Shown here in pieces: positions 1 through 64,000 of a DNA stretch of 64,000 nt (position 1 is the stretch's first letter; each line of letters starts with the position of its first letter). The DNA is from Scytolyngbya sp. HA4215-MV1. Lineage in GTDB: Bacteria > Cyanobacteriota > Cyanobacteriia > Leptolyngbyales > Leptolyngbyaceae. A model generated the notes under the pieces. It searched no databases. It had not been told where the DNA came from and saw nothing but the letters and a program-made list of their open reading frames with translations. The stretch lies in the NCBI GenBank assembly GCA_019359045.1, contig JAHHIA010000002.1:552401-616400 (forward strand). Reading direction: 5' to 3'. A program made the translations under genes and the position numbers.

Positions 1-2
1 TC

Positions 3-1895
3 CTGCCATGGGCTTGCCTGCTCTGGGTGGCGATCTCAATGACTGCTGCATTGCTGTCAACGGCTGTGCAACGATTTGCCGTTCAACCGAATGAACTGGA
101 GCGAGAGCGCCCTTATATTCGTCGTGCGATTGCCCTAACGCGCGAAGCCTTTGCTTTGGAAGACATTGAGGTCAAAACCTTTGAGCCGAAAGATCGGTTG
201 ACTGACCGCACCATTCAACAGAACAATCTCACCATTCGTAACATCCGACTTTGGGATACTCGCCCGCTCCTGCAAACCAATCGCCAACTACAGCAAATCC
301 GCCCTTACTATCGCTTTCCGGGTGCAGATATCGATCGCTACACCTTGAAAAGTGAGGTCCCTCAAGTTGAAAAAGCGACGCCCTCGCTCGACCACAACTC
401 GACTCTGGTTGAAAAACAACAGGTGTTGATTGCTGCACGCGAACTCGATTATCAGACGGTGCCCAAAGCTGCCCAAACCTGGGTAAATGAGCGCCTGATT
501 TATACCCATGGTTACGGATTTACACTGAGTCCGGTCAATAAGGTGGCGCCTGGCGGATTACCCGATTACTTTGTTAAAGATATTGGGATTGAGCCGAAGA
601 ATGGCGATTTGGGGGGGCTTAGAACCTCGAGCGATCGGATTCGTGCCAGTATTCCGATCGGACATCCGCGGATTTACTATGGTGAACTTGCTAATACCAA
701 TGTGTTGGTGGGGACGCGGCAACCAGAGCTAGACTATCCCAGTGGTCGCGATAATGTCTACAATACTTACGCAGGTCGGGGTGGTGTATCGGTGGCATCG
801 TTCTGGCAAAGAGGGTTGTATGCCCTTTATCTACGCGATGGGCACCTACTGTGGAGCCAGGATCTGACCCGACAAACCCGGCTTTTGTTTCGCCGCAATC
901 TTCAACGCCGGGTGCAGGCGATCGCTCCTTTCCTACACTACGACAGCGATCCCTATCTAGTTGTGGCGGATATTGACGCTGGAGAGCAGCGCGAAGCGAG
1001 AACAGGAGAGCCAAAACTCAAGAGCCAAAACAATTTGTATTGGATGTTGGATGCTTACACCACCAGCGATCGCTACCCTTATTCTGACCCCGGCAACGAC
1101 GCTTTCAACTACATCCGCAACTCTGTCAAAGTCGTGATCGATGCCTACCACGGTTCTGTCAATTTCTATATTGCCGATCCGCAAGATCCGATTCTTGCCA
1201 GTTGGGCAAAGATCTTTCCGAATGTTTTCAAACCCCTTGATGCTTTACCAAAGGCACTACGAACCCACATCCGGTATCCGGTCGATTTGTTCAGTATTCA
1301 GTCTGAGCGATTATTGACCTATCACATGACTGATCCCCAGGTATTTTACAACCGCGAAGACCAGTGGCAGATTCCTCAAGAAATTTACGGTAGCAAATCT
1401 CAAACGGTTGAGCCTTATTACCTGATCACAAAGCTACCGACTGAAAAATCAGAAGAATTTATTCTACTTTTACCGTTTACCCCCACTCAGCGCCCCAATT
1501 TGGTTGCTTGGTTGGCGGCGCGATCGGATGGTAATAACTACGGCAAACTTTTGCTCTACCAGTTCCCCAAACAGCAATTGATTTATGGCACTGAGCAAAT
1601 CGAGGCCCGGATTAATCAAGATCCGGTAATTTCTCAGCAGATTTCGCTATGGAACCGGGAGGGATCACGAGCTGTGCAGGGAAATTTGCTGGTGATTCCG
1701 ATCGAGCAATCCCTACTTTATGTAGAACCCCTGTATTTGGAAGCCGAACAGAACAGTTTGCCAACGCTAGTGCGGGTCATTGTTGCCTACGAAAACCGAA
1801 TTGCCATGGCAGAAACGCTCGAAAAAGCGCTGCAATCAGTATTTCAAACTGCTCCACAAACGGCACCTGCGATCGTCCGATCCGTTAACCCATAA
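3..1895 (+). CDS. UPF0182 family membrane protein, C-terminal part (5' end outside the window)
   Basis: The reading frame is open to the first base, so the gene starts upstream and only the last ~630 residues are seen. It opens with the end of a hydrophobic helix ([13 protein letters not shown]), then a long soluble region with family-typical stretches such as [16 protein letters not shown], the FGRR-less YPYSDPG segment and [17 protein letters not shown]. These match the UPF0182/COG1615 family, whose members are usually about 900-1000 aa with several N-terminal membrane helices followed by a large extracytoplasmic domain. Function of the family is unknown. A GTG at 27 could be read as a start, but it would begin inside the membrane segment. 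The next gene is on the opposite strand. No obvious terminator follows. Confidence 0.85.
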
Positions 1896-2061
1896 GCTTA
1901 GAATGCTGACTTATCAAGCGGTATGTTTCCCAGACCCGGTGAAGCTGGGATCAATATCGTTTTCTAATGAAACCGACCCGGGGTCTCTGAGTTTGACTGC
2001 GAATGCCAATGAATTTTAACTCTACCGAAAAAGGACTCAACCCCAAACCGACGAAGCGATG

Positions 2062-2109
2062 TGAGAGCACTCAGAAATCTGATCATGAGAGCACTCAGAA
2101 ATCTGATCA
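2062..2109. repeat. Perfect 24-bp tandem duplication
   Basis: The 24-mer starting TGAGAGCACTCAG and ending TCTGATCA occurs twice head to tail (2062-2085 and 2086-2109) with no mismatch. It lies downstream of both flanking convergent genes, in the 274-bp gap between the UPF0182 gene and the STAS gene. Apart from this I see nothing coding in 1896-2169. Confidence 0.95.
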
Positions 2110-2169
2110 ATTGATGAAACAGCAGAATTTTGGGGTTGAGCTCAAAATAGGTGGCTAACGCCTTCCTGC

Positions 2170-2550
2170 TCAACTCGCGATCCCACGCGGCACCCCTTCT
2201 AACGCTTCTTCCTCAGTTTCAAAAATCTCGAACACCGAGTCCATCATCGTCACTTCAAAAACGAGTCTGGCTTCGGGATGGACATTACAAATCCGGAAAC
2301 TGCCTTTGACTTTGTCTGCATCTCGCATCCCAGCAACTAGAGAAGTCAACCCAGAACTGTCAATAAAGTTGACTTGACCCAGGTTGACGACGACATGCCG
2401 ACTTAGTTTAGAGATACATTCCTGCAATTTGAGGCGAAATTGCCAGGCAGTGGTGATATCCAAACGCCCTGTAGGGGTCAGAACGATGACATTGGTACCG
2501 TCCTGTGCGGTGTAATTTTTCTGCTCCATGTGAATGGTCTTCTGTTCCAT
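2170..2550 (-). CDS. STAS-domain protein (anti-sigma factor antagonist-like)
   Basis: The product is 126 aa from the ATG at 2550 (119 aa from the alternative ATG at 2529). It is a single STAS domain: a beta-strand TNVIVLTPTGRLD, then HVVVNLGQVNFIDSSGLTSLV with the DSSG motif that carries the phosphorylatable Ser in SpoIIAA/RsbV proteins, and a C-terminal helix ending EEEALEG. Such proteins act in cytoplasmic partner-switching with a serine kinase and phosphatase, and no such partner is adjacent. The frame extends upstream to 2739 but that part looks non-coding. A 21-bp tandem duplication duplicates the start-codon context (IHMEQK twice), so two ATG codons compete; a purine-rich GGGGAGGGG lies upstream of the first. 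The target is unknown. Confidence 0.85.
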   Translation of the reverse strand: MEQKTIHMEQKNYTAQDGTNVIVLTPTGRLDITTAWQFRLKLQECISKLSRHVVVNLGQVNFIDSSGLTSLVAGMRDADKVKGSFRICNVHPEARLVFEVTMMDSVFEIFETEEEALEGVPRGIAS

Positions 2551-2553
2551 GTG
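2512..2553. repeat. 21-bp imperfect tandem duplication covering the STAS gene start
   Basis: On the minus strand CACATGGAACAGAAGACCATT (2553-2533) is followed directly by CACATGGAGCAGAAAAATTAC (2532-2512). The first 14 nt match at 13 positions. The result is two in-frame ATG codons exactly 21 nt apart. Confidence 0.8.
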
Positions 2554-2884
2554 GATCGCTGCCCCTCCCCGGATGGTGGATGTGTCAATAGATGGTTGAC
2601 AAAATGCAAAATCAATCAGCCTGTAGCGATTGAACCCAAAGTGGCGATCGCCGCAATCATGATACCCCTGAACAAGTCTAATATCAGCACTGACAGAGTA
2701 AAAGGTTGAGTAGTTTTTCTCGTCGTTCGTGCTTTTCAATCAATCGATATTGGTCGAAGCTTAATCTATTTTTGCCCAATTGTAAAAAGTTACAATACGC
2801 TGCCTACAATTCTCAGTATTCCATCTCATTTCTCCGTAGTGTAGCTTAGCCACTGCGGTGGAATTGAGAGACTACCAAATTTTC

Positions 2885-2925
2885 ATAAAACAATCATGCA
2901 CCAGCAACACTGACGCATGATTGTT
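2885..2925 (-). terminator. Hairpin terminator downstream of hemF
   Basis: AACAATCATGC (2889-2899) and GCATGATTGTT (2915-2925) form a perfect 11-bp stem with a 15-nt loop. Read on the minus strand, just after the hemF stop, the stem is followed by TTTTATG. The remaining part of the 412-bp gap to the STAS gene should hold the STAS promoter; nothing else stands out. Confidence 0.65.
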
Positions 2926-2962
2926 ACGGCGTGGTTTCTCGACGCGCAAGTGCTAGAGAATT

Positions 2963-3997
2963 TTAGGCAGTGGGAACCCAATTTGCCCAATCTTGTGGCT
3001 TCAAGAACCTTTCATACAGTTCTGCTTCTGGGGTATTGGGTTCTGGAGTGTAGCCATATTCCCAGCGCACCAGCGGTGGCAACGACATCAAAATTGATTC
3101 AGTCCGACCGTTGGTCTGTAAGCCGAAAATGGTGCCCCGATCGTACACCAGGTTAAATTCGACATATCGCCCGCGTCGATAGAGTTGGAAGTTGCGTTCG
3201 CGATCGCCATAGGCTGTGCCCTGCCGACCTTCCGCAATTGGCACATAAGCTGGCAAAAAGGCGTTCCCACAATCTTGCACAAAGGCAAATAAGTCTTCCC
3301 AAGTCCGCTCTCTCACTGTTCCTACTTGCTGGCTATGCTTGGCTGCGTGCCCTTGCCCATCTGGACCTCGATATAAGACCCCTTGCCCATCTTGATAGTC
3401 GAAAAAGATACCGCCCACACCTCGAGTTTCACCGCGATGCTTCAGATAGAAGTATTCATCGCACCAAAGTTTGAAGGTGGGATAGTACTCCGAATGATGG
3501 CGATCGCACGCTTGTTTCAGCGTTTTGTGAAAATGGGCAGCGTCTTCTGCAAAGGGGTAGTAAGGGGTCAGGTCGATCCCGCCACCAAACCACCAAACGG
3601 GACCTGCTTCAAAATAACGATAGTTGAGATGAACCGTAGGGATGTAGGGATTGCGCGGATGCAACACCATCGAAGTGCCGGTTGCATAAAAACGGTGCCC
3701 TGCTGCTTCGGGGCGCTGTACCAAAATGGAGGGAGGCAGATCCGAACCCCAAACTTCCGAAAAATTGACCCCGCCCTGCTCAAACAGGTTGCCTTCCCGA
3801 ATGACCCGAGATCGACCACCACCGCCTTCTTCTCGTTCCCATTTATCTTCCTGAAAAGTGGCACCCCCGTCAATTTTCTCTAAGCCATTACAGATGCGAT
3901 CTTGCAATGTTTGCAAAAATTGGCTGACCCGCTGACGAGAGTCACTCGGAGGAAGAGGGTTCGATGCAATTGCCTCGGAAGTAGAAAAGGCTGTCAT
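2963..3997 (-). CDS. hemF: Oxygen-dependent coproporphyrinogen III oxidase
   Basis: This 344-aa protein carries out the oxidative decarboxylation of coproporphyrinogen III to protoporphyrinogen IX, using O2, in haem and chlorophyll synthesis. It is recognised throughout by HemF signatures: [23 protein letters not shown] near residues 44-66, [18 protein letters not shown] in the substrate site, the [12 protein letters not shown] motif, [15 protein letters not shown], and [21 protein letters not shown] near the C-terminus. Length is normal for the family. It is transcribed away from an SRPBCC-family gene; the shared upstream region holds five GTCTAAA heptamers that may be a regulator binding cluster. 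A hairpin terminator follows. hemC of the same pathway lies 56 kb away, so the two are not an operon. Confidence 0.98.
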
Positions 3998-4048
3998 AGT
4001 GTCAGGTCGCTAAAAACTAATGACTAAAAACAAAGGACCGAAAAGGGA

Positions 4049-4181
4049 GTCTAAACGGGAGGTTCCAGCTTGATTAAAACGCGAGGTTTAGACAAGCTTA
4101 AAGTCTAAAGGCTACGGACTAAATTTAGACTATCGTGAAATGTGTTCTCACACACACCTCGCTCCCGTTAGTTAGTCTAAA
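4049..4181. promoter_or_regulatory. Cluster of five GTCTAAA heptamers between hemF and the SRPBCC gene
   Basis: Exact GTCTAAA copies occur at 4049-4055(+), 4087-4093(-), 4103-4109(+), 4124-4130(-) and 4175-4181(+), with strictly alternating orientation. The fourth lies next to an extra GACTAAA half, making a near-palindrome ACTAAATTTAGA. By chance about 0.02 copies would be expected in 133 bp on both strands. The position, within 200 bp upstream of hemF and of the divergent gene, suggests an operator. A further inverted repeat (TACAAGCTT/AAGCTTTGTA, one bulge) follows at about 4192-4213. Confidence 0.6.
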
Positions 4182-4282
4182 TCCAGTACATACAAGCTTT
4201 TTTATAAGCTTTGTAAACTTTGCGGTTTTCAGGACTGCTTCAGGACAATCCAACACGATCGATTTTCAAACCCCGAATTGCT

Positions 4283-4807
4283 ATGCCAGGTTTACCTTCC
4301 CATCTACTTTGCCGAAAAAATCGTTGGTTTGAGTATTCTCTAGACCAAACATATCAGGCGATTAGTGCTGCCTCAGTGGATGACTTATGGAAGAAAGTCG
4401 TAAACTTGGCGGATGTGTCCTGGCATCCCCTGCTGGATAGCACCAACTTACCTAAGGGGCTGGTTGCCAAACCGGGACTGATTTATCGAGCTGTAACCCG
4501 ATTTGGACCGATCCCCATCCGGCTATTTGTCGAGCATGTTAGACCACACGAGCTTTTGAGTATTCGCATTCTGACCTTACCTGGTTTACAGGAACGAGTG
4601 ACCTATCAAATCGAATCAACGGTTTGTGGTAGCCGGGTGTCTTATTCAGTCACACTGCAAGGTTGGTTGTCGCCCTTGATCTGGTCGTTGATCCGTCCCT
4701 ATGCTGCCAAAGTGGCATCTGCCCTGGCGCAAGCAGCGGAGCAAACCGATTTGTCGAGTTTATCTAGCAAGTTGAAACGGTCTCAAAGTCGTTGTTCCGA
4801 TTTTTGA
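4283..4807 (+). CDS. SRPBCC (START-like fold) family protein
   Basis: The product is 174 aa from the ATG at 4283; an upstream ATG at 4220 would add 21 poorly structured residues. The pattern is that of a polyketide-cyclase/START-like ligand-binding fold: an N-terminal helix YQAISAASVDDLWKKVVNL, strands with SWHPLLDSTNL, GLIYRAVTRFGPIPIRLFVEHV and LLSIRILTLPGLQERVTYQIES, and a long C-terminal helix PYAAKVASALAQAAEQ. Members of this fold bind hydrophobic ligands or catalyse cyclisations; no ligand can be inferred here. It is divergent from hemF and its promoter lies in the GTCTAAA-rich region. The next gene follows in 41 bp and may be co-transcribed. Confidence 0.7.
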   Translation: MPGLPSHLLCRKNRWFEYSLDQTYQAISAASVDDLWKKVVNLADVSWHPLLDSTNLPKGLVAKPGLIYRAVTRFGPIPIRLFVEHVRPHELLSIRILTLPGLQERVTYQIESTVCGSRVSYSVTLQGWLSPLIWSLIRPYAAKVASALAQAAEQTDLSSLSSKLKRSQSRCSDF

Positions 4808-4848
4808 TACATCGATTCATCGATTCATTGATAACGGTCTGATTCACC

Positions 4849-6594
4849 ATGCCACTTGCGATCGATTCTCCCCAACGCCAACTGCTGGCAGAAGCTTTGC
4901 AACTTTCTCGTTATTTAGTGGCAGCAGGCACCACCGCCGATCCAGATATCGACAAGCAGCGACAATCTCGCCTGCGCCAAATTCGAGAAGAACTTAAGGC
5001 ATTTGCTCATCCAGTTTGCAGATCGCCGCTAGCAGTCGAAATCATTCCGCTCGGTGTGCGACAAACCTTTGTGCAGTCAGTTTTACTGTTGACTCGCTAT
5101 CACCAATTGGGGGGAACTACTTGGCAAGGAGAGCTAGATTCGCCCACGCTCAGACAGTATGCGCCTGATCCAATTCCCGCCCATTGGATGTCAGACGATG
5201 CCTGCGATCTATTGTGTCAGGTCTTTGCGCTCTCGATGGAATATCAGGCAGCGTTAGCGCAACGGTTGATCGAGGTCGATCGGCAAATTGCTCAACAGAA
5301 GCGGTTAATGCAGGCGGTCAGGGAAGTGGCAGATGGGGGAGATGGAGGGACACAGGGATGGGGAGACGCGGAGAGAGAGAAATTCCCCACTCAAAGTGCC
5401 TCTAGCGTTCTCTTTCAATCCTTTTTTGGGGATGTTCCGATTCCTAAAGCCGCGATCGCGTGCATTTATACGGATATGCAGCTTTATTTCTGCATTGACT
5501 ATCAGGATGGGCAGTTGCGGGATGTCAATCTCTGGAATTGCCTCAGTTTTGCTGAACAGGAACAGGTGCAGGCTTTTCTGCTTTCGCTGCAGCAGTTTCG
5601 TTTTGAGCAGTTTCGGCGCTTTCCCACCTTTGGGCCTTGTGATCCAAATAGGATGAATGTTGAGTGGTGCGATCGCGTTGCAGAGCAGGTTGGCATGACT
5701 CGGTCTGAGGTGATGCGTTATCTTAGTCGGTCAGTGGGCATCATTCCCACCGCAAAGGCAGAAGCGTTTTTGCTCCATGATATTTGGGGACATCATTGGC
5801 AATTGATGCTCACTCAGTTTGAGAGTGACTATACCATTCTCACCACTTGTGATGAACCATTGCGAGCGGCAGAAACCGCTTATACAGTGGCAGGTCCTTT
5901 GAGTTGTCGCGAGTTATTCGATCGTCAAGGCGATCAGGTCACAGTGGATGAAGCGCGCGCATTGTTGTTTTTCCATGGCGAAGTACAACAAAGATTGGGT
6001 TTGATGTTTACTCACCTGTTGGGTGAGATGATTGCTGATGTGGCAGAGTTTAAGTTTGTTTGGGATTATCCTCAAGCAGTGGAGCAGCTTCCCAGTTCTT
6101 CGTTGTTCAAAACAGATCCAACTAAGTTAGATTTGAGTCTAGCCGATGTTGATTTTTTGTTTTTGCGGGTGTTGCGTCCGTTGTTGGAAGTGCATCTATC
6201 GGTGTTTGAAGATTCGCTTTTGGAAACGGAGTTGTTGAGCGATTGGCTGAAAGAGCAACCGGATACGTTGGAACTTCGCAGCAGCCTGAAAAGTGCGATC
6301 GTTCATCTCTATCAAATCTTTTTACAAGAATATAACGCTACTTATTTGCCGACGCTGACTGGAGAAGTGGGCATGTTTACCCAAATTGTCAGCAATTTAC
6401 TCTATCTGCAAAATGCAATTAATACGCTCTATACCGATCCAAGCATTGATATCCAGTTACCATTTCAAGATTTACTCATTGTATTTATTGGTTGCTATTG
6501 CTCCAGCGAAAGCTATGCCGATTTCTGGACGATCGATGATGTTCTCGCTGCCTACTTTCTCCCCTGCTTGAATTTGCTACAATTCCATATGTAA
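4849..6594 (+). CDS. Conserved hypothetical protein, 581 aa
   Basis: I do not recognise a named family. The protein is soluble and mainly alpha-helical, without signal peptide or membrane segment. The N-terminal third (AEALQLSRYLVAAG, GVRQTFVQSVLLLTRYHQLGG) is followed by a low-complexity Gly/Asp-rich stretch near residues 162-185 (DGGDGGTQGWGDAE) encoded by a G-rich segment that looks like an inserted cyanobacterial repeat. The centre has a His/Asp-rich LLHDIWGHHWQLML and ELFDRQGDQVTVDEARALLFFHGEV, and the C-terminal part is leucine-rich. It starts 41 bp after the SRPBCC gene on the same strand, so the two are probably one transcript. No clear Shine-Dalgarno precedes the ATG. Confidence 0.75.
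   Translation: MPLAIDSPQRQLLAEALQLSRYLVAAGTTADPDIDKQRQSRLRQIREELKAFAHPVCRSPLAVEIIPLGVRQTFVQSVLLLTRYHQLGGTTWQGELDSPTLRQYAPDPIPAHWMSDDACDLLCQVFALSMEYQAALAQRLIEVDRQIAQQKRLMQAVREVADGGDGGTQGWGDAEREKFPTQSASSVLFQSFFGDVPIPKAAIACIYTDMQLYFCIDYQDGQLRDVNLWNCLSFAEQEQVQAFLLSLQQFRFEQFRRFPTFGPCDPNRMNVEWCDRVAEQVGMTRSEVMRYLSRSVGIIPTAKAEAFLLHDIWGHHWQLMLTQFESDYTILTTCDEPLRAAETAYTVAGPLSCRELFDRQGDQVTVDEARALLFFHGEVQQRLGLMFTHLLGEMIADVAEFKFVWDYPQAVEQLPSSSLFKTDPTKLDLSLADVDFLFLRVLRPLLEVHLSVFEDSLLETELLSDWLKEQPDTLELRSSLKSAIVHLYQIFLQEYNATYLPTLTGEVGMFTQIVSNLLYLQNAINTLYTDPSIDIQLPFQDLLIVFIGCYCSSESYADFWTIDDVLAAYFLPCLNLLQFHM
5325..5396. repeat. G-rich low-complexity insertion within a coding region
   Basis: The run of G-tracts (5335-5339, 5347-5349, 5355-5357, 5360-5363) with purine-rich spacers resembles the GGGGAGACACGGGGA-type degenerate repeats scattered in filamentous cyanobacterial genomes. 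It keeps the reading frame of the 581-aa protein and also fits a G-quadruplex pattern (loops 7, 5 and 2 nt). Confidence 0.5.
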
Positions 6595-6615
6595 TATCAA
6601 GTAAAGGTTGGATTA

Positions 6616-7131
6616 CTATTGTTCACATTCGCATCGAATTAGATTATTGTCAGTTGCTTTACATCCAATCTGCTTTTGATATGCCAAAATTTGAGCCGTT
6701 TTTGCTTTTTGGCAACGCTTTGCTTCTCTACCCTGGCGGAGTAAGTAATCACATAACTTCTCGGCAGAATACGGCTCAATTGTAATATTGAAATGAAAAT
6801 ATTGAGCATGTAAACACCCGCCTTCCGGTTGATTTTCGGGATGTATACCAATCTCTTGAAAGTCCTTTTCGGTAAGCCAGATAAAATCAATATTTTGATT
6901 TTTTGGACTCCGATATTCGCTTAGAGAAGCTACAATACTATAAAATTCACGATCCGTATTGACTAGCCAAATACTGTAAAGATTATGTGGCTCTCTAAAT
7001 AGTTTTTCAGCAATAATCTTTGCACGTTCTTCTAGAGTACTGCATCCTTCAGGGTTCCATCGAGCAAGGCTATCAATTTTCCGAATGTAAGCTGGAGTCT
7101 CAATACCGTATTCTGATAAGGTAGGTAACAT
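6616..7131 (-). CDS. Hypothetical protein, third gene of the TIGR04255 operon
   Basis: This 171-aa protein is not recognised. It is soluble, with an N-terminal region IETPAYIRKIDSLARWNPEG, an alternating strand-rich centre (NLYSIWLVNTDREFYSIVASL, NIDFIWLTEKDFQEIGI) and a C-terminal part rich in Lys and Cys (REAKRCQKAKTAQILAY, then IGCKATDNNLIRCECE). The three late cysteines could bind a metal but no standard finger spacing is visible. It lies 25 bp downstream of the 220-aa gene on the same strand and shares the AT-rich composition of the operon, which differs from the neighbouring genes. Only a weak AGG precedes the ATG, which would fit translational coupling. Confidence 0.65.
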   Translation of the reverse strand: MLPTLSEYGIETPAYIRKIDSLARWNPEGCSTLEERAKIIAEKLFREPHNLYSIWLVNTDREFYSIVASLSEYRSPKNQNIDFIWLTEKDFQEIGIHPENQPEGGCLHAQYFHFNITIEPYSAEKLCDYLLRQGREAKRCQKAKTAQILAYQKQIGCKATDNNLIRCECEQ

Positions 7132-7156
7132 ACCTGGAACAAGTTAAAGGCAATGA

Positions 7157-7819
7157 TTAAAGATTTTTCAGTGCTTCTTCAGCATAGTTCCGGATATAAA
7201 GATCTGGCTCACGCACAGAAGTAAATCGACCTAATGAGTTCCGGATTGGTGGAATATTCATCTCATCTGAGAGAATCACCAGTGCATCGATAATAGCAGC
7301 CTTGATAGCACGTCTTTGACTGCTGGGAAAAAGCTTTAAAATTAAATTAAATCTTTCCTGTACGGGAATCGCTGCTGCACAAGCAACTCCTTGAATTAAA
7401 ACTTCCCAAAAATCATCTAGGTTCGATAAACTTTGAGTCTCCGATCTAGATGCTAATAAATTAGAAGCTTCTAGATATCGAGCAGTCTCCTGAAAAAGAT
7501 GGACTTCCGTACATTCTGCCAATAAATCAACAGCGCCTTCATAAGCATCTGCAATACCTCTTTTTTTGCTCCAGATTAAGATTGCTAAGACAGACTGCCA
7601 TGATTGAATTGTCTGAAAAACACGCTTCCTTTGCTTAGCTCGCTGAACTTGAGAAGCTAGAAAATACTCACGAATCGACAAATCTGGATCACTTTCTTGA
7701 TAACGAGAGTCAACTGAAGTAGTTTTCTGAGAACTGTAAGACTGAGACGAAAAATCTTTGCTTTCAATATCAACTAATATTGAAAGCGTAGAAATGGTTT
7801 TATTTACTGTTTTAACCAT
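7157..7819 (-). CDS. Hypothetical helical protein, second gene of the TIGR04255 operon
   Basis: The product is 220 aa from the ATG at 7819, which has AGGAG 11 nt upstream; a GTG at 7831 is possible but sits against that AGGAG. The ATG start overlaps the 3' end of the TIGR04255 gene by 16 bp. After a Ser-rich N-terminal 50 residues the protein is strongly alpha-helical (FQTIQSWQSVLAILIWSKKR, AVDLLAECTEVHLFQETARYL, RAIKAAIIDALVILSDEM) and ends with DLYIRNYAEEALKNL, which looks like a HEAT-type helical repeat. No catalytic motif, signal peptide or membrane helix is visible. The tight overlap implies translational coupling and a shared function with the gene upstream. Confidence 0.65.
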   Translation of the reverse strand: MVKTVNKTISTLSILVDIESKDFSSQSYSSQKTTSVDSRYQESDPDLSIREYFLASQVQRAKQRKRVFQTIQSWQSVLAILIWSKKRGIADAYEGAVDLLAECTEVHLFQETARYLEASNLLASRSETQSLSNLDDFWEVLIQGVACAAAIPVQERFNLILKLFPSSQRRAIKAAIIDALVILSDEMNIPPIRNSLGRFTSVREPDLYIRNYAEEALKNL

Positions 7820-8562
7820 TGGAATCCCCACTCCTGCTTAGCACTTTCATGAATTAACTCTAAAAAGGCATGAACAGTATAGTTATGAGCTGTATCAAAC
7901 CAATCTTTCAATACGAGATCTGCATTCAAACTACGAGATGTTAATTCGAAAAATATTACCAAAGAATTATCTTCGATTTTAATCTTTTGATTAAGAGAAA
8001 CTGCCAAAGTTCCTTGGTTATCTGGTAATGCAAATTCTAAGTCAGAATTACAAATCTTGGGCTTATCCAAAAAGCCATTCCACGCTTTGCCTGCAAACGT
8101 AAAGAATTTGTGTGTATCTCCTGGATCATGCCAACCAAATGTTGCATCAATTTGATTAAGATAAGTCAGCTCGTAATGAGTGGGTTGTAAAGGTAATCCA
8201 CTCAGTTCTAGCCACCAGTTTTGGAAAGACTGCCATTCCTGTTCAAATCGGGGATAAATTTCCTCAAAATGCGGATATTCCTCAATCTCACTTTGACGAC
8301 GCCAATTGTAAAGGAAACGATTTGATTGTAATTGAAGCAACTGTCGCTTGTCAGCCGACTCAAACCAGACTCGACGGAGGCTTGGTAGGGGAACTAGAGG
8401 AATTTCACCAAGTGGAGGACGATCTAGCGGAGGCAGGGGAAATCGTTTTTGGATTTGCTGCCAATATAGACCAAAATGGACCGCTGAAAACTCCGGAGCA
8501 CTAAACTCGACTCCGCAGACTACTTCTGTTAATGGGGATTTCGTGAATCGCGCGAGCGCCAT
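7804..8562 (-). CDS. TIGR04255 family protein, first gene of a three-gene operon
   Basis: This 252-aa protein opens with FTKSPLTEVVCGVEFSAPEF, the typical start of TIGR04255 proteins (a sporadically distributed bacterial and archaeal family without known function). Later parts, including HYELTYLNQIDATFGW and the C-terminal DLVLKDWFDTAHNYTVHAFLELIHESAKQ, fit the family's C-terminal pattern in which residues around the helix precede a Trp-rich end. Length is normal. It heads an AT-rich operon with two unknown proteins, overlapping the second gene. Patchy distribution, foreign-looking composition and tight gene packing are features shared with defence or toxin-antitoxin cassettes, but nothing in the sequence proves that role. 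Confidence 0.75.
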   Translation of the reverse strand: MALARFTKSPLTEVVCGVEFSAPEFSAVHFGLYWQQIQKRFPLPPLDRPPLGEIPLVPLPSLRRVWFESADKRQLLQLQSNRFLYNWRRQSEIEEYPHFEEIYPRFEQEWQSFQNWWLELSGLPLQPTHYELTYLNQIDATFGWHDPGDTHKFFTFAGKAWNGFLDKPKICNSDLEFALPDNQGTLAVSLNQKIKIEDNSLVIFFELTSRSLNADLVLKDWFDTAHNYTVHAFLELIHESAKQEWGFQWLKQ

Positions 8563-8636
8563 CTGTGCAATTGCCCTGAATAAGGAATCACTATACTTTC
8601 TAGATTACTCGCAATCTAGGTCATAACAGGAATTCA

Positions 8637-10016
8637 TCAACAAACTCGATTTTGGCGAATGCATTCGGCGTACCAGTGAAAACTGGCTTTGGGAATGCGT
8701 TGCTGAGTGGCATAGTCCACGTAGGTAATACCAAAGCGCCGATCGTAGCCCCACGACCATTCAAAATTATCCAACAAGCTCCAGACAAAATAACCCTGCA
8801 ACGGATAGCCCTCCGCCACCGCTCGATGGGCTGATTTCAAATATTGTCGTAAGTAAAAAATACGATCGCTATCGATCACCTCACCCGCTGCATTCACCTC
8901 ATCCTGCGCAGCACAGCCATTTTCCGTCATCACGATCGGTAAATCGGACTGTCCCAGTGTTTTCCCCACATGACGCACGCCCCAGTAAATCGCATCGGGC
9001 ACCACCCACAGCCAGGGCATATGCAAGCGCGGATAGCCAGTCGGATAAGCCAGACACACGTAACCGCACGGATTATCTGCCGCACGGACGTAAGTCCCGG
9101 AATAAAGATTCAAACCCAACGCATCTAACGGTTGATGGATGATATCCAAATCGCCCGTTTGGATATCTGGTGCATTGGCACCCAACCGCTCTAGTAATAC
9201 AGGACTGTAGGCGCCCGTCAGTGCCGGAACAATAATTCCACCATTCCCTTCGATCGTCGAGAAGGCTGCCTGCGCTGCTGCAATATCTGCCGCCGACTCC
9301 GTGATCGGCACAGGAATGACCGGATTATCCACCAGCGCTACCGAACAGGGTATCGGCGATGCGGCTCGAATTGCCTGACAGCCCAAGCCATGTGCCAACA
9401 GCGCATGGTGCGACGTTTGCCACACTTCCTTGAGACTTTTGACCTGAGTCCCCGGTGCATGGGGCGGAATCTTGTCTACAGCGTAGCCCATGTGCGTGAA
9501 ACAAAGAATTTCATTCAGCGTCATCCAGTGAGTTATGCGATCGCCCAGCCGACTCACCACTGCCGTCACATAATCGGCAAAATCCAGCGCCATTTCGCGA
9601 CTCCGCCAGGAACCATAGCGATCTTCCAACGCCTGGGGACTGTCCCAGTGAAAGAGCGTGGCATGAGGGGTAATGCCATGGGACAACAATCCATCCACCA
9701 ATCGTTGATAGAAATCAATTCCTGCCCAATTTACATTGCCTCGTCCCTCCGGCAGGATACGCGACCAGGCAATACTGAACCGATAATGCCGAATGCCCAG
9801 CTTCACCATCAACTGGATATCTTGTTCATAGCGGTGGTAGTGGTCACACGCGATCGCACCCGTATCCCCCTTCAACACCCGCCCTCGAATGGCGCTAAAC
9901 CGATCCCACACACTAGGTTTCCGCCCATCTGCTGTTGCAGCTCCCTCAATTTGGTAGGCAGCTGTCGCAGCTCCCCACTGAAATGCCGCTGGAAACTGAT
10001 AGCTAGCAACATTCAT
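8637..10016 (-). CDS. Family 1 glycoside hydrolase (beta-glucosidase)
   Basis: The 459-aa protein is a full-length GH1 (beta/alpha)8-barrel enzyme hydrolysing terminal beta-glucosides. It has the family N-terminal signature FPAAFQWGAATAAYQIEGA (residues 8-26), the acid/base Glu169 in THWMTLNEI, and the nucleophile Glu365 in IVMTENG. C-terminal aglycone/glucose-site residues are in YFVWSLLDNFEWSWGYDRRFG. There is no signal peptide, so it is probably cytoplasmic. It is downstream of and close to (27 bp) the DUF928 gene on the same strand, so a common transcript is possible. The natural substrate cannot be told from sequence; cellobiose and other beta-glucosides are usual. Confidence 0.97.
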   Translation of the reverse strand: MNVASYQFPAAFQWGAATAAYQIEGAATADGRKPSVWDRFSAIRGRVLKGDTGAIACDHYHRYEQDIQLMVKLGIRHYRFSIAWSRILPEGRGNVNWAGIDFYQRLVDGLLSHGITPHATLFHWDSPQALEDRYGSWRSREMALDFADYVTAVVSRLGDRITHWMTLNEILCFTHMGYAVDKIPPHAPGTQVKSLKEVWQTSHHALLAHGLGCQAIRAASPIPCSVALVDNPVIPVPITESAADIAAAQAAFSTIEGNGGIIVPALTGAYSPVLLERLGANAPDIQTGDLDIIHQPLDALGLNLYSGTYVRAADNPCGYVCLAYPTGYPRLHMPWLWVVPDAIYWGVRHVGKTLGQSDLPIVMTENGCAAQDEVNAAGEVIDSDRIFYLRQYLKSAHRAVAEGYPLQGYFVWSLLDNFEWSWGYDRRFGITYVDYATQQRIPKASFHWYAECIRQNRVC

Positions 10017-10043
10017 AACCCAAACGTGAAACGTCCTTTCAAC

Positions 10044-10853
10044 TTACTGCTTTGCAGTAGAGCGATCGCATTGAAGCAAGGTTTCACCCGCATACTTGGA
10101 AAGGTTAACTTGTGTGAGCAGCGATCGCCAATCTGCTAAAACAGCAGGTTTATTTGGCTTAGCACAGCGCAAATTTGCCAAACTGCTTAATGCGTCCAGC
10201 CAGATACCATTTTCTGCATAGATTGCAGGCAATTGCTCGGGTGCAGCCGATCTCAATCTTTTGGCGAGTTCCGGAGACAGAGCGATCGGTTGGATGCTTC
10301 CCTGCAACAAGGGCATCACGGACGGTTCAGCTTCTTCAACCACGAAAGCCAGCGCCCACTGATACGTTTTACCCGGTTCCAAAGTAACCGATTGAGGGAT
10401 TGGAATACTGATGATTCCTCGCCTTTCAGGCAGGGAAATGGTTGCGTCATAGGCGCCATCATCCCCGTTGCTACTTCGGCTAAAAATGGAAAATTCTGCT
10501 TCTCGAATTGAACTGTAAGGATTGTAAATGAGAAGTGTGGGATGGGAGGAAGTCGTTAAACTATTCGCCGTTTCTGGCAAGAGGGAAATGGCACGTTCCC
10601 CATGTAGCGTGTGATATCCGCCACATCGAGTTGTGGCTTGTTCCCGACCTAAAGACGATTGTGACTCGAACTTAGGGGGTTTGAATTGTATGGCTTTAAT
10701 CACACCACCACATTTTGCAAGATGCATCGAAGACGGCATCGGCTTGTGCGTATTGGATGACTTTGCCTCAGTTGCTATGCTGAATAAACCAACCCCCAAC
10801 CCTGAAGTGAGCGAAGCCGTAATGAATGCACGAAAAAATTTAGTTTGAGACAT
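10044..10853 (-). CDS. DUF928 domain protein, exported
   Basis: The 269-aa protein has an N-terminal hydrophobic segment (FFRAFITASLTSGLGVGLFSIATEAKS) that is likely a signal peptide or anchor. The mature part fits DUF928: TRCGGYHTLHGERAISLLPE, HPTLLIYNPYSS, a central beta-rich part with GIISIPIPQSVTLEPGKTYQWALA, and the late WLDALSSLANLRC plus DWRSLLTQVNL. In cyanobacteria DUF928 proteins are periplasmic, often next to CHASE2 or TPR proteins; no function is established. Here it is followed in 27 bp by the GH1 gene. Confidence 0.85.
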   Translation of the reverse strand: MSQTKFFRAFITASLTSGLGVGLFSIATEAKSSNTHKPMPSSMHLAKCGGVIKAIQFKPPKFESQSSLGREQATTRCGGYHTLHGERAISLLPETANSLTTSSHPTLLIYNPYSSIREAEFSIFSRSSNGDDGAYDATISLPERRGIISIPIPQSVTLEPGKTYQWALAFVVEEAEPSVMPLLQGSIQPIALSPELAKRLRSAAPEQLPAIYAENGIWLDALSSLANLRCAKPNKPAVLADWRSLLTQVNLSKYAGETLLQCDRSTAKQ

Positions 10854-11286
10854 AATGGCAACCCTAAAGCACGGGTACAGTCGCTCCGATGCCAGCCTTG
10901 TGAATAAATTTTAGGTTAAATCTGAAGAAATATATTTGTGGCTACCTGGAATTTGTGGTAGAAATTCACAAATTTGCCCGATACCAGCCTATCGGCTCAA
11001 AATGAACAGTGGTTCTGCATCCTGCAATGTCAAGGAGAAAGTGAATAAAAAATCCTGAGTCACAAAGAGCTGAAGCCCCTTGCCTATTCAGCGTCTAATT
11101 TAGAATTGCCTGGTTCTAACTCAATTTGTGTTGATCCGGGTAGGGGCGCAGCATGGGATGCGAAATTCTTGCTTAGCCTGAAAATTATTGTCCAAATGCC
11201 ACGCCCCTACAGGGTTTGACAGCTCCAACACAAAATCCATCAGAAGCAGAGAATTGCTAGCGTGTTCTACGAATTGGTTGGCTGGA
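10854..11286. other. Intergenic region with inverted repeats
   Basis: No gene is seen. It contains a short hairpin AATTTGTG/CACAAATT (10950-10974) upstream of the DUF928 gene and a larger inverted repeat at 11123-11235 (separate entry). Confidence 0.7.
11123..11235. repeat. GTAGGGGCG-type inverted repeat element
   Basis: GTAGGGGCG (11140-11148) pairs with CGCCCCTAC (11202-11210), and the outer arms AATTTGTGTTG and CAACACAAAAT pair at 10 of 11 positions. This resembles the dispersed GTAGGGGCGNAGC palindromes common in cyanobacterial genomes. Confidence 0.6.
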
Positions 11287-11889
11287 CTAATAGCCAGTTG
11301 CCGATCGTCCCTGCTTGCTCAGGCGAAACACCACAAAGTAGCCTAGATAAATTACATAGACAACGAGCGCCAGAATTCCTAGAAATCCCAAAAAATAGGG
11401 CTTGGTCGAAGCATGGAAAAACTCTCTAAATCCCCAGGGTGGTTCTAGCCAAAGCCGACAGGCAGTGGTTTCCAGTAACTGGGTTTGGCTCATCAGGCCA
11501 CAACGGAGGGTCGGCACCTGCAACAGCAACCCCAAAACACTGTAAAGACTTACCCCCCAGCGCCAGGAGTTAAAACTGAGCTTCAGCGCAGAACCTGGTT
11601 GATCGTCAATTTCTTCGTTGAGATCAACCCAAAACCACAAAGATGCCGGAATCAACCACCGGGCTAACCAACCTGAGATAAACGCGATCGGCAATGCTCC
11701 AATCATCAAGTAGACTGTGATTGCCAGCAGGCTAGACACTCGCCAATAGATAATCATCAAGCGTTGCATTGCTTCTGCTTTTTGCACAAATGCCCAGATC
11801 AACAACACCAACGGAAAGATAACGGTAAACAACAGCGCGACTCGATAATCAATCCAGACGAATGTTGGCAACCAGGGCATATCTTTCAT
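11287..11889 (-). CDS. DUF3177 family membrane protein
   Basis: The product is 200 aa from the ATG at 11889 (MKDMPWLPTFVWIDYRVALL); the open frame extends 18 codons further with unlikely residues. About four to five membrane helices are visible: VALLFTVIFPLVLLIWAFV, SLLAITVYLMIGALPIAFISG, a helix around YSVLGLLLQVPTL and the C-terminal FLGILALVVYVIYLGYFVVF. The spacing and length match DUF3177, a family found in cyanobacteria with no known role. The neighbouring CP12 gene lies upstream on the same strand, but 413 bp separate them. Confidence 0.85.
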   Translation of the reverse strand: MKDMPWLPTFVWIDYRVALLFTVIFPLVLLIWAFVQKAEAMQRLMIIYWRVSSLLAITVYLMIGALPIAFISGWLARWLIPASLWFWVDLNEEIDDQPGSALKLSFNSWRWGVSLYSVLGLLLQVPTLRCGLMSQTQLLETTACRLWLEPPWGFREFFHASTKPYFLGFLGILALVVYVIYLGYFVVFRLSKQGRSATGY

Positions 11890-12302
11890 AACGACTTCCA
11901 ATTTTCTGATCCGACAATGTTTGATGAGACAAACTGAACACAACCCATAAATAAGGGGCGAGTTCGACCCGCCCCTGACGTTATATTATGACCACTCGAA
12001 CCACTCGATCCCTGTCAAGTGCCAGCAATTTACAAAACTGCAAGGTTATATCTTGGATTGACTAGACTCAGGACTCTGACAATTCCGTAGGGACGTAGAT
12101 TCAATAAATCAAAAATTTGTTCCTCGTAGAAACGCAGATACTACGTTTCTCTTGTAGAAAAACACTGATGTTATTCAATCTTCGTTCCTCAGCCCTGAGG
12201 ATCTTCTAATTAGGAAGACGGTTAGAGAGCAACTGAAATCAACAATGCTCAACTTTGATGCCCGACTTCGTCTGATTTGTGAGTGTTCGATCGCGATCGG
12301 AT
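11890..12302. other. Intergenic region with two hairpins
   Basis: No gene is seen. A GC-rich hairpin AGGGGCG/CGCCCCT at about 11954-11976 lies just upstream of the DUF3177 gene, and AGAAACG/CGTTTCT (about 12126-12150) lies between it and CP12. Either could end the CP12 transcript; neither has a long T-run on the minus strand. Confidence 0.5.
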
Positions 12303-12524
12303 CTAGTTGTCATAAACCCGACATTCAGCTGCATCGGGGTTATCATCGCAATATTGTTCGAGAGAGTTCTTTGGCTTTGCTTGCTTTTGGTGAGAAGCTT
12401 CGGCTTGCAGTTCTTCAACCGCATCCCAGGCAGCAGCGCATTCACCGGAAGCGGCTCCTTTAATGTCGCAGACAGCCCGTGCCTGTTCACGCTCTTTATC
12501 AATTTGTTCTTGGATATCGCTCAT
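12303..12524 (-). CDS. cp12: CP12, Calvin-cycle regulatory protein
   Basis: This 73-aa intrinsically disordered protein links glyceraldehyde-3-phosphate dehydrogenase and phosphoribulokinase into an inactive complex in the dark. All hallmarks are present: an N-terminal cysteine pair Cys19/Cys29 (AVCDIKGAASGEC), the core AAWDAVEELQAEASH, and the C-terminal pair Cys59/Cys68 in YCDDNPDAAECRVYDN, whose tail inserts in the dehydrogenase active site. Both redox cysteine pairs are intact, so thioredoxin control is expected. The start at 12524 (MSDIQEQ) is the family start; an ATG five codons upstream is in frame. The gene is monocistronic. Confidence 0.98.
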   Translation of the reverse strand: MSDIQEQIDKEREQARAVCDIKGAASGECAAAWDAVEELQAEASHQKQAKPKNSLEQYCDDNPDAAECRVYDN

Positions 12525-12901
12525 GGATTCTTGTCTCAATCTTTTCTTGAGTTATTCAAACCGCTCCAAATCACCAAGGCTATTAAGAGGGTCAACTCCT
12601 GATGCCGGTGAGCACTGTCTCAAAGAGACTATTCAGTAATAGCAGATATACACCATTCCCGAAAGAAATCAAGCCGAATCTTTTAAGATTTAGCTGGTTC
12701 ACAGAATGGAAAGGGATACCTGACCATGTATACATATTTTAACGCAAAATTGTAGCTTGGTGAATAGAGGAAAAAGCGGCTTGCTCAATGCGGGGAGTGG
12801 GTGGCCTATACTGGTGTACCTTGTGCAAAATAGCAGACAATATATATCTGGGGCGCATTTTAACGGTCTGGGTAGACAATGGGAAAAACAGCAGGAGGAT
12901 T
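12525..12901. other. Divergent promoter region of CP12 and the FIST gene
   Basis: No gene is seen. It must hold promoters for CP12 (minus) and the FIST gene (plus). A palindromic ATGTATACAT at about 12727 is the only regular site I noticed. Confidence 0.5.
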
Positions 12902-14173
12902 ATGGGAGATCACAACACGACCCCAATGCAGTGGGCTTGTGCCCTATCGACCCGTCCTTCTCTAGAAGCCGCCGTTGCTGAGGTGGTTGAGCAGGCAAAA
13001 CAATCCTTGCAACAGCCCCCTGATTTGGGATTGGTCTTCATTTCATCTGCCTTTGCGAGCGAATTTTCTCGTTTGCTACCGCTTTTGCAGGAACGCTTGC
13101 CGGGGCTGACGCTGATTGGTTGTGGGGGCGGGGGAATCATTGGTGCCGATCGCGACAGTCAGTCCAAAGAAATTGAGGGCAGTCCAGCCCTATCGCTGAG
13201 TCTGGCAGTGTTACCAGGGGTCAAAATTCGCGCGTTTCACCTCACTGCCGAAGACTTGCCCGATCTGGATAGCCCTCCTGATGCCTGGATTGATCTGATT
13301 GGCGTGCCGGTTGCTGAGCAACCCCAGTTTATTTTGCTGGCAGATGGTTTTTCGGCGCGCGTTAATGATTTTCTTCAAGGTTTAGATTTTGCCTATCCTA
13401 GTTCGGTCAAAGTGGGTGGGTTGGCAAGTTCAGGAACTTCCAGTAGCCAGATTGGGTTATTTTGCAACGATCGGCTTTATCGAGAAGGGACGGTGGGGTT
13501 GGCGTTGAGTGGCAATATTGTGCTGGAGACGATCGTGGCACAGGGATGTCGCCCGATCGGACATCCCTATCGGGTGATCGAAGCTGAACGCAACATTGTT
13601 TTGGGTCTGGAAGCTCAACCCGATAGCCCTGCTGGTTATGGGGGATCAACTGTTTTGCAACAGTCGAAACGCACGCCGCTGGAAATATTACAAGAATTGA
13701 TTCAGGATTTGAGTGAAGAAGATCGGCTGCTGGCGCAGCATTCTTTGTTTGTGGGTGTGGCGCAAAGTGAGTTTAAGCAAACGCTGGAGCATGGCGATTT
13801 TCTGATTCGTCAATTGCTGGGGGTTGATCCCCGCGTGGGGGCGATCGCCATTGGCGATCGCATTCGAGCAGGACAACGGATTCAATTCCATCTACGCGAT
13901 GCCAAGACCTCGGCTGAGGATCTAGAAGTGCTTTTGCAGCGCTATCAACAACAACAACGCAATCATTCTGCCCAAGGGGCGTTGCTGTTTTCTTGTATGG
14001 GACGGGGAGAAGGGCTGTATGGTGAACCCCATTTCGACTCGCGCCTGTTTCAGCGCTATGTAAACCAGATCCCGATCGGCGGCTTTTTCTGCAATGGTGA
14101 AATCGGACCTGTTGGGAAGAATACCTTTTTGCATGGCTATACATCAGTTTTTGGCATCTGCCGCCAGCCATAA
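12902..14173 (+). CDS. FIST domain sensory protein (FIST_N and FIST_C)
   Basis: The product is 423 aa from the ATG at 12902, which has AGGAGG at 12893-12898 (short 3-nt spacing); in-frame codons upstream look non-coding. Residues 25-220 fit FIST_N (ADGFSARVNDFLQGLDFAYPS, VKVGGLASSG, then FCNDRLYREGTVGLALSG) and 230-400 fit FIST_C (PIGHPYRVIEAERN, LLGVDPRVGAIAIGDRIRAGQRIQFHLRDA, and QGALLFSCMGRG with GGFFCNGEIGPVG near the end). FIST is a predicted small-ligand sensor, proposed to bind amino acids, normally tied to signal transduction. A histidine kinase follows 196 bp downstream on the same strand, consistent with a sensory pair. Confidence 0.9.
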   Translation: MGDHNTTPMQWACALSTRPSLEAAVAEVVEQAKQSLQQPPDLGLVFISSAFASEFSRLLPLLQERLPGLTLIGCGGGGIIGADRDSQSKEIEGSPALSLSLAVLPGVKIRAFHLTAEDLPDLDSPPDAWIDLIGVPVAEQPQFILLADGFSARVNDFLQGLDFAYPSSVKVGGLASSGTSSSQIGLFCNDRLYREGTVGLALSGNIVLETIVAQGCRPIGHPYRVIEAERNIVLGLEAQPDSPAGYGGSTVLQQSKRTPLEILQELIQDLSEEDRLLAQHSLFVGVAQSEFKQTLEHGDFLIRQLLGVDPRVGAIAIGDRIRAGQRIQFHLRDAKTSAEDLEVLLQRYQQQQRNHSAQGALLFSCMGRGEGLYGEPHFDSRLFQRYVNQIPIGGFFCNGEIGPVGKNTFLHGYTSVFGICRQP

Positions 14174-14369
14174 GGGGGCATGGGGAAGTTGGAGGCAGAA
14201 TAGGAAGCTCTTTCTAGAGAAGGGGTTAGGATTCGACCACTCTCTCCCTCCTCACCAGGTTGTTTAGAAATGGTGTAGAAGTACTTGACTTTCTTCCTAA
14301 ACAAGAGAAACATAGCGGTGTTCCTCGTTCTGTGTTCCTTGATGCTCGGTTCGGAGTAACCTTTTCCCT

Positions 14370-16355
14370 ATGGTTATGCCAACGCCAGTGTTGTTGTTGG
14401 AAGACAACACAGCCGATGCCCACCTGTTGACTAAGATGCTGGCAGAGGCAGACGACCAGCAGTGGCAAATTACCCATGTTAAGCGCCTCAGTGTTGCGCT
14501 AGAGTATCTCACCTACGCCAGTTTTGATGTGGCGTTGCTGGGGCTTTCCCTCCCTGATTCGCAAGGCTTGGATACGCTGAAACAAATTCGGGTAGCGGCT
14601 CCAGATTTGCCGATCGTGGTTTTGACGGACATTGACGATCGGCTATTGGCGCTCCAAGCAGTTGCCCAGGGAGCGCAAGATTATTTGGTCAAAGGTCAGA
14701 TTACTGCCGATTTGCTCGTGCGGGCGATTCGCTATGGCATTGGGCGGGGCAAAATTCTCAAACAACTCCAGGCGGAAGTGCTGGAACGCCAGCGATCGGA
14801 ACAAGCCCTGCGCTTGATTGTAGAAGGCACTGCTTCTGTCACCCGCGAGGATTTCTTCAAAGCGTTGGTGCGATCGTTGGCAGAAGCGTTGAATGTTCGC
14901 TATGCCCTGATCAGTGAATGTGTGGGAACCGACGACTGTGTTGCGTTGCTGCCAACGCGGGTGCGAACCTTTGCCTTTTGGCAGGGCGATGGCTTTGGGG
15001 ATGATATGGAATATGACCTGGTGGGTACGCCCTGTGAAAAAGTGATTGGCAGTCAAGGTTGCCAAACTTATTTCTCCCAGTTGCAGTCTACTTTTCCCGA
15101 AGAAGAGGGTCTGGTTGAACTCAATGCCGAAAGTTATTCGGGGATTGCCTTGTTCAACTCCGCAGGCAAGCTGCTGGGACATTTGGCAGTACTGGATGTC
15201 AAACCAATGGAGTGTGAACCGCGTAACACTACGATCTTGGAGATCTTTGCAGCGCGGGCAGCAGCGGAGATGGAGCGGCGACAAGGCGAAGAAGCCCTCC
15301 GCATTTCTGAAGAAAAGTTCTCGAAAGCGTTTCGATCGTCGCCCAGCGCTATCACTATTAGTGCGTTGTCGGATGGGCGTTATATCGAAGTCAACGATAG
15401 CTGTTTGCACATGTTGGGCTATTGCCGCGAAGAAATGATTGAGCGCAATGCTATTGATTTGGGCATTTGGGCAAAATTGGAAGATCGCCAAAAAATTTGG
15501 CAAATGCTGAAGGAAAAGGGAGCGGTGACCAATTTAGAAGTGCAGCTTCGCAGAAAGTCGGGAGAACTGTTGTTGGGGTTGCTTTCGGCGGAGATGTTGC
15601 ACTTGGAGAATGAACCCTGCCTGTTGTGTGTAACGGCGGATATTACGACGCTGAAGCAGGCAGAGAAAGCACTGGCACAACTGGCAGAAATTGGGGAACT
15701 GGCGGCAATGATTGTGCATGAGGTACGAAATCCGTTAACAACCGTTTCGATGGCGTTGACGGCGTTCCAACGAGTGGAATTGTCGGAGCAATTTCAGGAA
15801 TATTTGACCCTGGCAATGGAGGAAGCCGATCGCCTGCAACGGTTGTTGGAGCAGATTTTGCTCTATGCCAAGCCGCAAACGCTGCAACAGATGGAGCTAG
15901 ATTTGTCCGATTTGCTCCCAGAAATGGTCAATACGCTGTCCAAAATGCCTGCTGCTGCGGGGAAGCAGTTGGAGTGGGTGTCGTTGCCGATGCCGTTTTG
16001 GGTGCTTGCCGATCGTGACAAGTTGAAGCAGGTGGTGATTAATCTGGTGACGAATGCGTTTGAGGCGATCGCACCGGGTGAATCGGTTCACCTGCAACTC
16101 CAGAACCAGGGAAGCGGGCAGGTTTGCCTTCAAGTTCACAACGGTGGCGATCCGATTCCGCCGGATGGTTTGCCGAATTTGACCAAGCCGTTTTATACGA
16201 CGAAGGTAGGGGGCAATGGGTTGGGGCTGGCGATCGTGAAGCGCATTGTGGAGGCGCACAATGGCACGTTGCAGATTGAATCGACCGCAGCGACAGGAAC
16301 GACGTTTACGGTGAGTTTACCGATCGTGGCAACCAGCCAAGGGAATCCTGAATAG
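14370..16355 (+). CDS. Sensor histidine kinase with degenerate receiver, GAF and PAS domains
   Basis: The 661-aa cytoplasmic protein has in order a receiver domain (5-125), a short coiled coil, a GAF domain (about 147-310), a PAS domain (320-430), HisKA with His450 in MIVHEVRNPL, and HATPase_c with N box VINLVTNAFEAI and G2 box GGNGLGLAIVKRI. The receiver keeps the acidic pair (LLLEDN), the Thr of VVLTD and the Lys of YLVKG, but the phospho-acceptor Asp expected in LLxLSLPDSQGL is Gly58 (codon GGG at 14541). It therefore cannot be phosphorylated in the usual way. The GAF closely resembles that of the 1440-aa kinase at 32.4-36.7 kb. It follows the FIST gene, and shares a long hairpin with the convergent ATPase gene. 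Confidence 0.95.
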   Translation: MVMPTPVLLLEDNTADAHLLTKMLAEADDQQWQITHVKRLSVALEYLTYASFDVALLGLSLPDSQGLDTLKQIRVAAPDLPIVVLTDIDDRLLALQAVAQGAQDYLVKGQITADLLVRAIRYGIGRGKILKQLQAEVLERQRSEQALRLIVEGTASVTREDFFKALVRSLAEALNVRYALISECVGTDDCVALLPTRVRTFAFWQGDGFGDDMEYDLVGTPCEKVIGSQGCQTYFSQLQSTFPEEEGLVELNAESYSGIALFNSAGKLLGHLAVLDVKPMECEPRNTTILEIFAARAAAEMERRQGEEALRISEEKFSKAFRSSPSAITISALSDGRYIEVNDSCLHMLGYCREEMIERNAIDLGIWAKLEDRQKIWQMLKEKGAVTNLEVQLRRKSGELLLGLLSAEMLHLENEPCLLCVTADITTLKQAEKALAQLAEIGELAAMIVHEVRNPLTTVSMALTAFQRVELSEQFQEYLTLAMEEADRLQRLLEQILLYAKPQTLQQMELDLSDLLPEMVNTLSKMPAAAGKQLEWVSLPMPFWVLADRDKLKQVVINLVTNAFEAIAPGESVHLQLQNQGSGQVCLQVHNGGDPIPPDGLPNLTKPFYTTKVGGNGLGLAIVKRIVEAHNGTLQIESTAATGTTFTVSLPIVATSQGNPE

Positions 16356-16363
16356 CCGAATAA

Positions 16364-16408
16364 ATTGCGAGACTTCCGAGGTTTTCCAAAACTCGGAAGT
16401 CTTGCAAT
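16364..16408. terminator. Long hairpin between convergent genes (bidirectional terminator)
   Basis: ATTGCGAGACTTCCGAGGTTTT pairs with AAAACTCGGAAGTCTTGCAAT across a 2-nt loop, with one bulged G and one G-T pair. It begins 9 bp after the kinase stop and ends 11 bp before the ATPase stop on the other strand. Confidence 0.75.
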
Positions 16409-16418
16409 GCCAGAATAT

Positions 16419-18998
16419 CTACCCGTTGATTCTTTGCTCCAATCCTGCTTTCGCTTTCTGCGCCCACTCATGCTCCGGAAACATGCGCAGCAAATCTTCT
16501 AAATCCTGAATCGCAGCCTGAATTCGCGCCTGGGGTGCGCCTCGATTCAGGGCATCTTGATAGAAGTGCTTCATTTGCGCCAGGTTGCCAGCCGCCAGAT
16601 GGTAGAGTGCCAGATTGAATGTGTTGTTCCAATGTTCTGGTTCTTCGTCGTATTCTTGTTGAGCGATTTGAATGGCACGATCGAAATCGGCTTTGGCATT
16701 GTCAGATTGATTGAGCACTAAATAGGTGAGAGCGCGATAGTGCAAACACCAATCATTTTTAGGATTCAAATCAAGAGCATAAGTAAGATCCGAAAGAGCT
16801 GCTTCATAATTTTTAAGCGCTAAGTAAACTACTCCACGATTAACTAGAGCAAATAATACTCGTGAATTAGATGCGATTACTCGATTCAAATCTTCAAGCG
16901 CTTTTTCATAAGAACCTATTCTAAAGAGTAGGACTCCACGATCCATTAATATCCATTCATGTCCTTCAATGGACTGAATCAATTCCACAGCTTGGTTATA
17001 TGCTTCACGTGCTTCTTCATGTAATCCCAGTAAATAGTAAGTTTCTCCTTTACTTGCAATTGCCCAAGCATCTTGAGGATTTAATTCAATTGCCCGATTA
17101 AAATCTTTCAGTGCATTATTATATTGTTGTAAATCTTTGTAATTCCAACCTCGACGAACCAGAGTCCAACCATTTTTAGGATCAAGCTCAAGTGCCTTAT
17201 TCAAATCTCGCAGTGCATCTTCATAACGCCCTAGTCGATGATATATTGACCCTCGACTTGCTAATGGCTTTGTAAATTCAGAATCCAGAGAAATAGATTC
17301 ATCTAAGTCCTTCAATGCCTCTTTATGACGGTGAAGCAAGCGATAGGAATCTCCCCGCATAAATAAAGCTACAGCTCTCATTTGTGTCTCCAAATCAGGA
17401 TGTTCTAGTACATCTGTAAATATTGAGGCAATTACCTTGTTCTTATCTTGCCCCATGTACACTTTATCTAAGCTACTAATTAAACGCTTGCCCCAGAAAT
17501 TCAACTCATTCACTTCTATATCTTGACTCGCTTGACACATTATTTCTGCGTAACGACGTGATAATAGCCTGGAGTGTCTAAGTGAGGCTAAAAAAACGTT
17601 AAAGCTTTCCAAAATATAATTCTGTTGTGCTTGGCATAAAGAGTGATAAAAAGATTCCAATTTATAATTTTGCCAATCGATGTCTCTATATTTTTGACCT
17701 GTCGTCAACTGTAATGGCTTCCTTTGCTGGTTGTAGTAATCTGCCAGCTTACTATGAAGTTCTATCCATTTATGTGGAGAAATTAACCGCTTATGACGCA
17801 GCATTTGAGTACGAGCAATATTATGGTATGCCCAACCATCTATACGTTGTTCCACAAAAGGCATTTCTCGTAGCCAGTTAAAGAGTTCATCAGCATCCTC
17901 TTCTCCATGCAAAACTGCAATAACATCTCGGTTGAGGATACGTGGCAAGGCAGCATCCAGAGCTACTTGGCGGTATTTAGGATTATCTACCCACTTTAAA
18001 AAACGCTCAACTGCTGTACCGCTAGGATCACCGATCTGGTCAGGGTCGTTGGGGCTTTCGGCTGCTAGCGTTGCCACTAACAAAGGTAAGCAACCAGACA
18101 AACGTAAAATTACATCAACAACTTGGGGGTTGGTGATGTCTTTACGATCGAGATACTGAATTGCTTCCGCTTCCGTAAACGGATTGAGTGGAATCCGAAT
18201 CATTGCCGTTTCATAATCTGCCCAGTGATTTCGGTCTAGCTCCTCCCGTCCCGCAATCACCCCAATCAGATTCAGCGGCAAATCTCCATAGCGCGATTCC
18301 AAAATCTCGCGCAACCAACGATCCAAAAAGTCTGCCGTGCGTTCGTAAACATCAAAAAACAAAACCAGACTCGTCTGCTCTGCCAGCTTCTCCAACCCTT
18401 GCAAAAACAGCGGCGTTAGCACCTCCACTGGCTCATTCACCAGCCGCACTTCGTCCTTATTGCCCAGCTTCCGCGCTACATAAGATGCCCACTCCCCCGC
18501 TTGCGAAGTCATGCCTTCCTCATCCAGAAATGGCGTAACCGCACCACTGCCGGGAATTTGCTTTGCCAACCCCAACCCCGCCTTCGCCACCGACTTACCC
18601 AAAAACGCTGAAAAGCCTTGGGGTGCTTCCGGGTCTGCTTCCAATTCCTGCTTCTTTTGGCGATAGACCTTGTAGCGTTCGGCAAACGCTTCCAACGGAT
18701 GCCCCTGCTGCGCTAACTGCTCTGCCAGTCGTCCCATCGCCTCTGGCACACTGGTTTCCGAGTCAGTAGTCAGGGCTGTGATGCACCCTGCATCTTCTGC
18801 CAACTTGCGAAACTGCCGCAACAGCGTACTTTTGCCCACGCCGCCCTGTCCCCAAACATTGAACAGAAACCGCCAGCTTTCCGGCGGCAGCTTCAGGTTG
18901 TAGCGAAACTGATCCAGGTGGGCTTCCCGCCCGACGAAAATAGTTTGCTGCTGTTGCCGGAGAATGTCTTGGCGACTGGGCTTCTTGGGCGGGGTCAT
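16419..18998 (-). CDS. STAND-type ATPase with C-terminal TPR repeats
   Basis: The 859-aa protein has a short N-terminus, then FVGREAHLDQFR leading into a P-loop module with Walker A GQGGVGKST (residues 50-58) and a Walker B-like SLVLFFDVYER near 212-222. A winged-helix/linker part follows, and residues about 550-835 form some seven to eight tetratricopeptide repeats (for example ASRGSIYHRLGRYEDALRDL and ALVNRGVVYLALKNYEAALSDL). STAND ATPases act as inducible scaffolds or ligand-gated switches; in bacteria many take part in signalling or antiphage defence, but those usually carry an N-terminal effector, absent here. The ATG is preceded by a pure pyrimidine tract rather than a Shine-Dalgarno. 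Base composition in the TPR part is AT-richer than in the P-loop part. Confidence 0.9.
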   Translation of the reverse strand: MTPPKKPSRQDILRQQQQTIFVGREAHLDQFRYNLKLPPESWRFLFNVWGQGGVGKSTLLRQFRKLAEDAGCITALTTDSETSVPEAMGRLAEQLAQQGHPLEAFAERYKVYRQKKQELEADPEAPQGFSAFLGKSVAKAGLGLAKQIPGSGAVTPFLDEEGMTSQAGEWASYVARKLGNKDEVRLVNEPVEVLTPLFLQGLEKLAEQTSLVLFFDVYERTADFLDRWLREILESRYGDLPLNLIGVIAGREELDRNHWADYETAMIRIPLNPFTEAEAIQYLDRKDITNPQVVDVILRLSGCLPLLVATLAAESPNDPDQIGDPSGTAVERFLKWVDNPKYRQVALDAALPRILNRDVIAVLHGEEDADELFNWLREMPFVEQRIDGWAYHNIARTQMLRHKRLISPHKWIELHSKLADYYNQQRKPLQLTTGQKYRDIDWQNYKLESFYHSLCQAQQNYILESFNVFLASLRHSRLLSRRYAEIMCQASQDIEVNELNFWGKRLISSLDKVYMGQDKNKVIASIFTDVLEHPDLETQMRAVALFMRGDSYRLLHRHKEALKDLDESISLDSEFTKPLASRGSIYHRLGRYEDALRDLNKALELDPKNGWTLVRRGWNYKDLQQYNNALKDFNRAIELNPQDAWAIASKGETYYLLGLHEEAREAYNQAVELIQSIEGHEWILMDRGVLLFRIGSYEKALEDLNRVIASNSRVLFALVNRGVVYLALKNYEAALSDLTYALDLNPKNDWCLHYRALTYLVLNQSDNAKADFDRAIQIAQQEYDEEPEHWNNTFNLALYHLAAGNLAQMKHFYQDALNRGAPQARIQAAIQDLEDLLRMFPEHEWAQKAKAGLEQRING

Positions 18999-19037
18999 GA
19001 GAAGAGAGAAGAGAGAAAAGAAAAGAAAGAAGAGGGG
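18999..19037 (-). promoter_or_regulatory. Pyrimidine-tract leader immediately upstream of the STAND ATPase start
   Basis: On the minus strand about 38 nt consisting only of C and T (with 4 Cs at its far end) run directly into the ATG. There is no purine-rich ribosome binding site, so initiation would depend on S1 or on a leaderless transcript. Confidence 0.5.
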
Positions 19038-19144
19038 TTGCGTCTACTGTAACGGTTGTTTTTCATATCTCCAAAGGTTTTAGAACGATTTTTAAAAGAA
19101 TTTGTTCTCATTGTTTTAATCAAGCAATCCCCTGCAATCTCTCC

Positions 19145-21580
19145 TTACGTATCTGCCGTTCCCTGCCACTGTTGTTTGAGCCGATCGATACGTTCTAGCA
19201 AACTCTCATTTGATAACCGTGAATTTAAGCGCTCAACAAACAATGGAAATGCAAACGGTGAGGGACGTTTAGTCTCTTGCCACACCACTTCCAATTGACT
19301 CAAACGCAACAGGGTTTTTGATAAACGATGAACCTCTAATTGCTCCTGCAAAACTTCAGATTCTGCCTGCTGTAACAATAGATTTTCAGGCTCATATTTG
19401 GTAAACACATCATAGATCAGTGAAGAACTTACCTGAAGCTGGCTGGAAGTTTTCTTGGCTGAAGGATAACCTTTGAAAACCAAGCCTGCCACTTGAGCGA
19501 TGCCTCGAAATTTGCGTCCAGTTAATTCAGAAAGATTCAAACTGGTTTTGATTTCTTCATGAAGTGAATCCAGACTAAAAAATGCATCAGAGAATAAATC
19601 CTTAAAAGGATAATCTTTGGGGGCTAAAATTTCAAACCCATAATCATTGACAGAAATCGTAAACGTGGCATGTTTTTGGTGGGCAAAGCGATAACCCCAC
19701 AAAAAACCTAACCCTTCATGCACAAACCGCCCCTCAAATGGAAATACATATAGGTGTTGCCCATCCCGAGTTTTGCAACTTTCAATCAACAATTCATGAC
19801 AAGCAGGTAAGTGAGAAATTTTTGTTTGGGTCGCAAGAATGGGTTGGAGACAGGTCAATTCCTGATTCAGGTTTTGGTGATTTTTGGCAATTTCAATCTC
19901 TTTTCTCAAATGCACACTCAAAGAATCTGAGATTGCCAGATTTCCACCTGCCCAGGTCGGTGTCACAGTTGATTTTTTGCTAGCAGATTTAACATAAACC
20001 ACCATATCCTTCATCATAAAAAACTCAAGCTGCTTACCGGCAAAAAAGAAAACATCTCCTTTCTTTAGTCGAGAAACAAAACTCTCTTCAACAGTGCCAA
20101 TTTTGGTCTGATTCATGTAGCGAATTTGTACAATCTGGTTCGAGGTAATGGTGCCAATCCCCATACGATGCATTCGAGCAATTTGTGCCTCTTTGACCTG
20201 ATAAACCCCTGCCTCCAACCCCACTTTTTGGTAACGAGGGTAGGCATTCAAACATTTCCCACCTGTGGTAATGAATGCGATCGCCCAGGCAAAAGCCGTG
20301 TCAGATAGATCTTGATATGCCACACTGGTGCGAATGGCTGAGAGCGTCGATTCTGCCTGAAAGCCATCGCCGCATGCCAGAGTTACCAAGTGCTGAATCA
20401 ATACATCATAAGGATGATTCAGCGGTCGGCGCGCTTCCACATCGCCCTGTGCCAAACCATTGCGAAACGCAGAAATTTCCAGAAGTTCTAAGGCGTTCGT
20501 TGGCAAAAAGAAAATTTCCGAGGTGCCCTGGGGGACATGTGCCGATCGCCCTGCCCGTTGCAATAACCGTGCCAGGTTCTTGGCGCTGCCAATCTGTACC
20601 ACCCGCTCCACAGGTTGAAAATCGACCCCCAAATCCAATGAAGACGTACAAACCACCCATTTAATCTGTCCAGCTTTGAGTCCAGCTTCGATCTCCTCTC
20701 GTTCCTTCACATCAATCGAACTGTGGTGTAGGGCAATGCGATCGCATTGCTCTGGTAATGCAAACGTCAAAGCCTGATACCATCGTTCCGATTGAAAGCG
20801 CGTATTGGTAAAAATCAGCGTTGACGTCTCAATATCCAATGCTGACACCAATGACTCAAACATTCGTAAGCCTAAATGCCCAGCCCAGGGAAAGGTATCG
20901 ATCGATTCTGGCAAAATGCTTTGAATCACCGTCTGTCGCTGCAAATCCGATTGAATCACGATAGGATTTGCCTTCAATCCCACTGCAGCCTGAGCCGCCT
21001 CTTGTACATTGCCCAACGTGGCAGAAATCGCCCAGGTTCGCAAGTTGGGGCATAGGCTCCGCAGATGGGACAAACACAACTCGGTCTGGGTGCCACGTTT
21101 GGAACTTAGCAACTCGTGCCATTCATCCAAAATCACCCCACGCAAAGCCTTAAATAAGGTTTTTGCTCCAGCGTAGGACAGCATCAACGCTAACGATTCT
21201 GGTGTGGTAATTAAAATATCCGGCATATTTTTTAACTGCCGGGTTTTCTGAGCAGAACCTGTATCACCTGTTCTGGACTCTACCCGCAGGTTCCACTCCA
21301 TGGCTTGAATCGGGCGCAAAATCGACTGTTCAATATCTCGCGATAGGGCTCGTAGGGGGGTGATATAGAGCAGTTGCAGCCCTGTTCCTGGGGTTTGTAG
21401 CATCTCTGCGATCGGTGCCATGACGGCGGCATAGGTTTTGCCCGATCCGGTTGGCACTTGGATCATGCCGCTGTGTCCAGCCAAGTATGCCTGCCAGGTT
21501 TGCAATTGGAACGGTAGCGGTTGCCAACCTTGTGTTTCAAACCATTGCAAAACAGGTTGTAGACAAGTTAAATCGGTCAT
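19145..21580 (-). CDS. DEXH-box helicase, Lhr-like (ligase-associated type, TIGR04121)
   Basis: The product is 811 aa from the ATG at 21580; a TTG twelve codons upstream is less likely. It is a superfamily 2 DNA helicase: Walker A VPTGSGKTYAAV, motif Ia YITPLRALSRD, LITTPESLALML, motif II DEWHELLSSKRGTQTEL, motif III AISATLGN, motif V VCTSSLDLGVDF, motif VI QRAGRSAH. The DEWHELLSSKRG signature marks the ligase-associated Lhr-like group. Such helicases usually sit in a DNA-damage operon with an ATP-dependent ligase, an exonuclease and a metallophosphoesterase; none of these is adjacent. The C-terminal ~450 residues are the family's Lhr-core winged-helix and accessory part. A DNA repair role is inferred. 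Confidence 0.93.
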   Translation of the reverse strand: MTDLTCLQPVLQWFETQGWQPLPFQLQTWQAYLAGHSGMIQVPTGSGKTYAAVMAPIAEMLQTPGTGLQLLYITPLRALSRDIEQSILRPIQAMEWNLRVESRTGDTGSAQKTRQLKNMPDILITTPESLALMLSYAGAKTLFKALRGVILDEWHELLSSKRGTQTELCLSHLRSLCPNLRTWAISATLGNVQEAAQAAVGLKANPIVIQSDLQRQTVIQSILPESIDTFPWAGHLGLRMFESLVSALDIETSTLIFTNTRFQSERWYQALTFALPEQCDRIALHHSSIDVKEREEIEAGLKAGQIKWVVCTSSLDLGVDFQPVERVVQIGSAKNLARLLQRAGRSAHVPQGTSEIFFLPTNALELLEISAFRNGLAQGDVEARRPLNHPYDVLIQHLVTLACGDGFQAESTLSAIRTSVAYQDLSDTAFAWAIAFITTGGKCLNAYPRYQKVGLEAGVYQVKEAQIARMHRMGIGTITSNQIVQIRYMNQTKIGTVEESFVSRLKKGDVFFFAGKQLEFFMMKDMVVYVKSASKKSTVTPTWAGGNLAISDSLSVHLRKEIEIAKNHQNLNQELTCLQPILATQTKISHLPACHELLIESCKTRDGQHLYVFPFEGRFVHEGLGFLWGYRFAHQKHATFTISVNDYGFEILAPKDYPFKDLFSDAFFSLDSLHEEIKTSLNLSELTGRKFRGIAQVAGLVFKGYPSAKKTSSQLQVSSSLIYDVFTKYEPENLLLQQAESEVLQEQLEVHRLSKTLLRLSQLEVVWQETKRPSPFAFPLFVERLNSRLSNESLLERIDRLKQQWQGTADT

Positions 21581-21986
21581 GAATAGTTTGCTTGATTGGA
21601 TGCGATCGGGCAACAAAAGCCTGGCGGGGTTGTTTGGCAGGTCACCATGGTATCGGGTGAAGACGGCGCCTGGGGCGTAATATCTTTAGAACCCTCGCCT
21701 CAGCCCTGCATCCATTTTCGCGCGAATGCCTGAGTTTCGGAGTCGATTCGCGATCGTCTAACGAATTGAACCCCCACAACCCAACACCAACCTAAACAAA
21801 CTGCCCTTTTCATCTCTGTCCCTCAAACCTATCACCTGTTAAGGAGGTGGTTGCCATTCAACGCGGGTTTTTGACTGAATTGCGCCCTCCTACTGATAGA
21901 CGGTAGAGTTGAGATTATTTCAGCGCTTCTATGTGAGTTTCACGAGCCGGTTAGCCCAGTGTTCAGCAGCGATCGTCTAAATCGTC
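21581..21986. other. Divergent intergenic region
   Basis: Promoters for the helicase (minus) and nucleoside hydrolase (plus) should lie here. An AAGGAGGTGG at about 21841-21850 resembles a strong ribosome binding site but no plausible open frame follows it. Nothing else is seen. Confidence 0.5.
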
Positions 21987-22967
21987 ATGCCATTGCAGAA
22001 ACCTAAAATTATTCTTGATACCGATCCAGGAGGTGATGATATTTTTGCTCTGCTATGGCTGCAAAGCCTGATTCGACAGGGATTGGCAGATCTGGTCGCA
22101 GTCACCACCGCAGAGGGAAATATCTCGGCTCGACAGACCTTTGCCACTGCCAGCAAACTGCTGAAATTAGGGGGAATCCAGGATGTGGAAGTGGGCAAAG
22201 GGGTTGCCGTTGTATCCTCTCCTGGGGGGGATGCTTCTCACATTCATGGCAGTGATGGCATGGGCAACCTTTCTCACGGGTTACCCGAGGGTGATCAGGA
22301 GTATGAAACGGCACGTGACTCCGACGAAATCCTGATCGAAGCTTTGCATCAATATCCGGGTGAAATCACGATTTTAGCGATCGCACCTTTTACCAATTTG
22401 GCTGCCGCATCCGCCAAAAGTCCTGGCATTCTCAGGCAAGCCAAAGAAATCGTCTTAATGGCAGGAGCGTTTCAGTATTCTGGCAATGTCACGCCTCATG
22501 CTGAGTTCAATGTGGCTTACAATCCGCAGGCAGCGCAGACGGTTCTGGATAGCCGCAACGACACGGTGATTTTGCCTCTGGATATCACCCATCAGTTGAT
22601 TCTCACTGAAGCCATGATGCAACCTGTGTTTGAGGTCAATCTAGAGAGTGCGATCGGGCATCTGATGCGCTCCCTCTGTCGCTTTATGATTTCCACTGCG
22701 TTGGTATATCGGGAAACAGGCGGTGTCTCTGGTTTTCTAGTACATGATGCTGCCACGATCGGCTACCTGTTTTATCCAGAAATATTTTCCTGGCAACGGG
22801 CAACGGTCGTTGTAGAAACTCAGGGACAGTGGACGAGGGGACAAACGTTGATTGATACTCGCCATGGTGCCAAATCGGGAGCGAATGCCTGGGTCGCAAC
22901 CCAGGTCGATGTTGCCTTATTTTTCATGAGTCTGATCGAAGATTTGAAATTTTTAATTCGCACCTGA
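21987..22967 (+). CDS. Inosine-uridine-preferring nucleoside hydrolase family protein
   Basis: The 326-aa protein has the N-terminal calcium-binding signature of nucleoside hydrolases, here KIILDTDPGGDDIFALL (Gly where many have Ile in DPGxDD), then DVEVGKGV, HGSDGMGNL, and ITILAIAPFTNLAAA, with the second metal-site/ribose-binding stretch HAEFNVAYNPQAAQTVLDS and the late FLVHDAATIGYLFYPE with the conserved His-Asp. The fold hydrolyses the N-glycosidic bond of ribonucleosides for base and ribose salvage. The exact base preference cannot be assigned. The gene is monocistronic; a dispersed repeat follows at 23009. Confidence 0.92.
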   Translation: MPLQKPKIILDTDPGGDDIFALLWLQSLIRQGLADLVAVTTAEGNISARQTFATASKLLKLGGIQDVEVGKGVAVVSSPGGDASHIHGSDGMGNLSHGLPEGDQEYETARDSDEILIEALHQYPGEITILAIAPFTNLAAASAKSPGILRQAKEIVLMAGAFQYSGNVTPHAEFNVAYNPQAAQTVLDSRNDTVILPLDITHQLILTEAMMQPVFEVNLESAIGHLMRSLCRFMISTALVYRETGGVSGFLVHDAATIGYLFYPEIFSWQRATVVVETQGQWTRGQTLIDTRHGAKSGANAWVATQVDVALFFMSLIEDLKFLIRT

Positions 22968-23008
22968 AACGCAGCGAATTTGCCCATTTCTATTTCTTTA
23001 CGGAGACG

Positions 23009-23087
23009 GTGATGCTGAATAGTAGTTAAATTGGAACGAAGTTTCAATTCATACAACTCTGAATTCATACCCAGAATCAGCAACGCC
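23009..23087 (+). repeat. About 80-bp palindromic dispersed repeat, copy A
   Basis: Imperfect terminal inverted repeats (GGTGATGCTGAAT at the left, ATTCAGCAACGCC-like at the right) flank an internal palindrome AATTGGAACGAAGTTTCAATT. The same element occurs at 24445-24525 (inverted) and 39231-39308. Confidence 0.8.
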
Positions 23088-23134
23088 ACAGAGACAGTTC
23101 GCCAAGACGCAGCATCTCCAATCCCATGCGGACA

Positions 23135-23395
23135 CTAAATTTTGCCGTCAAATCGCTGATACCAGAGGAGATTGCCCAACACTGTGATGATGAGGGTAAT
23201 GCCCCCCCCCAGCCAGCCCAACCATGGATTGTAACCACTACGAGCAAGGGTTTGCATCCAAACATGGGTACGCTCCGAGGAAACCCACTGATCCGCTAGA
23301 AAGGGGAACAGATACATGAGGGCAGCGCCGACAATCAGCCAGCCCACCATAGAGACAAGGAGAAAAATAGTTTTGGCGGTGGATTGGCTACCCAT
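23135..23395 (-). CDS. Small membrane protein, unknown function
   Basis: The product is 86 aa from the ATG at 23395, placed 6 nt after GGAG; the ATG at 23401 directly abuts that GGAG and is less likely. Two membrane helices are visible: TIFLLVSMVGWLIVGAALMYLFPFLA and WLGWLGGGITLIITVLGNLLWY, with a polar stretch between them (DQWVSSERTHVWMQTLARSG). No family recognised. A run of nine G on the coding strand (23202-23210) falls in the second helix (LGGGI) and could slip. It lies between the repeat A and the RecB-like nuclease gene, 74 bp downstream of the latter on the same strand, so the two may be co-transcribed. Confidence 0.65.
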   Translation of the reverse strand: MGSQSTAKTIFLLVSMVGWLIVGAALMYLFPFLADQWVSSERTHVWMQTLARSGYNPWLGWLGGGITLIITVLGNLLWYQRFDGKI

Positions 23396-23469
23396 GGTCA
23401 TCTCCAAGCACTAGAATTGAGCGTAGCATGAGCGGTGAAACTGCGATCGCCCGATTTGCGTCATCGAAA

Positions 23470-24270
23470 TTACAGCTCAAGACCGAGCGTTAGCTGAAGT
23501 TGGGGAGCGGGTTTTGCCTCTTCGGGTAAGGGATCAGGGCGGCTTTGCATGGCGGGGCAATAGCGGGCGTAGCCACACTGCGAACATTGGTCGCCCGGTG
23601 TGGGTTGCCAGTTTTCATCAGTGCGTAAGCGGACTGCCAGATCGCTAATCGTGCGGTAGACTTGTTGCTTGTGGTCGAGGGTGACTTTGAAGCGAATTTG
23701 CTCCCCCGATCGCAAATAAATCAACGTCAATTGCTGCAACTGTTGCAAATAGCGCTGTTCCAGTGCTAGATAATAGAGACCCAATTGGAGATTGATATCT
23801 GTCGGCGATCGTTCTTCAACGGTTTTGGAGGATTTGTAGTCGATTAACTCTAAGCCATCCTCCAATGCATCCAGGCGATCGTAGCGTCCGGAGAGCACAA
23901 ACTCGATATTCTCGACCTGGAGCGTTGCCTGAATTTTGCCTTCCACTGCGATCGGTTGCCGCATCGACGATCGATTCAGGATAAACAGGTCGTAATAGCG
24001 CCTGAGAATGGTGCGACCCTCTAAAATTTGCTCAGGCGTGAGATCCTGCACTTGTTGTGCCCAGCATGTCTCAATCCATTCCAATTCTGGGATCGGGTCT
24101 TGGTAGTGCCAATCGCGATAGATTTGGGCAAGCGCCTGATGCAGTGCTGTCCCCAGAGATGCCGAACTGTAGAAAGGTGCGTTCCGCAACCCCCGCTCAT
24201 AGCGAAAATAGTATGCCTGGGGGCAGCGATCGTAGGTTTGCAGTTTGGCAGCGGAGAGATGGTATGCCAT
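23470..24270 (-). CDS. PD-(D/E)XK nuclease family protein (RecB-like, Fe-S type)
   Basis: The 266-aa protein is a stand-alone RecB-type nuclease domain. It starts with LSAAKLQTYDRCPQAYYFRY (Cys16), has GTALHQALAQIY, then the catalytic GRYDRLDALEDG and LELIDYKSS, a QLGLYYLALEQ helix, and ends with a cysteine cluster QCSQCGYARYC. The one early and three late cysteines match the iron-sulphur arrangement of Cas4/AddB-type nucleases. No cas gene or CRISPR array is near, so a Cas4 role is not supported; many cyanobacteria carry such an orphan. DNA repair or recombination is inferred. A 7-bp hairpin GCTGAGC/GCTCAGC (24289-24313) lies just upstream of the start. Confidence 0.9.
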   Translation of the reverse strand: MAYHLSAAKLQTYDRCPQAYYFRYERGLRNAPFYSSASLGTALHQALAQIYRDWHYQDPIPELEWIETCWAQQVQDLTPEQILEGRTILRRYYDLFILNRSSMRQPIAVEGKIQATLQVENIEFVLSGRYDRLDALEDGLELIDYKSSKTVEERSPTDINLQLGLYYLALEQRYLQQLQQLTLIYLRSGEQIRFKVTLDHKQQVYRTISDLAVRLRTDENWQPTPGDQCSQCGYARYCPAMQSRPDPLPEEAKPAPQLQLTLGLEL

Positions 24271-25175
24271 AGGTAAACCGGATTCAGCGCTGAGCTTCTA
24301 ACTGACGCTCAGCATCACATCCTACTAAAGAAATAAAGTTGTGCTTCCCTTGTCCTCAAATGGGGACAAGGGTGGTTGACCAAACAATAGCATCATTGCC
24401 CCGCTCCCGTTCAAGCCTCAGACCCTATCAAAGGCAGGTGGATAGGCGTTGCTCAACAACGGGATGAAAATGATGCTGAATGATTTGAAACTTCGTTCCA
24501 AATTATCCTGCTTTTCAGTAACGCCGCTGGATAAACGACTTTGCCCTGATAGGTGGCTGATATGCAGGTAGGGGCTTCACCATACAAACTGCTACTGGCA
24601 CCAGGAAAGGCGAACTGATGGATTGCATCAACTTCAGCGTAATCTCTAGTTTCTTCTGGACGAATTATCAGAAACGTTCACAGCTGTTATGAATAGGGGT
24701 TGAGGTGTCTCAATCCCTACAAAATCAATCCATTAACTCCTAAACTGGCAGGGATAAAGCATCCCCTGAAATTTTTAATGACGAGTGCAGCCTATGACTA
24801 AAACGAAATTAATCTTTAGAATAGCTTTAGCAGGTAAAGGGCTTCATCCCTCTGTCGAGAACAATTGAGTCGCAGTTGCTTCTACTGTTTCTAGCAAGAT
24901 GTCTGAGCCATCTCAAAAATGTTGTTAAGTTTTACCGAAGTTACACGTTGCTCAGCTTCTGAATGAGAATAGAAAGGTACTCGGAGCAGCATCAATATCC
25001 TCCCTACAAAAACTGGGGCAAGCAAGCAGTTTCTACAACTGAACAGCAAGATTGCCGTCATGGAAGTCTTTTTGTTTTTGGAGGTTCAAGCTTGAAGCCA
25101 ACAGGTTATTGATGTCAAACTGCACTGGATTGAGATCGAAAAAAGTTGTCACGCTGACTGGAACCATTTGTTCAA
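24271..25175. other. 905-bp intergenic region
   Basis: I see no gene. It holds hairpins GCTGAGC/GCTCAGC (24289-24313) and CCCTTGTCC/GGACAAGGG (24347-24372), a dispersed repeat copy (24445-24525), and a hairpin GGGGTTGAG/CTCAATCCC (24696-24717). The last 200 bp should contain the promoter of the debranching-type enzyme. Confidence 0.6.
24445..24525 (-). repeat. About 80-bp palindromic dispersed repeat, copy C (inverted)
   Basis: Ends are GGCGTTGCT and AGTAACGCC. The inner block TTTGAAACTTCGTTCCAAATT is the reverse complement of the core in copies A and B. Confidence 0.75.
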
Positions 25176-27479
25176 ATGACAATGACACCGGATTTTCTCG
25201 AAATCGACGATCGTACATTTGTCCCAGCTGAACAGTTTCCCATCTCAGAATGGACCTGTGTTGTCAGTGAGCGCCCTCAACCTACGCTCACGCTCAAAGA
25301 TGACGATACGTTTTTGTTGACCGATACGTTAGGCAATATTGGCGGTTGTTCCCAGGATGACCTCAACGCCAGTATGGGCTTGTTTTGTAGCGATACCCGC
25401 TTTTTGAGCCGCCTGGAACTACAAATTGAAGGACGATCGCCCATATTGCTCAGTAGCACAGCCGACAAAGGCTTTGAACTAACCGTGCTGTGTACCAATC
25501 CTCGTATTGAAGACCAGATCGCTGCTGAGACGATCGGGATCAAACGCGAACTGGTGATCAACGGCGGATTGTTTGAAGAGGTGGAAATCTCCAACTACGA
25601 CACGCGTGCCGTCAGTTTTGAACTGAGCTTGAGCTTTGATGCGGATTTTCGTGATTTGTTTGAAATTCGGGGGGCAACCCGGGAACGCAAGGGGCAATTG
25701 CTCCGCTTTGTGCCAAAAGTCAAAGAACCGATCGCAGAAATCAGTCATGAAGAAGCCTCGCTGCGTTTAGACCTCGAAGAAAAGAATGGTCTCTTGCTCG
25801 AAGTTTTCCCCCTTGCCGACGAATTGATTCTCGCCTACCAGGGTGTAGACAAGATCTTGCTGGAGTCGCGCATCCAATTTGTGCAGCGCAAGCCCGATTT
25901 GCTCAAAGGGCACACTGCTATCTGGCGGTTAAACCTGGCGTCTCACGAAACTTGCACATTGGGCTATCGGCTCCAGATGCTGACTCGCAACCAGTCGGCT
26001 TCAGGGGTTAGCGCCCCCATGACGCTGGCTCAAGCAAAAGCTGCTGAACTGATGGAAGAACAAAGCTGGGAAAATCAGGCGACCCAGATCCAAACGGACA
26101 AAAACACGTTTAATCGCTTGATCGATCGAGCGAAACGCGACGTGTATGTGCTCCGACAAACGTTTGGGCAAAATAAAGCCTTATCAGCCGGAGTACCCTG
26201 GTTTTCAACCTTGTTTGGGCGAGATTCGATCATTGCTGCCTCGCAATTGCTCATGCTCGATCCCCACATTGCTCGCGAAACTTTGACAATCCTGGCGCAC
26301 TATCAAGGCAAGTTGGAGGACGATTGGCGCGATGAGCAACCTGGCAAAATCTTGCACGAAATCCGTTTTGGCGAGATGGCACGCTGTCAGGAAATCCCCC
26401 ATACCCCCTATTACGGGACGGTGGATGCGACACCGCTCTGGATCATGCTCTACACCGAGTATTTTGCCTGGACGGCAGATCACGAAACCCTGGAGCGGTT
26501 GTGGCCCAATGCCCTGGCAGCGATGGATTGGATCGATCGCACCTCTAAAGAAACGGGCTATCTCAGCTATTTCCGCAAATCCAAGCGAGGGCTGGATAAT
26601 CAGGGTTGGAAGGATTCTGACAACTGTATTGTGAATCGCAAGGGGCAGTTAGCCTTGGGGGCGATCGCTCTCAGCGAGGTGCAGGCTTATGTCTACTCTG
26701 CCAAAGTCCGGCTCAGCCAGATTGCCCGGATGAAAAAGCGCATCGACCTTGCCGATCGCTGGGAAGAAGAAGCCAGAGACCTGAAACTGCGCTTTAATCG
26801 TGATTTTTGGATGGAAGATCAGGACTACTGTGCCCTGGCACTGGATGGCGAAGGTAAACAGGTCGATAGCATTACCTCTAATCCAGGACACTGTCTTAGC
26901 TTGGGTATCTTTACGCCTGAAAAAGCCTATAGCGTGGCAGAGCGGCTGCGTGCACCGGATATGTTTAATGGTTGGGGCATCCGCACCCTGAGCAGTCTCT
27001 CACCTGCTTACAATCCCATGGGCTACCACATTGGTTCGGTTTGGCCCCACGATAATGCCCTGACCGCGATGGGGTTGCGATCGCTGGGTCTGATTGATCA
27101 GGCACTGGAACTGGCCCAGGGCTTGTTTGATATGACCCGCAAACAGCCCTACCAGCGTCCACCCGAACTGTTTTGCGGCTATGAACGTAGTAACGATAAC
27201 GATCCGGTGCAATATCCGGTCGCTTGTTCTCCCCAGGCATGGGCAACGGGCAGCATCTTCCAATTAATTCAAATGATGGTGAATCTCGTGCCCGATGCCC
27301 CGGGTAACTGTCTACGGATTATCGATCCGGCTTTGCCCGAAACGCTGAATCACCTATCGTTGAAAAATTTGCGGGTGGGTCCCACCATGCTGGATCTGGA
27401 ATTCGAGCGATCGGGTTCCATTACGGCTTGTCGAGTATCTCGCAAACGCGGCAATTTGCGGGTCATGATTGAGGCATAA
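25176..27479 (+). CDS. Amylo-alpha-1,6-glucosidase family protein (glycogen debranching type)
   Basis: The 767-aa protein has an N-terminal beta-rich domain (about 30-290) typical of the bacterial GDE N-terminal domain: DTFLLTDTLGNI, GLFCSDTRFLSRLELQIEG, then a C-terminal (alpha/alpha)6-barrel with GVPWFSTLFGRDSIIAASQLL, TPYYGTVDATPLWIMLYTEY, NQGWKDSDNCIV and YHIGSVWPHDNALTAMGLRSLG. The Asp/Glu-rich loops match the amylo-1,6-glucosidase (COG3408) group. These enzymes trim alpha-1,6 branches of glycogen or related glucans; in cyanobacteria the exact substrate of this clade is not settled. It is convergent with glnN and shares a strong terminator with it. Confidence 0.9.
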   Translation: MTMTPDFLEIDDRTFVPAEQFPISEWTCVVSERPQPTLTLKDDDTFLLTDTLGNIGGCSQDDLNASMGLFCSDTRFLSRLELQIEGRSPILLSSTADKGFELTVLCTNPRIEDQIAAETIGIKRELVINGGLFEEVEISNYDTRAVSFELSLSFDADFRDLFEIRGATRERKGQLLRFVPKVKEPIAEISHEEASLRLDLEEKNGLLLEVFPLADELILAYQGVDKILLESRIQFVQRKPDLLKGHTAIWRLNLASHETCTLGYRLQMLTRNQSASGVSAPMTLAQAKAAELMEEQSWENQATQIQTDKNTFNRLIDRAKRDVYVLRQTFGQNKALSAGVPWFSTLFGRDSIIAASQLLMLDPHIARETLTILAHYQGKLEDDWRDEQPGKILHEIRFGEMARCQEIPHTPYYGTVDATPLWIMLYTEYFAWTADHETLERLWPNALAAMDWIDRTSKETGYLSYFRKSKRGLDNQGWKDSDNCIVNRKGQLALGAIALSEVQAYVYSAKVRLSQIARMKKRIDLADRWEEEARDLKLRFNRDFWMEDQDYCALALDGEGKQVDSITSNPGHCLSLGIFTPEKAYSVAERLRAPDMFNGWGIRTLSSLSPAYNPMGYHIGSVWPHDNALTAMGLRSLGLIDQALELAQGLFDMTRKQPYQRPPELFCGYERSNDNDPVQYPVACSPQAWATGSIFQLIQMMVNLVPDAPGNCLRIIDPALPETLNHLSLKNLRVGPTMLDLEFERSGSITACRVSRKRGNLRVMIEA

Positions 27480-27483
27480 ATGA

Positions 27484-27519
27484 AAAAGAGCGAGAATCCT
27501 TAGGGATTCTCGCTCTTTT
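27484..27519. terminator. Bidirectional intrinsic terminator
   Basis: AAAAGAGCGAGAATCC (27484-27499) and GGATTCTCGCTCTTTT (27504-27519) form a perfect 16-bp stem with a TTAG loop. Each strand ends in a T-run. It serves the debranching gene (+) and glnN (-). Confidence 0.95.
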
Positions 27520-27556
27520 CAAGCTGTGATCGCAGGCGATCTCAACTCTTAAATCC

Positions 27557-29731
27557 TTACTTGATAAACAACATTTCTTGATACTTGGGGAGGGGCCACA
27601 GATCGTCTGCAACTTCCCCTTCCAGGGCATCCGCATACTCACGCACCTGATCCATCAGCGGACGGAGCGTTTTGGCACAGTACTGCATGTGTTCTTCGAT
27701 CGAAGCAAAATCATGTTGACTCAGTGCATCGCTCAGCTTGCTGACGGTATCGGTCATCAGCTTGGTCTGAACAGCCACCTTCTCAGCCGTTTCTGCCTCA
27801 AACGGTAGCCCAATTTGCTTCAGATTGGCGATCGTCTCAGCCAACTCAGACAGATAACGGATTGCAGCGGGATAGATCACCGTTTTCGCCATACTGATCA
27901 CCAGTTTGGCTTCCATCTCAATCACCCCGATATATTGCTCGGCGTAGACCTCAAAGCGGCTATCCAGTTCCGGTGTAGTCAGTACTCCTGTTTTTTCAAA
28001 CAGCTCCTCAATATACTTCTCTTTCAAAATGGGCAAGGCATCGGCGGTGGTGGGTAGGTTCAGTAACCCCCGCTCTTCCACTGCCATCTTGTGCCATTCT
28101 TCGGAATAGCCATTACCGCCAAAAACAACGGCACCATGGTTCTCCATCACTTCTTTGAGAATGGTGTAAGCCGCTGTATCCAAAGCGGTTCCCTTTGCCA
28201 ATTCCGCTTCCAATTTGTCGGCAATCCAGGTCAGAGAGTCCGTCAGAATGGTGTTCATTGCTACTAGCGGACCCGAAACCGACTGATTGGAGCCTACTGC
28301 TCGGAATTCGAAGCGGTTGCCGGTAAAGGCAAAGGGTGAAGTGCGGTTGCGATCGCCGGGATCTTTGGGAAACTCTGGCAAGCTATCGACCCCAAGGCTC
28401 ATCACTCCGGCATGGGAAGAGCTTTTTACCTCGCCTTGCTTAATCTGCTCGAACACATCTTCAAGCTGAGACCCCAAATAGACCGAAATGATTGCCGGCG
28501 GTGCTTCATTCGCACCCAGACGATGATCATTGCTGGCAGTGGCAACAACCACCCGCAAGAGCGGACCATACTTGTGTACGCCCCGAATCACCGCTCCGCA
28601 GAACAGCAAAAATTGCAGATTCGAGTGGGGAGAATCGCCCGGATCGAGCAGATTACCCTGCGTGGAATTGCCAACCGACCAGTTAACGTGTTTGCCCGAT
28701 CCATTGATGCCTGCAAAGGGCTTTTCGTGCAATAAACAGGTAAAGCCATGCTTCTTCGCTGTGTTTCTCAACACCGTCATGGTCATTTGCTGGTGATCAC
28801 TGGCAACGTTTGCTGCTTCAAAGAAGGGAGCAATCTCAAACTGGCCGGGGGCAACTTCGTTGTGTCGAGTTTTTGCCGGAATACCGAGTCGATAGAGACG
28901 CTCTTCCACGTCTTGCATAAAGACTTGAACCCGCTCTGGAATGGCACCAAAGTAATGGTCGTCAAATTGTTGTCCTTTGGCGGCAGGGCGTCCAAACAGG
29001 GTTCTGCCCGTCAACAACAAATCGGGACGGCTGTGGACAAAATGGGAATCGACCAAAAAGTATTCTTGCTCAGGACCACAACTCGAATTGAGAGGCGCGA
29101 CTTCTGAATGCCCTAACAGCTTGAGCAAACGGGTAGCCGCTTTGCTCATGGCAGCGTTAGAGCGTAAGAGAGGCGTTTTTTTGTCGAGGGCTTCTCCAGT
29201 CCAGGAAATAAAGACCGTGGGAATACATAGGGTAACGCCATTGTCGGTTTCCATGACATAGGCAGGACTGGTGACATCCCAGGCAGTGTAACCACGGGCG
29301 GCAGAGGTGTTGCGAATGCCGCCATTGGGGAAGGAGGAACCATCGGGTTCACCCTGTACCAATACTTTGCCCGTAAATTCTGTGAGGACGGAGCCATCGC
29401 TCTGCACTGAGATGAAACCGTCGTGTTTCTCGGCGGTGATATTGGTCAAGGGATAAAAGACGTGGGCGTAGTACAGTGCACCTTTGGAAATCGCCCAGTC
29501 TTTCATGGCGGCAGCAACGATCCCTGCCACTGAAACATCCAGTTTGCCACCTGTTTGGATGGTGCTTTTGAGGGACTTAAACACGTCTTTGGGGAGACAT
29601 GCTTGCATTTTGTTCAGGGTGAAAACATCCGTTGCCCAGAGTTCTTCCAGACGACTGGGAACTTTTGGAGGGAGCTTTTCGCGATCGGTAATCTGACAAA
29701 TTGCTTGAAATCGTAGTTCATTCCCACTCAT
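27557..29731 (-). CDS. glnN: Glutamine synthetase type III
   Basis: The 724-aa protein is a GSIII, which makes glutamine from glutamate, ammonium and ATP as a large hexamer/dodecamer. GSIII signatures are [40 protein letters not shown], the catalytic [46 protein letters not shown] and [20 protein letters not shown]. The C-terminal ~180 residues are the helical GSIII-specific extension. AGGA lies 9 nt before the ATG. In other cyanobacteria glnN is activated by NtcA under nitrogen limitation; here I find only a near match (CTA-N8-TAC, 29765-29778), too close to the start to be a classic activator site. Confidence 0.98.
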
Positions 29732-29981
29732 CGTTGTCGTTCCTAATTTCTTACTTGTAGTTGGCTAGTCAGGGTTACAGATTTTGGCATTGAAGACTAT
29801 GAGATCACTGGTACGGAGTACCTCCCATCCACGATTGCAATTTCCATGTGTTGCTTCTCATCGTTGCGCTCCGACCCTGGGCAGGGGCAGGGGATTAAAT
29901 CTCTTGTAAATGATGACGTTAATCGACTGGCTAAGGCAGAGAGCGCTTTTACCCTCACTTCAATTTCTCTCCCGATCTTGA

Positions 29982-30147
29982 GAGCTACCGTGTACACACA
30001 AGTGATCAGTGATGTCATTGAGTGGGTTGATCCCCCTAAATCCCCCTTAAAAAGAGGGACTTTGAGTGCTGAAGCCCCCTTTTTAAGGGGGTGGAGATCT
30101 CCAGAGGTTTCGCCTTAAATCGGAGATTTGTGTGTACACCGTAGATC
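29982..30147. mobile_element. MITE-like element with 22-bp terminal inverted repeats
   Basis: The left end GAGCTACCGTGTACACACAAGT (29982-30003) and the right end (30126-30147) match as inverted repeats at 19 of 22 positions. The inside carries CCCCCTAAATCCCCCTTAAAAA and CCCCCTTTTTAAGGGGG, able to fold. An 11-bp direct repeat GATCTTGAGAG is found at both ends (29974-29984 and 30144-30154), as expected for target duplication. No open reading frame inside. Confidence 0.75.
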
Positions 30148-30648
30148 TTGAGAGAGGGAATTGGAATCTAACTCCCCTCCAATTTGAACTCAGTTCGTTC
30201 AGAGATTTTTTGTTTAGAGATGCATCAGGTCTTTAGAACCGCTCTAAATCGTATGCACGCAAAAACGGTTTGATTGTATCGAAAATTACCGAGTACAGGA
30301 GAAGCAAGAAATCTTTGTACATTTTAAAGATGTGACAATCCGCGAAAAACCACCAACATCATCTAGTAAGACGCGGGGTGTCATTTGCCCAATCCTTGCG
30401 TTGCCACGATGACACCGAAGGGTTAGAAGCCATTGACGCGGTGGGTATCGCGGAATACAGATTTATCTGCTTCTGCCGTTAAAGATGCTCTACGGCATTG
30501 CAGTGGAACATCGCCAGCAGGTGACAGCGTTGAGGTCATGGATAGGCAGATAACTGGATGTCTGGATTCTGCGCTCTTTTGGGCTTGAAGGAATGCAGAT
30601 CAAAAAGATGCAGGCAACTGGCAGCCTGAGCATCAACTTGTTTTGCTA

Positions 30649-30682
30649 CGATCGCGGATTTTAATTACTCCTTCCGCGATCG
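30649..30682 (+). terminator. Hairpin followed by T-run in a non-coding region
   Basis: CGATCGCGGA (30649-30658) pairs with TCCGCGATCG (30673-30682), then CTTTTCTC. The stem is built on a HIP1-like sequence. No protein gene ends here, so it may end an unrecognised RNA. Confidence 0.5.
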
Positions 30683-30718
30683 CTTTTCTCTTACCCAGAT
30701 TTTTTCTGGGATGGCAGG

Positions 30719-30799
30719 TAGTGTATGAAAGGTGTTGTGGTATTTTTGAAAGCTTGGCTCAGCCAAGCTTTCAAAAATACCACAAACATGTCTAGAACC
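30719..30799. repeat. GGTATTTTTGAAAGCTT palindrome, copy 1
   Basis: A perfect inverted repeat of 24 bp per arm (30736-30759 and 30761-30784) around one C. The flanks AGGTGTTG and CTAGAACCAT are shared with copy 2 at 55727-55809. Confidence 0.9.
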
Positions 30800-30893
30800 A
30801 TTGCTCTGGGAATTACTGATTTGCTTGGGTGAGCATTGTAGTAGGAAGAGGCTGCGTCGATTAAGCTTAGCAGCATTCATCTCAAAGTTATCC

Positions 30894-32018
30894 ATGAACG
30901 CCGTACAGTTTGTCTCCTCTGCTGTTGTCCTGTCCACCCTGTCTACGGTTTTTGCGATCGCACCTGTCCAGGCTCAAGATTCCTGTGCTCCGATCGTCAA
31001 AGTTGCCGCAGACACCAAACTGCGAGAAATTCGTGCAGATAAATTTGGCATTGGTTTCAAAATGCCCCGAAACTATCGAGCCATTACCAGCACCTCTGGA
31101 AAAACCCAATCGATTCGCATCATTAATCCTGGCGTTTATGATTACTTACAGTGTGCCCAGAGGAATCAGGTCATGCTGGAAGGCTTTCAGCAAAGCGTAC
31201 TTGTGACTATTACTCCTACTAATGGTAAATATCAGACAGTCAATACTTTTATCAATACTCAATCTAGAAGATATAACACGGTGAAGACATTGAAAGTGGG
31301 TGGTCAAACTGCTGTATTAGCCCTACGAGATGGTTTTGGTATCACCGCTGTGGTTACAGTTTTATCCCCTGATCGACAATTTGCAGTGGAAGTTGAAGCC
31401 GAGTATAATGGTGATTTGGTAAGTACTTATGATCCGCACAAGGTCTCGGCATTGCCAGAGTTGAAAGCGGTGGTCGAAACCTTTCAATTTGGAGCTAAGT
31501 CTGCGGCAAATCTGCAAACTAATCAATCGTCTGTTCCTCCAGCTCAGGTTGCAACTACCCTTCGCCCGCTGATTGCCCAAATTAGAGCGGAGTTGCCAGC
31601 CGGTATGGCAATGCGGTTACCCACCCAAATTGAGGGCGTTGCCTATGATGGCAGAAAGTTTCCCATCTACGGCAAAATTCTGCCACCAGACGATGACCAA
31701 TTTACGATTCAACTGGTCGCAACGCCAGCATGTGATGTAAGAGCCTGTCTGGTGGGCTATCTGAGTGTGGCGCCGCTGGGTTCTGATTCGTTACCGAGCA
31801 GCGGCGACAAAGTTGAATCGATCAACCTCACCTCTACACTTCGCGGTAAGTATCTCTACCGAACATTCCCCGGTTCTGCTGCTTCCCCGCCAGTGAATAT
31901 CATTGTTTGGCAACAAGCGGGCTTTGCTTATGTGGTCAGCTCTTTTATGAATAAGCAGAAGGTATTGGACATTGCTCAATCTATGGCGAATGGCGTGGTG
32001 ATTCAAAGTCAGCGCTAG
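30894..32018 (+). CDS. Exported hypothetical protein
   Basis: The product is 374 aa from the ATG at 30894, chosen because MNAVQFVSSAVVLSTLSTVFAIAPVQAQDS is a classic Sec signal peptide with cleavage after AQA. An ATG 31 codons upstream is possible but adds a basic stretch. The mature protein is beta-rich (GFKMPRNYRAITST, KTLKVGGQTAVLALRDGFG, FAVEVEAEYNGDLVS), with a second half having PTQIEGVAYDGRKFPIYGKILPP and two cysteines (ACDVRACLVG). No family recognised. It is likely periplasmic or surface-associated. The perfect palindrome repeat lies 110 bp upstream. Confidence 0.75.
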   Translation: MNAVQFVSSAVVLSTLSTVFAIAPVQAQDSCAPIVKVAADTKLREIRADKFGIGFKMPRNYRAITSTSGKTQSIRIINPGVYDYLQCAQRNQVMLEGFQQSVLVTITPTNGKYQTVNTFINTQSRRYNTVKTLKVGGQTAVLALRDGFGITAVVTVLSPDRQFAVEVEAEYNGDLVSTYDPHKVSALPELKAVVETFQFGAKSAANLQTNQSSVPPAQVATTLRPLIAQIRAELPAGMAMRLPTQIEGVAYDGRKFPIYGKILPPDDDQFTIQLVATPACDVRACLVGYLSVAPLGSDSLPSSGDKVESINLTSTLRGKYLYRTFPGSAASPPVNIIVWQQAGFAYVVSSFMNKQKVLDIAQSMANGVVIQSQR

Positions 32019-32401
32019 AGATTTTGCATTATCTGAATGGGCAAGTTTTGAAGTGAGGCGATCGAGTCGTCTCATCCGATTGCCACAGATGCAAAATAAA
32101 ATTCAAACGTTTAGAATTGTCGCGTCCCCCATTGAGAATCGGATCATGCAATCTGCTAACCGCGATCGCCAATCTCGCACCCTCAGTCGCATCGCTATTC
32201 AGTTCTTTCTGGGTTTAGGGAACAAGGCATTGGGGTGGCAAGGATTCGATTTTTGTGCTGAGCGCTTTCCCTCTACAGTTTGAAATTTGATCCCAGCTTT
32301 CCAGATTCATCAAAACAGAAGAATCCAGAGATTTATGTTTTTTAAAGCCGATTTGCTATTCTACGGGCATCCTAAAAATAATTGACTAAACCAATCGTTA
32401 G
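32019..32401. other. 383-bp intergenic region
   Basis: Upstream region of the large hybrid kinase. No gene, repeat or hairpin of note seen. Confidence 0.5.
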
Positions 32402-35400
32402 ATGTTTATTGATACTGCTGTTCTTACGCAATCTGAGCTAAATACTGCCATTATTCGTGATCCGCTGATTGTCTCGCCGGATGCCACTGTAAGGGATGCG
32501 ATTGCCCAGATGAGCGGAGTTCATACCCTCTGTTCAGCCTCATGGGCAACTGAGCATCCCCCTGAAGAACTGTACCTTGAGGCTCGATCTAGTTGTGTTC
32601 TTGTAGTTGAAAACCATCAACTGTTGGGAATTTTGACCGAGCGCGATGTGGTCAAACTGAGTGCTCAGCAGCGATCGCTTCATGACTTGCCGATTCGAGC
32701 CGTCATGACTCATCCTGTCATTACCTTGCGCGAGACTGCATTTACCGATCTGTTTCTTGCCATTAATTTGCTCCAGCAATACCACATTCGCCACTTGCCT
32801 ATTCTGGATGAGCACGATCTCATCATTGGGATTTTGACCCATGAGAGTTTGCGGCAAACCTCGCGCCCGGTAGACCTATTACGATTGCGCCTGGTGCATG
32901 AAGTAATGATCTCAGACGTTATCTGCGTTAATCCAGACGATTCCATGCTGACGATCGCTCAACTCATGGCAGCGCATCGGGTCAGTTCGGTGGTGGTCGT
33001 GCAAACACAAGCGGCTGAATCAGCTCAACTCACCCCATCGCAATCTGAGCAACCCCAGGAGCGTTCCGTACCTGCAAGACTCCAGTACCCGATCGGTATG
33101 ATTACTGAACGCGATGTCGTCCAGTTTCAGGCTTTGGCACTCGATTTAGTCACTTGCCCAGTGCAAGCCGTCATGAGTACGCCCATTTTTGCTGTGAACC
33201 CAAACGATTCGCTTTGGAAAGTGCAGCAAATCATGGAACAGCGCTTCATTCGTCGATTGGCGGTGACAGGTGCTCAGAATGAACTACTGGGCATCATTAC
33301 CCAAAGCAGCCTGCTGCAAGCACTCAATCCCTTGGAGATCTATAAGCTTGCCGAGGTTTTGGAACAAAAGGTTTTGCGGTTAGAGGCAGAAAAAGTGAAA
33401 TTGCTGGAAGATCGCACTCTGGAGCTAGAGCAACAAGTTGCAGAACGCACTGTCGCGCTCCAGACTCGCGAACAAGAATACGCCACTCTGGCAGCGGCAA
33501 GTCCTGTCGGGATTTTTCGTACAGATGTGGATGGCAACAGCACTTATGCCAATCAGCGCTGTTGTGAAATGTTAGGCATGACGCTAGAAGAAACCTACGG
33601 CATCGGGTGGCAAAAAGCTCTACACCCGGACGATCGTGCCCAAATTCTGGCTGAACAAGCTCGTGCCCGTCAAGAAAATCGTCCCTTCCAGGGCGAATAT
33701 CGCCTATTGCAACCCAATGGCGCTGTCCTGTGGGTATTGGGACAGGCAGTGGCAGAATATAGTGCCGAGGGACAACCTATTGGCTATGTGGGCACGGTGA
33801 CCGATATTAGCGATCGCAAACGGATCGAATCCGAACGCAAGTCCGCAGAAACGGCTCTGCAAAATCTGATTGCAGGGACTGCTGCTGTTACGGGGCAGGA
33901 TTTTTTCCCAGCGCTGGTCAGGCATCTGGCGCTGGCGCTCCATGTCCGGTATGCCCTCCTGGCAGAATTGCAATCGGGTGAACTTTCGACTCGCGCATTT
34001 TGGGCAGATAACCAGCTCCAGGCTAAATTTGTCTATGACCTAGAAAACACCCCGTGCAAACTGGTTCTGGAACGAGGCATCTATTGCCATTCGGTACAAA
34101 TTCGGCAGGCATTTCCCAACAACCGCAACCTGGTGATGCTAGAAGTGGAAAGTTATCTGGGGATTGCACTCAAAGACCCAGGTGGTCAGGCGATTGGATT
34201 ACTGGCAATCATGCACAGCCAGCCCCTCAGCGATCTCCCTCGACTACAAGCAATTTTGCAAATTTTTGCTGCCCGTGCTGCTGCCGAGTTGCAACGGGAA
34301 CAGGCAACCCAGGCGCTTGAACAACTCAACCAAACGCTGGAGGCTAGGATCGAAGAACGCACGGCTGCGCTCCAGCAAAGTGAAGAGCGCTGGCAACTTG
34401 CGCTGGAAGGATCGAATGATGGGATTTGGGATTGGGAGTTGAAAGCCAATCGGGTTTTTTATTCCAGTCGGTGGAAGCAAATGCGGGGCTATGCCGATAC
34501 TGAGATCAGTAATGCCCTGGAGGAGTGGTCAACCCGCATCCATCCTGAAGATTACGATCGCGTTACGACTGAGTTAGACGCCCATCTGGCGGGCACTAGC
34601 AATTTTTTTGAAATGGAATATCGCTCGCGCTGCAAAGATGGCACCTATCTGTGGGTGTCCGATCGCGGCAAAGCCTTTCGGGACGAGTCGGGGCAAGTAG
34701 TACGCATGAGCGGATCTGAAACCAACATCACCGAACGTAAACGCATTGAAGAAGCGCTACGCAGAAGTGAACATCGCTATGCCAGTCTTGCTGCCGCTGC
34801 CCCTGTGGCAATTTTTCGATTTGATAATGAGTTTAACTGCACTTATGTAAACGATCGCTGGAGTGAGATGACAGGCAGACCGATCTCTGCCGCTTTTGGT
34901 AGAGGCTGGATTGAGACTTTGCACCCTGATGATCGGGCCACCCTGGTCAAGCAATGGTTAGAACGATACGTTCAATCTACCGAAAGGAGTCAGCCATTCA
35001 ATGTTAGTGAAGGGAGACATTTGCGTCCTGATGGCAGCATCAATTGGTTCTACGTTCAAATCGTTCAAGAAGTTGATGCAGATGACAATGTGATTGGTTA
35101 TGTTGGTACCTTAACCGATATCACCGATCTCAAACGCCTTGAACAAGAACAGCAACGTCTGATCGCCATTCTGGAAGCCTCGACGGATTACATTAGCATC
35201 TCCGATACCACCGGACAAATTCTCTGGAACAATGCCGCCTTCAAACGCCTTTACAATCTGACAGAGCTAGCAGATTTGTCGCAACGAACGATTGCTGACT
35301 ATCACCCTCAATGGGCAACTGAGTTGATTTGGGAACAAGGCATCCCCACCGCGATCGCCCGTGGCAGTTGGATGGGAGAAACTGCCTTACTCACGGCAGA

Positions 35401-36724
35401 AGGGCAAGAAATTCCTGTTTCGCAACTCATCCTGACCCATAAATCATCTCAGGGAGAAATTCAGTATATTTCGTCCATCATGCGCGACATGCGGGTTCGC
35501 AAAGAATACGAGCAACGCCTGGAGCAATCCAATGCCGAACTCGCCCGCGCCACACGCCTCAAAGACGAATTTCTTGCCAACATGAGTCACGAATTGCGTA
35601 CTCCCCTCAATGCCATTCTGGGTATGTCTGAAGGTATGCAAGAACAAGTCTTTGGCGCAATTACAGATAAACAGCGACAGGCGCTACAAACGATCGAACG
35701 CAGTGGCGAACATTTGTTAGAACTCATCAACGACATTCTCGATCTGGCAAAAATTGAAGCTGGACAAGTCGAACTCAATTGTACCCCAACTTCACTTAGC
35801 CCTCTGTGTCAAGGGAGTTTAGCATTTGTTGCACAACAAGCCCACCAAAAACAAATCCAAATTGAAGCAAAAATTCAGCCCAATTTACCCAACTTGTTAA
35901 TTGACGAGCGCCGCATTCGACAAGCGTTGATCAATCTACTCAGTAATGCCGTCAAATTTACTTCTCCCGGCGGCAAAATCACCCTGGAAGTCACCCTTCA
36001 AACCTCTACTACCGTTATGAGTTCGACCTATCCCTACTCCGTGCGGTTTGCTGTGATTGATACCGGGATCGGTATTTCCCCTGAAGACCTCAACAACTTA
36101 TTCCAGCCTTTTATCCAAATCGATAGTGCCCTCAATCGCCAATATGAGGGCACTGGATTGGGGCTTTCATTGGTTAAGCGCCTGATTGAACTGCACGGCG
36201 GCTATGTCGCAGTCAGTAGTGAAGTTGGGGTTGGTAGTTGTTTTAGCTTTGATTTGCCCTGGAATGGGCAGGAAACAGAGCAATTGCCAGCTCAACTACA
36301 TTCATTTGGACTGGATTCGACAACTCTGCTGAATACTCTAGCAAACCGATCGCCTCTCATCCTCCTGGTAGAAGACAATGAAGCCAACATCTCAACAATG
36401 GCAGACTATCTCACCGCAAAAGGATATCGGGTGCAAGTTGCCAGAAATGGGCAAGCGGCGATCGACTTGATCACAACTGCATCTCCCGATTTAGTTGTGA
36501 TGGATATTCAAATGCCAGGTATGGATGGATTGGAAGCAATTCAGCAAATTCGTCGTCAACCTCATCTAATGGATTTGCCCATTATCGCGGTGACTGCACT
36601 CGCAATGACGGGCGATCGCGATCGCTGTATGAATGCAGGGGTAAGTGATTACCTCAGTAAACCAGTCAAACTCAAACAATTGGTAACGATGATTCAACAA
36701 TACCTAATCAAGCGCTCCACCTAA
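32402..36724 (+). CDS. Hybrid sensor histidine kinase: four CBS, four PAS, one GAF, HisKA, HATPase and receiver
   Basis: This 1440-aa soluble kinase has two CBS pairs (about 15-150 and 165-310; VVENHQLLGILTERDVVKL, PIGMITERDVVQF), a coiled coil (310-355), PAS1 (358-475), GAF (483-635), PAS2 (660-785), PAS3 (790-915), PAS4 (918-1040), HisKA with His1063 in SHELRTPLNAI, HATPase with NLLSNAVKF and GTGLGLSLVKRL, and an intact receiver (ILLVEDNEAN, Asp1368 in VVMDIQMPG, Lys in YLSKPVK). CBS pairs usually bind adenine nucleotides, so energy or second-messenger sensing is plausible. All phosphotransfer residues are intact. It ends 3 bp from the stop of the convergent TPR gene, leaving no room for a separate terminator. 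Confidence 0.97.
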   Translation: MFIDTAVLTQSELNTAIIRDPLIVSPDATVRDAIAQMSGVHTLCSASWATEHPPEELYLEARSSCVLVVENHQLLGILTERDVVKLSAQQRSLHDLPIRAVMTHPVITLRETAFTDLFLAINLLQQYHIRHLPILDEHDLIIGILTHESLRQTSRPVDLLRLRLVHEVMISDVICVNPDDSMLTIAQLMAAHRVSSVVVVQTQAAESAQLTPSQSEQPQERSVPARLQYPIGMITERDVVQFQALALDLVTCPVQAVMSTPIFAVNPNDSLWKVQQIMEQRFIRRLAVTGAQNELLGIITQSSLLQALNPLEIYKLAEVLEQKVLRLEAEKVKLLEDRTLELEQQVAERTVALQTREQEYATLAAASPVGIFRTDVDGNSTYANQRCCEMLGMTLEETYGIGWQKALHPDDRAQILAEQARARQENRPFQGEYRLLQPNGAVLWVLGQAVAEYSAEGQPIGYVGTVTDISDRKRIESERKSAETALQNLIAGTAAVTGQDFFPALVRHLALALHVRYALLAELQSGELSTRAFWADNQLQAKFVYDLENTPCKLVLERGIYCHSVQIRQAFPNNRNLVMLEVESYLGIALKDPGGQAIGLLAIMHSQPLSDLPRLQAILQIFAARAAAELQREQATQALEQLNQTLEARIEERTAALQQSEERWQLALEGSNDGIWDWELKANRVFYSSRWKQMRGYADTEISNALEEWSTRIHPEDYDRVTTELDAHLAGTSNFFEMEYRSRCKDGTYLWVSDRGKAFRDESGQVVRMSGSETNITERKRIEEALRRSEHRYASLAAAAPVAIFRFDNEFNCTYVNDRWSEMTGRPISAAFGRGWIETLHPDDRATLVKQWLERYVQSTERSQPFNVSEGRHLRPDGSINWFYVQIVQEVDADDNVIGYVGTLTDITDLKRLEQEQQRLIAILEASTDYISISDTTGQILWNNAAFKRLYNLTELADLSQRTIADYHPQWATELIWEQGIPTAIARGSWMGETALLTAEGQEIPVSQLILTHKSSQGEIQYISSIMRDMRVRKEYEQRLEQSNAELARATRLKDEFLANMSHELRTPLNAILGMSEGMQEQVFGAITDKQRQALQTIERSGEHLLELINDILDLAKIEAGQVELNCTPTSLSPLCQGSLAFVAQQAHQKQIQIEAKIQPNLPNLLIDERRIRQALINLLSNAVKFTSPGGKITLEVTLQTSTTVMSSTYPYSVRFAVIDTGIGISPEDLNNLFQPFIQIDSALNRQYEGTGLGLSLVKRLIELHGGYVAVSSEVGVGSCFSFDLPWNGQETEQLPAQLHSFGLDSTTLLNTLANRSPLILLVEDNEANISTMADYLTAKGYRVQVARNGQAAIDLITTASPDLVVMDIQMPGMDGLEAIQQIRRQPHLMDLPIIAVTALAMTGDRDRCMNAGVSDYLSKPVKLKQLVTMIQQYLIKRST

Positions 36725-36727
36725 TTC

Positions 36728-37555
36728 CTAAGAACTCAAACTGAGGAATTTTTCCAGCGCGATCGCCATTGCGGGGGGCCAGCGACGAATTGCCTTAATC
36801 CACTGAATGTCTTTGTAACGCGCATCCAATCCTACTACTGAAGCCCACTGGCTTTCGGCTTCTCCTTGATTGCCTTGCACCCAGAGTGCAGCTGTAAGTG
36901 CCGCCCGCATATCTGCAAATTTGGGATACTTGCGAACTAGATTTTTCATTGCACGAATTGATTCATCTACATGCCCCAGTTGGTAAAGTGCCAGAGCATA
37001 GTTGGCACGGGCAAAGGCATAATCGGGAGCCAGATCAGCGGCGCGGAGATAATCAACTAAGGCGTCCTCCCAGTTACCTTGTCCCGCTTTGGCATTGCCC
37101 CGATTGTTAAACGCCAGTGGGTCTTTGGGGTCCAGTTGCAACACTTTGTCGTAATCGGCGATCGCTGCCTGCCACCTGCCCAGCGCCTCTAGTGCCACCC
37201 CCCGATTCAGGTATGGATCTGGGGCTTCGGGCGCCAATTCGATCGCTTTTTGGTAGTCAGGCAGCGCCTCTAAGGGCTTGTTTTGTCCAACCCTGGCATT
37301 CCCGCGATTGCTCCAGGCGGCGGCGTTTTCCGGAAATTTATCAATCAGCTGAGTCCAATAGACTTCGGCTTTGGCAAAGTCTCCAGCGTTTGTTGCTGCA
37401 TATGCTTGTCCTGCCAGGTTATCCAGATCCTTTAACATTTCAACGGCTTGCTGAGTTTGGGCATCCTCTGCTGCCGCAACCGGAGCTACCGCACCCAGAT
37501 GAATCGTGATCACTAACCCCAACACCAAACCTATTTTGAGAAAAAAGCCAACCAT
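36728..37555 (-). CDS. Tetratricopeptide repeat protein with signal peptide
   Basis: The 275-aa protein begins with LKIGLVLGLVITIHLGAVAPVAAAED, a signal peptide with AAA cleavage site, so it is exported to the periplasm or thylakoid lumen. At least five TPR units follow (AAWSNRGNARVGQNKPLEALPDY, DPYLNRGVALEALGRWQAAIADY, AFNNRGNAKAGQGNWEDALVDY), ending with a helical region DIQWIKAIRRWPPAMAIALEKFL. The W-P-P C-terminal motif and length resemble a set of conserved cyanobacterial and plant thylakoid TPR proteins whose function is unclear. Protein-protein interaction is inferred. Convergent to the hybrid kinase gene with 3 bp between stops. Confidence 0.88.
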   Translation of the reverse strand: MVGFFLKIGLVLGLVITIHLGAVAPVAAAEDAQTQQAVEMLKDLDNLAGQAYAATNAGDFAKAEVYWTQLIDKFPENAAAWSNRGNARVGQNKPLEALPDYQKAIELAPEAPDPYLNRGVALEALGRWQAAIADYDKVLQLDPKDPLAFNNRGNAKAGQGNWEDALVDYLRAADLAPDYAFARANYALALYQLGHVDESIRAMKNLVRKYPKFADMRAALTAALWVQGNQGEAESQWASVVGLDARYKDIQWIKAIRRWPPAMAIALEKFLSLSS

Positions 37556-37989
37556 AAAAGCATCTCAGGATTAAGTAATTTTGGATAACCGAAATTTGTT
37601 CTTCCTCACCTCGACCGGCGTTCTATCGAGCGTCTTTTCCCCGATACTGGAGAAGGGAATGGTTCATGCCAATACTTTTTGGTCAAGGTTTTGCTGGCAT
37701 ATCTTGAAAAGGAGAGTGAGTGACTTCTCGGCAATGGGTTGTGTTTCAAAAATATCACTGATATGTCTGGAACCTAATTGAGGATAACGAGTTGAAGGGA
37801 TGACACTCGACATACAGAAGAATTGAGGTCTACCATTGCTTCACTCAATTTATAAACCTCAAACGTATCAAATTTTGGCGATGATTGAACCCATTGTTTG
37901 GACAGAATTCTGGACAAACCTTACCCTCTGACAAAATCTTAACTCACTCAATTCATCAAAACTGAAATTCACCCAGTGTGGAGAAAATT
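37556..37989. other. Divergent intergenic region with a partial repeat
   Basis: It holds promoters of the TPR gene and gshA. At 37741-37772 TTTCAAAAATATC...ATGTCTGGAACC matches the right half of the GGTATTTTTGAAAGCTT palindrome family; the left half is missing. Confidence 0.5.
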
Positions 37990-39144
37990 ATGGTGATGCT
38001 GACTAAAGGCTTTGAAATTGAAATGTATACGGGCACACCGACTGGGGAAATTATTGGCATGTCCGATAAGATCGTTGCCACCTTAGATGGGTTTGTGCGC
38101 GAACCAGACAGCCGTAATGTGGAATATACCACGCCGCCCCGTTGCCGTTATGAGCGCTTGTTGTGCGATTTGCTACAACCTCGTTTTAAGCTCCGACAAT
38201 ACCTGGAACGATTGGGCGACTATACACTCATTCCTGGGAGTACTTTGTCCCTGGGGGGAAGCGATCGCTTTTATCGCTCTGATCCAGTTAACCCTTACCA
38301 CAGCTACATCGAGCAAACCTATGGCACTACGGTGGTTACCGCCAGCGTCCATATCAATCTCGGCATCAGTGATCCGGAATTGTTGATGCGTGCCTGTCGT
38401 CTGATGCGGGTAGAAGCCCCCCTATTTCTAGCACTGAGTGCGGCTTCTCCCTTTTTGGATGGGCAAGTTACCGGATATCATTCCACCCGTTGGGGGGTGT
38501 TTCCCAAAACACCTGCCCATGTGCCTTTGTTTGAGAGTCACGCTCACTTCATCCAGTGGACGGAAGCTCAACTGGTAGCAGGAACCATGCAAAATGTACG
38601 CCATCTCTGGTCTTCGGTGCGCCCCAATGGCGATCGTCGTCCTTACAATCTCAATCGGTTGGAATTGAGAATTTGCGATCTGGTGACCGATCCAATTTCG
38701 CTCCTGGCAATCACTGCGCTCATCGAAGCCCGGTTGCTGCAAATATTGAATCACCCTGATCTGGACCCCCTGATTGCCAGTCAGCTTCCTGCATCTACTC
38801 GTGCCGAAGACTTGGTCACGTTAACGGACGAGAATGAAGCCGCCGCCGCCCGTGCCAGCCTGGATGCCACTCTCCGGCATTGGCAAGATGGTCGTCCCAT
38901 TCTGGCCAGAGATTGGATTGAATTGCTGTATCAGGAAGTCTGGGAAACCGCAAAGGAACAAGGCTTTAGTTGCTTTCTACTCCCTTTGAAGAAAGTTTTG
39001 CGCGAAGGCAATGAGGCTCAGCAGTGGCTGAAGTTGGTGGCGCAGGGGTTTTCTGTGCCTGAAGTAATGAGGCAAGCGATCCAGGTAACGGCTCAACGAG
39101 AAATGGCGCTCCAAGCCGAACTCTGCCAACCGCAGGTCGCTTAG
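37990..39144 (+). CDS. gshA: Glutamate-cysteine ligase, cyanobacterial type
   Basis: The product is 384 aa from the ATG at 37990, 6 nt after GGAG (37980-37983); the frame opens at a GTG four codons earlier. It catalyses ATP-dependent gamma-glutamylcysteine formation, the first step in glutathione synthesis. It matches the cyanobacterial gshA family: LTKGFEIEMYTGTPTGEIIG, DSRNVEYTTPPRCRYERLLCDLL, TLIPGSTLSLGGSDRFYRSDPVNPY, and VVTASVHINLGI, followed by PLFLALSAASPFLDG and RLELRICDLV. The gene is monocistronic. A dispersed repeat copy lies 90 bp downstream. Confidence 0.95.
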   Translation: MVMLTKGFEIEMYTGTPTGEIIGMSDKIVATLDGFVREPDSRNVEYTTPPRCRYERLLCDLLQPRFKLRQYLERLGDYTLIPGSTLSLGGSDRFYRSDPVNPYHSYIEQTYGTTVVTASVHINLGISDPELLMRACRLMRVEAPLFLALSAASPFLDGQVTGYHSTRWGVFPKTPAHVPLFESHAHFIQWTEAQLVAGTMQNVRHLWSSVRPNGDRRPYNLNRLELRICDLVTDPISLLAITALIEARLLQILNHPDLDPLIASQLPASTRAEDLVTLTDENEAAAARASLDATLRHWQDGRPILARDWIELLYQEVWETAKEQGFSCFLLPLKKVLREGNEAQQWLKLVAQGFSVPEVMRQAIQVTAQREMALQAELCQPQVA

Positions 39145-39484
39145 ACGTTGTCAGAAGCCCCTGTACGATTTGATCGAACGGTTGATTTTGCAAAGCCTCT
39201 TGAAAGGGTTTGGCTAGAGCGCCAGAGCGGGTGGTGCTGAATAGCAGTATGAATTGGAACGAAGTTTCAATTCATACAACTCCCAATTCATACCCAGAAT
39301 CAGCCACGCTTCAGAGCGAGATGGGGGCTCCCGATCGGTTACCCACCACACCCTCTCTTTGCAGCAGGCATGGTAAGCTGATCGGCATTTCGATCGCACT
39401 GGATTTGCTTGTCTAGCAGAGGGAGTGCCAACAACACCGAAACTTTTGCTTTTCATTCCACCCTTTGAATGCACCATCCGTTGA
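39145..39484. other. Intergenic region with a dispersed repeat
   Basis: Apart from repeat copy B (39231-39308) I see nothing coding. Confidence 0.6.
39231..39308 (+). repeat. About 80-bp palindromic dispersed repeat, copy B
   Basis: Left end GTGGTGCTGAATAGCAGTATGAATTGG and right end pair imperfectly over 27 nt, and the core GGAACGAAGTTTC is identical to copies A and C. Confidence 0.85.
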
Positions 39485-40090
39485 ATGCACATCAGTAGCC
39501 ATCAAACTTCCCAGCAATCTGATCCGATTACGTTGGTCATCTCAGAAATCGTGAAACCTGATCGCATCCCAGAATATGAACGCTGGGCAACTGGGATTAG
39601 TCAAGCAGCGCAACAGTATCCAGGATTCATCAGTACGGATATGATTCGTCCGCGTGACCACGAGCATCCAGAGTATGTGGTCGTGGTTAAGTTTGACAAT
39701 TACGAACATTTTAGAACCTGGCGATCGTCGGCAACCTGCCAGGAATGGTTGAGCAAAGCCCAAGACTTTTTGGTCGATCGCACCTCGCAGCACCAACCCG
39801 GTGGACTGGAAATGTGGTTCACCTTGCCAGAAAATACTGCCCAAAAAAACGCGCCCCCTGCTTATTACAAACAAGTCATTGTCGGCGTTTTGGGGGTTTA
39901 TCCGCTGATCTTGCTATCAAATGCGGTGCTCGGTCCTTTTTTGCGAGGCTGGCATCCCCTGCTAGGGTTGTTGTTGTCAGTCACCGCAGTTTCCGCGTTG
40001 TTGACCTATCCGGTTATGCCCTGGATTACCCGTTTGCTTAGCTTTTGGCTCTATCCCAAAGCCGTCAAGAAACGAAAACGAAAAAGTTGA
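39485..40090 (+). CDS. ABM (antibiotic biosynthesis monooxygenase)-domain membrane protein
   Basis: The 201-aa protein combines an N-terminal dimeric alpha/beta-barrel ABM domain (residues 15-110: ITLVISEIVKPDRIPEYERW, PGFISTDMIRPRD, EYVVVVKFDNYEHFRTWRSS) with two C-terminal membrane helices (IVGVLGVYPLILLSNAVLG and LLGLLLSVTAVSALLTYPVMP) and a basic tail. Similar fusions are widespread in bacteria and uncharacterised. ABM domains act as cofactor-free monooxygenases or haem-degrading enzymes, but catalytic residues cannot be assigned here. Monocistronic, or weakly linked with the short gene downstream on the other strand. Confidence 0.88.
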   Translation: MHISSHQTSQQSDPITLVISEIVKPDRIPEYERWATGISQAAQQYPGFISTDMIRPRDHEHPEYVVVVKFDNYEHFRTWRSSATCQEWLSKAQDFLVDRTSQHQPGGLEMWFTLPENTAQKNAPPAYYKQVIVGVLGVYPLILLSNAVLGPFLRGWHPLLGLLLSVTAVSALLTYPVMPWITRLLSFWLYPKAVKKRKRKS

Positions 40091-40186
40091 TGGGAGGCAT
40101 CCGGGTTGGCGAGGTTTTGCCACAATGGCTCGAGCCATCGTCCGCAACTTTTCGGATGGCTTTCTCCTCCTGTCTACAACCTCTCC

Positions 40187-40294
40187 CTAATCCTTGGCAG
40201 ACCACATCCCTGAGAACAGCATCAAGAGCCCCCCCACCAAAATTACCCCTGCAAAGCCAACCGGCAGCACTGTAGACCAATCGATCGTTTCCAT
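40187..40294 (-). CDS. 35-aa single-helix membrane peptide
   Basis: This short frame encodes a peptide starting METIDWSTVLPVGF, followed by one helix (VILVGGLLMLFSGMW) and ending SAKD. GGAGAG stands 9 nt before the ATG on the minus strand. The size and layout are like photosystem, cytochrome b6f or NDH small subunits, but it matches none that I can recall (not PsbI, PsbX, PsbY, PetG, PetL, PetM or PsaM). It could be a conserved small cyanobacterial membrane protein or a chance frame; the ribosome binding site and the acidic-helix-basic layout favour a gene. Confidence 0.5.
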   Translation of the reverse strand: METIDWSTVLPVGFAGVILVGGLLMLFSGMWSAKD

Positions 40295-40712
40295 GCGGTC
40301 ATTCTCTCCAATTAATCAAATAGGTCGCTCTCATCACAGGAAGCAACGAGTTGTTCGTCGGGATAAATTTGAGGGGTCACTCAAAGCTACAAAAACCATT
40401 TTTGAGATGTTTTGAGGGATTGATAACCCTCAAAGCAGTCTTGACACACCTCTACGGGAAACATGATGCCTTTAGGGCGGCTTTCTCCTCACCTTGCCTA
40501 AAATCATCCATTTCATAACACTCCTTTTCCTCACTTGATTGTGGCATGAACCTGGCGAAGAAATGGATTTTGGGTTTTGATGGTTTTTCCCACTCTGTTC
40601 TGGAATCTTGCCAGAATCCATGGTTGTATGGAATGAACCCGATTCAACCGGAATGAGTCGATTTTTCGGTCTGGGCTGAGGGTGAATTTTTAATTCAGGT
40701 GGGACGAATAGA
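40295..40712. other. 418-bp intergenic region
   Basis: Upstream of the 35-aa gene (minus) and of the esterase (plus). On the minus strand AAGGAG at about 40521-40526 precedes a 14-codon frame (MKWMILGKVRRKPP) that could be a leader peptide; support is weak. No other feature. Confidence 0.4.
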
Positions 40713-41594
40713 ATGGCAGATCAATTTAGTAAAGGGAATCAAATCGCCTGGTTTCATGATGAAGGAGATGCAGCAGGGATCTTTCATACCTATGATGCGC
40801 TGAAACCTGGCACAAGTGAACCTCATAAAATTCATGTTTTCATTCCGAGAAATTACGAAGCCAGTCGCGATCGTTATCCCGTAATTTATATGAATGATGG
40901 CGACACCTCCTTTTTTCGAGGTGGCGCGATTAATGAATCCTGGTATATGGCAAAAGTTCTTAGTGATCTCTATCAATCAGGAAAACTGCATCCCGTGATT
41001 GTGGTGGCGATTTATCCTCGCGATCGCGAATATGAATACACCCACACCAATATTATGAATCGCAAAGGCGGTGGCATCGGTGCCTATGCTCGCTATGTTG
41101 CGAAAGAAATTAAAGGCTTTATAGATAACAATTACCGCACCCAACCTGAAGCCAGCAATACGCTGATCATGGGAGCATCCCATGGGGGGCTGGCATCATT
41201 TTTAATGGGAATGTTAGAACCGCAAGCCTTTGGCAATGTGGCTGCCTTGTCCCCCTCGTTTTGGGTTGGGTTAGATTCTAATCCGATCGCTTTACCTTTT
41301 TTACGCCCAATCCAATCCTCAAAGCTGATTGAGATGTGCGATACAACCTTGCGTAATCCTCAACAGCGCCCCAAAATTTATATGGATTGGGGATTGATTC
41401 GGGATGGACAATTTCACAACACCTTCATTGAAGCCCGTGCCACAGCACGAGGACAACAACTACGAGATTTATTGATTGATGAATATCATTACCAACTTAA
41501 TCACAACCTATTTGTAGTTGAAGATTCTCAAGGAGAACATTCAGAAATTTCTTGGCGACGACGAGTTCCGAATATCCTGCCGTTGTTTTTCTAG
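40713..41594 (+). CDS. Putative esterase, alpha/beta-hydrolase (esterase D/enterochelin esterase-like)
   Basis: The 293-aa protein fits the putative esterase family. It has KIHVFIPRNYEASRDRYPVIYMNDGDTSFF (strand and oxyanion region), GIGAYARYVAKEIKGFID, the nucleophile elbow MGASHGGLAS with Ser in GxSxGG form, FGNVAALSPSFWVGL, and a C-terminal part with catalytic Asp/His candidates in YMDWGLIRDGQFH and EHSEISWRRR. No signal peptide is visible, so it is probably cytoplasmic. Substrates of the family are diverse (acyl esters, siderophores, trehalose-type transferases) and cannot be chosen here. Confidence 0.88.
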   Translation: MADQFSKGNQIAWFHDEGDAAGIFHTYDALKPGTSEPHKIHVFIPRNYEASRDRYPVIYMNDGDTSFFRGGAINESWYMAKVLSDLYQSGKLHPVIVVAIYPRDREYEYTHTNIMNRKGGGIGAYARYVAKEIKGFIDNNYRTQPEASNTLIMGASHGGLASFLMGMLEPQAFGNVAALSPSFWVGLDSNPIALPFLRPIQSSKLIEMCDTTLRNPQQRPKIYMDWGLIRDGQFHNTFIEARATARGQQLRDLLIDEYHYQLNHNLFVVEDSQGEHSEISWRRRVPNILPLFF

Positions 41595-41624
41595 AACACG
41601 GTTAAACAGTAAAGTTCCTACAAA

Positions 41625-41653
41625 ATTCCCAGCAAGTTACCGTTGCTGGGAAT
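41625..41653. terminator. Bidirectional hairpin terminator
   Basis: ATTCCCAGCAA and TTGCTGGGAAT form a perfect 11-bp stem with a 7-nt loop between the convergent esterase and HdeD genes. Confidence 0.75.
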
Positions 41654-41713
41654 ATCTCTTTCAAGAAAAGCATTGACCTAGAACTCAGCGTTGTCCAGGA
41701 CTTTTCAACTAAC

Positions 41714-42280
41714 TTAGGACGCTTGTGGATTTTGCGGTAGGGATGAGCGTGCAGAGAGCGACAGCATCAGTCGAGCAAAGCCCGTAAAAATCATACTGAT
41801 ACCAACCAGCAAACCGATCGCAAATGAACCATTAATGGGCCACTCGTAGTAGATCAGTCCACCCAGTGCCAGCGTCGCAATACCATTCAACAGTGAATAC
41901 ACCCAGCCCTGTTGCGGTCTCAATTGAAACGCAAACACAATTTCAAACACTCCTTCAATCAGCAGAAAGATACCTAAAGCCAGCGTCAGCGTCAGCACCC
42001 CTTGCAATGGGTAAACTAATAAGAACCCTCCAGTTGCCGTATAAAGAAGGCCCAGTAAAAGCTTGCCGACAAACCCTCCCTCTTGGCGAGATTGAAAGGC
42101 ATAAACGAGTTTACCGATGCCCGCAAAGAGAATGAGCCAGGAAATCCAAATTTCTGCGGTTAGGGTGCTGAATACGGGGAAGGCGATCGCGGCGACTCCT
42201 AATAGGATGAGTAGAACACCAATTGCGATCGATCCATTCAATCCTTTTTTAATTTCTGTGGGAGAGATATTTGCATCCAT
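41714..42280 (-). CDS. HdeD family membrane protein
   Basis: The product is 188 aa from the ATG at 42280, with GGGGAC about 8 nt upstream; an in-frame start 11 codons upstream is less likely. Six membrane helices follow the HdeD pattern: GSIAIGVLLILLGVAAIAFPVF, IWISWLILFAGIGKLVYAF, LLLGLLYTATGGFLLVYP, LTLALGIFLLIEGVFEIVFAF, LNGIATLALGGLIYYEWP and FAIGLLVGISMIFTGFARLML. In enterobacteria HdeD is linked with acid stress; in cyanobacteria these proteins are uncharacterised. Monocistronic. Confidence 0.9.
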   Translation of the reverse strand: MDANISPTEIKKGLNGSIAIGVLLILLGVAAIAFPVFSTLTAEIWISWLILFAGIGKLVYAFQSRQEGGFVGKLLLGLLYTATGGFLLVYPLQGVLTLTLALGIFLLIEGVFEIVFAFQLRPQQGWVYSLLNGIATLALGGLIYYEWPINGSFAIGLLVGISMIFTGFARLMLSLSARSSLPQNPQAS

Positions 42281-42646
42281 TGCGATGTCCCCAAGTGATT
42301 TCAGCGTAAACATATAAAATCGATGCCATCTTGATTGACATCTTATGAATAGGAGTTTAATTTTCTAAATCTAAATCAACATCTTTCTTGCGATAGGGAT
42401 TGATGCAGGCGCTTTTTGTGCGGAATAAGGGGGATTGAAATCGCTGAAAGAATTCAGGGAGTCTACTCAAAGCGAAAAGGACGGTCGGCTGACTAGGCAG
42501 CGCTGCGATCGCAACAAATGGGCGTCTTCAACCACCCTTGCTCCATCAGATACCGCAAGAAAAATTAAGTTTCGGCCGTTTGTCCCTGGAAGTATGTGAC
42601 AACTAACAACGTCAGGTCATCGCATAAAGAACAGGAGCAAGGGAAC
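42281..42646. other. Divergent intergenic region
   Basis: It separates the HdeD and P-type ATPase genes. No small gene or strong repeat seen; a GTG in frame with the ATPase gene lies at 42596. Confidence 0.5.
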
Positions 42647-45589
42647 ATGGCATCACTGCATCAGCCTGTTTGGACATTGCCTGTTGAAGCCGTGTATGAA
42701 GCGCTGGCAACAACAACCTACGGTTTATCCGATTTAGAGGCGATTCAACGACTAGAAAAATTTGGGGCAAATGAGCTTCCCGCTCCGGCTCATCGTCCCC
42801 TGTGGCTAAGGTTTACCGATCAACTCACCCACTTCATGGCGCTATTGCTGTGGGTCGCAGGGATTCTAGCATTTGTGTCGCGGACCCCAGCATTGGGATG
42901 GGCAATCTGGGCAGTGATCTTGATTAATGCCCTCTTTAGCTTTTGGCAAGAATTTCAGGCAGAACGTGCCCTGGCTGCCCTAAAAAATGTGCTGCCAATG
43001 CAGGTCAAGGTCTATCGCAATGGCAGCTTGCAGCAAATTCCTGCCAGAGAACTGGTACGAGGGGATGTCATGCAGTTGGAAGAAGGCGATCGCATTTCTG
43101 CCGATGCACGTCTGGTTTCTGCCGAAAGTTTGTATGTGGATGTCTCGGTGCTAACGGGAGAATCTTTACCCGTTGCTCGTGATGCCTATCCGGTGCGGAT
43201 GCGAGAGGCAGTCTCTGTGCGAGCAGGCAAACCCCTTGCTCGATCGGGCGAACACCCCCTAGAAGAGCCAATCAACCCCGCAGAAATTGCCAATTTGGTG
43301 CTGGCAGGGGCAACCGTTGCTGCCGGACGTGCCATGGCGGTAGTCTATGCCACGGGTGCTCAGACCGAGTTTGGGCAGGTAGCACACCTTACCACCATCA
43401 TCAAACGAGAACCGAGTACTTTAGAAATTCAAGTGGCTCGGATTGTGCGGATTATTACCGCGATCGCCGTCAGCATGGGGATCACCGTCTTCCTGCTCAG
43501 CTATCTGCTGGTAGGGATGGAGGTGACAGAGAGTTTCATTTTTGCGATCGGCATTATTGTGGCGCTTGTGCCTGAAGGCTTATTGCCAACTGTGACGCTG
43601 TCCTTAGCGATTGGGGTACGGCGCATGGTGCAGCGCAATGCGTTGGTTCGGCGGCTTTCGGCGGTAGAAACCCTAAGTGCCACATCGGTCATCTGCACCG
43701 ATAAAACGGGAACGCTGACCAAAAATGAAATGACGGTACGGTATCTCTGGATTCCTTGGCAATCTTCGGATCAGGCGACCAATCGGGCACAGGCAAACGG
43801 GGACAATCTATCTACCCAGTTCATCGAAGTCACAGGTGTGGGATACGACCCCACAACTGGAACAGTACCCATCCCGACCGATTTCGCTGCTGCCTGGAAA
43901 ATCCGCTTGCTCCTGATTGGTGCAGCGCTTTGTTCCAATGCCCGCCTGATTCATCCCTCTCCCAGCCGTTGGCAAGAAATTGGCGATCCTACCGAAGCTG
44001 CTTTACTCGTTGCCGCCGCCAAAGCAGGATTAACCCTGGAAGCTTTGCAGCAACAGTTTCCCCGATTACGAGAAGTCCCGTTTGATTCTCACCGTCGCAT
44101 GATGACTGTGGTGTTAGATTGGCGATCGTCCGATATCTGGACTCAGGCATTGCCTCATCTCGCTATCACCAAAGGTGCGCCTCTGGAAGTGTTGCGTCAC
44201 TGTCAACGGATTTTGCGAAATGGCACTGTTCAGAATCTCACCCAAGCAGATGGTGATGAGGTGATCGCTGCTAATGATCGGCTGGCACGTCAGGGCTTTC
44301 GAGTATTAGGATTGGCAGCTCGACAGGGGGATGCGGCGTTCCTGAACCTGCGAGCGCAAGAGTTAGAAGAAGATTTAATCTTCATTGGCTTGATTGCGAT
44401 GTTCGATCCGCCCCGTCCCGAAGTGCAGGGAGCGATCGCCCAATGTCATACTGCCGGGATTAAAGTCACGATGGTGACGGGCGATTATGGACTGACCGCT
44501 GAGGCGATCGCACGAAAAATTGGGCTGGTGGGTAATGGAGAGAATTTGCACGATCGGGTGCGAGTGGTCACAGGCGACGGGATGGGGCATTTGTCAGATG
44601 CCCAATTGCGGCAAATTCTGAAGTATCGCACTGCTCTCGTCTTTGCTCGGATGTCTCCTGAACATAAGTTACGTCTGGTACAGGCTTACAAAGACATGGG
44701 GGAAATTGTTGCAGTTACGGGAGATGGGGTCAATGATGCGCCTGCCTTAAGAGCCGCCCACATTGGCATTGCCATGGGCATGAATGGCACTGATGTGGCT
44801 CGCGAAGCCGCAGACATCGTGTTGACCGATGACAACTTTGCCACGATCGTTGCCGCCATTGAACAGGGACGAGCGGTGTATCAAAACATTCGCAAATTTA
44901 TGACCTATATCTTGGCATCCAATGTAGCGGAATTGATACCATTCTTGCTCATGGTCGCGCTGAAGATTCCCCCAGCCTTAGTCATTATGCAAATTCTTGC
45001 CATTGATTTAGGAACGGATATCGTGCCTGCCTTGGCATTGGGGGCAGAGCAGGCAGAAGTTGGCACAATGGAGCAGCCGCCTCGAAAAAAATCACAACCG
45101 CTGCTTGATCGCGCCTTGCTCTTGCGCGCCTATTGTTTTTTAGGTGTGTTGGAAGCCGCTTTAGGGATGTCAGCTTTCTTTCTGGTGTGGTGGATCCATG
45201 GCTATGGCTTAACCGAATTACAAGCCGTAACGCCGAGCATTCTGGCTCACTCTGCCAATGCTGCGACGATCGCCCTTTATGCCCAAGCGACCACCATGAC
45301 ACTAGCAACCATCGTCGCCTGTCAAGATGGCAATGTTTTTGCCTGTCGCTCAGAACATACCTCTATCTTTCGCCTGGGATTCTTTGCTAATCCCCTGATC
45401 TGGGTTGGCATTGCTATGGAATGGAGCTTAGTCCTGCTCATTACCTATCAGGCATCTCTGAGCCATCTTTTTTCGACTGCCCCTTTAGCACCCTGGCAAT
45501 GGCTACTGCTACTCACCTGTCCACCCATTATGCTGGGTGCGGAAGAACTCCGAAAAGTGATTCTGCAAAGACGATCGAACAAGTCGTAA
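42647..45589 (+). CDS. P2-type cation-transporting ATPase
   Basis: The product is 980 aa from the ATG at 42647, 9 nt after AGGAG; a GTG at 42596 is an alternative. All P-type motifs are intact: the actuator TGESLPV, PEGLLPTVTLSLAIG in helix 4, the phosphorylated Asp352 in ICTDKTGTLTKNEMT, GDPTEAALLVAAAKAG and KGAPLEVL of the nucleotide domain, and TGDGVNDAPALRAAHIGIAMG. Ten membrane helices are expected; the C-terminal six are visible. The VPEGLLPTVT form of helix 4 resembles Ca2+- and Na+/K+-like P2 pumps. The ion cannot be fixed from sequence. No neighbouring gene appears to be co-transcribed. Confidence 0.95.
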   Translation: MASLHQPVWTLPVEAVYEALATTTYGLSDLEAIQRLEKFGANELPAPAHRPLWLRFTDQLTHFMALLLWVAGILAFVSRTPALGWAIWAVILINALFSFWQEFQAERALAALKNVLPMQVKVYRNGSLQQIPARELVRGDVMQLEEGDRISADARLVSAESLYVDVSVLTGESLPVARDAYPVRMREAVSVRAGKPLARSGEHPLEEPINPAEIANLVLAGATVAAGRAMAVVYATGAQTEFGQVAHLTTIIKREPSTLEIQVARIVRIITAIAVSMGITVFLLSYLLVGMEVTESFIFAIGIIVALVPEGLLPTVTLSLAIGVRRMVQRNALVRRLSAVETLSATSVICTDKTGTLTKNEMTVRYLWIPWQSSDQATNRAQANGDNLSTQFIEVTGVGYDPTTGTVPIPTDFAAAWKIRLLLIGAALCSNARLIHPSPSRWQEIGDPTEAALLVAAAKAGLTLEALQQQFPRLREVPFDSHRRMMTVVLDWRSSDIWTQALPHLAITKGAPLEVLRHCQRILRNGTVQNLTQADGDEVIAANDRLARQGFRVLGLAARQGDAAFLNLRAQELEEDLIFIGLIAMFDPPRPEVQGAIAQCHTAGIKVTMVTGDYGLTAEAIARKIGLVGNGENLHDRVRVVTGDGMGHLSDAQLRQILKYRTALVFARMSPEHKLRLVQAYKDMGEIVAVTGDGVNDAPALRAAHIGIAMGMNGTDVAREAADIVLTDDNFATIVAAIEQGRAVYQNIRKFMTYILASNVAELIPFLLMVALKIPPALVIMQILAIDLGTDIVPALALGAEQAEVGTMEQPPRKKSQPLLDRALLLRAYCFLGVLEAALGMSAFFLVWWIHGYGLTELQAVTPSILAHSANAATIALYAQATTMTLATIVACQDGNVFACRSEHTSIFRLGFFANPLIWVGIAMEWSLVLLITYQASLSHLFSTAPLAPWQWLLLLTCPPIMLGAEELRKVILQRRSNKS

Positions 45590-45774
45590 GCACAAGGCAC
45601 ATCAGAGAACCCACCTGACTACTCACACTTCTCTACCCCTCCACCCCTCTAACTGCAACCGTCGCTAACTCATTTGAAAATTGCTCTAACTGGTTTCCCG
45701 AAATCTTCTCCTTTGTCCAATACTTTAGAGTCGTTCAATCCAAGAGAAGAGTTCACTAAGAAGGATCGTTGAGC

Positions 45775-46419
45775 ATGAAAGCTGAATCCTTTGATGAGGT
45801 GCTGCGGTTCTGGTTTCCTAATCCACCCAATGCTGATCCAACAGCAATGGTGCGTCGGTGGGAATGGTGGTTTCGCGGCGGAGCAGATGCTGATATTCCA
45901 GCACATTTTTCATTGCTCCTGGAGCAAGCAATTCAGGGCGAGTGGGATGACTGGGCTAGGGAACCACAGTCACGGTTGGCGTTGATCCTCGTGTTGGATC
46001 AATTCTCGCGCATCTTCTATCGCGGAACAGCACAAGCTTTTGCACAGGACGCGAAGGCTTGCGCGTTGACGATCGCAGGCATCGACATCGGTCATTACGC
46101 AGCGCTTGAAACGCCTTGGGAGAAGACATTCTTTTTTTTGCCACTGGGGCATTCGGAGGATCTCAGCAACCTGGATCTGGCAGTTGAGTTGGCAGATGAG
46201 CTAGTGAAGGAGGCACCCCAGGAATACAGTACGTTGCTAGAATTTTCTGCAGCGCAAGCACGCAGACATCGGCAAGTGATTGCACAGTTCGGTCGTCATC
46301 CTCATCGCAACGAGGTTTTAGGTCGCCAATCCACTTCAGAAGAACTGGCATACCTGGCAAGTGGACAACTCGTCCACACGCGACCCATGCCACCTCACCT
46401 ATCGCAGTTGCTCTCCTGA
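45775..46419 (+). CDS. DUF924 family protein
   Basis: The product is 214 aa from the ATG at 45775, with AAGGA 9 nt upstream (a TTG two codons earlier is possible). It matches DUF924 over its length: FDEVLRFWFPNPPNADP, RWEWWFRGGADADIPAHF, the conserved LALILVLDQFSRIFYRGTAQAFAQD, and FFFLPLGHSEDLSNLDLAVEL. The fold is helical and TPR-like; no function is established. The gene is apparently monocistronic. Confidence 0.93.
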   Translation: MKAESFDEVLRFWFPNPPNADPTAMVRRWEWWFRGGADADIPAHFSLLLEQAIQGEWDDWAREPQSRLALILVLDQFSRIFYRGTAQAFAQDAKACALTIAGIDIGHYAALETPWEKTFFFLPLGHSEDLSNLDLAVELADELVKEAPQEYSTLLEFSAAQARRHRQVIAQFGRHPHRNEVLGRQSTSEELAYLASGQLVHTRPMPPHLSQLLS

Positions 46420-46564
46420 TTGAATGCCCCTCCGCACACCTCTGTTAATTCACGCTTGATGGATTCGACATTAAGACGGAGGGCAATTGGAGCGCCAACC
46501 GATACAATGCGATCATGGTAGACATTTCGCAATTAGATTTCAGTTCTTGATTCTAGGATTTGTC

Positions 46565-47236
46565 ATGTCTCAGCAAACTCGTTCTCAATGGGATCTCGGA
46601 CGTTTCTGGCAAACCCTCACCTATTTTGAGACCGTTCCTGTTCTTAGTGGGCTTCAGAAGATGTTTTTTGGCTCGACTCCACCCCCACCCCCTCAACCCC
46701 AAGCTGGCTTGCTTTTCGACTTTCGCCAACCTTCCCTGGATTGGCAGCAAACCTGGGGTGCATTGGATGATGTGGTTATGGGAGGAGTGAGTGCCAGTTC
46801 GTTCCAGCTTCAACAGGGTGCAGCTCTATTTACGGGAAATGTTTCGATCGCTAACTCCGGTGGGTTTGCTTCCGTCCGGACACGCAACTTTGAGCCACCG
46901 CTGAATTTGTCAGGGTCAACCGGGCTAGAGTTACGGGTGCAAGGGGATGGACAGCGATACAAGTTTTTGATCCGGGATGAAGAGACCTGGGATAGTGTGG
47001 CGTATGCCCGATCGTTTGACACTGTCGCTAATCAGTGGATGACGGTTCGTCTGCCCTTTGCCGAAATGGTGCCTGTGTTTCGGGCAAAAACGTTGAAAGA
47101 TGGTAGGACGTTGAATCCAGCGTCTATTCGATCGCTGCAATGGATGTTGAGTAAGTTTGAATATGATGGTGCTCTCAATCCCCACTTTGCACCTGGGACG
47201 TTTCGCTTACAGGTAGAAACGATCGGGGTGTATTAA
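46565..47236 (+). CDS. CIA30 family protein
   Basis: The product is 223 aa from the ATG at 46565 (AGGA 8 nt upstream); the frame opens 26 codons earlier. After a short N-terminus with a Pro-rich linker (STPPPPPQPQ) comes a CIA30 domain (residues 50-220) with LDWQQTWGALDDVVMGGVSASSF, GFASVRTRNFEPPLNLSG, GLELRVQGDGQRYKFLIRDE and a late FRLQVETIGVY strand. In mitochondria CIA30/NDUFAF1 helps complex I assembly; cyanobacterial members have a galactose-binding-like fold and may help NDH-1, though this is not proven. Confidence 0.9.
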   Translation: MSQQTRSQWDLGRFWQTLTYFETVPVLSGLQKMFFGSTPPPPPQPQAGLLFDFRQPSLDWQQTWGALDDVVMGGVSASSFQLQQGAALFTGNVSIANSGGFASVRTRNFEPPLNLSGSTGLELRVQGDGQRYKFLIRDEETWDSVAYARSFDTVANQWMTVRLPFAEMVPVFRAKTLKDGRTLNPASIRSLQWMLSKFEYDGALNPHFAPGTFRLQVETIGVY

Positions 47237-47301
47237 GCCAGCCCCAAACCAGCCAAAAAAGGAACCAGAGACTTGCCCCTCACTGCGCCCTAATGGATCT
47301 C

Positions 47302-48843
47302 TCATGGCACAGCCGATCGCCGTCCTAAAATCCCTGCCAAAATTCTCTCTTCATCTTCCAGGGTTGGTTCCCATAACTCGTCTACAATCTTGCCGTCATA
47401 CATGACATACACTCGATTGCAGAGCAGGATGGTTTCGAATAAATCGCTGGAGAGCAGCAGAAAACTGAGTCCCTGGGCCGCCAGTGTCTGCATTTGGCGA
47501 TAAAGTTCCAGTTTCGCACCCATATCAATCCCGGCAGTGGGGTCTTCTAGGACCAGGAGACGGGGCAAGTGAGCGATCGCGCGTCCAAAGAGCACCTTCT
47601 GCTGGTTGCCACCGCTCAAGCGCGTCATCGCATCTTCGGTAGATGCATAGCGTACTTGCAGGCGATCAAGCGATTCGAGCGTTTTGAGACGTTCTTGTTG
47701 AGTCAGTAACATCCCCCAACGGTTAAAATGACTCAAGTTGGAGAGATTCAGATTCTCCCGAATTGGACGCTCTGCTAAAATTCCAGCTTCTTTACGATCC
47801 ATCGCCAAATAGCTGATCCCTCGCTTGCGTGCGGCTTTGGGGTGGAGGGGCAGATAAGGATGTCCTAGTAGCGTCATCTTGCCTTGCGTAGGACGAGTCA
47901 AACCCACGATCGCTCGCCCTAGACTTTCGCGCCCACAGCCCATCACGCCATAGATACCCACTATTTCACCCGGTCTAACTTCTAGATTGACGCCAGCACA
48001 TCCGGCAGCAGTCTGTAAATCCTCAATGGTAAAGAGCGGTGGCAGGGTCGGTTGGGGAGGACGGGCGATCGCCAAGGAAAGATTTCGCCCGGTTAACATC
48101 TCCAACAATTGCGTTTCGGTTAATGTTGAGGTCACATCCACGGTGGCATTCACCGCACCATCCATCATGGCGCTGACTCGCGTTCCCACTTCCAATACTT
48201 CTTGCAAGTGATGGGTCACATATAGAATGGCGACTCCCTGTTGCTTTAATGTTTGCAATCTTGTAAATAATCGCGACTTTTCACGTTCTGTCAGGGTAGA
48301 AGTTGGCTCATCCATAATCAGAATTTGTGGTTGTCGCAGCAGAGCCTTGGCGATTTCCAGCATTTGCTTTTGGGCGATCGTCAAAGCGGAAACTGGCAAA
48401 TCGAGCGGCAGATCAAGTTCTAGCTCTGTTAAGAGCGATCGACACTGCTGTGCCTCCCAGGAGCGATGCAGCCAGGCAAAGGGGTGTTGTCCCTCCTCAC
48501 ACCCCAAAAACAAGTTATCCAAAACCGAAAGATGAGGGGCCAACGACAACTCCTGAAACACCGTGGCAATGCCCAATTTTCGCGCCAACTTCACCGAATG
48601 CGGGTGAATGGCTTGCCCATCCACTACGATGTTGCCAGCATCGGCGGGATAAATCCCCGCGATGATTTTTGCCAACGTCGATTTACCCGCACCATTTTCG
48701 CCCAGCAAAACATGTACCTCTCCCGATCGCAGCGTCAGGGCTGCCTCACGTAACGCCCGAGTAGACCCAAAGCGTTTAGAGATACCTTCGACTCGTAATC
48801 GGGGAGCGGGTTCTAAAGAATGGTTCAGGAGGGATTGGGACAC
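47302..48843 (-). CDS. Sugar-type ABC transporter ATP-binding protein (RbsA/MglA-like double cassette)
   Basis: The 513-aa protein has two fused ABC cassettes. The first has Walker A LLGENGAGKSTLAKII and Walker B ILIMDEPTSTLTE. The second has the usual degenerate P-loop GVMGCGRESLG, an intact signature LSGGNQQKVLFGRAI and LVLEDPTAGIDMGA. This is the CUT2 layout of ribose, galactose and nucleoside importers. It starts 6 bp after the binding protein gene. A permease would be expected next, but the downstream gene is convergent CIA30 and the operon contains none. It may pair with a permease elsewhere. Confidence 0.95.
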   Translation of the reverse strand: MSQSLLNHSLEPAPRLRVEGISKRFGSTRALREAALTLRSGEVHVLLGENGAGKSTLAKIIAGIYPADAGNIVVDGQAIHPHSVKLARKLGIATVFQELSLAPHLSVLDNLFLGCEEGQHPFAWLHRSWEAQQCRSLLTELELDLPLDLPVSALTIAQKQMLEIAKALLRQPQILIMDEPTSTLTEREKSRLFTRLQTLKQQGVAILYVTHHLQEVLEVGTRVSAMMDGAVNATVDVTSTLTETQLLEMLTGRNLSLAIARPPQPTLPPLFTIEDLQTAAGCAGVNLEVRPGEIVGIYGVMGCGRESLGRAIVGLTRPTQGKMTLLGHPYLPLHPKAARKRGISYLAMDRKEAGILAERPIRENLNLSNLSHFNRWGMLLTQQERLKTLESLDRLQVRYASTEDAMTRLSGGNQQKVLFGRAIAHLPRLLVLEDPTAGIDMGAKLELYRQMQTLAAQGLSFLLLSSDLFETILLCNRVYVMYDGKIVDELWEPTLEDEERILAGILGRRSAVP

Positions 48844-48849
48844 AATGAT

Positions 48850-49998
48850 TTATTTGGCACCCACTAACACGCCCGCCTTCGGTAACCGTGCCTGTCCCGA
48901 AGGGGGTTGCCACCCAGTCGGAGGTTGGTCATAGCGGGTCAAATCATAGTCCATTAGTTTATCTTTGGTTAGCTCAAACATAGGAATCAGGAACTGGGGA
49001 TAGGGAATGGGTCCTCCTTTTTTCAAATTGGGTAGGTCGTCTGCATTCAGTAACCGAATTGAGTACTGAATCAGCGATCGGCCAATCAAAATCCCTGGTT
49101 CTGAAACCACCATGGCAATATGTCCATCTTTCACCAGGTCTACCGTCTTGGCGGTCACCGCAGAAGTGACGACCTGCGTGGGACGATTCATGCGCTTGGT
49201 CGCCAGTCCAGCCCCTGTGCCCAATCCTCCTGCCGCTGCATAGATATATTTAGCATCGGGATACTTGATCATCAAGTCGGAAGCCTGAGATTGCCCATCT
49301 TCGATGGTGATGTCCCCAGCGAATGTATTCCCGACCAATTTCATGCCCGGACAATCTTTGGCACCTGCCTGTACCCCATCAAAGCGCAACTTGTTCCAGG
49401 CAGGCCCTTTGGGACCAGGTAGAGTAATCACCAGCGCTTTGGGGTCTTGCTTACAGATGTAGCTAGAGATTGTTTTGCCAATCTCAATCTCATCCATCGT
49501 CACTCCCAGTGCTACTTGAGAACTGTTGACCGGGACACCTGCCGCCAACACCTTGATCCCTTTATCAGTCAAGCGTTTGACGACTGCATCATAGCCATCG
49601 TAATCTGCTGCTCCCAAAATCACGGCATCCACCTTTAACGCTTCCAGCGCTTCTAATTGCGCGATTTGCTCCGGTACTTTGCCATATCCACCAGCCGCAA
49701 AGACCCGTACCACCTCCACTTTGGATTGCTTGGCTTCATCCAACATGCCATAAACCATACCTTTCCAATAGTCATCTGCCAATTGCACCACAGCAATGCC
49801 AATGCGATAGGGCTTCTTTGCCTCAACTGGCTGCACCACGCCCCGCAAGCGATCGAACGTTTTCTCTGAAGGAGAAGTCGTTGCTGCTGGCGAAGTGTCT
49901 GTTGTCGGTTGCTCTGACACGGGAGTTGTGGAACAGCCTGCAACCGCAATTAAACTGGTCACGACCACACAAGAAATGGCTTTCAAAAAATCTCTCAT
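48850..49998 (-). CDS. Periplasmic binding lipoprotein, TorT/sugar-binding type
   Basis: The 382-aa protein has a lipoprotein signal (FLKAISCVVVTSLIAVAGC, Cys22) and a Ser/Thr-rich spacer. The rest is a type 1 periplasmic binding fold: YRIGIAVVQLADDYWKGMVYGM, AQLEALEALKVDAVILGAADY, GIKVLAAGVPVNSSQVALGV, ALVITLPGPKGPAWNKLRFDG and PDAKYIYAAAGGLGTG. It resembles TorT-like proteins and sugar binders of CUT2 systems. It is the middle gene between an isochorismatase-like hydrolase and the RbsA-type ATPase. The ligand is unknown; the enzyme neighbour hints at a nitrogenous compound. Confidence 0.9.
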   Translation of the reverse strand: MRDFLKAISCVVVTSLIAVAGCSTTPVSEQPTTDTSPAATTSPSEKTFDRLRGVVQPVEAKKPYRIGIAVVQLADDYWKGMVYGMLDEAKQSKVEVVRVFAAGGYGKVPEQIAQLEALEALKVDAVILGAADYDGYDAVVKRLTDKGIKVLAAGVPVNSSQVALGVTMDEIEIGKTISSYICKQDPKALVITLPGPKGPAWNKLRFDGVQAGAKDCPGMKLVGNTFAGDITIEDGQSQASDLMIKYPDAKYIYAAAGGLGTGAGLATKRMNRPTQVVTSAVTAKTVDLVKDGHIAMVVSEPGILIGRSLIQYSIRLLNADDLPNLKKGGPIPYPQFLIPMFELTKDKLMDYDLTRYDQPPTGWQPPSGQARLPKAGVLVGAK

Positions 49999-50157
49999 TG
50001 CTTTACCTCGTTTATGTTCTAGGAATTAATCAAGGTTGTCAGACTTCTAGCTATCGCTTGATTCGATGCGATTAATCGACGCGATTAACCCATTGGATCA
50101 ACCAATTTGACCATACGGTGCAACTCAAATTCACTTGAACGATTGCCAATTCAGGGT

Positions 50158-50895
50158 TTAAGCCATCATTACCGAGTTTTCTGGCACAGGGTTTCCTCCT
50201 TGGCGGGTCTGCCATTCTTTGATCAGAGCATCCGAGTCAACTACTAACCCAAGATGCAGGGAAATGACCAAGAGCGCTGCCTGTTCTGCTTCTTCGGAAT
50301 ATCCTGCCACGATGTCGCGAGGGACAATGACCCGAAAATCCCGATTTGCCGCATCAAACGCAGTACTCAGAACACAAGCATCGGTGAACGTCCCTGTCAG
50401 AATTACATTATCAACATCCAAATTGTGCAGCAAAAACTCCAAATCGGTGGGATAAAAGCCACTCAATCTCTTTTTGGTGCGAATGTAGTAATCCGTGGGG
50501 GCAGTTTCAACCATTAAATCGAGCCAGCGGGTGCCTTCCCAACTATGCTGATCCATCAGAGGGTTAGGCGACATATACAACTCATAAACATAGCGCCAGT
50601 TTGCACCTTTGGTTCGCTTTCGTGAGGCAATATCATCGATTCCACCATGCCGTTGCCAGTGCTGCACCATAACCACAGGTATTCCCAATGCCCGTACCTG
50701 TCGATGAAACGTATTGTGGATTTCGATTTTCTCGATCGCCCGGGGAGCCGGACAGGTACATTCTTCTTCCAAGTGTCCACGATGCATATCAATACAAAGG
50801 ACAGCCGTCCGTTCTGGCTCAAACCACGGATCAAATATCGATGGCAAAGGGGTTTTGTCTCGGTTATGGGTATAGCAATACATATCAGTGTTCAT
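50158..50895 (-). CDS. Isochorismatase-family cysteine hydrolase
   Basis: The 245-aa protein has the catalytic triad of the cysteine hydrolase group: Asp36 in AVLCIDMHRGH, Lys141/Lys142 in RTKKRLSGFYPTDL and Cys174 in TGTFTDACVLSTAFDAANRDF. The family includes N-carbamoylsarcosine, biuret, ureidoacrylate and nicotinamide amidohydrolases, so a C-N bond cleavage in a small nitrogenous compound is likely. The N-terminus carries extra residues (MNTDMYCYTHNRDK), and CTCPAP has two more cysteines. It is first on the minus strand, 159 bp before the binding protein and ATPase genes, suggesting uptake plus hydrolysis of one compound. Confidence 0.9.
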   Translation of the reverse strand: MNTDMYCYTHNRDKTPLPSIFDPWFEPERTAVLCIDMHRGHLEEECTCPAPRAIEKIEIHNTFHRQVRALGIPVVMVQHWQRHGGIDDIASRKRTKGANWRYVYELYMSPNPLMDQHSWEGTRWLDLMVETAPTDYYIRTKKRLSGFYPTDLEFLLHNLDVDNVILTGTFTDACVLSTAFDAANRDFRVIVPRDIVAGYSEEAEQAALLVISLHLGLVVDSDALIKEWQTRQGGNPVPENSVMMA

Positions 50896-51301
50896 GAGAC
50901 CTCGATCAGTATTTCGCTTGTTCTAACGCCAACCTGACCTTGCATAATGGCGATCCTTTTGTACAGAGTTCAAGCAGAAAAATCTGCTAACACCTATCCC
51001 GTTATTGCCCCCAGTGCTTTGATCCCAGAACTGTTCAGATCACGCGCTCGATCGCAGTTTCAACAGGTAGAATGTCACCCAGTTGCCTGAATCTGGTGAA
51101 GGGATACTCCTGGCATTAGAAAATTACACAAGTTCAGATGCAGTCATATTAAATCTGTTTGAGTAGAAAGTAGGAGGGAAATGGATGAAGAGGGGAAGAG
51201 GAGGATGGGTGGCGGAGGAGATCCCGATCGCGATCGCAAAACTATACTAAAGTTGGAGTACCAGGTTCCTAAAAAGGTTCGATCGCAAATTTTTCAAATT
51301 C
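50896..51301. other. Divergent intergenic region, purine-rich at one end
   Basis: Holds the promoters of the isochorismatase operon and of the LapA-domain gene. A purine-rich stretch at about 51165-51220 (GGAGG, GAGGGGAAGAGGAGG) and two overlapping HIP1 octamers (about 51226) are the only notable parts; no gene seen. Confidence 0.5.
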
Positions 51302-52066
51302 ATGTCACTTGTGCGTTTGCTACTGCTGTTTGGAATTGGGGGAGGGCTGGTTGCGTTTTGTGTGCAAAATCAGCAACCTGTTGTATCGCTTGTCTTTTTG
51401 AACATGCGGACATTGCCCCTCCCCCTGGCATTGTGGGTATTGGTCGCGATCGTGGCAGGGATCGCGACGACAGTTCTGGTGAATGGATTGTTGGGGATTG
51501 CGACCTTAGCAGGCAACCAGAAGCGATATCGTCGCCCCAGACCACTCCGCCAACCAGTCACTGAACGGGTGTCCTACGCATCTGCGCCCCAGCGTGAATC
51601 AGATCCGGTTGCCGAGCGGGTGCCCCAACCGCCATCTGCTACAAGACCCAACGATCGGCGAGACTCGTATCCAGACTCAGCGACAGAAGAACTGGATGAC
51701 TGGGATGATATGGCAGATGATTGGTTCGAGGATGAGCCATCAGACCGCCGCCGTGATGAGGTGTGGGAAGAAGCGGAAGCGGAAGAAGAAGCCTTGCCCG
51801 TCGATCGTCCTCGCCCCCAACCCCCGGTGCGAGAAACCCCCACCCGCGATCGCTCTAGCTACGAAGCCAAACAAGAACCGAAAAGTAGCTCTCGCAGTGG
51901 CTCCGTTTACTCTTACAGCTATCGCGAACCGGGCAGCACAGGCGTTGGCAAAACTGAATCGGTGGTCGATGCTGACTACCGCGTTATCGTTCCGCCCTAT
52001 CGCAACCTGGATGAGGATGAGGATCTCGACGATGAACGGGACGATCGACGTTCCGATGATTGGTAA
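51302..52066 (+). CDS. LapA-domain (DUF1049-type) protein with charged disordered tail
   Basis: The 254-aa protein starts with two membrane helices (LVRLLLLFGIGGGLVAFCVQN and LPLALWVLVAIVAGIATTVLVNG) separated by PVVSLVFLNMR, the LapA/DUF1049 pattern (about residues 1-65). The remaining 190 residues are disordered and highly charged, with Asp/Glu-rich (EELDDWDDMADDWFEDEP, EEAEAEEEALP) and Arg/Pro-rich stretches and a final YRVIVPPYRNLDEDEDLDDE. LapA proteins in proteobacteria act in lipopolysaccharide assembly; the cyanobacterial form with an acidic tail has no known role. Confidence 0.85.
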   Translation: MSLVRLLLLFGIGGGLVAFCVQNQQPVVSLVFLNMRTLPLPLALWVLVAIVAGIATTVLVNGLLGIATLAGNQKRYRRPRPLRQPVTERVSYASAPQRESDPVAERVPQPPSATRPNDRRDSYPDSATEELDDWDDMADDWFEDEPSDRRRDEVWEEAEAEEEALPVDRPRPQPPVRETPTRDRSSYEAKQEPKSSSRSGSVYSYSYREPGSTGVGKTESVVDADYRVIVPPYRNLDEDEDLDDERDDRRSDDW

Positions 52067-52083
52067 CTGGATGGACGCGAAGA

Positions 52084-52148
52084 ATAGCAGACACAGGAGG
52101 CGCACGAATTCAGTCCCTCTGGTCTGTGCGTCTCTTGTGCTCTGCTAT
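52084..52148. terminator. Large hairpin between convergent genes
   Basis: ATAGCAGACACAGGAGGCGCAC (52084 onward) pairs with the stretch ending GCTCTGCTAT at 52148, at about 20 of 23 positions. A second inverted repeat GAGGCGCAAG/CTTGTGCCCCTC follows at about 52168-52192. Both lie between the LapA and FG-GAP genes. Confidence 0.6.
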
Positions 52149-52204
52149 CCTCGTTGTCATAACCTTAGAGGCGCAAGGCTTGTGCCCCTCCAGACACTCT
52201 GATC

Positions 52205-53674
52205 TTAGACCGTGATAAAGACGCTGTCGTAATCAAGTAAATTTCCTCGACTGCTATTGTTGCTTTCATTCGACTCATCAATATCCTTGCCCGAATCGAC
52301 AACCATGCCAATGTAATAGGTTCCACTCCCTGCCCAGAAGGAACTGGTGAAACCAGGCAAGCTTAAACCGTAGTTCAAAGAAGCCACCCCGCCTGTATTC
52401 AGGGCACCGATCGTCGTGCTGCCTAAGAAGTAATCCGAAGTCGAAATCGTATCGTTATAGGATAGATAGAAACTTACCCGGAACGATTGATTAGTCGATT
52501 TTGTCCCCACATTGGAAACATCCACATCCACCGTGAAAAAGTCTCCTGAGAACAGAGGCTCAAGCAACACATCAAAATAGGTCCCCTGTAAATCAGCTTT
52601 ACCCGTAGGGGTTGGACTGCCTGAATTCAGAATTCTCAACCCCACTCGCCAATCAGTGCCGGTAACAGATGGTGCGACGGAAGTGCCCAATACAGGAGTT
52701 GTACCATCCATCCGCCAGATCGTATTTTCCCCAGAACCATGACGATGCCAGAAGATATCTGCTTGTCCATCCTGATTAAAATCACCAATACCGCCGATGT
52801 ACCAGTTGGTGTCTGTGACCGAGGCGATCGCCGTTGAGGCAACTGCCGTAGTGCCGCTCATTCGCCAGAGCGTATTTTCACCCGTTACAGCATTGCGCCA
52901 GAGAATATCGACTTGCCCGTCGCGAGTAAAGTCCCCCGTTCCCACAGTGCTCCAATTGGTATCAGTAATTGTGGGCAGAGAAACTGACGATACTGGAGTA
53001 AACCGATTCATCACCCAAATCGTGTTTTCACCCGTGACGTTGTTGCGCCAAAGAATATCGGCGTTGCTATCGCGATTAAAATCACCCGTACCGCTGATAC
53101 TCCAGTTAGTGTCGGTCACTGAGAAGGGTACCTGTACTGAACCTGTAGGCGTGAAACCATTCATGGTCCAGACTACAATTTTGCCCAGGTCTGCACTATT
53201 ACTCCCGTAGTAGCGCCAGACAATATCCGACCAGCCATCTCCATTAAAGTCTCCGGTACCTTCAATGCGCCAGTTGGGGTCAATCACTGCCACTGGCAAG
53301 GTATAGCTGCCTGTGGGCGTGGTGCCATTCATCGACCAGATCACGACTTTGCCTGCTTCTGCACCGCTGGTGCTGTAGTTGCGCCAGACTACATCGGCAT
53401 ACCCATCTTTGTTGAAGTCGGCAATGACATCGCTGCTGGCATATTTACTAGTAGTGCTAGCGGCGGTGCTAGCAGCCAGGGGTGGGGGTGGGGCGATCGC
53501 CGCTTGTGCCAACCCTTTACTGCTCACACTGCTACTGCTGGCACTCTGCAAGCGAAAATCATCCTCCAAGCGGTGAGAACGACTCCCTAAAAGGCTGGAA
53601 TTTGAGTTGGGATCCAGCACTGAACCCCCCGAATTTTGAGTCAATGTGGAAAGGGTTTGTCGATTCAACATCAT
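52205..53674 (-). CDS. FG-GAP/VCBS repeat protein with C-terminal CARDB-like domain
   Basis: The product is 489 aa from the ATG at 53674, 6 nt after GAGG; further ATGs lie at 53671 and 53680. After a Ser-rich low-complexity N-terminus (about 100 residues) come some six FG-GAP-type repeats of about 45 residues, each with a DFNxDGxxDIxWR calcium-binding-like loop, for example ADFNKDGYADVVWRN, GDFNGDGWSDIVWR and GDFNQDGQADIFWH, and an xVIWxMNGTTP strand. The C-terminal ~120 residues (VDVSNVGTKSTNQSFRVSFYLS...STSDYFLGSTTIGAL) look like a CARDB domain. This beta-propeller layout is that of surface or secreted adhesin-like proteins; no signal peptide is seen, but type I-secreted cyanobacterial proteins often lack one. 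Confidence 0.85.
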   Translation of the reverse strand: MMLNRQTLSTLTQNSGGSVLDPNSNSSLLGSRSHRLEDDFRLQSASSSSVSSKGLAQAAIAPPPPLAASTAASTTSKYASSDVIADFNKDGYADVVWRNYSTSGAEAGKVVIWSMNGTTPTGSYTLPVAVIDPNWRIEGTGDFNGDGWSDIVWRYYGSNSADLGKIVVWTMNGFTPTGSVQVPFSVTDTNWSISGTGDFNRDSNADILWRNNVTGENTIWVMNRFTPVSSVSLPTITDTNWSTVGTGDFTRDGQVDILWRNAVTGENTLWRMSGTTAVASTAIASVTDTNWYIGGIGDFNQDGQADIFWHRHGSGENTIWRMDGTTPVLGTSVAPSVTGTDWRVGLRILNSGSPTPTGKADLQGTYFDVLLEPLFSGDFFTVDVDVSNVGTKSTNQSFRVSFYLSYNDTISTSDYFLGSTTIGALNTGGVASLNYGLSLPGFTSSFWAGSGTYYIGMVVDSGKDIDESNESNNSSRGNLLDYDSVFITV

Positions 53675-55006
53675 TAGCATCCTCATCAAGAAAAACACGA
53701 TTGGCTGTTGTCGTGGGTGACAAGTTTCAATCTTTTGGAAAGCTTGGTCAGAAAAAGTCCTATAAAAAAAACTTCTCTGTTCACCTCATAATATTTTTGC
53801 CAGAAAAAATGGCAGGCGATCTCACTGTGAACTCTCTAATAGTGACTGTTCCCATGGTTGGGTATAGCAATCCAATTTGAAGTGAGAGAGGATTTCTGCA
53901 GACTCCTTTCTCTCACTTCCTCTCAATTTCGCGCATGGTTTGGGACTACTCGATAAAACTCAGAATCATCACCCCTTAAGCAGGGTTAGTAGACAGACCC
54001 CAAAATTTATCCAATCGAATGGCAAAATGTAACTTATCCAATTCAAGAAATTGAAGTGTTTAGCGATGACAACTTTTAAGACAGCTGTAAACAACACGAT
54101 CGTTGAAGGGACAACGTCTTTTTGAGCCATAATTCAATGACGCATATGTTCGATCAGAATAGTTCGAGAAAACTGTTTTTACTTCATCCCAATGAATCAC
54201 CTGAATGGAGGATACTGGCACGAGTATGGATAGGAATCAGAGTTACAATCGCCCACGAAAACCAGATCAGCTCCAAATCCAAAGAGACTCGTTACGGTTT
54301 TAGACTCCGTTTTTTTACTGAAGTTCCGCTCGCTGAAATGACAAAGCAAAGCCAGATCCTGGAGGCTGGTTTATCGAAGGCGGCGACTGTGGTAGGCGCC
54401 TTTCTAAAAAGAATATAGGAGATAGAACGATCAGTTGGCTTTGCGAATTTATGTGCTTCTCCTTGCAGTTTTCAGGCTTTTTTTTGGCAGTTTTCAGCAA
54501 TTGTTATAGTCTACCGATAGGAATCTAATTTGATTTCTGAGAATAGTTTTAGACGGAACTATTGTCTGATCAGGTTTTGAATCTCAGAATGCTTTAAAAA
54601 AGCAAATCAGTATGCGATAAACTTTGTTTCTACACTGAAATTCCGCACGCCAAAGTTAAAAATAAAAACCACATCAATGGGTGAGGGACATGCCAAATCA
54701 GACTCATTTACGATGCTGTTCAAGAAAGATACTGTTCAAGAACGATGCTGTTCAAGACGTGCTAACTTTCGCTGGAACGTTTGGCATCCAGATTTCGTCC
54801 GATCGAGAAATCCGTGTTTTCACCCAAGTGGATACCCACAAAGGATGAAGTGAACGCTGAGCACTAATTCTATGCTGTACACATAGAGAAATGAGGACAG
54901 GGATTATCTTATTTGGAAAAATTGAGTGCTGCAAATTTGCGAATTAGCAGTGCAACTTGTGCAATTCAACGCTCTACTCAGTTTAGAGATTGCTAGGAGA
55001 AACAAT
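53675..55006. other. 1.33-kb intergenic region
   Basis: No convincing gene. An AAGTGAGAGA hairpin (53880-53918), three 16-bp tandem repeats (54712-54759), and two similar stretches CTGAAGTTCCGCTCGC (about 54318) and CTGAAATTCCGCACGC (about 54637) are visible. A 98-codon frame at 54122 looks non-coding. Confidence 0.6.
54712..54759. repeat. Three tandem copies of a 16-bp repeat
   Basis: Units GATGCTGTTCAAGAAA, GATACTGTTCAAGAAC and GATGCTGTTCAAGACG are adjacent (54712-54727, 54728-54743, 54744-54759) with at most three differences between any two. Confidence 0.9.
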
Positions 55007-55702
55007 ATGAAATTACTTAATTCCACGATCGTTGCCCAGATGCTCAAGTCAACCGGACTGGTTTCGATGGTCTCGACACTGGTGATCGTTCCGATTTTGA
55101 TGACGCCGAATCTGGTGTCTGCCGAATCAACGATTGCACAACTCAGCCAGGGATGTATTTTTGGCAGTTGTCGCAGTGATGACGATAACATTTATCGCGA
55201 TCGCGGCGACGATAATGATCGTTACGACTCCCGACTCGAAGATGAAATTAACAATATTTATCGTGAGGTTTTGGGACGCAATGCCGATCGTCGAGGCTTG
55301 CGCGACTATTCTCGTCAGGTGCAGCGCAGTGGCTGGTCGCTGCGCGAAGTGCGTCGGGATATTGCCAAGAGTCGAGAAGCCGAAGATCGCATTAATGACA
55401 TCTATCGCTCCGTTTTGGGACGCAATGCCGATCGCGATGGCTTGAAAACCTACACAAACCGGCTGGCAGAGGGTTGGACACTGCGACAAGTGCGTCGAGA
55501 TATCGGCAATAGCCGCGAAGCCAGAAATCGCCGCGATCGCGACTATAACGGTCGCCGCGATCGCACTGACGATAACAATCGTCGCCGCGATCGTAATGAC
55601 GATAACAATCGTCGTCAGGATGATAATGTCCCTGTTTATCGCTCTCCCGATGACGTTAATCGCCAGACCTCGCCAGTGCTCACTTCGCCTAACGATCTGT
55701 AA
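55007..55702 (+). CDS. Exported protein with two DUF4214-like repeats
   Basis: The product is 231 aa from the ATG at 55007 (AGGAGA 6 nt upstream). The N-terminus TIVAQMLKSTGLVSMVSTLVIVPILMTPNLVSAES is a signal peptide. Two tandem units follow, INNIYREVLGRNADRRGLRDYSRQV and INDIYRSVLGRNADRDGLKTYTNRL, each with the YxxVLGRxAdxxGLxxY core of DUF4214, then a GWSLREVRRDI/GWTLRQVRRDI helix. The tail is almost wholly Arg/Asp/Asn (RRDRNDDNNRRQDD). DUF4214 units occur in cyanobacterial surface and phycobilisome-linker-like proteins. HIP1-like GATCGC codons are unusually dense here. Extracellular or periplasmic matrix role is inferred. Confidence 0.85.
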   Translation: MKLLNSTIVAQMLKSTGLVSMVSTLVIVPILMTPNLVSAESTIAQLSQGCIFGSCRSDDDNIYRDRGDDNDRYDSRLEDEINNIYREVLGRNADRRGLRDYSRQVQRSGWSLREVRRDIAKSREAEDRINDIYRSVLGRNADRDGLKTYTNRLAEGWTLRQVRRDIGNSREARNRRDRDYNGRRDRTDDNNRRRDRNDDNNRRQDDNVPVYRSPDDVNRQTSPVLTSPNDL

Positions 55703-55726
55703 CTTCCAGACTCAAACCCGTTCAGG

Positions 55727-55809
55727 TAGTGTTTTAAAGGTGTTGTTGGTATTTTTGAAAGCTTTGCCCAGTAAAGCTTTCAAAAATACCAATAAAATAC
55801 CTGGAACAT
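55727..55809. repeat. GGTATTTTTGAAAGCTT palindrome, copy 2
   Basis: TTGGTATTTTTGAAAGCTTT (55746-55765) and its exact reverse complement (55773-55792) around a 7-nt loop, 40 bp after the DUF4214 gene stop, where it may act as a terminator. Flanks are shared with copy 1. Confidence 0.9.
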
Positions 55810-55862
55810 AACCCTGGTTCGATTTGAGTTGTGGAGGCTGGCTCAAAGTGTCCCTTTCTCAC

Positions 55863-56276
55863 ATGAAAAATCTGACGCCAATCATTTTGAACTTTTCAAG
55901 TAAAAAAATGTTCTCATTTTGGTTAAAAAAAATTAGGCGTTGGTGGCAGATTCCACTCTGCCTATGTTTGCTATTACTCCTGTTGCAGAGTGGTACTCCT
56001 GTCCAAGCCCAGGCGGGTTTAGAGTCGCGGGTCGCACGGTTAGAGTCCGATTTATTTGGGCTTAAGCAACAAATCAGCCAACTCGGAGTGCGATCGCGCT
56101 ATCCGAGTCAGGCCGGCGGTACCACACCGCCTTCCCAACCACCGACTTCTAGTCGCCCTCAGTATTCCTCCGATCCCATGTTTGATCGCTTGGCAACACT
56201 GGTCGTTGAACTAAAAGAACGGCTGAACTCAGTAGAATCTCGACTTTCTAAGCTAGAAGCCACAGTAACCCAGTGA
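55863..56276 (+). CDS. Small exported coiled-coil protein
   Basis: The product is 137 aa from the ATG at 55863 (122 aa if the ATG at 55908 is used). The N-terminal segment RRWWQIPLCLCLLLLLLQSGTPVQAQ is a signal peptide or anchor. The mature part has a coiled coil (GLESRVARLESDLFGLKQQISQLG), a Pro/Ser/Thr-rich linker (TTPPSQPPTSSRPQYSS) and a second helix (LVVELKERLNSVESRLSKLEATV). No family recognised. Such proteins are common in cyanobacteria, function unknown. Confidence 0.7.
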   Translation: MKNLTPIILNFSSKKMFSFWLKKIRRWWQIPLCLCLLLLLLQSGTPVQAQAGLESRVARLESDLFGLKQQISQLGVRSRYPSQAGGTTPPSQPPTSSRPQYSSDPMFDRLATLVVELKERLNSVESRLSKLEATVTQ

Positions 56277-56290
56277 GCAAAAAGGGTTTG

Positions 56291-56461
56291 ATACCAATTT
56301 AAATGGAGAATGTGACACTTAGGAGATCCTCCTAAATCCGTCTTAAAAAGGGGGACTTCAAGATTGGCTTGGGTTTCCCCCCTTTTTTCTATCGCAGCGG
56401 CGCATTAGCGTGGGGGCTAGGGGGGATCTAGATCTATCGCAAACACAAATCAAATTGGTAT
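56291..56461. mobile_element. MITE-like element with internal hairpin core
   Basis: Perfect 10-bp inverted repeats ATACCAATTT (56291-56300) and AAATTGGTAT (56452-56461). Inside, CCTAAATCCGTCTTAAAAAGGGGGACTT is close to the core of the element at 29982-30147, and CCCCCCTTTTTT plus CTAGGGGGGATCT can pair with it. No open frame. Confidence 0.7.
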
Positions 56462-56597
56462 GAGATCAGGGTTTGGAGTGAGTCACAAGAATCTTCTATC
56501 AAATCTTTCGTTCCGACTGCCAGAAACCCGGATTTGATTTGGGCATCCTGTATTGGTAGATGAACTGTGAGAACTCCACCTCATAACCCTGATTCTT

Positions 56598-57203
56598 GTG
56601 TTACCTAAAATCTTAATTGTTGACGATAGCAAGATGATCCGGATGCAGGTTCGTGACCTGCTGCCTCAAGGTAACTTCGAGGTTTGTGAAGCAAAAGATG
56701 GGGTCGAAGGGTACGCTTTGATTGCCCAAGAACGACCCCATTTGGTTTTGCTCGATTTCTTTATGCCGCATATGAATGGCTGGGAAGTTTTACAAAAGAT
56801 CCAAACCGAACCGGAACTTCAAACTATTCCTGTAGTCATCATGACGGGGCGTAAAGAAGAAGCCCTGGAACGAGTGCCGCCTCATTTGTTTCAGTACTAT
56901 GAGTGTCTGGAGAAACCCTTTGAGCAAAAAGGATTGATCAGCGCAGTCAAATCTGCGATGACGAAAGCAAAATCACGTCAGCGATTGAGTGCGTCCGGTC
57001 GGCGATCGCCAGCCTCAGCTTTAACTCAGCAAGCCGAAAGCCGCCAGAAGCCGACCCAAAATCAAGCATTGCAAGCTCAAGTGGCTGATTTACAAAAACA
57101 GGTGCGATCGCTGATGACAGCCAACACCGCAATTCAGGGAGAACTCAATACCCTGAAGCAACAGCTCGATGAATTGACCACATTCGTCAAACGAAAGTTG
57201 TGA
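56598..57203 (+). CDS. Response regulator with C-terminal coiled coil
   Basis: The 201-aa protein starts at a GTG. It has one receiver domain (residues 4-120): ILIVDDSKMIRMQV (Asp9/Asp10), phospho-acceptor Asp53 in LVLLDFFMPHMNGWEVL, Thr of VVIMTGRKE and Lys of CLEKPFEQ. The receiver is followed by a basic linker and a coiled coil (LQAQVADLQKQVRSLMTANTAIQGELNTL) in place of a DNA-binding domain. So it is likely a protein-interaction output, comparable to PatA/CheY-like regulators of cyanobacterial signalling. All catalytic residues are intact. No kinase is adjacent. Confidence 0.93.
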   Translation: MLPKILIVDDSKMIRMQVRDLLPQGNFEVCEAKDGVEGYALIAQERPHLVLLDFFMPHMNGWEVLQKIQTEPELQTIPVVIMTGRKEEALERVPPHLFQYYECLEKPFEQKGLISAVKSAMTKAKSRQRLSASGRRSPASALTQQAESRQKPTQNQALQAQVADLQKQVRSLMTANTAIQGELNTLKQQLDELTTFVKRKL

Positions 57204-57329
57204 TCCTCAGTTGTCGCCATAAACATTGAGATCCTGATGAGGTGCAGCGTGGGGTTTGGTGCCTGCCTCACAACCGTAATGCTGTTATTGCAAATTATTG
57301 CGAACGCAACTGGTCAATCCAGCTAACTT

Positions 57330-58160
57330 TCACGACTCCAAGGGGGGTTCATCACTGGGAGGCAATTTCGTAAGGGGCTGCGAATTTTCGGGTTCTCCGG
57401 ACTCGCGTACAATTTCGGAAGCCCGTTGCAACAAATCACTTAGAACGGATCTGACTTGGTGTTCTTTTTTTGCTAGGGCTGTACCCGCTTCACCGAGTTT
57501 GGCTTCTAGCTGAGCAAATTGTTGATCAGCTTGCCCTTTCGCAACTTCTGCTTTGGGACGTGCCTGGGCGTACCAGCTTTGTGCTTCAGCCAGGTGCTGT
57601 TGCGCCCGATCGTAATAACCTCCTGTCCGCGCGGTCAGATTTGCCCGCAAAATTGCAGCTTGTGCTTGAAGTTGGGCATAGCGACGTTTGAGTAGGGTCA
57701 CCTCTTCACTATTTTTGAGCGTGCCGATCGCTTCATCGATCAGTTCTTTGACCTGAGCAGGAGTTTGGGCAGCCGCTTCTTGAACACTAACCAGGCTACT
57801 GTCAATCTGGGCTTCCAGTGCTTCCTCTTGTTCTGAAAGTTTGGACTGGAGCTGCTTAATTTCTGCTTCGGTTTTAGCGATCGCCTGTTGTCGAGTGCCG
57901 CTAATCCCTTCCAATAACCCTTCCACCATGGCAGCCACTTCTGCTTTGGCTTCGGTACTGGTTTCTTCTACCCCCGAGATCGCGCTAGAAAACAAATCCC
58001 TGACCAAGCCTTTAAAATCACCCGATCCTTCCTTAAACTCAGAAGTCAGTTGTGCCGCTGCCGATCGAACAATTTCCCGTAACCGTTCAACTCGCTGCTG
58101 TCCCACTTCTTTGACTTGCTGCAATTCAGCTACAATTTTTTCTTTTGTAGAATTCTGCAT
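57330..58160 (-). CDS. Alanine/glutamate-rich helical (coiled-coil) protein
   Basis: The product is 276 aa from the ATG at 58160, 5 nt after GGGGG. It is almost wholly helical with heptad patterns: KIVAELQQVKEVGQQRVERLREIV, a part with AAMVEGLLEGISGTRQQAIAKTEAEIKQLQSKLSEQEEALEAQ, EVTLLKRRYAQLQAQAAILRANL, and GQADQQFAQLEAKLGEAGTAL. There is no signal peptide or membrane helix. No family recognised; LEA-like stress proteins and apolipoprotein-like cyanobacterial proteins have a similar make-up. Convergent to the response regulator gene. Confidence 0.75.
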   Translation of the reverse strand: MQNSTKEKIVAELQQVKEVGQQRVERLREIVRSAAAQLTSEFKEGSGDFKGLVRDLFSSAISGVEETSTEAKAEVAAMVEGLLEGISGTRQQAIAKTEAEIKQLQSKLSEQEEALEAQIDSSLVSVQEAAAQTPAQVKELIDEAIGTLKNSEEVTLLKRRYAQLQAQAAILRANLTARTGGYYDRAQQHLAEAQSWYAQARPKAEVAKGQADQQFAQLEAKLGEAGTALAKKEHQVRSVLSDLLQRASEIVRESGEPENSQPLTKLPPSDEPPLES

Positions 58161-58578
58161 TTCAACCCCCAATGGTGCGATCGTGTTTTAGCGAATACTG
58201 AATCTCTAATTGCGCCGATTTCTGACAACTTGATGCGATTTTGGCGCGGGTTCGTCATTTAAACCCATTTCTAAGCAAGCCTTTTAATCATGACAAAGGT
58301 ATGAGAGATTTGACCACGTCCCTTAGGAAGAATTATTGAGGATTGCGTCTATAGGAAAGCAGTCCCCAGCATGACCTGAGAACTGCTCTTAGCAAGTGAT
58401 GGATTTTCAACGATGAATGGGCTGACTCAAGCCGAAATTGGATCATAGAGAAAAATCCATTCCTGCTAGCGGAGAAACCTATATTTGAAAAAAGGGAGCC
58501 TGGGGATTCAAGCACTTTACATATTATCCTCGACTGAGGAAAATGTTGATTGAATCGAATGCCATCCCCAACAGTCTT
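58161..58578. other. 418-bp intergenic region
   Basis: Upstream of the coiled-coil gene and downstream of the outer-membrane-like gene. No gene, strong hairpin or repeat seen. Confidence 0.5.
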
Positions 58579-59106
58579 TTAGAACCGGAAACCCACTCCT
58601 GCTTGAAGACTCACCGCAGAAGCGGGACTGTTTTGGTAAGCATCGATCCCCCACTTGGCATCGCCATAAACGACAACATCTTTGGTAACGGCGGCTTCAG
58701 CCCCAGCGGTTAAAACCACAGAATCTTGATTCCCGAGGGGAGTCGGATGCCCATTATCTTCTACAAAAGAGTAACCAGCTCCCACATAAACGTTGGCATT
58801 GTTGCTGACGGGCAGATCATAAGAAACGATCGGCATAATGGCTGCTGTTTCGTCACTAAACAGAACGGCTCCCCGTAAGGAAACTGGGGCTTTGGGAATA
58901 TCCAGCCGCCCTTGAATATTGCCGCCCAGGGTTGCAGCATCGCCATCTTGACCACCATTGGTGACCCCAGCGGAGACCCCAGCGCCGACGTAGCTGCCTT
59001 CCATACCCGTTGGCTGTGCAGAAGCGGAACTTGCCCATAGCAGAGTGGGAAAAAGGGCAAGTGCTGTCAAGCTGGAAAGTACGATCGTTTTCAGAGAGAG
59101 TTTCAT
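58579..59106 (-). CDS. Outer membrane beta-barrel-like protein
   Basis: The product is 175 aa from the ATG at 59106, with GAGG 8 nt upstream (another ATG lies two codons earlier). The N-terminus LSLKTIVLSSLTALALFPTLLWASSASAQP is a signal peptide cut after ASA. The mature part has alternating strands typical of an eight-stranded barrel: GSYVGAGVSAGVTN, GNIQGRLDIPKAPVSLRGAVLF, NNANVYVGAGYSF, DSVVLTAGAEAAVTKDVVVYGDAKWG, and it ends in Phe (VGFRF), the C-terminal signal for outer-membrane insertion. No specific porin family is recognised. Confidence 0.8.
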   Translation of the reverse strand: MKLSLKTIVLSSLTALALFPTLLWASSASAQPTGMEGSYVGAGVSAGVTNGGQDGDAATLGGNIQGRLDIPKAPVSLRGAVLFSDETAAIMPIVSYDLPVSNNANVYVGAGYSFVEDNGHPTPLGNQDSVVLTAGAEAAVTKDVVVYGDAKWGIDAYQNSPASAVSLQAGVGFRF

Positions 59107-59843
59107 GTTCATCCCCTCAATTATTAGAAGGTGGTTGAGTGTTGTTAATATCAATGTCGTTTAACAGCTCAAAGAAGTTCCGATGAATTTGAAACCTCTC
59201 TTAAAAGAAGTCATTTCTATTTGATTAAATTAGTAAAACCTTTTTAGCAAAAGGAATTGGGAGATTGATGAATTTAATTCGGCTTCTAATAATAGTGTAA
59301 TTAATACTAGAAAACAAATTGTTTTTTATTGCTATTAGCGTATCAAAAAACAATCTGCCAAGGCAGGCAGCCTGTTTTTTAACTGGCACAATGCAGAGAA
59401 ATAAGGTGGTTTTTTGTTGGTTTAGAAGTGCGCTTTGGTGTGGAGGTTTTGTAACTTTTAGGTTTAGCGCTGCCAGTTTCGCTTTTTCTTCGGCAGAAAT
59501 GGGGAAGTTGGGCGTGGTTGCCGCAGGGACAAGCGATGAATTGGCTGGGTGGGAAGGGCACGATCGTCGATGCGGTCGGATTGGGTGGCAATCGCTCGCT
59601 CAGGGCAATTGTTTCGCCCAGCCAACCCGGATTAAAAGCGCAATGATTTGTAAAACTGCGATCGCAGATTGCCCGTTGATCGTTAAAATCCTTCAATTAC
59701 AAAAAAGACTGCTTAATTATCCGTAACTTCGTCAGGCTTTACATCGCGATAAACAGCGTTACATCCTGCGGTAATGTGGAAGGAGTGACTGAATCTTCCC
59801 TTGAGAAGATAGCCATTCAACCCTCCGATTCATATTGTTACTT
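59107..59843. other. 737-bp intergenic region
   Basis: Divergent promoter region of the barrel protein and hemC; the 59160-59340 part is AT-rich. A 135-codon frame at 59319-59726 lacks coding character. No RNA gene recognised. Confidence 0.6.
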
Positions 59844-60824
59844 ATGTCGCCTGCTGCTTCTCCCACGGTTTCCGCTCCGACTCGCACAATCCGCATTGGT
59901 TCGCGCAAGAGCCAGTTAGCCCTGGTGCAGACTTATTGGGTGCAGGAGCAGTTACAAAAAGCTTTCCCTGATCGCACCTTTGAAGTCCACACGATGAGCA
60001 CGCAGGGAGACAAAATCCTGGATGTGGCTCTGGCAAAAATTGGGGATAAGGGACTCTTCACCAAAGAATTGGAACTGGGCATGATCCAGAACGAGATCGA
60101 TTTTGCCGTCCATTCCCTCAAAGATTTGCCCACTCGTCTGCCCGAAGGGTTGGTGCTGGGTTGTGTGACTGAACGAGAAGACCCTGCCGATGCACTGGTG
60201 GTTCACGAACAGCACAAAGACAAACAGATTAGCACCTTGCCTGAAGGCGCTGTAATTGGCACCTCTTCTTTACGGCGACTGGCACAATTGCGTCACCACT
60301 ATCCCCACCTCAGTTTCAAAGATGTGCGGGGCAACTTGAATACACGATTGGCGAAACTGGATGCAGGCGAATATGATGCGCTAATTCTGGCGGTAGCAGG
60401 ATTGCAGCGGTTGGGTATGGGCGATCGGGTGCACCAGGTTCTGCCCTCTGAAATTTCGCTTCATGCGGTGGGACAGGGAGCCTTGGGCATTGAGTGTCGC
60501 AGTGATGATGCTGAAGTGTTGGAATTGCTGAAAGCGTTGCAACACCAACCCACTGCCGATCGTTGCTATGCTGAACGAGCCTTTTTACGGGAACTGGAAG
60601 GTGGCTGCCAGGTGCCGATCGGCGTGAACACCGTGTTGGATGGCGACAATTTAACCCTAACTGGTATCGTCGCCAGTTTGGATGGGCAGCGCCTAGCCAA
60701 AGATAGCGTCAAGGGTCTTGCTAGCGATGCAGAAAAGTTGGGCATCGATCTGGCGCAACGTTTGCGCCAGCAAGGTGCACAGGAAATCCTGGACGAAATT
60801 TTGGCGACGATTCAGCGCAGCTAG
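59844..60824 (+). CDS. hemC: Porphobilinogen deaminase (hydroxymethylbilane synthase)
   Basis: The product is 326 aa from the ATG at 59844 (a TTG lies three codons upstream). It joins four porphobilinogens into hydroxymethylbilane, an early step of haem and chlorophyll synthesis. Family motifs are complete: [81 protein letters not shown] and the cofactor Cys in [14 protein letters not shown] that holds the dipyrromethane. The rdgB gene follows after 142 bp on the same strand; a common transcript is possible but not needed. Confidence 0.98.
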
Positions 60825-60966
60825 CGATCCCCGATCGTCTATTGCACAGTTCAGTAATGGCACAAGGCCTTGTAGTGGTGTAGATTCTTGTGCCGCTACT
60901 GCGCTTTGTGTTGCTATGTCGATATCATAAGTCGTGAACCCACTATAAATTGGTATCGCAAACCTC

Positions 60967-61545
60967 ATGACAGTATTGGTGGTCGCAACCGGCAACCCAG
61001 GCAAAGTCAAAGAACTGCAGGTATACCTAGATGGATTGGGCTGGGAATTGCGCCCTAAACCAGATGCCCTGGAAGTGGAGGAAACAGGCGCGACGTTTAT
61101 GGAAAATGCCTGCCTCAAAGCCTCGCAAATTGCTCAGGCCGTTGGGGAATGGGCGATCGCAGATGATTCTGGTCTCGAAGTTCAGGCGCTCCAGGGTTCG
61201 CCAGGGGTCTACTCTGCCCGCTATGGCTCCAGCGATCACGATCGCATCCAACGCCTACTGGACGAACTGGGTTCAACCTCGAATCGGGCGGCTCAATTTG
61301 TTTGCGCGATCGCAGTCGCTCGCCCCGATGGCACGATCGCACTACAAACCGAAGGCTATTGTCTCGGCGAAATTTTGACTGTTCCCCAGGGAATTGGCGG
61401 ATTTGGCTACGACCCCATTTTCTATGTGCCAGAACATCGCCTGACTTTTGCGGAAATGCCTCCCGAACTGAAGCGGCAGGTTAGTCACCGGGGCAAAGCG
61501 CTGGAATTACTTTTTCCTCAGCTTCGGGCATTAGAGCAGAAGTAG
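60967..61545 (+). CDS. rdgB: Non-canonical purine NTP pyrophosphatase (RdgB/HAM1)
   Basis: The 192-aa protein hydrolyses dITP, ITP and XTP to the monophosphates, keeping damaged purines out of DNA. Motifs: LVVATGNPGKVKEL at the N-terminus, EETGATFMENACLKA, WAIADDSGLEVQALQGSPGVYSAR with the catalytic DDSG, GGFGYDPIFYVPE, and the late KRQVSHRGKALELL. Length is normal. No clear ribosome binding site is present. Confidence 0.97.
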   Translation: MTVLVVATGNPGKVKELQVYLDGLGWELRPKPDALEVEETGATFMENACLKASQIAQAVGEWAIADDSGLEVQALQGSPGVYSARYGSSDHDRIQRLLDELGSTSNRAAQFVCAIAVARPDGTIALQTEGYCLGEILTVPQGIGGFGYDPIFYVPEHRLTFAEMPPELKRQVSHRGKALELLFPQLRALEQK

Positions 61546-61644
61546 AGGGATGGAAGAAGTAGAAGAGTTAAGAGCCAGCCGAAAAATGGGAAGTTTTGAG
61601 ATTCATTCCCGAATTTCTGCGGTCTGGCACCTAACACCTATTCT

Positions 61645-63987
61645 CTAGAAAAAACCCGTATTTTTAGAGGGCTGCTGAATTTGAGTTTGAGGCGTTGTGC
61701 TAGTCGCGATCGGGAGTACAAGCCGACTGAGTACCCGATTATCCTCTAGCTTGTAGAGATTGAACTCACCCCCGATTTGTTGCATCAACGATTGGCAAAT
61801 CAGCAGGTGTAATCCCGGTGGTTGATCGAGGGTAGAAGGCGCGAGCAAATCAACCGATCGCCCGTTTTGCATATCGGACAACAACCGAGGCTCTACCATG
61901 CCGTTATCGGTAATGGAAAGCTCTAGCCAGCGATTATCGATCTGGCGGCACCAGAGATCGAGCCGTCCACCCGATGGAATCCGATGACATGCAGCGACCA
62001 AAAGTTCGTAGATCACCAGTTCAATTTTGACAATATCTCCCCCGATGGTCAGGTTGTTATCGTTATGCACCTGTGACCAGATTTGGCGTTGTTTCAAAAA
62101 GCTATCGACTCGGTCGATCGATCGCTTTAGCAGACTCACTAACGGCACCGTCGAATAATACGTCCGCAAGCGCCACTGTTCTTCTCTCAGTAATTGGGTG
62201 ATTGACCCCATTGAGTCGCCCAGCTGCCGCAAAATTTGTTGGTAGCGGGTTCCCGAAAGGGGATCGGTCTGGCTACTCAGCTCATTTAAGCGGCGCAGAT
62301 TCCAGCCTACAGCACGGTACACCTCTTCCAATCGACGGTGCTTGTACCAGTTCAACCGCTCCAGTTCTTCGCGTTGAGATTGGAGCATCTTGGTCAACAT
62401 CAGATAGCGACGCGACCAGGCTAGTTGGCTTACCAGGGTGCCAAAAGCAGTCAGGTGACGCTCTGTCCAGATGCGGTCTAGTTCATCAGCAACGATTACC
62501 ACACCCGTCGGTTCATGCTCAGGTGCCGTTCTCAGAGCCATGACCAAAATTTGACCGATCCCCGGAGAATTTAGCCACTGACGAGTTTCAGGGGTCAAAT
62601 CGTGTGCACTCAGTTCAATTAAGCCATCGTTTTGCAATGCCCACTGAATCAATGAATCAGTCTGTATCTGAATCACAATTTCAGAATTGAGTGCAAACTT
62701 GTCTTGATTGTTGATTGGGGCGACAATCCGCCCTGCTCGGCGACCAGGTGCCCAATTGACCAAAATAGTCAGAGGTGCCTGAAGAACTTGATTGAGATGT
62801 TGTAGTGCTGATTGTTCTAGGCGATCGACCTGATGAGATTGCTGAATGCTAGTCAGCCCCCATTGAATGGTCTGGTAAATTTTTTGCTGTTGTTCCGTCT
62901 GACGTTGGAGTTGCCACTGATGCAACATTAAGCCAATTTGTTGGCTTACAACCTTGACCAGATCACGCTCAACTCGACTCCAACTTCGGGGAGCCTCGTG
63001 ACAAATCATCAGCACCCCTTCTAGCGGTTGATCTAGAGAGGTATTGCAGAGCAACAGCGATCGAACCCCCGACTCCAGCAACAAATGTCGCCATGCCAGC
63101 AGCCGCAAATCATCATCCAGATTTTCAATAGAAACTGTTTCGAGTGTGCGCTCGAGCAATTCCCAATCTGACTGGTTCAGCGGTTCCAACCCAGTAGGCA
63201 ATAACCGTCGGTTATTGGGCTGGCTTTGGTAACAAACTTCAAAATGATTTTGGTCTTTATTATGTAGAAGCACCACAAAACGCTCAGCCTGCAAGCGTTT
63301 GCAAAGATTATCTGCACAATTTTTCAGCGTATTCTTCCAATCATCATCTCCATAGATGGCTCGGGCAATCTCGGCAGTTAACACCTGATCCAGCTTGGCT
63401 TGCTGGATAGAGGTTTCCATTTCATGGAGGGGAGTAGTGAGGGCAATTAATTGAGCCACTGCTCGTAGAAACTCTTTTTCTTCTTTCTCCCAAATTCGAG
63501 CTTCATTGCCTTCAACGGCAAGAAATCCCAGCAATTCATTTTGAAACAGAATGGGGGCTGCCAGCAGCGATCGCGCTCGAATTTGTTGCATCAAGCGACT
63601 GGTTGTATCCGCCTTGAGGGAACTGTGCGCCTCGCCAATCGACACCACCTGATCAGACAACAAGGCTTGATAGAAGCTATTGACTTCCTGAACCGTGATC
63701 CCGGAAGAAGGCTGATTGGCTTCCCCAAAAGCCGTTGCTTTTTGTCGATTGCTCACTCGTCGCCAAAAATAGCGCCGTTCTCGCTCAAACCAATAGATAT
63801 TGGTACGGGTGGGGCTAATAAAGCGATGGGTTTCCTCAACGACCGTTTCTAACCGATCGCCTAAACTGGAAAGCGTTCGCAACTTGTTTAATAGCGCAAA
63901 CATCGGCTCATCCGGGCGCTTGGTTTGTTGGCGCTGCCAGTCAGTTTCAATTTGGTCGAGCGATGCTGCCAGATTTCCCAATACCAT
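61645..63987 (-). CDS. GAF-rich sensor protein with degenerate histidine kinase C-terminus
   Basis: The frame runs to 63987 and stays open to the window edge, so 63987 may be the true ATG or an internal Met. The 780 visible residues have three GAF-like regions (about 35-190, 200-360, 380-530; SLLAAPILFQNELLGFLAVEG, EGVLMICHEAPRSWSRVERDLV) and a kinase-like C-terminus. The dimerisation helix has LERLNWYKHRRLEEVYR rather than an HExxN/TP box, and the ATPase region has IYELLVAACHRIP for the N box, ITDNGMVEP for G1 and no GxGxG. So catalysis is doubtful; a pseudokinase or an atypical class is likely. Convergent to rdgB. Confidence 0.85.
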   Translation of the reverse strand: MVLGNLAASLDQIETDWQRQQTKRPDEPMFALLNKLRTLSSLGDRLETVVEETHRFISPTRTNIYWFERERRYFWRRVSNRQKATAFGEANQPSSGITVQEVNSFYQALLSDQVVSIGEAHSSLKADTTSRLMQQIRARSLLAAPILFQNELLGFLAVEGNEARIWEKEEKEFLRAVAQLIALTTPLHEMETSIQQAKLDQVLTAEIARAIYGDDDWKNTLKNCADNLCKRLQAERFVVLLHNKDQNHFEVCYQSQPNNRRLLPTGLEPLNQSDWELLERTLETVSIENLDDDLRLLAWRHLLLESGVRSLLLCNTSLDQPLEGVLMICHEAPRSWSRVERDLVKVVSQQIGLMLHQWQLQRQTEQQQKIYQTIQWGLTSIQQSHQVDRLEQSALQHLNQVLQAPLTILVNWAPGRRAGRIVAPINNQDKFALNSEIVIQIQTDSLIQWALQNDGLIELSAHDLTPETRQWLNSPGIGQILVMALRTAPEHEPTGVVIVADELDRIWTERHLTAFGTLVSQLAWSRRYLMLTKMLQSQREELERLNWYKHRRLEEVYRAVGWNLRRLNELSSQTDPLSGTRYQQILRQLGDSMGSITQLLREEQWRLRTYYSTVPLVSLLKRSIDRVDSFLKQRQIWSQVHNDNNLTIGGDIVKIELVIYELLVAACHRIPSGGRLDLWCRQIDNRWLELSITDNGMVEPRLLSDMQNGRSVDLLAPSTLDQPPGLHLLICQSLMQQIGGEFNLYKLEDNRVLSRLVLPIATSTTPQTQIQQPSKNTGFF

Positions 63988-64000
63988 GGACAGCCGAGCT

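What the first reader, a model, noticed from the sequence alone, without database searches (positions are those of the whole stretch)
6616..8562. Compact AT-rich three-gene operon headed by a TIGR04255 protein
The sequence shows three minus-strand genes with a 16-bp start/stop overlap and a 25-bp gap. The composition is visibly lower in GC than both flanks. TIGR04255 is known as a sporadically distributed family with no assigned function, and the other two products (helical HEAT-like and Cys-ended) match nothing I recognise. Sporadic distribution, tight coupling and foreign composition together are what one sees for defence or toxin-antitoxin cassettes. This is inference; no nuclease, protease or toxin motif is visible.
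Basis: partly seen in the sequence, partly recalled or inferred. Interest (0 to 1): 0.6.

Follow-up and report, generated by a model that had tools for sequence, protein, structure and literature searches.

The report
TIGR04255-headed three-gene toxin–antitoxin-like cassette
Three tightly linked foreign-looking cyanobacterial genes belong to a widespread, sporadic family of mobile cassettes in which one conserved protein of unknown function sits in front of an exchangeable antitoxin–toxin pair, which gives an orphan protein family its first testable role.

Summary
In detail: three minus-strand genes (TIGR04255 7804-8562; g2 7157-7819; g3 6616-7131), tightly coupled and AT-rich. Window-type g3 was found in 4 of 291 cyanobacterial genomes; in all ten full loci read it sits behind g1-g2, in different surroundings. 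Other TIGR04255 genes head similar cassettes with different, exchangeable g2-g3 pairs. In three sister types g3 is a recognised toxin-type domain (PIN, HEPN, zeta). There the C-terminal part of g2 matches the antitoxin-position gene of stand-alone pairs lacking TIGR04255, while its N-terminus is extra (HEPN, zeta) or replaces a ribbon-helix-helix DNA-binding domain (PIN). I read the locus as a tripartite toxin-antitoxin-type module: g3 toxin (weak ADP-ribosyltransferase-fold signal), g2 antitoxin with a Ser/Thr-rich docking extension, g1 a dedicated chaperone or sensor for g2. It resembles SecB-TAC systems such as CmdTAC, but g1 is not SecB and the extension is N-terminal. Toxicity, neutralisation, the role of g1 and phage defence are untested, and no defence-island enrichment was seen. 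For the window's own g2/g3 the roles are inferred from position: no stand-alone pair of that type was found.

The parts
7804..8562 (-). g1, TIGR04255 family protein, 252 aa; conserved first gene of the cassette; proposed dedicated chaperone/sensor of g2
   Evidence: NCBIfam TIGR04255 93.9 bits vs cut-off 30; AlphaFold model pLDDT 82.8, pTM 0.84, duplicated beta-alpha-beta-beta-beta-alpha
7157..7819 (-). g2, 220 aa, no known family, overlaps g1 by 16 bp; proposed antitoxin
   Evidence: found in the same 4 of 291 genomes as g3; role inferred from stand-alone homologues of other cassettes' g2
7685..7819 (-). Ser/Thr-rich N-terminal stretch of g2 (about residues 1-45), proposed g1-docking extension
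   Evidence: S/T content of first 45 residues of g2 proteins 22% vs 13% in the rest over 29 loci; 23% vs 14%, p=2.4e-4 with one representative per class. Boundary in the window protein is inferred, not mapped
6616..7131 (-). g3, 171 aa, proposed toxin; invariant R17, W25, S53, H113 across near and distant homologues; C-terminal CxC in near homologues
   Evidence: Alignments A5, A12; AlphaFold model pLDDT 86.8, pTM 0.82; all 12 structural matches with Z>=2 are ADP-ribosyltransferase folds, best Z 4.9

Best explanation
The locus is one member of a modular, horizontally moving family of tripartite toxin-antitoxin-type cassettes. g3 is the toxin, probably an enzyme with an ADP-ribosyltransferase-like fold (weak evidence). 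g2 is its antitoxin, carrying a Ser/Thr-rich, probably disordered N-terminal extension. g1 (TIGR04255) is a dedicated partner that binds this extension and keeps g2 folded, stable and neutralising. When g1 is drawn away or altered (for example by a phage protein or stress), g2 is lost and g3 is freed to stop growth. Shown here by computation: the cassette structure, its sporadic and mobile distribution, the exchange of g2-g3 pairs behind g1, toxin-type domains as g3 in sister cassettes, and stand-alone homologues of sister g2-g3 pairs without TIGR04255 and without the same N-terminus. Inferred: toxicity, neutralisation, g1-g2 binding, the trigger, and the transfer of these roles to the window's own g2/g3.
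For: (1) g1-g2-g3 stay together in order in all ten full loci read: the window, G155, and eight loci found with a g3 profile in 84,980 species, one of them the same Pseudanabaena locus as G191. Flanks differ, e.g. type I restriction genes in one, HemB in another. (2) g3 relatives, near and distant, were found only next to TIGR04255: 6 of 6 genomes in a 249-genome profile search (loci). (3) Exchange: TIGR04255 occurs in 28 of 291 cyanobacterial genomes, usually followed by an overlapping g2 and a close g3; g3 is PIN (27.7 and 43.3 bits, cut-off 23.6), HEPN (33.6, cut-off 22), zeta toxin on a Vibrio plasmid (46.8, cut-off 22.3) or uncharacterised families. (4) PIN type: residues 42-79 of g2 are 71% identical to the tail of a Nostoc protein with a ribbon-helix-helix-like N-terminus, and stand-alone PIN genes follow small proteins with the same P-x-L-S-D-x-A-x-x-R-x-x-I-Y tail. 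(5) Zeta type: g2 residues 85-177 are 35% identical to a 125-aa Rhodococcus protein directly before a zeta toxin without TIGR04255. (6) HEPN type: g2 of 198-215 aa matches, by its C-terminal part, 110-130 aa proteins directly before a HEPN gene without TIGR04255. In that family an extended antitoxin (161-221 aa) occurs where a gene lies close upstream: TIGR04255, an unrelated 230-aa gene, or a CHAT protease. (7) g2 N-termini are Ser/Thr-rich across unrelated classes. (8) SecB-TAC precedent: addiction extensions are variable, graftable onto other antitoxins, and an N-terminal graft also made reporter proteins chaperone-dependent (PMC5105189); CmdTAC couples such a system to an ADP-ribosyltransferase toxin and phage sensing (PMC11618068).
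Against: No stand-alone pair of the window-type g2-g3 was found, so its TA roles rest on position. The fold match of g3 is weak (best Z 4.9; Foldseek has nothing significant), and no Pfam ADP-ribosyltransferase family matches. g1 shows no SecB match, and its best structural neighbours are guanido kinases/McsB (Z 8.7), from which no function follows. No common motif was found in the g2 extensions. Five cyanobacterial loci have g1 plus an HTH-type g2 and no recognised g3. The HEPN g3 proteins read R-N-x-A-D-Y where nuclease HEPNs usually have R-x4-6-H (own knowledge), so their activity is uncertain. No defence-island enrichment.
Confidence: 0.58

Rival explanations
1. g1 is the sensor and g3 the effector of an abortive-infection system, and g2 is an adaptor needed for activity rather than an antitoxin; no neutralised toxin exists before infection.
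For: A conserved front gene with exchangeable effectors is also the layout of sensor-effector defence systems (own knowledge); sporadic and mobile distribution; two of the cassettes lie near restriction/modification genes.
Against: Sister g2 proteins share their C-terminal parts with the upstream partner of stand-alone PIN, zeta and HEPN genes, the classical antitoxin position.
Confidence: 0.17
2. g1 is the transcriptional regulator of a three-component TA operon (as in omega-epsilon-zeta or paaR-paaA-parE), taking over autoregulation from the antitoxin.
For: In the PIN cassette the ribbon-helix-helix DNA-binding half of the antitoxin is missing; weak structural likeness of g1 to TATA-binding proteins (Z about 5.5); a 7-bp-arm inverted repeat lies upstream of g1 in the window.
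Against: g1 proteins are acidic (median pI 5.0, net charge about -11); no HTH profile in g1; XRE-type g2 keeps its own HTH; inverted repeats upstream of g1 are not clearly more frequent than chance (4 of 39 at p<=0.05).
Confidence: 0.12
3. The three genes are an ordinary, non-conflict accessory operon (metabolic or regulatory), and the toxin domains in sister cassettes are coincidental neighbours.
For: No toxin motif recognisable in the window's own genes; flanking genes in the window look like housekeeping genes.
Against: Three independent toxin-type families occur in the same third position, with antitoxin-like g2; g1 is absent from the 14 control genomes and sporadic.
Confidence: 0.06

Closest known systems
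SecB-dependent toxin-antitoxin-chaperone (TAC) systems, incl. Mtb HigBA1-SecB(TA) and CmdTAC
   Same: Three-gene module; common third protein; exchangeable TA pairs; antitoxin with a variable extension absent from stand-alone homologues; in CmdTAC the toxin is an ADP-ribosyltransferase
   Different: g1 is TIGR04255, not SecB; extension is N-terminal, not C-terminal; no experiment shows chaperone dependence or phage sensing here
Classical type II TA modules (VapBC-like PIN, HEPN pairs, zeta toxins)
   Same: g2-g3 of sister cassettes are homologous to such two-gene pairs in the same order and coupling
   Different: Extra front gene g1; the antitoxin N-terminus is replaced or extended; the window's own g2-g3 has no known two-gene relative
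Hyperpromiscuous antitoxin domains (Panacea, PanTA; PMC8832971)
   Same: One conserved protein family shared by many unrelated toxin domains
   Different: There the shared domain is the antitoxin itself; here the shared protein is a third component and g2 changes with g3
DarT / Tpt1-type ADP-ribosyltransferases
   Same: Fold of the g3 model resembles them weakly (Z 4.9 Tpt1, 4.1 DarT); invariant Arg on the first strand
   Different: No detectable sequence similarity; no DarG-like macrodomain antitoxin seen in the cassette

Membership tests
TIGR04255 protein family | Score above NCBIfam curated cut-off over the full model | tested here: met
   93.9 bits vs 30, model positions 1-252 of 252
Type II TA module (cassette family as a whole) | Toxin-type domain preceded by an antitoxin homologue in a tight operon | tested here: met
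   PIN, HEPN and zeta sister cassettes with g2 matching stand-alone antitoxin-position partners
Type II TA module (window g2-g3) | Recognisable toxin and antitoxin homologues | tested here: inconclusive
   No family for g2; g3 has only a weak fold match
Type II TA module | Toxin inhibits growth and is neutralised by direct binding of the antitoxin | not testable with these tools
   Needs expression assays
SecB-TAC systems | Third component is a SecB homologue | tested here: not met
   g1 has no Pfam match at E<=1 and matches TIGR04255 instead
SecB-TAC systems | Antitoxin carries a C-terminal chaperone-addiction extension | tested here: not met
   In sister cassettes the extra or replaced part of g2 is N-terminal and the conserved antitoxin part C-terminal
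SecB-TAC systems | Antitoxin stability and folding depend on the third component | not testable with these tools
   Needs experiment
ADP-ribosyltransferase superfamily (g3) | ART fold | tested here: inconclusive
   All 12 VIA matches with Z>=2 are ART folds (Tpt1, DarT, SdeA, cholera toxin A), but best Z is 4.9; Foldseek E>=0.15
ADP-ribosyltransferase superfamily (g3) | R-S-E or H-Y-E type catalytic residues | tested here: inconclusive
   R17 on the first strand and S53 on the second are invariant in 11 homologues; no invariant third catalytic acid identified
Known anti-phage defence systems (PADLOC-DB 2.0.0) | Match to a PADLOC protein model | tested here: not met
   0 families for g1, g2, g3 at E<=1
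Three-component TA with separate repressor (paaR/omega type) | Third protein is a DNA-binding regulator | tested here: inconclusive
   g1 is acidic and without HTH profile, but DNA binding was not tested

The most novel reading that the evidence does not exclude
TIGR04255 defines a new, SecB-unrelated class of antitoxin-dedicated chaperone or sensor that works through an N-terminal docking extension and can be plugged in front of at least five unrelated toxin-antitoxin pairs across several phyla; the window's g3 is the founding member of a new ADP-ribosyltransferase-like toxin family.
Probability: 0.33. Interest if true: 0.82.

Novelty: new variant of a known kind. Interest (0 to 1): 0.63.

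Why it matters
TIGR04255 is a sporadic bacterial protein family without an assigned role; no paper in the held library mentions it. If the model holds, it is the shared front end of a polymorphic toxin-antitoxin system, analogous to but unrelated to the SecB chaperone of TAC systems. Each of its many g3 neighbours would then be a toxin candidate, including three uncharacterised families found here. It would also suggest that antitoxin control by a dedicated partner has arisen more than once: the HEPN pair is found behind TIGR04255, behind an unrelated 230-aa protein and behind a CHAT protease, in each case with a lengthened antitoxin. Simple co-expression assays in laboratory strains would decide it.

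Tried and rejected
Plasmids: no window-type g3; other TIGR04255 types are on plasmids of four phyla. Sequence search of solved structures found nothing useful for g1 or g3. BFVD fold search for g3: nothing significant. SecB was not among the structural neighbours listed for g1; this is no proof that the folds differ. Homology of window-type g2 to the g2 of distant g3 relatives was not detected, although the g3 proteins are related (87.6% probability, E 3.5e-6). The LYR-type g3 family is not detectably related to window g3. A shared motif in g2 extensions was not found (one input row, the window's, was corrupted by alignment gaps). Inverted-repeat operator upstream of g1: not clearly above chance overall. 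Defence-island test: 86 flanking vs 86 control proteins gave no clear difference, low power. Empty-site test: the 581-aa left-flank gene is present in related genomes without a cassette in the stretch read beside it, but the right flank differs there, so no clean empty site was seen. Identity percentages are distorted by gap characters in the reference; those are used instead.

Full report
Observation. g1 (7804-8562, minus, 252 aa) is a full-length TIGR04255 protein (93.9 bits, cut-off 30). g2 (7157-7819 from ATG, 220 aa) overlaps g1 by 16 bp, and g3 (6616-7131, 171 aa) follows after 25 bp. GC is 39.2% against 48.6% for the window, a value reached by 1.1% of equal-sized stretches, and GC3 falls to 0.27-0.34. 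g2 and g3 match no known family convincingly. The flanking genes in the window look like housekeeping genes.

Distribution. Single-protein searches of 291 cyanobacterial genomes found g2 and g3 each in four genomes, the same four, side by side. A g3 profile scanned against 84,980 species returned eight loci, all cyanobacterial. All eight, like the window and G155, carry g1-g2-g3 in that order with overlaps or short gaps and with different flanks. Some loci are the same organism seen twice (L016/L023 and L015/L027), so the ten loci are the window, G155 and the eight. A wider g3 profile that includes distant relatives (related at 87.6% probability, E 3.5e-6) found six of 249 genomes, each with g3 behind TIGR04255 (loci). 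The family is thus a real, sporadic, moving unit.

Exchangeability. The TIGR04255 profile itself is present in 28 of 291 genomes, and in none of 14 control genomes. Reading about 32 loci shows that most TIGR04255 genes are followed by an overlapping g2 and then a close g3, but the g2-g3 pair changes: window-type and its distant relatives (7 loci), a 'TQ-x-CDL' family (6), an 'LYR' family (6, loosely defined), HEPN (2), PIN (2), an HTH-type g2 with no recognised g3 (5), and unclassified (4). On plasmids of Pseudomonadota, Actinomycetota, Deinococcota and Cyanobacteriota similar layouts recur, including a zeta toxin in Vibrio. PIN, HEPN and zeta matches exceed Pfam's cut-offs.

What g2 is. The key evidence comes from sister cassettes. 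For the PIN type, g2 of L049 (79 aa) matches, over residues 42-79 only, a Nostoc plasmid protein with a ribbon-helix-helix-like N-terminus (71% identity). Stand-alone PIN genes in other genomes directly follow small proteins ending in the same tail. For the zeta type, Vibrio g2 residues 85-177 match a 125-aa Rhodococcus protein immediately before a zeta toxin, with no TIGR04255 beside it. For the HEPN type, g2 (198-215 aa) matches over its C-terminal part proteins that directly precede a HEPN gene without TIGR04255. In that family the antitoxin is 110-130 aa in the loci without a close upstream partner, and 161-221 aa where a gene lies close upstream: TIGR04255 (2 loci), an unrelated 230-aa gene (3 loci, two nearly identical) or a CHAT protease (1 locus, 142.5 bits). 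One further locus (L110, 154 aa, start uncertain) does not fit neatly, and L097 has a short, doubtful ORF just upstream. So g2 is best read as an antitoxin whose N-terminus is specialised for a partner. Across classes the first 45 residues of g2 are Ser/Thr-rich (22% vs 13% in the rest; 23% vs 14%, p=2.4e-4 with one representative per class; stand-alone partners 16%). No common motif was found. The published SecB addiction regions likewise show no significant similarity to each other, can be grafted between antitoxins, and also made reporter proteins chaperone-dependent when fused N-terminally (PMC5105189).

What g3 is. The AlphaFold model of the window g3 is good (pLDDT 86.8, pTM 0.82). Foldseek gives nothing significant in the PDB or in viral models. 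In the second look by VIA-align only 12 of 1000 chains reach Z 2, and all 12 are ADP-ribosyltransferase folds: Tpt1 (4.9, rmsd 3.1, 89 aligned), DarT (4.1), SdeA (3.8), cholera toxin A (3.1). Values below 8 can reflect a common arrangement, so this is a lead. An invariant Arg (R17) on the first strand and Ser (S53) on the second across 11 homologues would fit an R-S-x active site, but the third residue is not identified and no Pfam ART family matches.

What g1 is. The AlphaFold model (pLDDT 82.8, pTM 0.84) is a duplicated beta-alpha-beta-beta-beta-alpha unit. Its best structural neighbours are guanido kinases and McsB (Z up to 8.7, rmsd 4.2, 191 aligned), then TATA-binding proteins (about 5.5); no function follows from this. 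g1 proteins are acidic (median pI 5.0, net charge about -11), which argues against a DNA-binding regulator. Because g1 is constant while g2 and g3 change together, and because g2-g3 homologues exist without it, I infer that g1 serves g2, as SecB-like chaperones do in TAC systems. In CmdTAC that chaperone is the phage sensor and the toxin an ADP-ribosyltransferase (PMC11618068).

Limits. No stand-alone window-type g2-g3 pair exists in the data, so the roles of the window's own genes are by analogy. Toxicity, neutralisation, g1-g2 contact and any phage response are untested. Flanks of cassettes in 13 genomes show no clear excess of PADLOC matches over control regions, and in the window itself the cassette does not sit among recognised defence genes. 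Phage defence therefore remains a possibility only.

Verdict. The locus is a tripartite toxin-antitoxin-type cassette of a previously unassigned kind that would work like, but fails two defining features of, SecB-TAC systems.

Noticed in passing
L101:2184-3446 and the genes that follow it: A CHAT-domain protease gene (142.5 bits) lies 20 bp before a lengthened (221 aa) HEPN antitoxin and its HEPN gene: possibly a protease-triggered toxin-antitoxin module.
   Followed up: partly
L102:1996-2685, L103:1848-2531, L104:1996-2685: An uncharacterised ~230-aa gene, unrelated to TIGR04255 by sequence, sits 9 bp before an extended HEPN antitoxin (161-167 aa): a second possible front-end partner for the same toxin-antitoxin pair.
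   Followed up: partly
L032, L035, L039, L042, L050, L054, L058, L059, L060, L065 third genes: A widespread uncharacterised g3 family with an N-terminal QG and a T-[QH]-x-C-D-[LI] motif, no Pfam match, often paired with an XRE/HTH g2 on proteobacterial and actinobacterial plasmids.
   Followed up: no
L019:8199-8879: The g2 of a second PIN cassette contains a STAS-like DUF4325 domain (54.3 bits), unlike the g2 of the other PIN cassette.
   Followed up: no
window 8600-8619: Inverted repeat CTAGATT-6-AATCTAG 37 bp upstream of g1; borderline by shuffling (p about 0.05-0.06).
   Followed up: partly
window 7760-7787: A 12-bp stem hairpin followed by an AAAGATTTTT tail lies inside the start of g2 on the coding strand; could be chance.
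   Followed up: no
window 16419-18998: An 859-aa minus-strand gene overlapping another AT-rich stretch begins like an NTPase with a P-loop (GQGGVGKSTLL): possible STAND/NACHT-type ATPase (sequence only).
   Followed up: no
L073:298-597 (Nostoc sp. UHCC 0302 plasmid unnamed8): A ribbon-helix-helix antitoxin-like gene without a PIN gene directly after it (orphan antitoxin?).
   Followed up: partly
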